Shown here: positions 1-24,455 of the stretch, one piece after another
Numbering within the stretch: position 1 is the stretch's first letter
Layout: each line of letters begins with the position of its first letter
Source: a virus
Direction: 5' to 3' (one strand)
IMG/VR virus record: IMGVR_UViG_3300030098_003353
Coordinates: 1 to 24,455 of that record
DNA: 24,455 nt
Notes under the pieces: model-generated
What the model saw: only the letters and a program-made list of their open reading frames with translations
What the model was told of the DNA's origin: nothing
The model's database searches: none
Position numbers and translations under genes: made by a program

Positions 1-2
1 AG

Positions 3-107
3 TATGTAGTAGATTATTGTAAAGATATGTACCCAGAATCAAAAATATACAAATCTCACAAACTCTCTAAATTGCCTGTTGAAATAAAAAACCCTATGAA
101 GGCTTGA
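3..107 (+). CDS. 3' end of an unidentified gene (partial)
   Basis: Only the last 34 codons lie in the window, open from the left edge to a TGA at 105-107. The fragment is rich in lysine and tyrosine and ends with the residues NPMKA. It is too short to recognise. Its stop overlaps the ATG of the lysozyme gene (TGATG), the same tight coupling seen between the genes that follow, which supports it being a real gene of the same + strand operon. Confidence 0.6.
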   Translation, partial: YVVDYCKDMYPESKIYKSHKLSKLPVEIKNPMKA

Positions 108-553
108 TGAGGGATAATTACAGATACTGGGAAGAGGAATATTACATTATGAAAGATATAATAGAACAATTAAAGATTCACGAAGGATATAAACCTACTG
201 TATATAAATGTACGGCTGGGGTTGACACGATAGGTATAGGTTTTGCTATTAAAGACTTAAATCTATCTGAAGAAGTATGTGAGATGATCCTTACTGAAAA
301 ATTAGAAGCATTAGAAGAAAGATTTGAAAAGAAATTTGATTGGTTTCACACAAGTCCTGTAGAAGTCAGAAATGTTATGCTTAATATGGCATACCAATTA
401 GGCTTTGCAGGATTTTGTAAATTTAAAAAAACCATAGCGTACCTAGAAGAAGCAGAATGGGAAAAAGCCTCTGAAGAAATGCTAGATTCAAGATGGGCTA
501 AACAGACTCCTAACAGAGCTAAAGAACTATCCGAAATAATAAAATCTCTTTAG
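107..553 (+). CDS. Phage lysozyme (T4-type endolysin, glycoside hydrolase)
   Basis: This 148-residue protein should cleave the glycan strands of peptidoglycan at the end of infection. The N-terminal catalytic signature is clear: Glu26, then eight residues, Cys35, then five residues, Thr41, followed by IGIG. This is the E-8aa-D/C-5aa-T triad of phage muramidases, with cysteine where T4 lysozyme has Asp20. The C-terminal end carries SRWAKQTPNRAKEL, which matches the conserved end of the T4/P22 lysozyme fold. There is no signal peptide or anchor, so a holin is needed, and a candidate lies at 1879. The ATG at 107 is preceded by GAAGG; a TTG at 104 in the same frame and a second ATG at 149 are less likely starts. 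Length is near the usual 145-165 residues. Confidence 0.93.
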   Translation: MRDNYRYWEEEYYIMKDIIEQLKIHEGYKPTVYKCTAGVDTIGIGFAIKDLNLSEEVCEMILTEKLEALEERFEKKFDWFHTSPVEVRNVMLNMAYQLGFAGFCKFKKTIAYLEEAEWEKASEEMLDSRWAKQTPNRAKELSEIIKSL

Positions 554-583
554 TTGCTTTTTATCTGCGCCATAAAGTAAATT

Positions 584-1798
584 ATGTCATCTGATGAATA
601 CCTAAATAAGGTTCTAGCTTGCCCTAGATGCTACAATACTGGTCTAGCTAAAAGCGGGTTTGACAAATACAAGCAAAGATACCAATGCAGAGGTTGTAAG
701 CATAGAACCGTTAATCCTATAGAGGATTTAGAGCTTCTACGAGAGAATGTAAGATACAGAAAAGAGAAGCAAAAAGCTCAAGATGTTACAAGAATAGAAA
801 GAAAGGGCTTTAGGGAACACGCAAGAATTGAAAACGCTGTAGAAGAATACAGCAAAGAATTAAAAAAGCTTTTTGAAAAGAATAGACTACATAAGCTCAC
901 TAAAAGTCATAAAATAAGTAAAAGGGCGGTTGGGGTCATCCAATTTAGTGATGTTCATTTTAATGAATTAGTTGAACTCCAGAACAATCGATATGATTTT
1001 AAAGTTGCATCACAGCGATGTCAATACTTTGTAGAAAAGGCATCAGCGTACTTCCATATCAATGGAGTTAGCCAAGTTGTGGTAGCTTTAACTGGTGACC
1101 TAATGAATAGTGACCGAAGGCTGGATGAATTACTTAATCAGGCTTCAAATAGGGCAAAAGCAACCTTTTTAGCAGTTGATATAATGCAACAAGTTATATT
1201 AGACCTAAATAAACGCTTTAATGTAAGTGTGGCTAATGTAGTAGGAAATGAAGGGCGTGCCAATAAAGAGTTAGGTTGGTCAAATTCAGTAGCTACAGAT
1301 AATTATGATTATACTATATTTACCTGTTTAAGGTACTTATTTAAAGACTCAAAAGTGCATTTTATAGATGGCGATCCATCTGAAATTGTCATAAATGTAG
1401 CAGGACAAAACCTTTTAATGCTTCACGGTCACGGTGCCGTAGGAGCAGGCGTAGAAAAGTCTATTAACCAAATATGTGGTAGATACTCAATGAAAGGAGT
1501 CAGAATAGACTATGTTATATTTGGTCACGTTCATTCAGCTAGAGTAGGAGATTGTTTTGGCAGGAGTTCAAGTATGGTGGGTCCCAATGACTACTCTGAA
1601 AAGGCTTTAAATCTCGGTGGAAGAGCAAGTCAGAACGCTTATGTGTTCTATGATAACGGAAATCGAGATGGAATTAAAATAGACTTGCAAAATGTAGATT
1701 GTGAAGGTTATAACATTGATAAAACTTTGGAGGCGTATAATGCAAAATCAGCCAAAAAAAGCAAGAAAACTGAAACCATATTCAAGGTGGTCGTATAA
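584..1798 (+). CDS. Zinc-ribbon protein with calcineurin-like metallophosphoesterase domain
   Basis: This 404-residue protein joins two domains. Residues 13-38 form a zinc ribbon (C13, C16, C35, C38) of the kind found in transposase N-termini. A charged helical linker spans about 45-110. From residue 118 the two-metal phosphoesterase motifs follow in order: D123-x-H125, GD171-172, GNE 221-223, HGH 281-283 and GHVH 314-317. Members of this superfamily hydrolyse phosphodiesters or phosphomonoesters with Mn, Fe or Zn; the substrate here cannot be read. The DNA-binding-like ribbon suggests a nuclease acting on nucleic acid, which is inference. It sits between lysozyme and holin candidate, an odd place for such an enzyme. 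No strong ribosome site precedes the ATG at 584. Confidence 0.85.
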   Translation: MSSDEYLNKVLACPRCYNTGLAKSGFDKYKQRYQCRGCKHRTVNPIEDLELLRENVRYRKEKQKAQDVTRIERKGFREHARIENAVEEYSKELKKLFEKNRLHKLTKSHKISKRAVGVIQFSDVHFNELVELQNNRYDFKVASQRCQYFVEKASAYFHINGVSQVVVALTGDLMNSDRRLDELLNQASNRAKATFLAVDIMQQVILDLNKRFNVSVANVVGNEGRANKELGWSNSVATDNYDYTIFTCLRYLFKDSKVHFIDGDPSEIVINVAGQNLLMLHGHGAVGAGVEKSINQICGRYSMKGVRIDYVIFGHVHSARVGDCFGRSSSMVGPNDYSEKALNLGGRASQNAYVFYDNGNRDGIKIDLQNVDCEGYNIDKTLEAYNAKSAKKSKKTETIFKVVV

Positions 1799-1889
1799 TA
1801 CATCCTTAAGTTTTACCTCTCCTTATTATACGGAAGATAGGAATTGCACAACGCCTCCAAGATTTTCGGAGAGTATTTATGCTAGATAG
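1740..1889 (+). CDS. Small basic protein of unknown function, 49 aa
   Basis: An ATG at 1740 follows a GGAGG ribosome site by six bases and opens a 49-codon frame that bridges the otherwise empty gap between the phosphoesterase and holin genes. It overlaps the former by 59 bases and the latter by 11. The product is basic at the N-terminus (KKARKLK) and rich in Ser, Tyr and Thr afterwards, with no membrane segment. The good ribosome site and gap-filling position argue that it is real. The long overlap with the upstream gene and lack of recognised relatives argue for caution. Confidence 0.5.
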   Translation: MQNQPKKARKLKPYSRWSYNTSLSFTSPYYTEDRNCTTPPRFSESIYAR

Positions 1890-2025
1890 CTTGAGAACAG
1901 TAACAGCAGGTGCGAGCGGTATGGTTGTTACTTGGATGGAATGGTTGCCTATGTTAGTTAGAGTTTTAGTGGGGCTGGCAACATTCGTATATATATGTGT
2001 AAAAATTTATAAGTTAATGAAGTAA
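1879..2025 (+). CDS. Probable holin, 48 aa, single membrane segment
   Basis: This 48-residue protein begins with a short amphipathic stretch, then has one hydrophobic segment at about residues 16-41 (starting VVTWMEWLPML), and ends with a basic tail (KIYKLMK). Size, one membrane helix, Trp-Glu-Trp-Leu-Pro entry and a positive C-terminus suit a small phage holin that would let the cytoplasmic lysozyme reach the cell wall. The ATG follows GGAGAG by six bases. It lies two genes downstream of the lysozyme and just ahead of a second small membrane protein. Assignment rests on topology and position; an antiholin or other small membrane protein is possible. Confidence 0.65.
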   Translation: MLDSLRTVTAGASGMVVTWMEWLPMLVRVLVGLATFVYICVKIYKLMK

Positions 2026-2028
2026 TGA

Positions 2029-2394
2029 ATGAACGAAGAGGAATTACAGAAACAAGCAGAAGGTTTTTTAGGAAACTGGGTATGGTTATTTGTATCTGGC
2101 GTTGCTCTGCTGTTATTTAAATCAACAATAGAAACAGTTGTTGAAGGGTTAAAGGTCTTTCTAGGTAAAGACTTAAATACTGACGATGTAGTGATACTAG
2201 ACGGTCGCCCTGCAAGAGTTATAAGGGTTGGTTTTTGGAAAACAACATTCTTTGCTTATGATATTGGAACTGCCAATGGAAAGCCCTTTGTTAAAGGTGG
2301 AACAAAGATACAGATCCAAAACGATAAGCTTAAAGACCATACGATAGAAAGACCATTGCAAATGTTAGATTTAAGTAAATGGGAAGAAAAATGA
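2029..2394 (+). CDS. Small membrane protein resembling the MscS pore helix and Sm-like beta domain
   Basis: This 121-residue protein has a hydrophobic helix at about residues 16-32, an amphipathic helix to about 46, then a beta-rich domain at 50-110. The beta domain follows the pattern of the MscS middle domain: an acidic lead into VVILDG, then ARVIRV, then KTTFFAYD, then a Gly turn and KIQIQND, ending in ERP. In MscS the matching stretches read VDLGG, GTVLSV, STTMRTAD, IVIPNGK and SREP. The other MscS transmembrane helices and the C-terminal vestibule are absent. It may be an oligomeric membrane protein that helps lysis or osmotic control during infection; that is inference. The ATG at 2029 lies three bases after the holin-candidate stop. 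Homology is by eye only. Confidence 0.55.
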   Translation: MNEEELQKQAEGFLGNWVWLFVSGVALLLFKSTIETVVEGLKVFLGKDLNTDDVVILDGRPARVIRVGFWKTTFFAYDIGTANGKPFVKGGTKIQIQNDKLKDHTIERPLQMLDLSKWEEK

Positions 2395-2549
2395 TAAGAA
2401 GTAGTTTACAAGACAGAAAGCTGTTAAAGATGATGAGAAGCGAATTAGACATTAAAATAAATAGCTTTGGTTTAAAAATAAGAAAACTTGAAAACGAAGT
2501 AAGAAGTCTTCGTGGGAAAGTTAAAAGATTAGAAAATAAAGGAGAATAA
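2391..2549 (+). CDS. Small coiled-coil protein, 52 aa
   Basis: The ATG overlaps the stop of the preceding gene as ATGA, a sign of translational coupling. The 52-residue product is strongly basic and helical, with leucine or isoleucine spaced in heptads from about residue 19 (IKIRKLENEVRSLRGKVKRL), so it probably forms a coiled coil. It has no membrane segment. A similar small Lys/Leu-rich coiled-coil protein is encoded at 2818, on the other side of a membrane-anchored protein. Function unknown. Confidence 0.7.
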   Translation: MIRSSLQDRKLLKMMRSELDIKINSFGLKIRKLENEVRSLRGKVKRLENKGE

Positions 2550-2551
2550 CT

Positions 2552-2818
2552 ATGGAATGGTTAGGTTTAAGTTTAGGATTAGGTGGTGGTGGTATAGTGC
2601 TTTTTGTACTAAAAAAGATACCAAATGAAAAGATTTGTGCTTTTGTGGAAGGTATGTTTGAGAAGCTTGGTGTTGCTATGACGGCAGGATTAAGCAAGTT
2701 TAAATGGACTAAAGGTGTGTGGAATAAGACTATAGAGCCTTGGTTTGTTGATTTAATAGATAATATATTCGGCTCGATGGTTAGAGGGTTGATTAAAGGA
2801 CTAAAGTCGGATAACTAA
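2552..2818 (+). CDS. Membrane-anchored protein of unknown function, 88 aa
   Basis: The 88-residue product begins with a glycine-rich hydrophobic segment at about residues 4-21 (LGLSLGLGGGGIVLFVL), followed by KKIPNEK. The remainder is helical, with a conserved-looking tract KWTKGVWNKTIEPWF and the acidic-flanked end DLIDNIFGSMVRGLIKGL. One N-terminal membrane helix with a cytoplasmic or periplasmic amphipathic tail fits a lysis accessory or virion assembly role, but neither is shown. The ATG follows a GGAG site, and its stop overlaps the next ATG by one base (TAATG). I recall similar proteins near fibre genes in marine phages but cannot verify it here. Confidence 0.75.
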   Translation: MEWLGLSLGLGGGGIVLFVLKKIPNEKICAFVEGMFEKLGVAMTAGLSKFKWTKGVWNKTIEPWFVDLIDNIFGSMVRGLIKGLKSDN

Positions 2819-3018
2819 TGTTACAGAAGCTCGTTATAAATAAGATTATTAATTTACTTTCAAAGAACTTTAAGCTCTTCAAGGTGCTAAAATACGTTGA
2901 AGAGCCTAACGAGCTTGATATTAAAGTATTAGAGCTAGAGAACAAAATACTGAAATTAGAGAAGTTACAAGGCAAGATAAACAAGATAGAAAAAAGGCTA
3001 AAACTGTTTAAAAAATGA
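2818..3018 (+). CDS. Small coiled-coil protein, 66 aa
   Basis: The 66-residue product has a basic, hydrophobic N-terminal half and a C-terminal half of leucine/isoleucine heptads alternating with Lys and Glu (LELENKILKLEKLQGKINKI). It is predicted by pattern to be a coiled coil. It begins on the last base of the previous stop and overlaps the fibre gene by four bases. An antisense frame over the same bases (2793-3035) is its shadow. Function unknown; a helper of fibre trimerisation is conceivable because of its place directly before the fibre gene. Confidence 0.65.
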   Translation: MLQKLVINKIINLLSKNFKLFKVLKYVEEPNELDIKVLELENKILKLEKLQGKINKIEKRLKLFKK

Positions 3019-4166
3019 AACCAATAGAAATACAAAATCTAGACCAACATTTAAAACCACTTCAAGTAGATGGTGTATCTACTGGTCTAGAATTATCTAC
3101 TGAAGGATTCAGAGTATCATCAGGTCAACTTGAGATTAAAAATCTAACATCTGAAACAGCTAAAGTTAATGGTGATATAACTGTTGATGGCAATATTGAG
3201 ATGACAAGCTCAACTGGAACAAAAATTAATATGTATAATGATGTATATTTAGAAGCTACTTCTACTAATGACTATTTAACCATTAGTGCTAAAAACATAT
3301 TTCTTAATGGCTCAAGCAATTATGTCAATTCAGATGTAGGTATTTTTGTTACAGCAGATAGTGGATATGATGCAAAAATAGCTTTTATGGAAGGAACAAC
3401 TACAAATTGGTCTATAGGCAATGATGGAGGAGAATCTACAAACACTCTTTCTTTTTCATCAGGCATTACTTTAGGAACTAATGAGCAAATGTCTTTAACG
3501 TCTGATGGTTTATTGACAATAGAGGGGAGTTTTAGTCTTAAGGAAAAAGCAACAGCAGATGCAGATGTAGCTGCTTATGGTCAGTTATGGGTAAAAGATG
3601 AAACCCCTAATGAGCTTTATTTTACAACTGATGCAGGCAATGATATACAGATAACTGATGGAACAAGTTTAGCAGGTGGTGGAGGTGGGACACAAAGATG
3701 GACAGTTTCTACAGGGGGGTATAAAGTAAATAATAATTCATCATCTCTTTATTATTTTCAATATAGACCAAACAATGATGGCTGGAACAATACAGACAGC
3801 ACCCCTACAAGCATTAATATATATGATTCTCCTGCTGCACAATGGATTGCACCTGCTGCAGGAACTTTGACCAACATTACTGTGCAAGGATATGTAAACG
3901 ATACAGGAGCAACTGACCCTTTTAAATTTTATGTTTTTAAAGGACAATCAGCTCATGATTCAACTTCAACAAGTTTAACACAAATAGGGGTAACTAATGC
4001 TATAACAGCAGCAGCTGCTGCAAGAAATTTTAGAGACAGCACAGATATTAGTAGTAGTAATACTTTTTCAGAAGGTGATGCCTTTTGGATAATGCTAAAA
4101 AAAGACTCGACAAGTGGCAATCAAGATTTGTATTTTACTGTAACTATAAGTGGAGAGTATAGCTAA
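3015..4166 (+). CDS. Tail fibre or other virion surface protein, 383 aa
   Basis: The protein starts with short repeating beta segments (residues 20-110; for example VNGDITVDGNIEM) typical of fibre shafts or phage beta-helices. Around residues 185-205 is the tract YGQLWVKDETPNELYFTTDA, a motif I know from many marine phage structural proteins. A glycine hinge (GGGGG, about 218-222) separates a C-terminal globular beta domain of about 160 residues that could bind a receptor. It begins four bases inside the preceding gene. The following 37-codon gene and two further structural genes lie in the same transcription unit. Codons end almost always in A or T. The general class is likely; an exact role in the virion cannot be read. 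Confidence 0.75.
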   Translation: MKPIEIQNLDQHLKPLQVDGVSTGLELSTEGFRVSSGQLEIKNLTSETAKVNGDITVDGNIEMTSSTGTKINMYNDVYLEATSTNDYLTISAKNIFLNGSSNYVNSDVGIFVTADSGYDAKIAFMEGTTTNWSIGNDGGESTNTLSFSSGITLGTNEQMSLTSDGLLTIEGSFSLKEKATADADVAAYGQLWVKDETPNELYFTTDAGNDIQITDGTSLAGGGGGTQRWTVSTGGYKVNNNSSSLYYFQYRPNNDGWNNTDSTPTSINIYDSPAAQWIAPAAGTLTNITVQGYVNDTGATDPFKFYVFKGQSAHDSTSTSLTQIGVTNAITAAAAARNFRDSTDISSSNTFSEGDAFWIMLKKDSTSGNQDLYFTVTISGEYS

Positions 4167-4279
4167 TGGATAAAATTGATTATAATCCTACAATAGATGA
4201 AGGCAATGAAGATATGGCATTGTTAAAAGAAATAGTAGATAAAATAAATGAAATTGTAGATTGGATAAATTCGCAATAG
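4166..4279 (+). CDS. Very small acidic helical protein, 37 aa
   Basis: The ATG overlaps the stop of the fibre gene by one base (TAATG). The 37-residue product is acidic and helical (ALLKEIVDKINEIVDWI), with hydrophobic residues on one face that could form a short coiled coil. It fills the space between two structural genes exactly. No recognised family. It could be a chaperone or a small part of the fibre; both are guesses. Confidence 0.6.
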   Translation: MDKIDYNPTIDEGNEDMALLKEIVDKINEIVDWINSQ

Positions 4280-4287
4280 GAGAATAA

Positions 4288-5067
4288 ATGGCATTAACAA
4301 ATAAAACAATAGCAAGCACTTATGGAGATATACTGCAAGCAGATAATAATGGTAGTGGTAGAACTGCTAATGGTACAAATATTAAAGATGGATTAGGTCA
4401 ATCTACTGCTTTAACATTAGGGCAAAACAAACTTCATGTAAAGCCTTCTTCAGACCAAACAGATGCTATGATAGTAGAAACATCAGGTGGTACAGATTTA
4501 TTAAAAGTAGATACAACCAATAGTGCAGTTAAGTTAGGCACAACTCAAAGCTATGCCAATACACAAATACAAAGATTTGCAGTTCATGATTTACAACCAA
4601 CAGCAGACACTCACCATGCCATGTATTCTGATGCTGCAATGACTTCTATCTCGCTAACTATAAATCTTGGGACAGGAACAGATCCTGCAACTACATATAC
4701 TTTAGGCTCATCTGAAGCTAATGCAAATTCTTTAGTAGGCTCTATATGGTATGTCCCTGTTGCAATAACCATAGATGAGGTTAGAGTAATAGCAGGTGGC
4801 GAGGCATCAGATTCTGTTAATTTCCATTTATTTTCATATACAATGGCTACTGGAACTGGTGCAGATGCAGGTGATTTGTCTAGTGGTACATTATTAGCAC
4901 ACAATGGAAGCACCTTAACAACAGGAAATGACAGGGTAACAACAACAACATTAACAGTAGATTCTGCAAATGTAGCAGCAGATAAGGTAGTTATAGCCAC
5001 TATAGAGAATGTGGGTGCTACAACAGATTTAACAGCACAATTAATAGTAAAATATCATTATCAGTAA
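4288..5067 (+). CDS. Virion structural protein, fibre-associated, 259 aa
   Basis: The N-terminus (MALTNKTIASTYGDILQADN, then a Gly/Thr/Asn-rich tract) is of a kind seen in surface proteins of marine phages. Residues about 50-95 hold a short beta repeat (LHVKPSS, MIVETSGG, LLKVDTTNSAVKLGT) like that in the fibre gene upstream. From about residue 145 there is a beta-rich C-terminal domain beginning IWYVPVAITIDEVRV and ending QLIVKYHYQ. Its order of strands looks like the C-terminal domain of the 3015 gene, so both may carry the same fold. An AGGAG site lies before the ATG. No catalytic motifs seen. Confidence 0.65.
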   Translation: MALTNKTIASTYGDILQADNNGSGRTANGTNIKDGLGQSTALTLGQNKLHVKPSSDQTDAMIVETSGGTDLLKVDTTNSAVKLGTTQSYANTQIQRFAVHDLQPTADTHHAMYSDAAMTSISLTINLGTGTDPATTYTLGSSEANANSLVGSIWYVPVAITIDEVRVIAGGEASDSVNFHLFSYTMATGTGADAGDLSSGTLLAHNGSTLTTGNDRVTTTTLTVDSANVAADKVVIATIENVGATTDLTAQLIVKYHYQ

Positions 5068-5076
5068 GGAGATAAA

Positions 5077-6648
5077 ATGGCTCAATATACAAAAGAGATA
5101 AAATTAAGTACAGGAAAGGGGTTAGATTATACTAAAACTATAACAGGTAATTACAATGTAGTATTTGATAAAGTAATTAAAGTAGATAATTCTAATGCAG
5201 GGATAGATTTAGTTAACTATGGAACAAGTGTAGCTAATGATACAATGACAGCACCTAAAGCAATTCTAGTAGAGAATACTGGCAATGTAGGGTGTGAATT
5301 GTTAATATCTACAGCAGAATGGACTACTGATGATGCTACTGATTCAGCAGACACTGTAAGTGATTCCTCACATTATCTTTCAATGTTATTGCCAGCAGGT
5401 GAGTGTGTTTATCTCCCTAATAATAGATTAATTGGAACATCTACTGCTTTTGGTGGGGGTATGGGTGTAGAGATTAGTAATGCTGTTCCTGATTCTAATG
5501 AGTATGTTGACAGTGGTATTGATAATGAAGATGGTACAGGAGATGACATAACAGGCTCTGCATCTAATACTAAATTATATTTAGAGCAAAATGGAAGCAC
5601 TTTTGTATTTAAAGTAGGTGATTTAATTAGGGTAAATGATGAGATTATGGAAGTTACTGCAATAGGAGATGATTCAGATGCAGACAATACTTTCCTTACT
5701 GTTATTAGAGGATTGTATGGTTCTACTGCTGCTTCAGACCATGCAGATGATGCAGCTATTAGATTTCCTTTCTTTAATATGCACCATGACTTTGATGATA
5801 CATCTTATAATGGTGGTGGTAATGGTAGTGCTACAGTAGTTAAAACAAATGGTAGTGGTTTATTTAGGGCTATGAATTTCTTTGGATATGGAAGGCTAAT
5901 AAATGGTGTAGCAGATGGACTAGTTGGAGGAAGTGTTGCTATAAAGTTCTACAATCAAGGCTATCAAGAATTTGGATTAGCGGGCATAAATTCGTCAACA
6001 AAAACAGGTCTTGCTACCTCAACAACATATACTTTTGCACTTACAATATCAGGCGGCTCATCAGATGATGTAGCCTTTACGACTGATTCAAGTGATGTAA
6101 CTTTTGGTAATGTAATTGGAAAGATTCAAAGTGCAATTAATGATAAATTTACAACAGGTACAAACTTGAAGAATAAAAAAGCAACTATTGGAATAGTTAA
6201 TGGAGATGTAAGAATTACTGATAGTTCTAGACTTTCTACAGGGGCTATATTAATGGCAGCACCAAGTTCAGGCACTACACCATTTGGAGTAGGAATTATA
6301 CCTGCTGTTGGATCTTTAGAAAAAGCAGTTGCTGCTAGATTGCCTGATGATACTATAAGAGATTCAGTTACTTATGCAGAAATAAAAAATACATCTGCCT
6401 TCTTACTTGATGATGGTAAAGGAAATTTAAGAGGTGCAGGTGGTAGTGGAACTATTAATTATGAAACAGGTGAGATAAATCTAAATGCATACCCAAATGC
6501 AGAGTTTGTAGTGAGTGCTAATACTAAAGCAGCACATTCAGGGGGTGTGGAAGATAATAGCGTGCATATTAATAGTGCAGTTACTTTAGAGGCAAGAAGC
6601 TGCAGCTCTAAAGCAGACACAGAAATAAGAGTAATAAGTTTAGGATAG
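5077..6648 (+). CDS. Virion structural protein, 523 aa
   Basis: A Gly, Thr, Ser and Asp-rich beta protein without membrane segments. Residues about 180-225 contain the motif VGDLIRVNDEIMEVTAI followed by FLTVIRGLYGST and a His-Ala-Asp stretch. This beta motif recurs in phage structural proteins, including the 6751 gene product. The C-terminal part has another possible beta domain (DGKGNLRGAGGSG, then INYETGEINL) that resembles a motif seen in phage tail or baseplate proteins. It ends the block of fibre-like genes. An AAGGAG site sits before the ATG at 5077. The precise role is not known to me. Confidence 0.65.
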   Translation: MAQYTKEIKLSTGKGLDYTKTITGNYNVVFDKVIKVDNSNAGIDLVNYGTSVANDTMTAPKAILVENTGNVGCELLISTAEWTTDDATDSADTVSDSSHYLSMLLPAGECVYLPNNRLIGTSTAFGGGMGVEISNAVPDSNEYVDSGIDNEDGTGDDITGSASNTKLYLEQNGSTFVFKVGDLIRVNDEIMEVTAIGDDSDADNTFLTVIRGLYGSTAASDHADDAAIRFPFFNMHHDFDDTSYNGGGNGSATVVKTNGSGLFRAMNFFGYGRLINGVADGLVGGSVAIKFYNQGYQEFGLAGINSSTKTGLATSTTYTFALTISGGSSDDVAFTTDSSDVTFGNVIGKIQSAINDKFTTGTNLKNKKATIGIVNGDVRITDSSRLSTGAILMAAPSSGTTPFGVGIIPAVGSLEKAVAARLPDDTIRDSVTYAEIKNTSAFLLDDGKGNLRGAGGSGTINYETGEINLNAYPNAEFVVSANTKAAHSGGVEDNSVHINSAVTLEARSCSSKADTEIRVISLG

Positions 6649-6651
6649 GTT

Positions 6652-6747
6652 ATGCCGAATAAAAAAGCTAAACAAAGAAAGTATGAAAAGAAGAAAAGGC
6701 GAGAAGCTATTAAGAAATATAAAAGAAACAAGAGAAAGAGGAGATAG
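6652..6747 (+). CDS. Very basic 31-residue peptide
   Basis: The gene lies in the 100-base gap between two structural genes. The product starts MPNKKAKQRK and consists almost wholly of Lys, Arg and a few helix formers, so it should bind nucleic acid or an acidic partner. Its first ten residues are identical to those of the protein encoded at 19431-19583 on the other strand, and further positions also match, so this is one member of a pair of paralogues. That match is the main evidence for coding. It ends TAGTAG. The end of the gene (GAGGAG) serves as ribosome site for the next gene. Confidence 0.65.
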   Translation: MPNKKAKQRKYEKKKRREAIKKYKRNKRKRR

Positions 6748-6750
6748 TAG

Positions 6751-8004
6751 ATGGCAACAGCACCAACATATATAACGCATAAAGAATTAAAAAGAATATT
6801 TCCTCAAATGGATGAGTTTGACCAAAAAGTTCAAGTGTTTGGATGGGAGTCTTTAGGAAACAATGTTTATGAGGCTCAAAACACAGGGCTTATTACTCAA
6901 CTGTTTTCTGATGGAAGAGAGCTGGGAGCAATAACTTCTTTCCCTAGTGCAGGTAGCGGCACCGAAACTACTCAAACAGCTCTAGTCGCAAGTCCTGAAG
7001 GTCAGGTTGGGGGAGACTATAGTCAAGTAGTTATAGGCGATTCTGACCACGCCTTTCAAGTTGGAGATATATTAATGATTACCTCTTCTGGCAATTTGGA
7101 AAGAATGTTGCTAACCGCAATAACAGAGGCTACTTATGACGTTCTAACTGTAAGGAGAGGCTTTGCAGGCACTACTCCAGTAGCACATTCTTCAAGTTCA
7201 TCTATATCAAAAAATTTAAGACTAGATGAAATATACAGTTGGTATTACAGCCCTGAAGAAGATATGGTTTTATTGTATAGCGCTACAGACCCTAACGACC
7301 TATTGATAGAGGCAGGAGAAGACTTTAGCACTATGGTAACTCAATATACAGCAGATGCAAGCCGATACTTTGACTCAAGAGTTGACCCTTCTTTACCTAA
7401 AAACCAATTAAAAGATAAGGCTGGTAATTACGACTATATGGTTGTTAGAACAGTTGGCTTGATTGCTGCTTCTTTTATGATTAAAACAAAAGACCACGCA
7501 TCTGAATTAGCCGTATCTTTTATGGAAGAAGCCAATAATAATATAGCTTTATTAAATGAAGGTAAGGCGGCTTTATCTTGGCAGAACACAGCAGATGCAC
7601 CTCAAGGCATTATAAGAGATGTAAGCTATACAGATGGCTCTGTAAGACCTGTAGATACTAGAGGTGAATATTCTGGGACTTTTGACCTTATTAGAGTTTT
7701 GATTGTCAATGGTGGCACAATGGATGGAACAGCCACTTATTCTGTTTGGGTTAAAGATGGGGATAAACTAGGCAACCAACAAGGAACTCAAGTTGTTACT
7801 GCCGAAAAAATTAATGGCGACTTCCAAGCTCTTGCAGGAGGCTTACAAATAAGATTTGGTGGAAACACAAAGACTTCTGTAGCTACAGCGACCAATGAGT
7901 GGGAAATAGAGGTAACAGGAAGAGGAGAATATGTAGATAGCTCTGATATGAAATCAATTAAATTAACAAGAACAGGGACACCTGCTAGAAGGTACTATAA
8001 ATAA
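6751..8004 (+). CDS. Head-tail connector-like structural protein (DUF1320-like middle region)
   Basis: This 417-residue protein has an N-terminal region (1-95), a beta motif at about 100-150 (VGDILMITSS, then LTVRRGFAGTTPVAHS), a helical region at about 180-275, and a beta-rich C-terminal domain. The helical region (NDLLIEAGEDF, then ADASRYFDSRVDPSLPKNQL, then a long helix with AASFMIK) follows the pattern of gp6/gp36-type connectors, in which helices around a DSR-x-D/Y-P-L tract form a ring below the portal. The tail terminator and tube genes directly follow, which fits the usual order. The stop overlaps the next ATG by one base. The extra N- and C-terminal domains make it much longer than a simple connector (about 100-150 residues). 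Confidence 0.6.
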   Translation: MATAPTYITHKELKRIFPQMDEFDQKVQVFGWESLGNNVYEAQNTGLITQLFSDGRELGAITSFPSAGSGTETTQTALVASPEGQVGGDYSQVVIGDSDHAFQVGDILMITSSGNLERMLLTAITEATYDVLTVRRGFAGTTPVAHSSSSSISKNLRLDEIYSWYYSPEEDMVLLYSATDPNDLLIEAGEDFSTMVTQYTADASRYFDSRVDPSLPKNQLKDKAGNYDYMVVRTVGLIAASFMIKTKDHASELAVSFMEEANNNIALLNEGKAALSWQNTADAPQGIIRDVSYTDGSVRPVDTRGEYSGTFDLIRVLIVNGGTMDGTATYSVWVKDGDKLGNQQGTQVVTAEKINGDFQALAGGLQIRFGGNTKTSVATATNEWEIEVTGRGEYVDSSDMKSIKLTRTGTPARRYYK

Positions 8005-8438
8005 TGGCTGTAACATTTACAAATAATTGGAAGAACATTCTTGACAAGTTGAGAAGTATTCTTCGTGCAGAATTTAAAGGAGCATTACCTGTATATATAG
8101 GAGAAGAAGGTAGTGAAGGGACTCAATTTGTTCGGCTCGATCCTGTTGGAAGCGAGTTTATAGAATATATGCACAGCTCTGAATCAAGAGAATTTACAAT
8201 TAATGTGTTCTATTATTTTGCCGAACATAATGTTAAGAAAACAGCATTAGACCATGTTTTAAGATATACATCAAGAATTGAAGCACTAATACACGATAAT
8301 GTAACAATGACGCTAGCAGATAGCACGCAAGCCTATAATTGTAGGTTTGATACAACGGAATTGAATCCTGATGAAGAGTCAGGAGCCTATGTGGTTCAAT
8401 GGGAATATAAATGTCAACACACAGGTAACATCTCTTAA
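8004..8438 (+). CDS. Tail terminator / tail completion protein
   Basis: The 144-residue protein has the layout of the gpU/gp10-like tail terminator fold: an N-terminal helix (NNWKNILDKLRSILRAEF), a strand entering a short acidic loop, a central strand REFTINVFYYF, a long helix with RYTSRIEALI, and a C-terminal strand pair ending VVQWEYKCQHTG. Terminators form a ring that stops tube growth and joins tail to head. The position between connector and tail tube is the expected one. It starts on the last base of the connector stop. Confidence 0.7.
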   Translation: MAVTFTNNWKNILDKLRSILRAEFKGALPVYIGEEGSEGTQFVRLDPVGSEFIEYMHSSESREFTINVFYYFAEHNVKKTALDHVLRYTSRIEALIHDNVTMTLADSTQAYNCRFDTTELNPDEESGAYVVQWEYKCQHTGNIS

Positions 8439-8447
8439 GGAGGGATT

Positions 8448-8639
8448 ATGAAAGTAAAACTAAAAGAAGGAGTACGCCTTTCATCTATGGATAATTATTG
8501 TGGATTATTGTATAAAGATTGGCTCGCTCTTGAGCAAGGTAAGACAGTAGAACTTGAAGAAATAAACAAGTTTATTAAAGACAAAGTAGAAACAGTAGGT
8601 GCTGACAAAAAGCAACCTAAAGCAAAGGAGGAAAAATAA
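8448..8639 (+). CDS. Small protein of unknown function, 63 aa
   Basis: The ATG follows an AGGAGGG site. The 63-residue product has a beta-like first half (KLKEGVRLSS, then YCGLLYKDWLALEQGKTVEL) and a lysine-rich C-terminal tail (KKQPKAKEEK). Similar short proteins often lie just before the tail tube gene in marine siphoviruses, as I recall, but no function is established for them here. The stop abuts the tube start, and the end of this gene supplies the AGGAGG ribosome site of the tube gene. Confidence 0.7.
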   Translation: MKVKLKEGVRLSSMDNYCGLLYKDWLALEQGKTVELEEINKFIKDKVETVGADKKQPKAKEEK

Positions 8640-9650
8640 ATGGCGAACGCAGTATTTTCACCAAAAGATTTTAAAGTTTTTGTTTCTGAAGAAGCTACAA
8701 CTGGTACAGCACCTGATTTAACATCAACATCAGCTGTTTTCCAGCTAGACGTAGATTCAGTTTCATTTCCAACTTTAAATGTAAACCAAGTAGCAAATGT
8801 AAGAAGTCAAACTGGAAGAGTAGCACATATTGATGACTTTTTTCAAGATAATGACCACAGAGCAGTTGAATTAAGCTTGTCGGGAACATTCCACAAAGAT
8901 GGTGGTCACGTAATGTTGATGCAAAGCGTATGTTCAAACGCATTAACACCTGATTCTGTTGCAGATGTGACGCTAGGAACTAACCCAACTGCAACTGTAG
9001 GCAAGTATGGAGAGGTTGAAGGTAATAAAACTTTTACACTAGTTGTTCAGTCCCCAGACAGGAATGACGCACAAAACATCGTAATGAAGGGTTGTTTATG
9101 TACATCTTTTACATTAAATGCAGATATGGGAACAGATGGCGGTCAGTATAAGTTTAGTGCAACTATATCAAGCGGTAGAGTTCCTGACCTTACAGAAAAC
9201 ACAGCAGTTAGCGGAACAGCTTACGATGCAAATCATATAGATATGTCTGGAATTGATGTTTCGGCTGTTAAAATTGCTAGCAAAACTGCTCCTGTCCTTT
9301 CATCTTTCGGACTAACTATTGAAAGTCCAGCAGTCTACACAGGAGTAGGCGAAGGGGCTGGATACCAATGTTTTGGAAGAGGCGAAGAAATATCAGTAAC
9401 AGCTAGCGCACAAGTTAAATTAGACAGCGTTACAATGGAGTTGCCTGATGAATTTGACACACAATCAACACACGATGCGGCAGATTTGTTTACCTTAACA
9501 CAAACTACTGCAACCAACGCATCTATAGATATTCCGTGCGGAATATTAACTAATGTTGCTTATAGTGAAGGCGATATTATGATGTTAGATGTAGAGATGA
9601 AAGCGCTAAATAAAGAAAGTGGAAATATACTTTCTATTGATTTAGCATAA
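8640..9650 (+). CDS. Major tail protein (tail tube)
   Basis: The 336-residue protein is beta-rich, lacks a signal peptide, and lies between the terminator and the chaperone genes, where the tube protein is expected. Features that fit are the N-terminal strand tract FSPKDFKVFVSEE, the central paired strands CTSFTLNADMGTDGGQYKFS, and the C-terminal ACGIL-type end (CGILTNVAYSEGDIMMLDVE). These resemble other tube proteins, which form stacked hexameric rings. The Ala/Ser/Thr-rich composition suits an abundant structural protein, as does a strong AGGAGG site directly before the ATG. Another possibility is a different abundant virion protein, but gene order speaks for the tube. Confidence 0.75.
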   Translation: MANAVFSPKDFKVFVSEEATTGTAPDLTSTSAVFQLDVDSVSFPTLNVNQVANVRSQTGRVAHIDDFFQDNDHRAVELSLSGTFHKDGGHVMLMQSVCSNALTPDSVADVTLGTNPTATVGKYGEVEGNKTFTLVVQSPDRNDAQNIVMKGCLCTSFTLNADMGTDGGQYKFSATISSGRVPDLTENTAVSGTAYDANHIDMSGIDVSAVKIASKTAPVLSSFGLTIESPAVYTGVGEGAGYQCFGRGEEISVTASAQVKLDSVTMELPDEFDTQSTHDAADLFTLTQTTATNASIDIPCGILTNVAYSEGDIMMLDVEMKALNKESGNILSIDLA

Positions 9651-9672
9651 TAAATAAAAAGAGGATGTTTAA

Positions 9673-9951
9673 ATGGAGATTAAACTAAAGAATAAAAAAG
9701 CGTTTAAAGTTAAAGAGTTTACTATTGCTGATGAAGCAAAGCTAAAAGATGTTATAATGAAGATGGTTAAATCAGTTGAAGGTGGGGTAGAGATTATAGA
9801 CCCCAACTATAATTGTCTTAAAATCTTGCAAATAGCATTAGTAGACTCTTCAGACGACACGATTAGGGGAATAAGCGATGAAGACAGGATTAACATTGCT
9901 TTAGAGATTCAGAAAGTGTTGTTTGAGGGAAACGAGAAGCCCTCCAAGTAG
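9673..9951 (+). CDS. Tail assembly chaperone (gpG analogue)
   Basis: The 92-residue zero-frame product starts MEIKLKNKKAFKVKEFTIAD, the beta-strand opening typical of short tail chaperones, and continues as helices. Such chaperones bind and space the tape measure protein during tail assembly and are not in the mature virion. The gene lies between tube and tape measure. Near its end, at 9927-9933, a slippery heptamer permits a -1 shift into the frame that ends at 10382, yielding a longer GT-type fusion. Without the shift it ends at TAG 9949-9951. Confidence 0.85.
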   Translation: MEIKLKNKKAFKVKEFTIADEAKLKDVIMKMVKSVEGGVEIIDPNYNCLKILQIALVDSSDDTIRGISDEDRINIALEIQKVLFEGNEKPSK

Positions 9952-9982
9952 AACTTAATATACTTTTACCTACTTGCGAGGG
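9927..9982 (+). promoter_or_regulatory. Programmed -1 ribosomal frameshift signal
   Basis: The heptamer GGGAAAC (9927-9933) is in the correct phase, read G GGA AAC in the G frame. After a spacer of six bases a hairpin begins: CCCTC 9940-9944 pairs with GAGGG 9978-9982, and AAGTAG 9946-9951 pairs with CTACTT 9970-9975, leaving an 18-base loop. The zero-frame stop is inside the stem. The -1 frame is open from 9927 to 10382. Heptamer, phase, spacing, stem and long downstream frame all agree with the known G/GT mechanism of phage lambda, whose heptamer is GGGAAAG. Confidence 0.9.
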
Positions 9983-10382
9983 TTGCAGATACCATAGCTT
10001 CCCTTATTCGGCTGAAATTCCAGTCTTAATTGACGGAGTAAGGGAAAAACGCAGATTTGACAATATGGATGATGTTTGGGCGGTTGCAGATCTTATTATA
10101 GAAGAAACTACCCAAGTAAACCAAGAACAAGGGAAATCATTTGATGTTGCCGAATCATTGGTAGCACAGATACCTTTTTTTGCGTGTTCTAGTAAATTTA
10201 TGGATATTAGCTTACATACAGACATAGAAAGGTATACATACTGTGAAAAATTTAATATACCTCCTTATGAGGGGTCTTATGACAATCAGCCAGCTAAATG
10301 GGTTAGGCGAGCATTTGCAATCAGAACAGCGTTTGCTAAAAAAGAAAAGAAGGATATAGATGTCAGAAAGAATAATAGTTGA
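9933..10382 (+). CDS. T-domain extension of the tail assembly chaperone, made by -1 frameshift
   Basis: This frame has no credible start of its own: the first ATG is at 10065 without a ribosome site. It continues from the G frame after the shift at 9927-9933. The fusion would have 87 residues of G followed by 149 residues, 236 in all, starting with REALQVELNILLPTCEGC. The extension holds CEGC, a second cysteine in FFACSS and another in YTYCEKF, so a metal site is possible but unproven. In lambda the T part recruits the tape measure and tube protein. The end overlaps the tape measure start by 23 bases. Confidence 0.85.
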   Translation, partial: REALQVELNILLPTCEGCRYHSFPYSAEIPVLIDGVREKRRFDNMDDVWAVADLIIEETTQVNQEQGKSFDVAESLVAQIPFFACSSKFMDISLHTDIERYTYCEKFNIPPYEGSYDNQPAKWVRRAFAIRTAFAKKEKKDIDVRKNNS

Positions 10383-12018
10383 TTTTAAAGCCAGAGGCGA
10401 TAAAAAACTTATCCAATCAATGTATGCCCTTGCACAAGCGCAGGGTCTTTTAGAAAAAAATACCAAACAAGCTGCTGCGGCTAGCGGAATGCTAGGGACA
10501 GCTTTTAGTAGAAATGCACGAGGAGCAAGCGATTATAGTTTAGCTTTATCTACTTTGCGTTCTAGGTTACTTCTTGTATCTTTTGCAATGTCGATGGGTG
10601 GCAGGCAGTTGGTAGAGTTTGGTAAAAAAGCTGCTAACATCGAGTCAATGGAGAGAGCTTTTAATAATTTGCAAGGAGGGACAACAGGGGCTACTGTAGC
10701 TATAGAAAAGTTAAGAGGCGCTACAAGCAACGCAATGTCTGATTTTGATTTATTTCAACAAGCCAATAATGCTATGGTTCTTGGAATAACTGAAAATTCA
10801 AACGAAATGGCAAATATGTTTAAAATGGCTCAAAGACTTGGTAGGGCTTTGGGAGTTGATACTAAAAGGTCTGTAGAGTCGCTTGTCACTGGTATTGGTC
10901 GACAATCTAGGCTTATGCTTGATAATATTGGTATTGTTGTCAAGGCAGATGAGGCTTATGAAGAATATGCTGAAAAATTAGGAAAAAGCGCAGATAAGTT
11001 AACGGATGTAGAAAAGAAGCAAGCCTTTTTAAACGCCACATTAGATGCTGCTCGTGAAAAGGTGGCAAAGCTAGGAGATGATATCCCTGCAACTATTGAT
11101 TCTTATGATAAGCTTGCCGCAGCTTGGGCAAATTATACAGCAATAGCAGGTGAGTCTATAAACGAAGTTTTAGTGCCTCTTTCTAATGCTTTAGCTGAAA
11201 TTTTAGACCGGGCTTCAAAGATAGACCGACAGTTTGAGGGGTTTGGCGATTACCTTACACAACTTCTAGATATTTTTAAAGGAGATTTCAGTATATTTTT
11301 TCCGACTATGCAAGCTACTGCTGATTCTATTAAAAACATTGGTACCGCGGTTGATGATGCTGCGTACTCATTTAACAATATGGATGACGACGTTTTTGGA
11401 AAATTTCTTCAATTTGCTCCTGCGGTAGAAGAGGTTAATAAAGAGCTTGAAAAAATGGACTTTAAAATGGTTGCAGGTCAAATAAGTTCTTTAACACAAG
11501 CAATGGCAAATTATGCCTTGATGTCGCAGACAGGCTCTAGAACCTGGAAAGAGTTTGGAAGCGTTGTGGTTTCTACAATAGAGAGAATTGTTGCAACATT
11601 TTTAGCAAATTTAGCAACATTTCACTTAATGAGCTTTTTACTTGGTGGTCCAATGGCTGGATTTGCAGGGGCTTCAAAGGCTCTTGAAGCGCTTAAAAAA
11701 CCTACTTTATTTGGCTTTCATCAAGGAGGGCAAGTTCAACAATATCACACAGGGGGAATGATTTCCCAATATCATTCTGGAGGAAATGTTGACAATGTGC
11801 CTATTATGGCTCAAGAAGGTGAGTTTGTGATGAGAAGGTCAGCCGTAGACTCCATAGGACTAGAAAACCTAAATAGAATGAATAGAACTGGACAGGCAAG
11901 TGGTGGAGCCAATATAACATTTACAGGCAATATAATGAGTGATTCTTTTATTGAAGAAGAAGCCATACCAAAAATTAAAGATGCACTCCGTAGAGGTGCA
12001 GATCTAGGAATTAGTTAA
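10360..12018 (+). CDS. Tail tape measure protein, 552 aa
   Basis: This protein sets tail length and may help DNA passage. It is mostly helical, with Ala, Gln and Lys-rich N-terminal helices, hydrophobic segments at about residues 65-82 and 405-445 (ATFLANLATFHLMSFLLGG), and a terminal tract typical of the family: GGQVQQYHTGGMISQYHSGG, VPIMAQEGEFVMRRSAVDSI and LNRMN. At about 0.15 nm per residue, a family rule of thumb, 552 residues would give a tail of roughly 80 nm, which is short. It overlaps the GT frame upstream and its stop overlaps the next ATG by one base. Confidence 0.92.
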   Translation: MSERIIVDFKARGDKKLIQSMYALAQAQGLLEKNTKQAAAASGMLGTAFSRNARGASDYSLALSTLRSRLLLVSFAMSMGGRQLVEFGKKAANIESMERAFNNLQGGTTGATVAIEKLRGATSNAMSDFDLFQQANNAMVLGITENSNEMANMFKMAQRLGRALGVDTKRSVESLVTGIGRQSRLMLDNIGIVVKADEAYEEYAEKLGKSADKLTDVEKKQAFLNATLDAAREKVAKLGDDIPATIDSYDKLAAAWANYTAIAGESINEVLVPLSNALAEILDRASKIDRQFEGFGDYLTQLLDIFKGDFSIFFPTMQATADSIKNIGTAVDDAAYSFNNMDDDVFGKFLQFAPAVEEVNKELEKMDFKMVAGQISSLTQAMANYALMSQTGSRTWKEFGSVVVSTIERIVATFLANLATFHLMSFLLGGPMAGFAGASKALEALKKPTLFGFHQGGQVQQYHTGGMISQYHSGGNVDNVPIMAQEGEFVMRRSAVDSIGLENLNRMNRTGQASGGANITFTGNIMSDSFIEEEAIPKIKDALRRGADLGIS

Positions 12019-13823
12019 TGTTAGAATTGCCTAATAAATTTAAGCTTGATATTGATGCAAAGACATTTAATTTAACCCCTTTAGTTATTATAGATGACAG
12101 GCTTTATCTTTCTACATCCAAAGAAAGCTTTGAAGAAGGAATGGATTTTAAGCCATTAATTAAAAATATTGGCTCTATAAAACAATCTGTAGACATTCAA
12201 AACAAAACATTTAAAATATCTTCTATTACATTATCTTTATATAATTACAAATATAATGACGAATATCTTTCCGATATGATATTTTCTCCATCTGTAATGA
12301 ATAAAAAAATAACTATTTATATGAAATCACAGTCAGCACAAAACCTTGAAGATTGTTTAGAAGTATATAGTGGCTATGTAAAAAATATAAAAGAATCTTC
12401 AGGAATATTGTCTTTATCTGCCGAAGATAAAACTGATGAAGTGCTAAATAAACAGGTTCCCTACAAATTTGTAAGGGACGATATAAACCTTCCTGAAAAA
12501 TATAGGAACGAACCTATGCCTATAGTTTATGGTTATGTAGACAAAGCACCTTGCGTGTATTTTGATTTATATTCAACTACAATAGAAAATGGAAGCAGAG
12601 ATTGGGCAATAACGCCTGATTTATTTGCTATAAAATCAATAAACTTTCCTTATGTTTTTTCTAACGATACCTACGGAAAGGTTCCTGAAGAGTCTTGGAT
12701 TTTTGAAAGCCAAAAAGGTGGGACCTTATATAGAAACGGAACATCTGAACAATACCAAATACTAGGAAATAGAATATTAATACCAAAAGCTATAGAAATG
12801 GGAGAGTCCCCTGAAGAAAGCATACAGGGTGTAGTTGCTCCTGTAACTGCGTTTGGAATGATTGAGGTTAACACACTACAAGATGCTGCTTTTAATAGCA
12901 GCTTTTTTAGATTTGACTTTAGAAAAAACCAACAACAAACAATATCAGCAAAAACAAATATAGTTTCATTTTCTGAAGAAGAAGGCATTAACCCAACTCA
13001 AAATGTTGAAAACTCATATTTAATGGTTAAGGACTTTTCTTCTGCTTCTGGCACAGATTTTCCTTTTAATCATTGGCTTTGGGGAACTCAAACTCACGCT
13101 GGTTACGAGCATTTGCTTGGAGAGTCTACAATAAATTTTGAGGTTAATAATTTTTTTAGTGACAGCAGAATAGTTAAAGAGCTTGCAATTAACGATGAGG
13201 ATGCAAAAGAAGTTAAGCATCAAGTTTTAGCTAACTACATATTTGAAGCAAACTTAACAGAGTTAAGTGATGGAGAATCTCCTAATTTTATATTTGGCTA
13301 TACAGATACAAGCGCAGAAATGTGGAATCCTGCCGATATGGATGAAGTAAGTACGCACCCTGATTCAACATATACCATAAGAAGCAAGGAAACTGTTCAC
13401 GAAAATATGGGGCTTGTAGGAGGTGTTTCGTCTTACGCAGAAACAAAAAACCCTTCTCACAACAATTTTTTTATTGGTCAAAGAAATTTAGTTGGAGAAA
13501 ATTGGAATTTAGAAAGCCAGGGAGGGATAGTTAATTGGCTTAAAATAATTAAGTTAAAATTATTTAGAAGAGTGCTGTTAAAAGATTTATCTGATTTTGA
13601 AATATACGCTGATGTAGAGGGTAGGGTCGATACTGTTTCTGGCGACTATACAGGAGAAAGACAGCTTACTTCTGGAGAAAGGGCAGACTACTACCAAGAA
13701 AGAGAAGAAGTTGAAACATTTTCTCCAAGAAAGAGAGTTTCTTTAGACAAAAGAATCACAGACACAAAGATTGCTCCTAAAACAACAAAAAGAACTTTAA
13801 AGACAAAAGGAACTAAATATTAA
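12018..13823 (+). CDS. Tail tip / minor tail protein, 601 aa
   Basis: The first gene after the tape measure usually encodes a distal tail or hub part. Residues about 40-150 look like the beta domain of such proteins: SIKQSVDIQNKTFKISSITL, a strand tract around KKITIYMK, then CLEVYSGYVKNIKES and LSLSAEDKTDEVLNKQVP. That last element (a 'modification of orientation' followed by 'D-x-T/L-x3-L-N-x2-V/L-P') is frequent in hub or gpL-like proteins. Residues 160 onward are beta-rich without recognised motifs, and the last 25 residues are strongly basic. The stop overlaps the next gene by one base. Confidence 0.65.
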   Translation: MLELPNKFKLDIDAKTFNLTPLVIIDDRLYLSTSKESFEEGMDFKPLIKNIGSIKQSVDIQNKTFKISSITLSLYNYKYNDEYLSDMIFSPSVMNKKITIYMKSQSAQNLEDCLEVYSGYVKNIKESSGILSLSAEDKTDEVLNKQVPYKFVRDDINLPEKYRNEPMPIVYGYVDKAPCVYFDLYSTTIENGSRDWAITPDLFAIKSINFPYVFSNDTYGKVPEESWIFESQKGGTLYRNGTSEQYQILGNRILIPKAIEMGESPEESIQGVVAPVTAFGMIEVNTLQDAAFNSSFFRFDFRKNQQQTISAKTNIVSFSEEEGINPTQNVENSYLMVKDFSSASGTDFPFNHWLWGTQTHAGYEHLLGESTINFEVNNFFSDSRIVKELAINDEDAKEVKHQVLANYIFEANLTELSDGESPNFIFGYTDTSAEMWNPADMDEVSTHPDSTYTIRSKETVHENMGLVGGVSSYAETKNPSHNNFFIGQRNLVGENWNLESQGGIVNWLKIIKLKLFRRVLLKDLSDFEIYADVEGRVDTVSGDYTGERQLTSGERADYYQEREEVETFSPRKRVSLDKRITDTKIAPKTTKRTLKTKGTKY

Positions 13824-16324
13824 TGGCTAGTTTAATTTGGGAACCAGTAGGATTTATAGGAAGTCAAGTCAAATTAAGGGTTAAAATGGATGACGATAGC
13901 AGTATGTTTAATACCGAAGATGGCATATCTTTTATAGGAGCCGTTAACAGAACAAACGGACTAACGCCAACTTTTAAAGAATTTCGCTGGAGCTTGGGTT
14001 TTGGTCATCAAAATTATAACTATGATGAATTTTGGGTCCCTGCTAGTACGCACGACCAAATTAATATGAATTACAATGAAGAGTTTGGCTCTTTAGGAAA
14101 TGGGTATGGCGTTGTTAAGTTCTCAAGCAGCCACTTTCTTCCATATACTTATTATGTAAACGATCATCATTATCAAGCTGGGCAAAAAATTGGGTCTGGC
14201 GTAGATGAGGCTGTTATGTGTTCAAATTGGCATTGGGAGCAATATGGAATGTCTGCTATTGTTCAGCTTCCTATATCTTCTGCCTCAAGCAATTTTGGAG
14301 AAACTCGTTTTTGGGGGCAAACTATTAATGCTTCAGGAGGGCAAAATAGCGGAAGTAGTCTATACTATTTTTACAATCACGTTTTTGGAATAACTACTAC
14401 CGCTGAATTGTTTGGAGATGCAGGATTTACCAGTTATGGTGGGCAAGGAGGAGCTAATCAGTCAATCCCAAATACAGCAGTTGATAATTACAATATATTG
14501 ATAAGCACAGTTTTGCATCTATCTAATGCTAATGGAACTTTTTTAAATATAGAGTGTGCAGACAGCGAAGCTATAGACAATAGCGTTGTTTTGTATGGTG
14601 GGAACAGCATTAGGTATGCGTATGCCCCTGTTCATTTTACCACTTCTGTTTATGATTTTACTCCTAATTTTATAGACATTAGCTCTCCAAGCTATGTTAA
14701 TGAAGGAGAGTCTGCTTCTTTTCAGATTGAAATTAACCCAAGAGATTACAGGGGTACTATGCAAGTCTACCTAGTAGACAGCACAAGCGTTGATGCAATA
14801 AACCAAGAAATTGGAACAGATTTAGAAGAATTTTATGGATTAATAGAAGATGATGTTGTTGCTCAATACGGAGAGCTTGAATTTTTGGACTCTGAAAACC
14901 CTCACATAAAAACAATTCAAGTAACAGGTAGCGGTGTTATAGAGGTTCCTATATCGTATACTGCCTCAAATGTTGATGCGGGGCAAAGAGATACGTTCTC
15001 TATTTTTGTAAAATCTGCCGAGCCTAGTCTTGACAGTTATCAGTCAGACCTGTATAATGCTGAATACCAATGGAGTTTAGTTCCAATACAAAACAAGTAT
15101 ATATATACAGACAATATGAGAATAGATGTGCTGGATACAAACCAAGAGTTTGTAGAAGATTACGACCCTTCAGACAACCTAATAACAAGACCTTCTGATA
15201 TAATCCATCATTTGCTGTGTGAGGAAATGGGGTTTGATAAAAATAAAATTGATATGACCTCAAAGATGGAGTCCAGAGCCAATAACGATGGCTTAAACTT
15301 GGCTTTTTCTATAAATAAAGAGATAGAAGGAAAGCAATTAATAAAAGAAATATCGCAATCGTTTAAGTCAATACCAACTCTTTCAAATGATATCTTAAAG
15401 TTTATAAACATAAAAAGCACATATACTGGCAATGAAGATATTTTTACAATAAAGTCTGACGATGTTCTTAAATATAGTTTTTCAAGAACTCCTTTAGAGG
15501 ACGTTAAGACTAAAGTAAATGTTAGATATAAAAAAGATTATGGAATGGATACTTATTTAGAGTCTTCTGAAATGAAGGTAAGCAACTATTCTTATTTTAC
15601 AACAGGAAAGTATGGTGAAATTCAAAATGCGGGGCATAGTAATTATTATGGATTTAAGGCAACGGGGTCGGAGATAAACCACGTTGATACTTTTTTAGAA
15701 GTTAAAAATGATTATATTAGAGATTATTCGTCAGCATCAAATTTGTCATATTATCTTTTGCAATGGCATAAAAATCAACACAATATCGTGTCTTTAAGAC
15801 TTCCCTTAAACTATTACGGATTTGAGGTGGGGGATTTAATTGATTTTGATAAAATGATTGAAGGCAGAAAGCTCTATGGTGAAAACTATGTTTTAAGCGA
15901 TATTGATGAAAACGGAGTTTACAAAGATATGCCAATAAGATGTGGGCAACACATATTGCCTCTTTTTATGATAACTGAAACAAACAAAAATTTAGACTCC
16001 ATATCTATAAAAGCAATTCAACTACACCATCAGTCTGGGAGTCAGCTTATTTGGAAAAACGGATCATATAATATTTACGAAGAATCTGTTTTAGACTATG
16101 ATGTTGTTACAGAAGATACAGAAACACCAAGTGCAGGAGAAGTTGGTAGCGGGGACTTTAATAATGATGGGCTTACTGATATTTTAGACCTAGTTTATAT
16201 GATTGACGGAATTGTTTCAGGAGAAGGTTTTACAGATGAAGAAATTTTAATTGGAGATACAAACCAAGATGGGCGAGTAGACATTTTAGATTTAGTCGTT
16301 ATAGTCGATAGGATAATATCATAA
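13823..16324 (+). CDS. Large tail tip protein with C-terminal dockerin-like calcium-binding domain
   Basis: The 833-residue protein has a beta-rich N-terminal region (1-270) and an Ig-like stretch at about 275-415 beginning NFIDISSPSYVNEGESASF. It continues with a host-specificity (J-like) region at about 440-740 (RPSDIIHHLLCEEMGFD, then LIKEISQSFKSIPTLSND, then LRLPLNYYGFEVGDLIDFD). Residues 777-833 hold two copies of the dockerin/EF-hand-like loop, DFNNDGLTDILD (778-789) and DTNQDGRVDILD (812-823), each followed by a hydrophobic helix. Type I dockerins bind cohesin domains and calcium. In a tail protein the domain may dock a neighbouring tail component or a surface target; no cohesin is evident in the window. 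The next gene starts one base inside the stop. Confidence 0.8.
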   Translation: MASLIWEPVGFIGSQVKLRVKMDDDSSMFNTEDGISFIGAVNRTNGLTPTFKEFRWSLGFGHQNYNYDEFWVPASTHDQINMNYNEEFGSLGNGYGVVKFSSSHFLPYTYYVNDHHYQAGQKIGSGVDEAVMCSNWHWEQYGMSAIVQLPISSASSNFGETRFWGQTINASGGQNSGSSLYYFYNHVFGITTTAELFGDAGFTSYGGQGGANQSIPNTAVDNYNILISTVLHLSNANGTFLNIECADSEAIDNSVVLYGGNSIRYAYAPVHFTTSVYDFTPNFIDISSPSYVNEGESASFQIEINPRDYRGTMQVYLVDSTSVDAINQEIGTDLEEFYGLIEDDVVAQYGELEFLDSENPHIKTIQVTGSGVIEVPISYTASNVDAGQRDTFSIFVKSAEPSLDSYQSDLYNAEYQWSLVPIQNKYIYTDNMRIDVLDTNQEFVEDYDPSDNLITRPSDIIHHLLCEEMGFDKNKIDMTSKMESRANNDGLNLAFSINKEIEGKQLIKEISQSFKSIPTLSNDILKFINIKSTYTGNEDIFTIKSDDVLKYSFSRTPLEDVKTKVNVRYKKDYGMDTYLESSEMKVSNYSYFTTGKYGEIQNAGHSNYYGFKATGSEINHVDTFLEVKNDYIRDYSSASNLSYYLLQWHKNQHNIVSLRLPLNYYGFEVGDLIDFDKMIEGRKLYGENYVLSDIDENGVYKDMPIRCGQHILPLFMITETNKNLDSISIKAIQLHHQSGSQLIWKNGSYNIYEESVLDYDVVTEDTETPSAGEVGSGDFNNDGLTDILDLVYMIDGIVSGEGFTDEEILIGDTNQDGRVDILDLVVIVDRIIS

Positions 16325-16752
16325 TGGATAAAATAAATAGATTAGAAAAACCAATAGCAACTGAAGGGGAAATAAAATACGGAAAAGGTTCGGTTTTTTT
16401 TGAAACTAATGGTGAGGTCGCTGCATTTGAAATAAGTTATATAGGTGTTATTAAAGGCGTTAAAAAATTAGGTGAGGGCTGGACAGCAAAGATAGGTGAA
16501 AATAAAATAATTATATTTAGTATGGCTAAATCAGAGCTATCTGAACTATTATTTACTTATGTCGGAGAATTGGAAATAACTTCTTGTAGGTTTGTTACGT
16601 GGAGCCAAAGTCTTTTTCACGCAAAGGTCAGCAATCTAAACCAAAACAAGTGGACAAATAATTATGGTCAATGGCAATCAGATGCTAGAAAACCCGAAGA
16701 AATAAAAACACAGTTAGTTATAGGAAGAAAAGTTAAAAAATCAAGTATTTAG
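16324..16752 (+). CDS. Tail-associated protein of unknown function, 142 aa
   Basis: The ATG overlaps the stop of the dockerin-bearing tail gene by one base. The protein is mixed beta and charged, with strands such as GSVFFETNGEVAAFEISYIG and KIIIFSMA, and a basic C-terminus (GRKVKKSSI). It has no signal peptide, membrane helix or catalytic motif. The place between two tail genes suggests a small tail tip component or chaperone. I recognise no family. Confidence 0.6.
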   Translation: MDKINRLEKPIATEGEIKYGKGSVFFETNGEVAAFEISYIGVIKGVKKLGEGWTAKIGENKIIIFSMAKSELSELLFTYVGELEITSCRFVTWSQSLFHAKVSNLNQNKWTNNYGQWQSDARKPEEIKTQLVIGRKVKKSSI

Positions 16753-16761
16753 GAGAAAAGA

Positions 16762-17937
16762 ATGGCTAGAAGACAAATAGGGATACCAAGATTTTATTGC
16801 GACATACCCTCTTATTTAAAAAGCATAGGAAAATATTTTGGCTCAAATGAAAGCAATATAGCAGGCAGCAACGTAGGTGAAGAAAAGGTGTGGAGTATGA
16901 ACCCATATCAGATTAATTCATACTTACTAAATCCCGATGCTCACAATAGCAGTATTAGATTTTGGATTAACCAAGAACCTGCGAACACCTCTGAACAGGT
17001 CTATGTGGAAGACCCAGAGCTTCATAAATTACTTGCTTATATAAATACTTCAGACGGACACCATTCTTCAGGTTGGTATGGTGGTATTCTTGGACATAAT
17101 CTTGCTAGCTTGCAAAATCAGACAGAGCATAACATTAGTATAGGTCAAAGATTTGTGGGGAGGCACCCTGACCTTGCTAACCCACATTATGCTAACCCTA
17201 ATGCTTTTAATGAAATAGTCAATTTTGAATCAGGCAATTATAACGAAGGTTGGGGGGTGGCAAAATATGATGGATACTCTTTATGGGAATTAACAGAAAG
17301 AGGAAGCGACACAGATTTGTTTAGATATAATATGATAGACTTCACTTTAGTAAATGCAGACGATGATGAAGATTGGGGAGAAAATGCTGAACTAAAGGTA
17401 GGGGCATATACTACTGGCATATTTATTGAACCCCCTCATTCTCCAGATTTAAGTGTTGACCTTACTTTAGAGCAAGGTGGAATTAAAGTATATGAAACCG
17501 TAGGAGGCAATTCTTTAGTTAATATAAATCATCAAGGTGTTCCTAATTGGGGCGATCAGCCTGCTTGGACACTACAAAAAACAGATGGAAGAGATTATAC
17601 TACAGTAGCTAGTAGGTCTAGAAGGAATTGGAAATTAAGCTTTAGTTATGTATCTGATGATAATTTATTTGATGCGGCTCAAAATTCTAACTCATTTTAT
17701 AATGATACGTTTACAGATGGTGTTGAGGATGCTTATAATGTAGCTAATTTTGACACTTCTATGAGTACGTTTTTTAAACTTACCAAAAACGGAGCCTTGC
17801 CATTTATATTCTGCTGTGACTCAAAGGCAGATAATCTGGAATTTGCAATATGTATGCTAGACCAAGACTCTATATCTTTTAAGCAAATAGCCTATCAGAC
17901 TTGGAATGTTTCTATGAATGTTAGAGAGGTTTGGTAA
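16762..17937 (+). CDS. Probable tail protein, 391 aa
   Basis: The last gene of the + strand late block. The 391-residue protein begins MARRQIGIPRFYCDIPSYLK and is rich in Asn, Asp, Gly and aromatic residues. The C-terminal segment (FFKLTKNGALPFIFCCDSKA, later ISFKQIAYQTWNVSMNVREV) looks like the beta end of phage tail tip proteins that close with an IREVW-type tail. A possible role is at the tail tip or a side fibre; no enzyme motif is present. An AGGAG site precedes the ATG. The stop TAA at 17935-17937 directly touches the stop of the convergent gene. Confidence 0.6.
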   Translation: MARRQIGIPRFYCDIPSYLKSIGKYFGSNESNIAGSNVGEEKVWSMNPYQINSYLLNPDAHNSSIRFWINQEPANTSEQVYVEDPELHKLLAYINTSDGHHSSGWYGGILGHNLASLQNQTEHNISIGQRFVGRHPDLANPHYANPNAFNEIVNFESGNYNEGWGVAKYDGYSLWELTERGSDTDLFRYNMIDFTLVNADDDEDWGENAELKVGAYTTGIFIEPPHSPDLSVDLTLEQGGIKVYETVGGNSLVNINHQGVPNWGDQPAWTLQKTDGRDYTTVASRSRRNWKLSFSYVSDDNLFDAAQNSNSFYNDTFTDGVEDAYNVANFDTSMSTFFKLTKNGALPFIFCCDSKADNLEFAICMLDQDSISFKQIAYQTWNVSMNVREVW

Positions 17938-18279
17938 TTAGGTTCGGCGAGGGTCTTGAATTGCAAAACCAAGCGTTGCCGAAAACCTTATAACTCTATC
18001 TAGCAAGTCGCTAAATTCATCTTTGGTCAAATCTTTTGTGGACTCTATTTTAAATTTAAGTTTAATAACTTCGTGCATTTCATCTTCGTTATAACCTAGA
18101 TGATTTCCAAGTTGCCTTATAACTGTCCTATAATAGCTATTCTGCTCACTAGAACGCATTTTAGGAGCAACTTTTATATCAATCCATACATCACCCTTAA
18201 TTCCGTTTAAATAGCGTTTAAGCCCAGCAGGGTCGTGCATTTTTAACGATCCGTTTTGTACCTTTCCTGTAAATTTCAT
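17938..18279 (-). CDS. NinB-like recombination protein
   Basis: This 113-residue protein has a beta start (KFTGKVQNGSLKMHDPAGLK), the tract RSSEQNSYYRTVIRQLGNHL and an acidic helix region ending in DEFSDLLDRVIRFSATLGF followed by IQDPR. Lambda NinB (Orf) has RSLDQNRKLW and GEFAELLELIQAFGTERGV in the same order. NinB-like proteins bind single-stranded DNA and help load recombinases. It is the last gene of the - strand recombination operon, overlapping the upstream gene as ATGA. Similarity is by eye, and the alternative is a related phage protein of unproven function. Confidence 0.55.
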   Translation of the reverse strand: MKFTGKVQNGSLKMHDPAGLKRYLNGIKGDVWIDIKVAPKMRSSEQNSYYRTVIRQLGNHLGYNEDEMHEVIKLKFKIESTKDLTKDEFSDLLDRVIRFSATLGFAIQDPRRT

Positions 18280-18809
18280 ACTAATATCTCCCTTATATCT
18301 CTCAAGTTAATATTTTTTATTTCATAATTATCAGTAGATGTTACCATAGTGTCGTTTAAGCCACGATTTCTAACCTCTCCTTTTTTAAAAAAATCAGCCT
18401 TATCATCTATTTCGTTTTTCCATATCCAACCACAGAACTCTATAATATTAGTTTTCTTATTTAAAGATGTAAATATAATCATATCACAAACATAATGTGA
18501 TTGCAGTTTGGGAAAGTTGTTTACATACTCTGGTTTGGTGTAAAAGTTTCTTCCCATTGATTTAACGTCTATTGTGTAGCCTAGATAATTAATGTCTACT
18601 CCTCCATCAAAACCATCTTCTTTTTCATTAAGGTTTGGGTATTTATCTAGTAGTAGTTTGTGTGTTTCTGTTTCGGCGATTAATCCTGTTAATTGTTTTT
18701 CTTTATCGCCATCATAGACTCCACGATTTGCAAGGCTGTGAGTCTTTAAGTATTCCCAACAATTCATTTTGTTTTCTTTGCTTACAAGTTTTCTTATTGG
18801 TTCATACAT
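18276..18809 (-). CDS. Predicted PD-(D/E)XK nuclease, 177 aa
   Basis: A candidate active site is visible: acidic residues E46/E48 in a helix (GLIAETETHKLLL), Asp68/Asp72 in DGFDGGVDINYLG, then D81-x-K83 in YTIDVKS. This spacing and strand pattern fit restriction-like (PD-(D/E)XK) nucleases. The C-terminal half (about 90-177) has further beta strands (CDMIIFTSLN, IIEFCGWIW). It may be a restriction-type, repair or recombination endonuclease. It overlaps the HNH gene by eight bases. ATG at 18809 follows AAGGGA at a rather long distance; an internal ATG at 18767 is possible. Confidence 0.6.
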   Translation of the reverse strand: MYEPIRKLVSKENKMNCWEYLKTHSLANRGVYDGDKEKQLTGLIAETETHKLLLDKYPNLNEKEDGFDGGVDINYLGYTIDVKSMGRNFYTKPEYVNNFPKLQSHYVCDMIIFTSLNKKTNIIEFCGWIWKNEIDDKADFFKKGEVRNRGLNDTMVTSTDNYEIKNINLRDIREILV

Positions 18810-19089
18810 TTGTATGATATTCCCTTAATAGTTTAAATGCTTCTTTCCATAGGTTAATTTTATATTTGGCTTGAAATTCCGTGTTTCCCATTGCGTGTCT
18901 TTCGGTATGATGCAATCGGCAGAGTGGTATGCAAGAGAAGTGTTTGTGTGTGGGTTTCTTGCGGTTACCTCCCATACCGATTGCTTCAAGGTGGTCAGGA
19001 TCTGGATTAGGTGCAAAACATATAAGACATTCTTTACCTTTAATCCACCCAACATACTCTAACGAGTCTTTATTAGCAGCAATACTCAT
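18802..19089 (-). CDS. HNH-type nuclease, 95 aa
   Basis: The product carries C21-x2-C24, then PDPDHLEAIG with Asp32-His33, then C57 in IPLCRLHHTERHAMG with His60-His61 and His65. This is the zinc and active-site layout of small HNH nucleases related to the DUF968/Ref group, which cleave DNA, some only with RecA filaments. The ATG at 19089 is preferred over a TTG at 19092. Its neighbours are an Hjc-like resolvase and a PD-(D/E)XK nuclease, so the operon holds three nuclease genes in a row. Confidence 0.8.
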   Translation of the reverse strand: MSIAANKDSLEYVGWIKGKECLICFAPNPDPDHLEAIGMGGNRKKPTHKHFSCIPLCRLHHTERHAMGNTEFQAKYKINLWKEAFKLLREYHTNV

Positions 19090-19122
19090 CAATGCTTCCG
19101 CCTCTATATGATATTATCGCCA

Positions 19123-19479
19123 TTAGCTTCCCACATTATTGTTAGGATTACTGCTAATTAAGTCTATAAAATGATTAACCTCAACAACTGCATATGTTTT
19201 TGTCCTGTTTCTTTTTATAATGACAACAGGGTGCCTGTCCTCGCAGTTTTTTGATGCTTGTTCTATAGCACTCCAAATATTAAGTTTTTCTACATTTTTA
19301 CACTCAAAAGAATAGGGTATTATTTTTTTTGCAGCAGGACTCAAAACAATGTCTTCTCCGCACATTCCCATAATTTGAGATTTTATATCATCTTCTTCAA
19401 GACTTGGAAACATTTTTCTTAATAAATCTCTCATATAATTTTGAAGTCTTCTGCCTTTTGCTTTACTTGGATGAGCCAT
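19123..19479 (-). CDS. Hjc/VRR-NUC-like endonuclease (probable Holliday junction resolvase)
   Basis: The 118-residue protein begins MAHPSKAKGRRLQNYMRDLL. It has Asp43 in GEDIVLSP and then E59-x-K61 in SFECKNVE, the catalytic core of archaeal-type resolvases and their phage relatives. A helix (WSAIEQASKN) and the strand VVIIKRNRTKTYAVVEV follow as in that fold. Such enzymes resolve four-way junctions made by recombination or replication, freeing DNA for packaging. The ATG at 19479, with AAGGAGAG just upstream, is chosen over an in-frame ATG at 19518. It lies within the end of the preceding small basic gene. Confidence 0.75.
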   Translation of the reverse strand: MAHPSKAKGRRLQNYMRDLLRKMFPSLEEDDIKSQIMGMCGEDIVLSPAAKKIIPYSFECKNVEKLNIWSAIEQASKNCEDRHPVVIIKRNRTKTYAVVEVNHFIDLISSNPNNNVGS

Positions 19480-19583
19480 TTTCTCTCCTTTTTCAATCTT
19501 TTTTGTTCTCTCTTCCATTTCTTTATAGACTCTCTGGCTTTCTTTTTGTCGTGTTTTCTTTGTTTGGCTTTTTTATTCGGCAT
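19431..19583 (-). CDS. Small basic protein, paralogue of the 6652 peptide, 50 aa
   Basis: The product starts MPNKKAKQRK, identical for ten residues with the 31-residue peptide at 6652-6747 on the other strand. The next stretch also aligns: HDKKKARESIKKWKR against YEKKKRREAIKKYKR. The C-terminal 20 residues (ending KAEDFKII) are extra and overlap the start of the resolvase gene in another frame, so they may be a late extension. Very high Lys/Arg content suggests nucleic acid binding. It overlaps the 40-residue gene upstream by 11 bases. Function unknown. Confidence 0.6.
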   Translation of the reverse strand: MPNKKAKQRKHDKKKARESIKKWKREQKRLKKERKWLIQVKQKAEDFKII

Positions 19584-19695
19584 TTTTATTAACCTTTTTT
19601 AAGTATTTCTGTGCTTCTTCTTCATCTAAAAACTTTTTTCCATTCACAATATAAACGAAGTGAAGTTCTTTTGTCATTATAATTTTATCTTTCAT
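19573..19695 (-). CDS. Small protein of unknown function, 40 aa
   Basis: A 40-codon frame starting MKDKIIMTKELHFVYIVNGK and ending KYLKKVNKNAE. The middle reads NGKKFLDEEEAQKYLKK, a short beta turn followed by a helix, of a type seen in tiny phage proteins. AAAGG lies eight bases before the ATG. It is the first gene after the GC-rich hairpin at 19717-19773 and overlaps the next basic gene by 11 bases. No family recognised. Confidence 0.55.
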   Translation of the reverse strand: MKDKIIMTKELHFVYIVNGKKFLDEEEAQKYLKKVNKNAE

Positions 19696-19716
19696 TTTAT
19701 AACCTTTTATGGCTGT

Positions 19717-19773
19717 GGGGCGAAAGAAGGGGTATTGGCGGGTAACCAACGAGAGTTAAGATTCCTTCGCCCC
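19717..19773 (-). other. Strong GC-rich stem-loop between two small genes (candidate RNA element)
   Basis: Bases 19717-19728 (GGGGCGAAAGAA on +) and 19762-19773 (TTCCTTCGCCCC on +) form a 12-base-pair stem when read as - strand RNA. One pair is G-U, which would be an A-C mismatch in + strand RNA, favouring the - strand transcript that runs through here. The 33-base loop holds a small nested hairpin (TTGG/CCAA). It begins five bases after the stop at 19779. No run of T follows on the - strand, so it does not look like an intrinsic terminator. It could be an RNA-processing, stability or ligand-responsive site, or a DNA site. Confidence 0.6.
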
Positions 19774-19778
19774 AAGTT

Positions 19779-20003
19779 TTATTTTCTCTCTCTGTATTTA
19801 ACAGAATAACGATTAAATGTTTTTATAAAGCCTTTTTTAGTGTAATCAACATCAATAGGCTCTATGCTTCCAAGTTTTCCAAACTGTCTTTTAAAGTCTG
19901 TTCTGCCTTTCATAGCCTCTGCTTGATTGCAATAAAAAGAGCAAAACTCAATATCTGCGTCCTCGTATCTGACGACATATACTTTTCTAGTATAATTTGC
20001 CAT
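19779..20003 (-). CDS. Small protein of unknown function, 74 aa
   Basis: The ATG follows a GGAG site at good distance. The 74-residue product starts ANYTRKVYVVRYEDADIEF and includes FCSFYCNQAEA, a C-x3-C tract, then basic aromatic residues to the end (FNRYSVKYRERK). The charged beta/alpha pattern is that of a compact soluble domain. It lies between the 58-residue gene and the hairpin. I recognise no family. Confidence 0.75.
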   Translation of the reverse strand: MANYTRKVYVVRYEDADIEFCSFYCNQAEAMKGRTDFKRQFGKLGSIEPIDVDYTKKGFIKTFNRYSVKYRERK

Positions 20004-20013
20004 GCCTTCTCCT

Positions 20014-20190
20014 TTATAAATAATTTTCTAATTCAACTAATGCTTTTTTAGATAAAGAATCACCCTTTCCGTATTGTGCTAGTAAATAACTGACAATAGT
20101 TTTTTCAATCTTAAAGTGCCTCCCATCTTCTCCATCAAGCAATCTAAATCCATCAACACGCTCTCTTAGCTTTTGTATCGTATCTTCCAT
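20014..20190 (-). CDS. Small helical protein of unknown function, 58 aa
   Basis: The start at 20190 (MEDTIQKLRERVDG) is chosen because AAGGAG lies just upstream; the open frame extends further to 20232 without a ribosome site. The product is helical and charged, with a central GEDGRHFKI turn and ends in SLSKKALVELENYL. Its ATG overlaps the stop of the replication-type gene. Function unknown. Confidence 0.7.
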   Translation of the reverse strand: MEDTIQKLRERVDGFRLLDGEDGRHFKIEKTIVSYLLAQYGKGDSLSKKALVELENYL

Positions 20191-20603
20191 TATTTTCTCC
20201 TTCGTTCTGGCATTAACTCTGCCTTGCAACACCTACTATCCCCAGTCAAATCATCTTTATGGTAAAAGTCACTTATATTGCATCGTGAGCAATAACCTAA
20301 GTATGAATTTCCTGAAGCGTCTAATTGAAACGACTTTTTAACGTCTGGGGTATACAGCTCATCTTCCCACCTTCTCCCATTTAAGTAAGTTGAAGGGTAA
20401 GGGATAAACTGCTGTTTAAAACTCCACTCTTCCTGCTTATATCTATTAGTCCAATGCTTTATATTTTCTGGCAAAGCATTGTAAGCATCAAGCTTGTCCT
20501 TGCGATTTAGTCTATTAAAAGCCTTCTCAGCGTTTCCTTTCGACTCCTTCCTAGGATACAGCTTCCAAAACTGCTCAAAAGATATTTCCTTAAAATCTGG
20601 CAT
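20190..20603 (-). CDS. Replication-type protein with C-terminal zinc-ribbon-like cysteines
   Basis: With the start at 20603, four bases after the SSB stop, the product has 137 residues. An ATG at 20624 is equally possible, and neither has a clear ribosome site, so translational coupling to the SSB gene is likely. The tract FEQFWKLYPRKESKGNAEKAF near the N-terminus is a motif of phage replication initiation and helicase-loader-like proteins. After a Trp-rich middle (HWTNRYKQEEWSFKQQFIPY) the end carries C-x2-C and C-C (CSRCN, then RCCKAE), which could hold zinc. Placement with SSB and annealing-type genes fits DNA replication. The exact role is not shown. Confidence 0.6.
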   Translation of the reverse strand: MPDFKEISFEQFWKLYPRKESKGNAEKAFNRLNRKDKLDAYNALPENIKHWTNRYKQEEWSFKQQFIPYPSTYLNGRRWEDELYTPDVKKSFQLDASGNSYLGYCSRCNISDFYHKDDLTGDSRCCKAELMPERRRK

Positions 20604-20607
20604 ATTA

Positions 20608-20976
20608 TTAAAAAGGGATGTCATCTTCGCTAATAGTGGTATGTCTATCTTCAGTTGTCGGTCGTTTAGTTGCTTCAACAGATTTTCCCTCCTTAATATC
20701 ATTTCTAGTTAAGCCATTAACCTTAAAATAAGGGTATTCCATTCCTTCTTCTGGAGGACACTTTTCTATAGTAATTTCATCTCCCTCTTTTGCTCCTAAA
20801 GTTTGAATCATATCGTGTAGTGTTGGCGTTGCAAAAAAACAATCCTCATCACTATTTATATCAGGTTTAAATCCATACATATACCAAGGACCATATTCGT
20901 TTGTTCCAGGTTTTGGCTTATCAAAAGACAATGTCATTTTCCTAGGTTTGCCAATCTCAAAATTAATTTTACTCAT
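20608..20976 (-). CDS. SSB-like single-stranded DNA-binding protein
   Basis: The 122-residue protein has a beta-rich N-terminal part (SKINFEIGKPRKMTLSFDKP, then WYMYGFKP and GDEITIEKC) that could be an OB fold. It has a flexible Lys/Thr-rich linker and ends EDDIPF. That acidic tail with terminal Pro-Phe is the protein-binding tip of bacterial SSB, which recruits replication and repair partners. SSB binds exposed single strands during replication and recombination. The body is unlike E. coli SSB, so the assignment leans on the tail and on the neighbours. AAGGAG precedes the ATG, which overlaps the upstream stop by one base. Confidence 0.7.
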   Translation of the reverse strand: MSKINFEIGKPRKMTLSFDKPKPGTNEYGPWYMYGFKPDINSDEDCFFATPTLHDMIQTLGAKEGDEITIEKCPPEEGMEYPYFKVNGLTRNDIKEGKSVEATKRPTTEDRHTTISEDDIPF

Positions 20977-21569
20977 TACTTACTCTCCTTATTTAAATTA
21001 TAAAATTGTTTTATAGCTTCTTCTATTTCCCCACCTTCCATTAAATCCTTTATTCTTTGACCATCTACTTTAGTTAAGCTTCTCATAATAGGTTCGGCTT
21101 TTTTATTAATATAATCACCTCTAGCTACAAATATCTTCCTTATATTGTTCTTCATATAATCTGAAGCCATATCAGAATTATAATTATAAGTGCTAGTTGA
21201 TGGTTGGTTTTTAAAATCATCGCTTTCTTCTTCAGAATAAATGCCATACTCATAAGCATTTATAAGCTTAAGGACACATCTATCTCTCCCTCTTTTCTCT
21301 GCCATGCAACCTAAATACTTAGATGTGCAATTAGATTTATTTGCTTCACCTATAGACTTAACAAGCTTTCCATCTTTACTCATACCAATTAAAAACCTGC
21401 AATCGATGTCAGATTGATAAATATTTTCAAAACTCTCTAATATAATGTTTTCTTTGTGTGCTATAATTGTACAGGCATCGTGTGTTAAAATCCACTTACC
21501 ACTCTGCTTGTGTTTCCAGAAGTCATCTTTTGTTAAATCATACTTTTCTGCTAACTCTTTTATGTTCAT
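20976..21569 (-). CDS. Possible ssDNA-annealing or recombination protein, 197 aa
   Basis: First gene of the operon behind the promoter at 21611-21640, with TAGGAGAG before the ATG. The N-terminal half reads WILTHDACTIIAHKE, then a strand with CRFLIGMSKDGK, then SIGEANKSNC, then MAEKRGRDRCVLKLINAYE and YSEEESDDF. The IGEA-x-N followed by AEKR-x-x-R-x-L-K pattern recalls a group of phage proteins found beside SSB and nuclease genes, and also the AEK-type tract in Rad52-like annealers. The C-terminal region is helical (SLTKVDGQRIKDLMEGGEI). The annealing role is inferred from context and partial motif likeness, not established. Confidence 0.45.
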   Translation of the reverse strand: MNIKELAEKYDLTKDDFWKHKQSGKWILTHDACTIIAHKENIILESFENIYQSDIDCRFLIGMSKDGKLVKSIGEANKSNCTSKYLGCMAEKRGRDRCVLKLINAYEYGIYSEEESDDFKNQPSTSTYNYNSDMASDYMKNNIRKIFVARGDYINKKAEPIMRSLTKVDGQRIKDLMEGGEIEEAIKQFYNLNKESK

Positions 21570-21610
21570 CTTAACTCTCCTATAATAAATTATTATAATA
21601 TAATTGCTTT

Positions 21611-21640
21611 AATATAAATCAATATACCTTTTGATGTCAA
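21611..21640 (-). promoter_or_regulatory. Sigma-70-like promoter of the recombination operon
   Basis: Read on the - strand: TTGACA (21640-21635), a spacer of 18 bases, then TATATT (21616-21611). The -35 box is a perfect consensus. The distance to the ATG at 21569 leaves a leader of roughly 35 bases. No other good pair is seen upstream in this gap. Confidence 0.7.
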
Positions 21641-21963
21641 GTAAAAAATATAACTTGCATTTATAATCTGCGTTATTGTAATTTGCTAGTCCATTATTGG
21701 TTTGGTTTAATACTTTTGGCGATAATGGTTTTAAAGTGGTTACCAAAAGGGGTTGTTTCTCAAAGCCACATACAAGACGAAAGATTCTGAGTAGAGGATA
21801 TATCATTAACGATGAATAAATCGAATCTCGCAAATTATGGGTTAAATTTATAGTTTGTATGCACGAGGCGACTCTGAAGGTTGTAACTCTATTAGGCATA
21901 GGTGTCCTGCTCCTTTTGATAGGGGTAGGGACTCCTCTATGCTTTAGCTCACTAAAGGTTGTA
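21641..21963. other. Gene-poor 320-base stretch rich in inverted repeats (candidate structured RNA or DNA site)
   Basis: No convincing gene lies between the lipoprotein stop (21964) and the promoter. Complementary segments are frequent: CCATTAT 21691-21697 with 21722-21728; CTTTTGG 21713-21719 with 21743-21749 (interleaved, so pseudoknot-like); CATACAA 21769-21775 with 21855-21861; and AGATTC 21782-21787 with 21823-21828. There is also a long hairpin 21894-21944 and CTTTAG/CTAAAG 21942-21957. In + strand RNA the long hairpin gains three G-U pairs that are mismatches on the - strand. Some short pairs are expected by chance in AT-rich DNA. Possible meanings are a non-coding RNA, an origin or a regulatory site. 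Confidence 0.5.
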
Positions 21964-22125
21964 TTATTCAACGATTTTAACATATACAGGGTTGAAAGGA
22001 CTAGAGCCTAAACCATTAATTAAAACCTCATTAAAATCTTCCTCATTACTACTTAAGCTTAAATCACAACCATTAAGACATAAGGCAAAAATATAGCCTA
22101 AAATTATAAATTTAATATTGCTCAT
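21964..22125 (-). CDS. Small lipoprotein, 53 aa
   Basis: An AGGGGG site precedes the ATG, which overlaps the sigma-like gene stop as ATGA. The product has a short N-terminus with Lys, a hydrophobic stretch [11 protein letters not shown], and a lipobox-like LNGC with Cys20. The mature part would be about 34 residues, acidic ([10 protein letters not shown]), ending with NPVYVKIVE. It is expected to be lipid-anchored at the cell surface or inner membrane. Small phage lipoproteins often block superinfection or modify the envelope; that role is an inference. Confidence 0.7.
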
Positions 22126-23063
22126 TTTATCCCCCTTTTTAATTGTTCTGTGTATTCTACTTCTATATTTGATTTAAGACATTTATAACAAATATATACC
22201 TTTTTATTTATTATTTGGACAATCTTATCTAAAGGTGTGGGAGTACCCCATGAACATCTAGATGTAATTCCAAAATCTCTCTTTAAAAATTTGGACAATT
22301 TTGTCGAAATTAATATTTTTATAGTTTTTAATTCTTGTTTTGTGTAAAACTTTTCATTAATATTGTTTTTATTCAAAATGTAATTAAGCTTTTCATCATC
22401 AAACTCTTCCATAAAAATAGTTGCTGAATGATAATTTGAACATTCAGGGGCAAGGCTTTTATTAGAAAAAGGTTTTAATTTATCGCTTCTGCTCCTATGT
22501 CGCATTCTTCTTAATGCTTTTTCTTTAATTTGTCTCGCCCTCTCTCTTGTGACTCCAAGCTCTTTTCCAACCTCATCGAGAGAATAACCCCCGTTTTCAC
22601 CCACCCCAAAATAACCATTCATACCAAAGTACATTTCAAGGCACTTTCTCTCTCTATCTTTTAAAGTCTTTAATCCTTTGTGTAATTCTTTTTTTAAGAA
22701 AGTATTGTGCAAATCTTGGTTTTCTTCCACACTTACATCGGACTCTATTTGCAAAACTTCTTTTGAGTTTATAGATAAAACTTTATCTATCGGAAGGTCT
22801 TTTACTATTTTTTTATTTTGACCCTTTGTTTTCTCTATTACCTCTCTGTATTGTTCAAACAAATCCCACTCGTTTGATTTTAAAAGATTTATGATTTTAT
22901 CCTTAGATTCTCCTTTAAATAAGTATTTTAAATTAGCATATTCAACTAAGCGAGTATAACTTAAGCCAGACGCTCTTGAAAATTCTGCTATTGAATTATA
23001 ATTATTTTTTTTAAGGCAATTTATAAATGAAGCATTTTTAAATCTTATTTCAGTTCTTATCAT
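22122..23063 (-). CDS. Sigma-70 region 4 protein with N-terminal HTH-like region
   Basis: This 313-residue protein should bind promoter DNA and RNA polymerase. Residues 128-198 match region 4 of primary sigma factors: [18 protein letters not shown], then [20 protein letters not shown], then [16 protein letters not shown]. This is the -35 recognition helix-turn-helix and flap-binding part. Residues about 22-45 ([20 protein letters not shown]) look like an XRE-type helix-turn-helix. Region 2, needed for -10 melting, is not visible. About 110 residues follow region 4, with CYKC at 292-295. It may redirect host polymerase to phage promoters or act as a co-regulator. AAGGGA lies upstream of the ATG. 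Confidence 0.85.
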
Positions 23064-23064
23064 T

Positions 23065-23232
23065 TTATATATCCCTTATATCCGATGGTTGTAATAAAAG
23101 TTTTATTTCTTTTTTTCTATCAATAGCATATTTTTCAACCTTATCCCAATGCTTATAATTTTCAAGCAAGGCACAATATAGGTGAGTGTATTCTTTTAAA
23201 TTTTGCCTTGATTTGTCTACTATTTTTTTCAT
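23065..23232 (-). CDS. Small protein of unknown function, 55 aa
   Basis: The frame starts at the second ATG after GGAG (the first is followed at once by a stop), one base inside the preceding stop. The product is helical and charged: [20 protein letters not shown], then a Trp-containing [20 protein letters not shown], ending SDIRDI. The stop lies one base before the sigma-like ATG, so the two are probably co-translated. No family recognised. Confidence 0.65.
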
Positions 23233-23435
23233 TACATTATTCTCCTTCTTCTCATTCTTGTAATAGTTGTAACAAAAACGTGCTTGTTGTTGTGAAATCT
23301 AATCTCTATTGACTTTGTTTTATCTTGAATCTCATCATCAAAAAGCATAGGCTCATAATCAACCTCTACGTTTTTAATGTTTTTGATATTTAGATGTTTT
23401 TTTACGTCTTTTAATGCTTCTGTTATGCTTTTCAT
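23232..23435 (-). CDS. Small protein of unknown function, 67 aa
   Basis: The start at 23435 (MKSITEALKDVKKHL) is chosen for the AAGGGG site upstream; the frame is open to 23465 without one. The first part is a basic helix, the middle an acidic stretch EPMLFDDEIQD, and the end a beta segment HVFVTTITRMRRRRIM with four arginines. Its start overlaps the preceding stop as ATGA. Function unknown. Confidence 0.65.
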   Translation of the reverse strand: MKSITEALKDVKKHLNIKNIKNVEVDYEPMLFDDEIQDKTKSIEIRFHNNKHVFVTTITRMRRRRIM

Positions 23436-23578
23436 TTTATTTCCCCTTTGTTTAATAAGTTGCAATTTCTTTTGAAGCCAATTATAATTTTAATCAACAA
23501 CACAATTATAAATATCTTCATAGTAGATGTTATTACCGAATTTAAAAACCACAAAACGTCAAATAATCCGTCACTCAT
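23432..23578 (-). CDS. Small membrane protein, 48 aa
   Basis: A strong GGAGG site precedes the ATG, which overlaps the preceding stop as ATGA. The 48-residue product has a hydrophobic N-terminal part (LFDVLWFLNSVI) and a clear membrane helix at about 21-34 (KIFIIVLLIKIIIG), followed by FKRNCN. Tiny early membrane proteins of phages can alter host envelope functions. Nothing specific can be said here. Confidence 0.65.
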   Translation of the reverse strand: MSDGLFDVLWFLNSVITSTMKIFIIVLLIKIIIGFKRNCNLLNKGEIK

Positions 23579-23784
23579 TTTTCCTCCTTTATAATTGCCA
23601 TTTTTATATCAATTACCTCTAAAGCATACTCTAATGCTTCAATCCAACCTTTAAGATTATCCTCATCTTGATGTCCTTCAAATATATTGGCTTTTTCTAT
23701 ATCCAAAGTTTCTTGTATATCTTTTTTTATGTTATCTATGCAATCTTGATATTTATGCAATAAAGCATCGTTTTTAAAACTCAT
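23575..23784 (-). CDS. Small acidic helical protein, 69 aa
   Basis: TAAGGAGAG lies before the ATG. The 69-residue product is helical and acidic (IDNIKKDIQETLDIEK, then FEGHQDEDNLKGWIEALEYA), ending AIIKEEK. It resembles small phage proteins with two helices around a Gly-Trp turn. It overlaps the next gene's ATG as ATGA. No known domain. Confidence 0.7.
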   Translation of the reverse strand: MSFKNDALLHKYQDCIDNIKKDIQETLDIEKANIFEGHQDEDNLKGWIEALEYALEVIDIKMAIIKEEK

Positions 23785-23795
23785 CTTAACTCTCC

Positions 23796-23954
23796 TTACT
23801 TTAGGTTATTATTTTTAATATACTGATTTATAAAGGTGTTTACGTCTGATTTTATAATCCTTCTACCTTCTGCTTTGCCAATCCTATTTTTAGCACACCA
23901 TTTTATAAACTTTTCATTATTAATTTCAAAGCTATCTATCTTTATAAGCAACAT
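23796..23954 (-). CDS. Small excisionase/AlpA-like DNA-binding candidate, 52 aa
   Basis: The ATG follows AGGAGAAGG by five bases and overlaps the preceding gene by 23 bases. The pattern EKFIKWCAKNRIGKAEGRRI followed by IKSDVNTFINQYI fits the short winged-helix of excisionase or AlpA-type proteins: a helix, a Gly/Lys turn with Arg, then a strand and an Asp-Val-x-x-Phe helix. Such proteins bind DNA as directional factors or regulators. The match is short and by eye. A plain unknown small protein is the alternative. Confidence 0.5.
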   Translation of the reverse strand: MLLIKIDSFEINNEKFIKWCAKNRIGKAEGRRIIKSDVNTFINQYIKNNNLK

Positions 23955-24105
23955 TTTCACCTTCTCCTATATAATCGTAGTAATGAATTTGATTATAAAT
24001 AACATTCTTAAAATCTGATAAATCAGGTAAGTTTCCATAATCATAACCTAAATCCCAACCACCATTTTCTAAAAAATCCTGTACGTAATCTTTTACTCTA
24101 CCCAT
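23932..24105 (-). CDS. Small acidic protein of unknown function, 57 aa
   Basis: The start at 24105 (MGRVKDYVQDFLENGG) is preferred because GGAGGG lies upstream; the frame is open to 24165 without a site. The 57-residue product is acidic and rich in Tyr and Asp (WDLGYDYGNLPDLSDF), ending GENVAYKDR. It has no membrane helix. It overlaps both neighbours. An acidic, aromatic surface recalls DNA-mimic proteins, but that is only a composition argument. Confidence 0.65.
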   Translation of the reverse strand: MGRVKDYVQDFLENGGWDLGYDYGNLPDLSDFKNVIYNQIHYYDYIGEGENVAYKDR

Positions 24106-24298
24106 TATAACCCTCCTCCTCGCAAAATTGATTAAACTCATTATTATACTTATATGGCTTTGCAACCACGTTTATAATATCTCTCCCATTATAATGCTTT
24201 TCATCTCTTAAATAATGAAGAAAATATATAAACCTATCTGTTATTGGCTCACTATATTTCATTATATCGTTTTTTACACTACTATCGAATATTCTCAT
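24098..24298 (-). CDS. Small protein of unknown function, 66 aa
   Basis: AGGAGG stands just before the ATG. The 66-residue product contains KYSEPITDRFIYFLHYLRDE and a second helix-turn (HYNGRDIINVVAKPYKYNNE), ending CEEEGYNG. The second part could be a short helix-turn-helix, though this is weak. It overlaps the next gene by eight bases and belongs to the same leftward operon. Confidence 0.7.
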   Translation of the reverse strand: MRIFDSSVKNDIMKYSEPITDRFIYFLHYLRDEKHYNGRDIINVVAKPYKYNNEFNQFCEEEGYNG

Positions 24299-24316
24299 TT
24301 TCCCTCCTTTTTTGTT

Positions 24317-24455
24317 TTATAATATAATTTGGTTATCAACGTAAACATTACATTTACATATCTTTAAATCTTTACATTTTAATAAAAATTGTTTCATCCA
24401 TTGTAGTTGGTAGGTGTGTGCTTTTTTATAGGGCTGACCTTTCTTATCGGTATCA
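24317..24455 (-). CDS. C-terminal end of an unidentified gene (partial)
   Basis: A frame open from the right window edge to a TAA at 24319-24317 gives 45 codons: DTDKKGQPYKKAHTYQLQWM, then a Lys/Cys-rich CKDLKICKCN and a beta end VYVDNQIIL. It is followed by the AGGAGG site and start of the next - strand gene 18 bases on. Too little is present to identify it; the spacing and direction suit the operon. Confidence 0.5.
   Translation of the reverse strand, partial: DTDKKGQPYKKAHTYQLQWMKQFLLKCKDLKICKCNVYVDNQIIL

Follow-up and report, generated by a model that had tools for sequence, protein, structure and literature searches.

A phage protein with a predicted XRE domain, sigma-70 region 4 and no region 2 probably redirects host RNA polymerase to phage genes

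Lambda cI, a protein of the XRE class, activates transcription by touching region 4 of sigma-70, and its N-terminal domain reportedly lies next to sigma-4 on DNA in PDB entry 1RIO. The interaction of region 4 with the flap is a target of known phage regulators (PMC3985653), and in phage T4 the AsiA/MotA pair replaces the contact between sigma-4 and the -35 element at replication and recombination genes (PMC2988021; PMC6755090), a type of appropriation that in 2010 was unknown outside T4-type phages (PMC2988021). An engineered fusion of lambda CI to residues 528–613 of E. coli sigma-70 serves in two-hybrid assays (PMC3985653), and in Bacillus subtilis the SigO/RsoA pair carries sigma regions on a protein devoid of the others. 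Here, we describe a phage gene whose product combines two domains, XRE and sigma region 4, with no region 2, an anatomy that recurs with its own pattern of conservation in many phages. From it we infer that the protein binds DNA, docks on the flap and activates transcription, and at which stage it does so. The gene was found in IMG/VR virus record IMGVR_UViG_3300030098_003353, all 24,455 bases of which are referred to below as the window (Table 1).

Compared with RpoD/SigA, the protein retains region 4 together with the last part of region 3.2, whereas regions 1.2, 2 and 3 are missing and an XRE domain is present instead. The fold predicted for its N-terminal part is that of XRE regulators such as lambda cI, P22 c2, SinR and C-proteins of the C.AhdI type, but here sigma-4 belongs to the same chain and there is no cI-type C-terminal domain. 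If our reading of its function holds, the protein would work much as AsiA/MotA does, with a phage factor replacing the contact of sigma-4 with the -35 element, T4 using two proteins that bind host sigma-4 while the XRE-sigma4 protein brings its own; a PHROGs search returned neither the AsiA nor the MotA family. The resemblance to SigO/RsoA is limited by the extra XRE domain and by the lack of a region-2 partner in the 20 records screened. The engineered CI fusion has the same order of domains, although the phage protein is natural, its linker is short and conserved, and a C-terminal extension is added in the window and in one relative (L136). Xpf of PBSX was considered as a precedent for a region-4-only protein and dropped, PMC10141391 listing both sigma2 and sigma4 for it. 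No description of the XRE-sigma4 architecture was found in the literature searched, mostly without subscription journals, which is weak evidence of novelty.

Table 1. Coordinates of the XRE-sigma4 gene and of the parts of its product in the window
Feature	Position	Strand	Remarks
XRE-sigma4 regulator gene	22122..23063	-	313 aa; stop included in coordinates
Residues 7-79: XRE (lambda-repressor-like) HTH domain, recognition helix about residues 36-43	22827..23045	-	Structure prediction, fold matches, family HMMs
Residues 86-121: short linker, conserved PIDKxLSxxSKEVLQxESD	22701..22808	-	Family alignment
Residues 122-199: sigma-70 regions 4.1 and 4.2	22467..22700	-	Pfam, PDB, fold matches, contact residues
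Residues 201-313: C-terminal extension, one CxxC	22125..22463	-	Conserved with L136 only

The reading frame opens with ATG preceded by an AAGGG ribosome-binding site, and the only significant Pfam domain of its product is Sigma70_r4 (PF04545, residues 131-189, E=1.1e-15; score 57 bits, cut-off 24). Region 4 of RpoD/SigA from PDB aligns to the protein with E about 6e-13, residues 108-204 superimpose on SigA region 4 with a VIA-align Z of about 10, and identity to primary sigma-70 factors of the RpoD/SigA type reaches 40% over residues 89-199. Since the structures align over approximately the latter interval, similarity to sigma factors starts with the last part of region 3.2. The first-pass annotation, which had proposed a nearly canonical region 4 preceded by an XRE-like segment and devoid of region 2, thus proved right as to the first element, and the other two also held when examined as described below. 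The C-terminal extension, which that annotation had not mentioned, has no Pfam family and is common to the window and L136 only, its tail YTExLKRGIK being strongly conserved.

At the N-terminus the query sequence alone gave no significant Pfam HTH match, while HTH_26 was matched by 7 of 18 family members and HTH_3 (Cro/C1-type) by 4 of 18, with a best E of 1.9e-5. Because whole-chain fold searching was filled by sigma-4 hits, the N-terminal domain was modeled by itself. The AlphaFold model built from an alignment of 18 relatives contains five helices flanked by two strands, residues 11-79 having pLDDT mostly of 80-95 (mean 81.6 for 110 residues), and almost all its structural matches are XRE proteins: ImmR (Z 8.4), SinR (8.0), P22 c2 (7.9), 434 Cro (7.1) and C.AhdI (7.1). 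Values of Z near 8 are insufficient alone, and it is the agreement between the list of fold matches and the HMM matches that is decisive; the assignment for the query itself thus draws on its relatives and on structure prediction. The linker that follows is 31-43 residues long in 42 members and net acidic in most of the 25 inspected; PID.MLS..SKEVLQLESD is conserved in the close group, and a related amphipathic stretch occurs in far members.

Region 2, the part of sigma-70 factors responsible for -10 recognition, melting and core binding, was not detected in the 313-aa protein by Pfam at E<=1, nor was it found in the predicted structure, where residues 7-79 adopt the XRE fold. When residues 1-110, as an 18-row profile, were compared with nine complete phage sigmas, hhalign returned a probability of 0.3%, against 99.8% for the positive control, in which region 4 of the family was aligned to the same sigmas. 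A diverged region 2 hidden in residues 50-125, which would turn the protein into an ordinary sigma factor, was looked for and is rejected on the results of Pfam, fold matches and hhalign, residues 50-79 belonging to the XRE fold and 86-121 to the linker.

The architecture is not peculiar to the window. At least 45 distinct XRE-sigma4 proteins are encoded on contigs of uncultured phages, and among the ORFs of the loci examined region 2 occurs in 0 of 45, while those ORFs that are ordinary sigmas and do have region 2 carry no XRE part. About ten relatives from IMG/VR share 42-55% identity over residues 1-200, and the close ones (among them L012, L013, L092, L094, L096, L098, L099 and L101) have intact frames and invariant key residues; L136 is the sole full-length relative (46% identity over residues 1-313). 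The architecture was absent from the cultivated phage records examined: ten phage and three plasmid matches inspected as possible relatives turned out to be complete or end-cut sigmas, none of the cultivated phage matches spanned 80% of the query, and a single-protein viral scan gave no match. In PHROGs, all 18 family members scanned match a family that bears the name RNA polymerase sigma factor.

Residues in contact with the -35 element and the beta-flap were numbered by the end of E. coli RpoD, in agreement with the 1tlh and 3t72 alignments. On this scale the positions E585, R588, Q589, K593 and R596 are each kept in at least 30 of 31 XRE-sigma4 domains. Of these domains, 30 have R or K at R584, and at F563, in the flap pocket, F occurs in 25 and either F or Y in 29. 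The recognition helix of sigma-4.2 is the most conserved part (mean pairwise identity 0.82 in the close and 0.72 in the far group), while in the XRE recognition helix the corresponding values are 0.44 and 0.21. Fixed contacts with polymerase and the -35 element combined with differing operators would lead one to expect just such a conserved sigma-4.2 helix and a variable XRE helix.

A phylogeny of 123 sigma-4 domains, computed from 85 columns, recovers the subfamily of the query as a clade with support of 99/92. This clade is nested among sigmas of Bacteroidota type and of phages, while many distant XRE-sigma4 members fall elsewhere. A single clade for all XRE-sigma4 rows was rejected only marginally (p-AU 0.04 on 85 columns), and in view of the lack of one common clade these proteins may not all work alike. 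Repeated fusion of XRE with sigma-4 or swapping of sigma-4 is possible from these sequences, and the pattern would fit repeated recruitment, sigma-4 swapping or adaptation to the host polymerase. A second region-4-only architecture, without region 2 and XRE and with a different N-terminus, was encountered in phage proteins L086:743-1480, L091:5812-6447 and L061:4386-4862, which are placed near distant XRE-sigma4 members in the tree.

Within the window, the XRE-sigma4 gene is located upstream of a match to a replication initiation protein (20190-20702), RusA (19123-19518) and NinB (17938-18279), with an ORF designated SSB-like on the basis of position only (20608-20976) lying between. In relatives the gene adjoins those for a Cas4-like nuclease or Sak, and across loci its neighbors differ, being Cas4-like nuclease, Sak, SSB-like or RepO-like genes. 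None was constant in the family loci compared, and therefore no fixed partner is indicated. A small lipoprotein-like gene (21964-22125, minus strand), whose start overlaps the XRE-sigma4 stop in the window, has a 56% identical counterpart in L136 (L136:9389-9544), located there upstream of the XRE-sigma4 gene. The transcription switch that the first-pass annotation had suggested the protein to form with the lipoprotein and small genes is thus not sustained, given this relocation and the lack of a constant neighbor. As to the host, the tree groups sigma-4 of the query subfamily with Bacteroidota-type sigmas, but Shine-Dalgarno sites precede 22 of the 28 genes checked, such sites being mostly missing in Bacteroidota. 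Relatives were not found in 395 Bacteroidota genomes by a search without positive control, and one search of genome contigs yielded a Bacteroidales sigma only.

Just downstream of the XRE-sigma4 gene, a conserved sequence of about 320 nt (21655-21975, minus strand) is present in 15 distinct phage copies (L173-L187). Its 5′ hairpin contains a CCCTACCCC-like strand, and at the 3′ side a pseudoknot is formed by two helices, CTTTTGG/CCAAAAG and CCATTAT/ATAATGG, with compensatory changes in both: 96.2% of cells pair, 34 cells are changed on both sides, and the covariation score is 0.464 against 0.180 in shuffles, the signal being destroyed by a one-base slide. Within the pseudoknot, AGTATYRAACCAAAC is invariant except for two variable bases. 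An open frame is lacking in some of the divergent copies, and no significant Rfam match was obtained for the element, so that it is a candidate new structured RNA; as only 3 of the 15 contigs bearing it match the XRE-sigma4 protein, the two are separate. Promoter scanning gave 42 matches versus 35.4 expected, being uninformative except for one good match. A near-consensus promoter TTGACA-18-TATATT lies at 21640-21611 (minus strand), just after the RNA element and before gene 20976-21569; a similar TTGACA site is seen by eye at the matching place of L093. The same phage contig, which also carries an XRE-sigma4 gene, has a sub-threshold match to the type-P1 twister ribozyme (L093:7053-7106, plus strand; 31.5 bits against a gathering value of 67.2, E 0.006).

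The XRE-sigma4 protein probably redirects host RNA polymerase to phage genes, and the reading we favor, with confidence evenly poised, is that of a phage activator, most likely of replication and recombination (middle-type) genes, holding operators by its XRE domain and polymerase by its own sigma-4. On this scheme, the XRE domain would bind phage operators and the fused region 4 would dock on the beta-flap of host polymerase and/or on the -35 element, either substituting for region 4 of the host sigma or sitting next to it. Recognition of the -10 element and melting of DNA would stay with regions 2 and 3 of the host sigma. One chain, the form in which the structure was modeled, would join the roles split between lambda cI and host sigma-4. 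The genes next to that for the XRE-sigma4 protein in the window and in the closest relatives (SSB-like, RepO-like, RusA, NinB, Cas4-like nuclease and Sak) serve replication and recombination, the class to which the T4 middle genes switched by AsiA/MotA also belong (PMC6755090). Extended -10 promoters are still transcribed by holoenzyme whose sigma-70 has no region 4 (PMC6237814), and in T4 the function of region 4 passes to AsiA (PMC6755090), so that supply of region 4 in trans is plausible. A natural sigma-4 swap, in which the phage arm would replace host region 4, so that one polymerase would read the -10 element by means of the host sigma and an upstream element by means of the XRE-sigma4 protein, is conceivable, with the balance leaning against it. 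Of the roles offered in the first-pass annotation, that of a co-regulator of host polymerase, as against a stand-alone sigma, finds support, and the data weigh neither for nor against an anti-sigma partner.

The contact residues kept in XRE-sigma4 domains would also suit a competitor of the host sigma, which would occupy the beta-flap and/or -35 elements, displace host region 4 and shut -35-dependent host promoters, its XRE domain only autoregulating or sparing phage promoters. Sigma is displaced by Xp10 P7, which makes contact with both the flap and beta′ (PMC3985653), yet a well-kept XRE domain with variable recognition helix and a kept sigma-4.2 helix suggest specific DNA targets, and such a competitor seems unlikely, if worth bearing in mind. 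Both XRE and sigma-4 being DNA-binding folds, one could alternatively imagine a two-headed repressor or regulator using sigma-4 as a second HTH on -35 sequences of phage promoters with no polymerase contact; the persistence of F or Y at the F563 position and of conserved 4.1, neither needed by a plain DNA-binding HTH, makes this rather improbable.

Split sigmas do exist (PMC10141391), and the protein might be one subunit of such a pair, as in SigO/RsoA, if a second phage protein carried region 2. However, in 20 virus records including the window, up to 64 kb long and possibly fragments (contigs of 64, 62 and 61 kb were covered), Sigma70_r2 had no match at E<=10, Sigma70_r4 being present in each; this, together with the variability of neighbors in the compared loci, renders a split sigma very improbable. 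Absence of region 2 is also what a decayed sigma factor or a functionless chance fusion would display, but the identical architecture of 45 distinct proteins, the degree of identity to close relatives, their undamaged frames and the constancy of key residues leave this explanation with almost no credence.

For annotation, these data carry a warning, as the 45 XRE-sigma4 proteins would be labeled "sigma factor" if region 4 were the only criterion. If a sigma-4 swap takes place, sigma appropriation by a single protein would be spread across many uncultured phages. Compared with the two-protein system of T4, one phage protein that couples a region 4 of its own to a repressor-type DNA-binding domain would offer a simpler route to re-aiming host polymerase, and apparently a widespread one.
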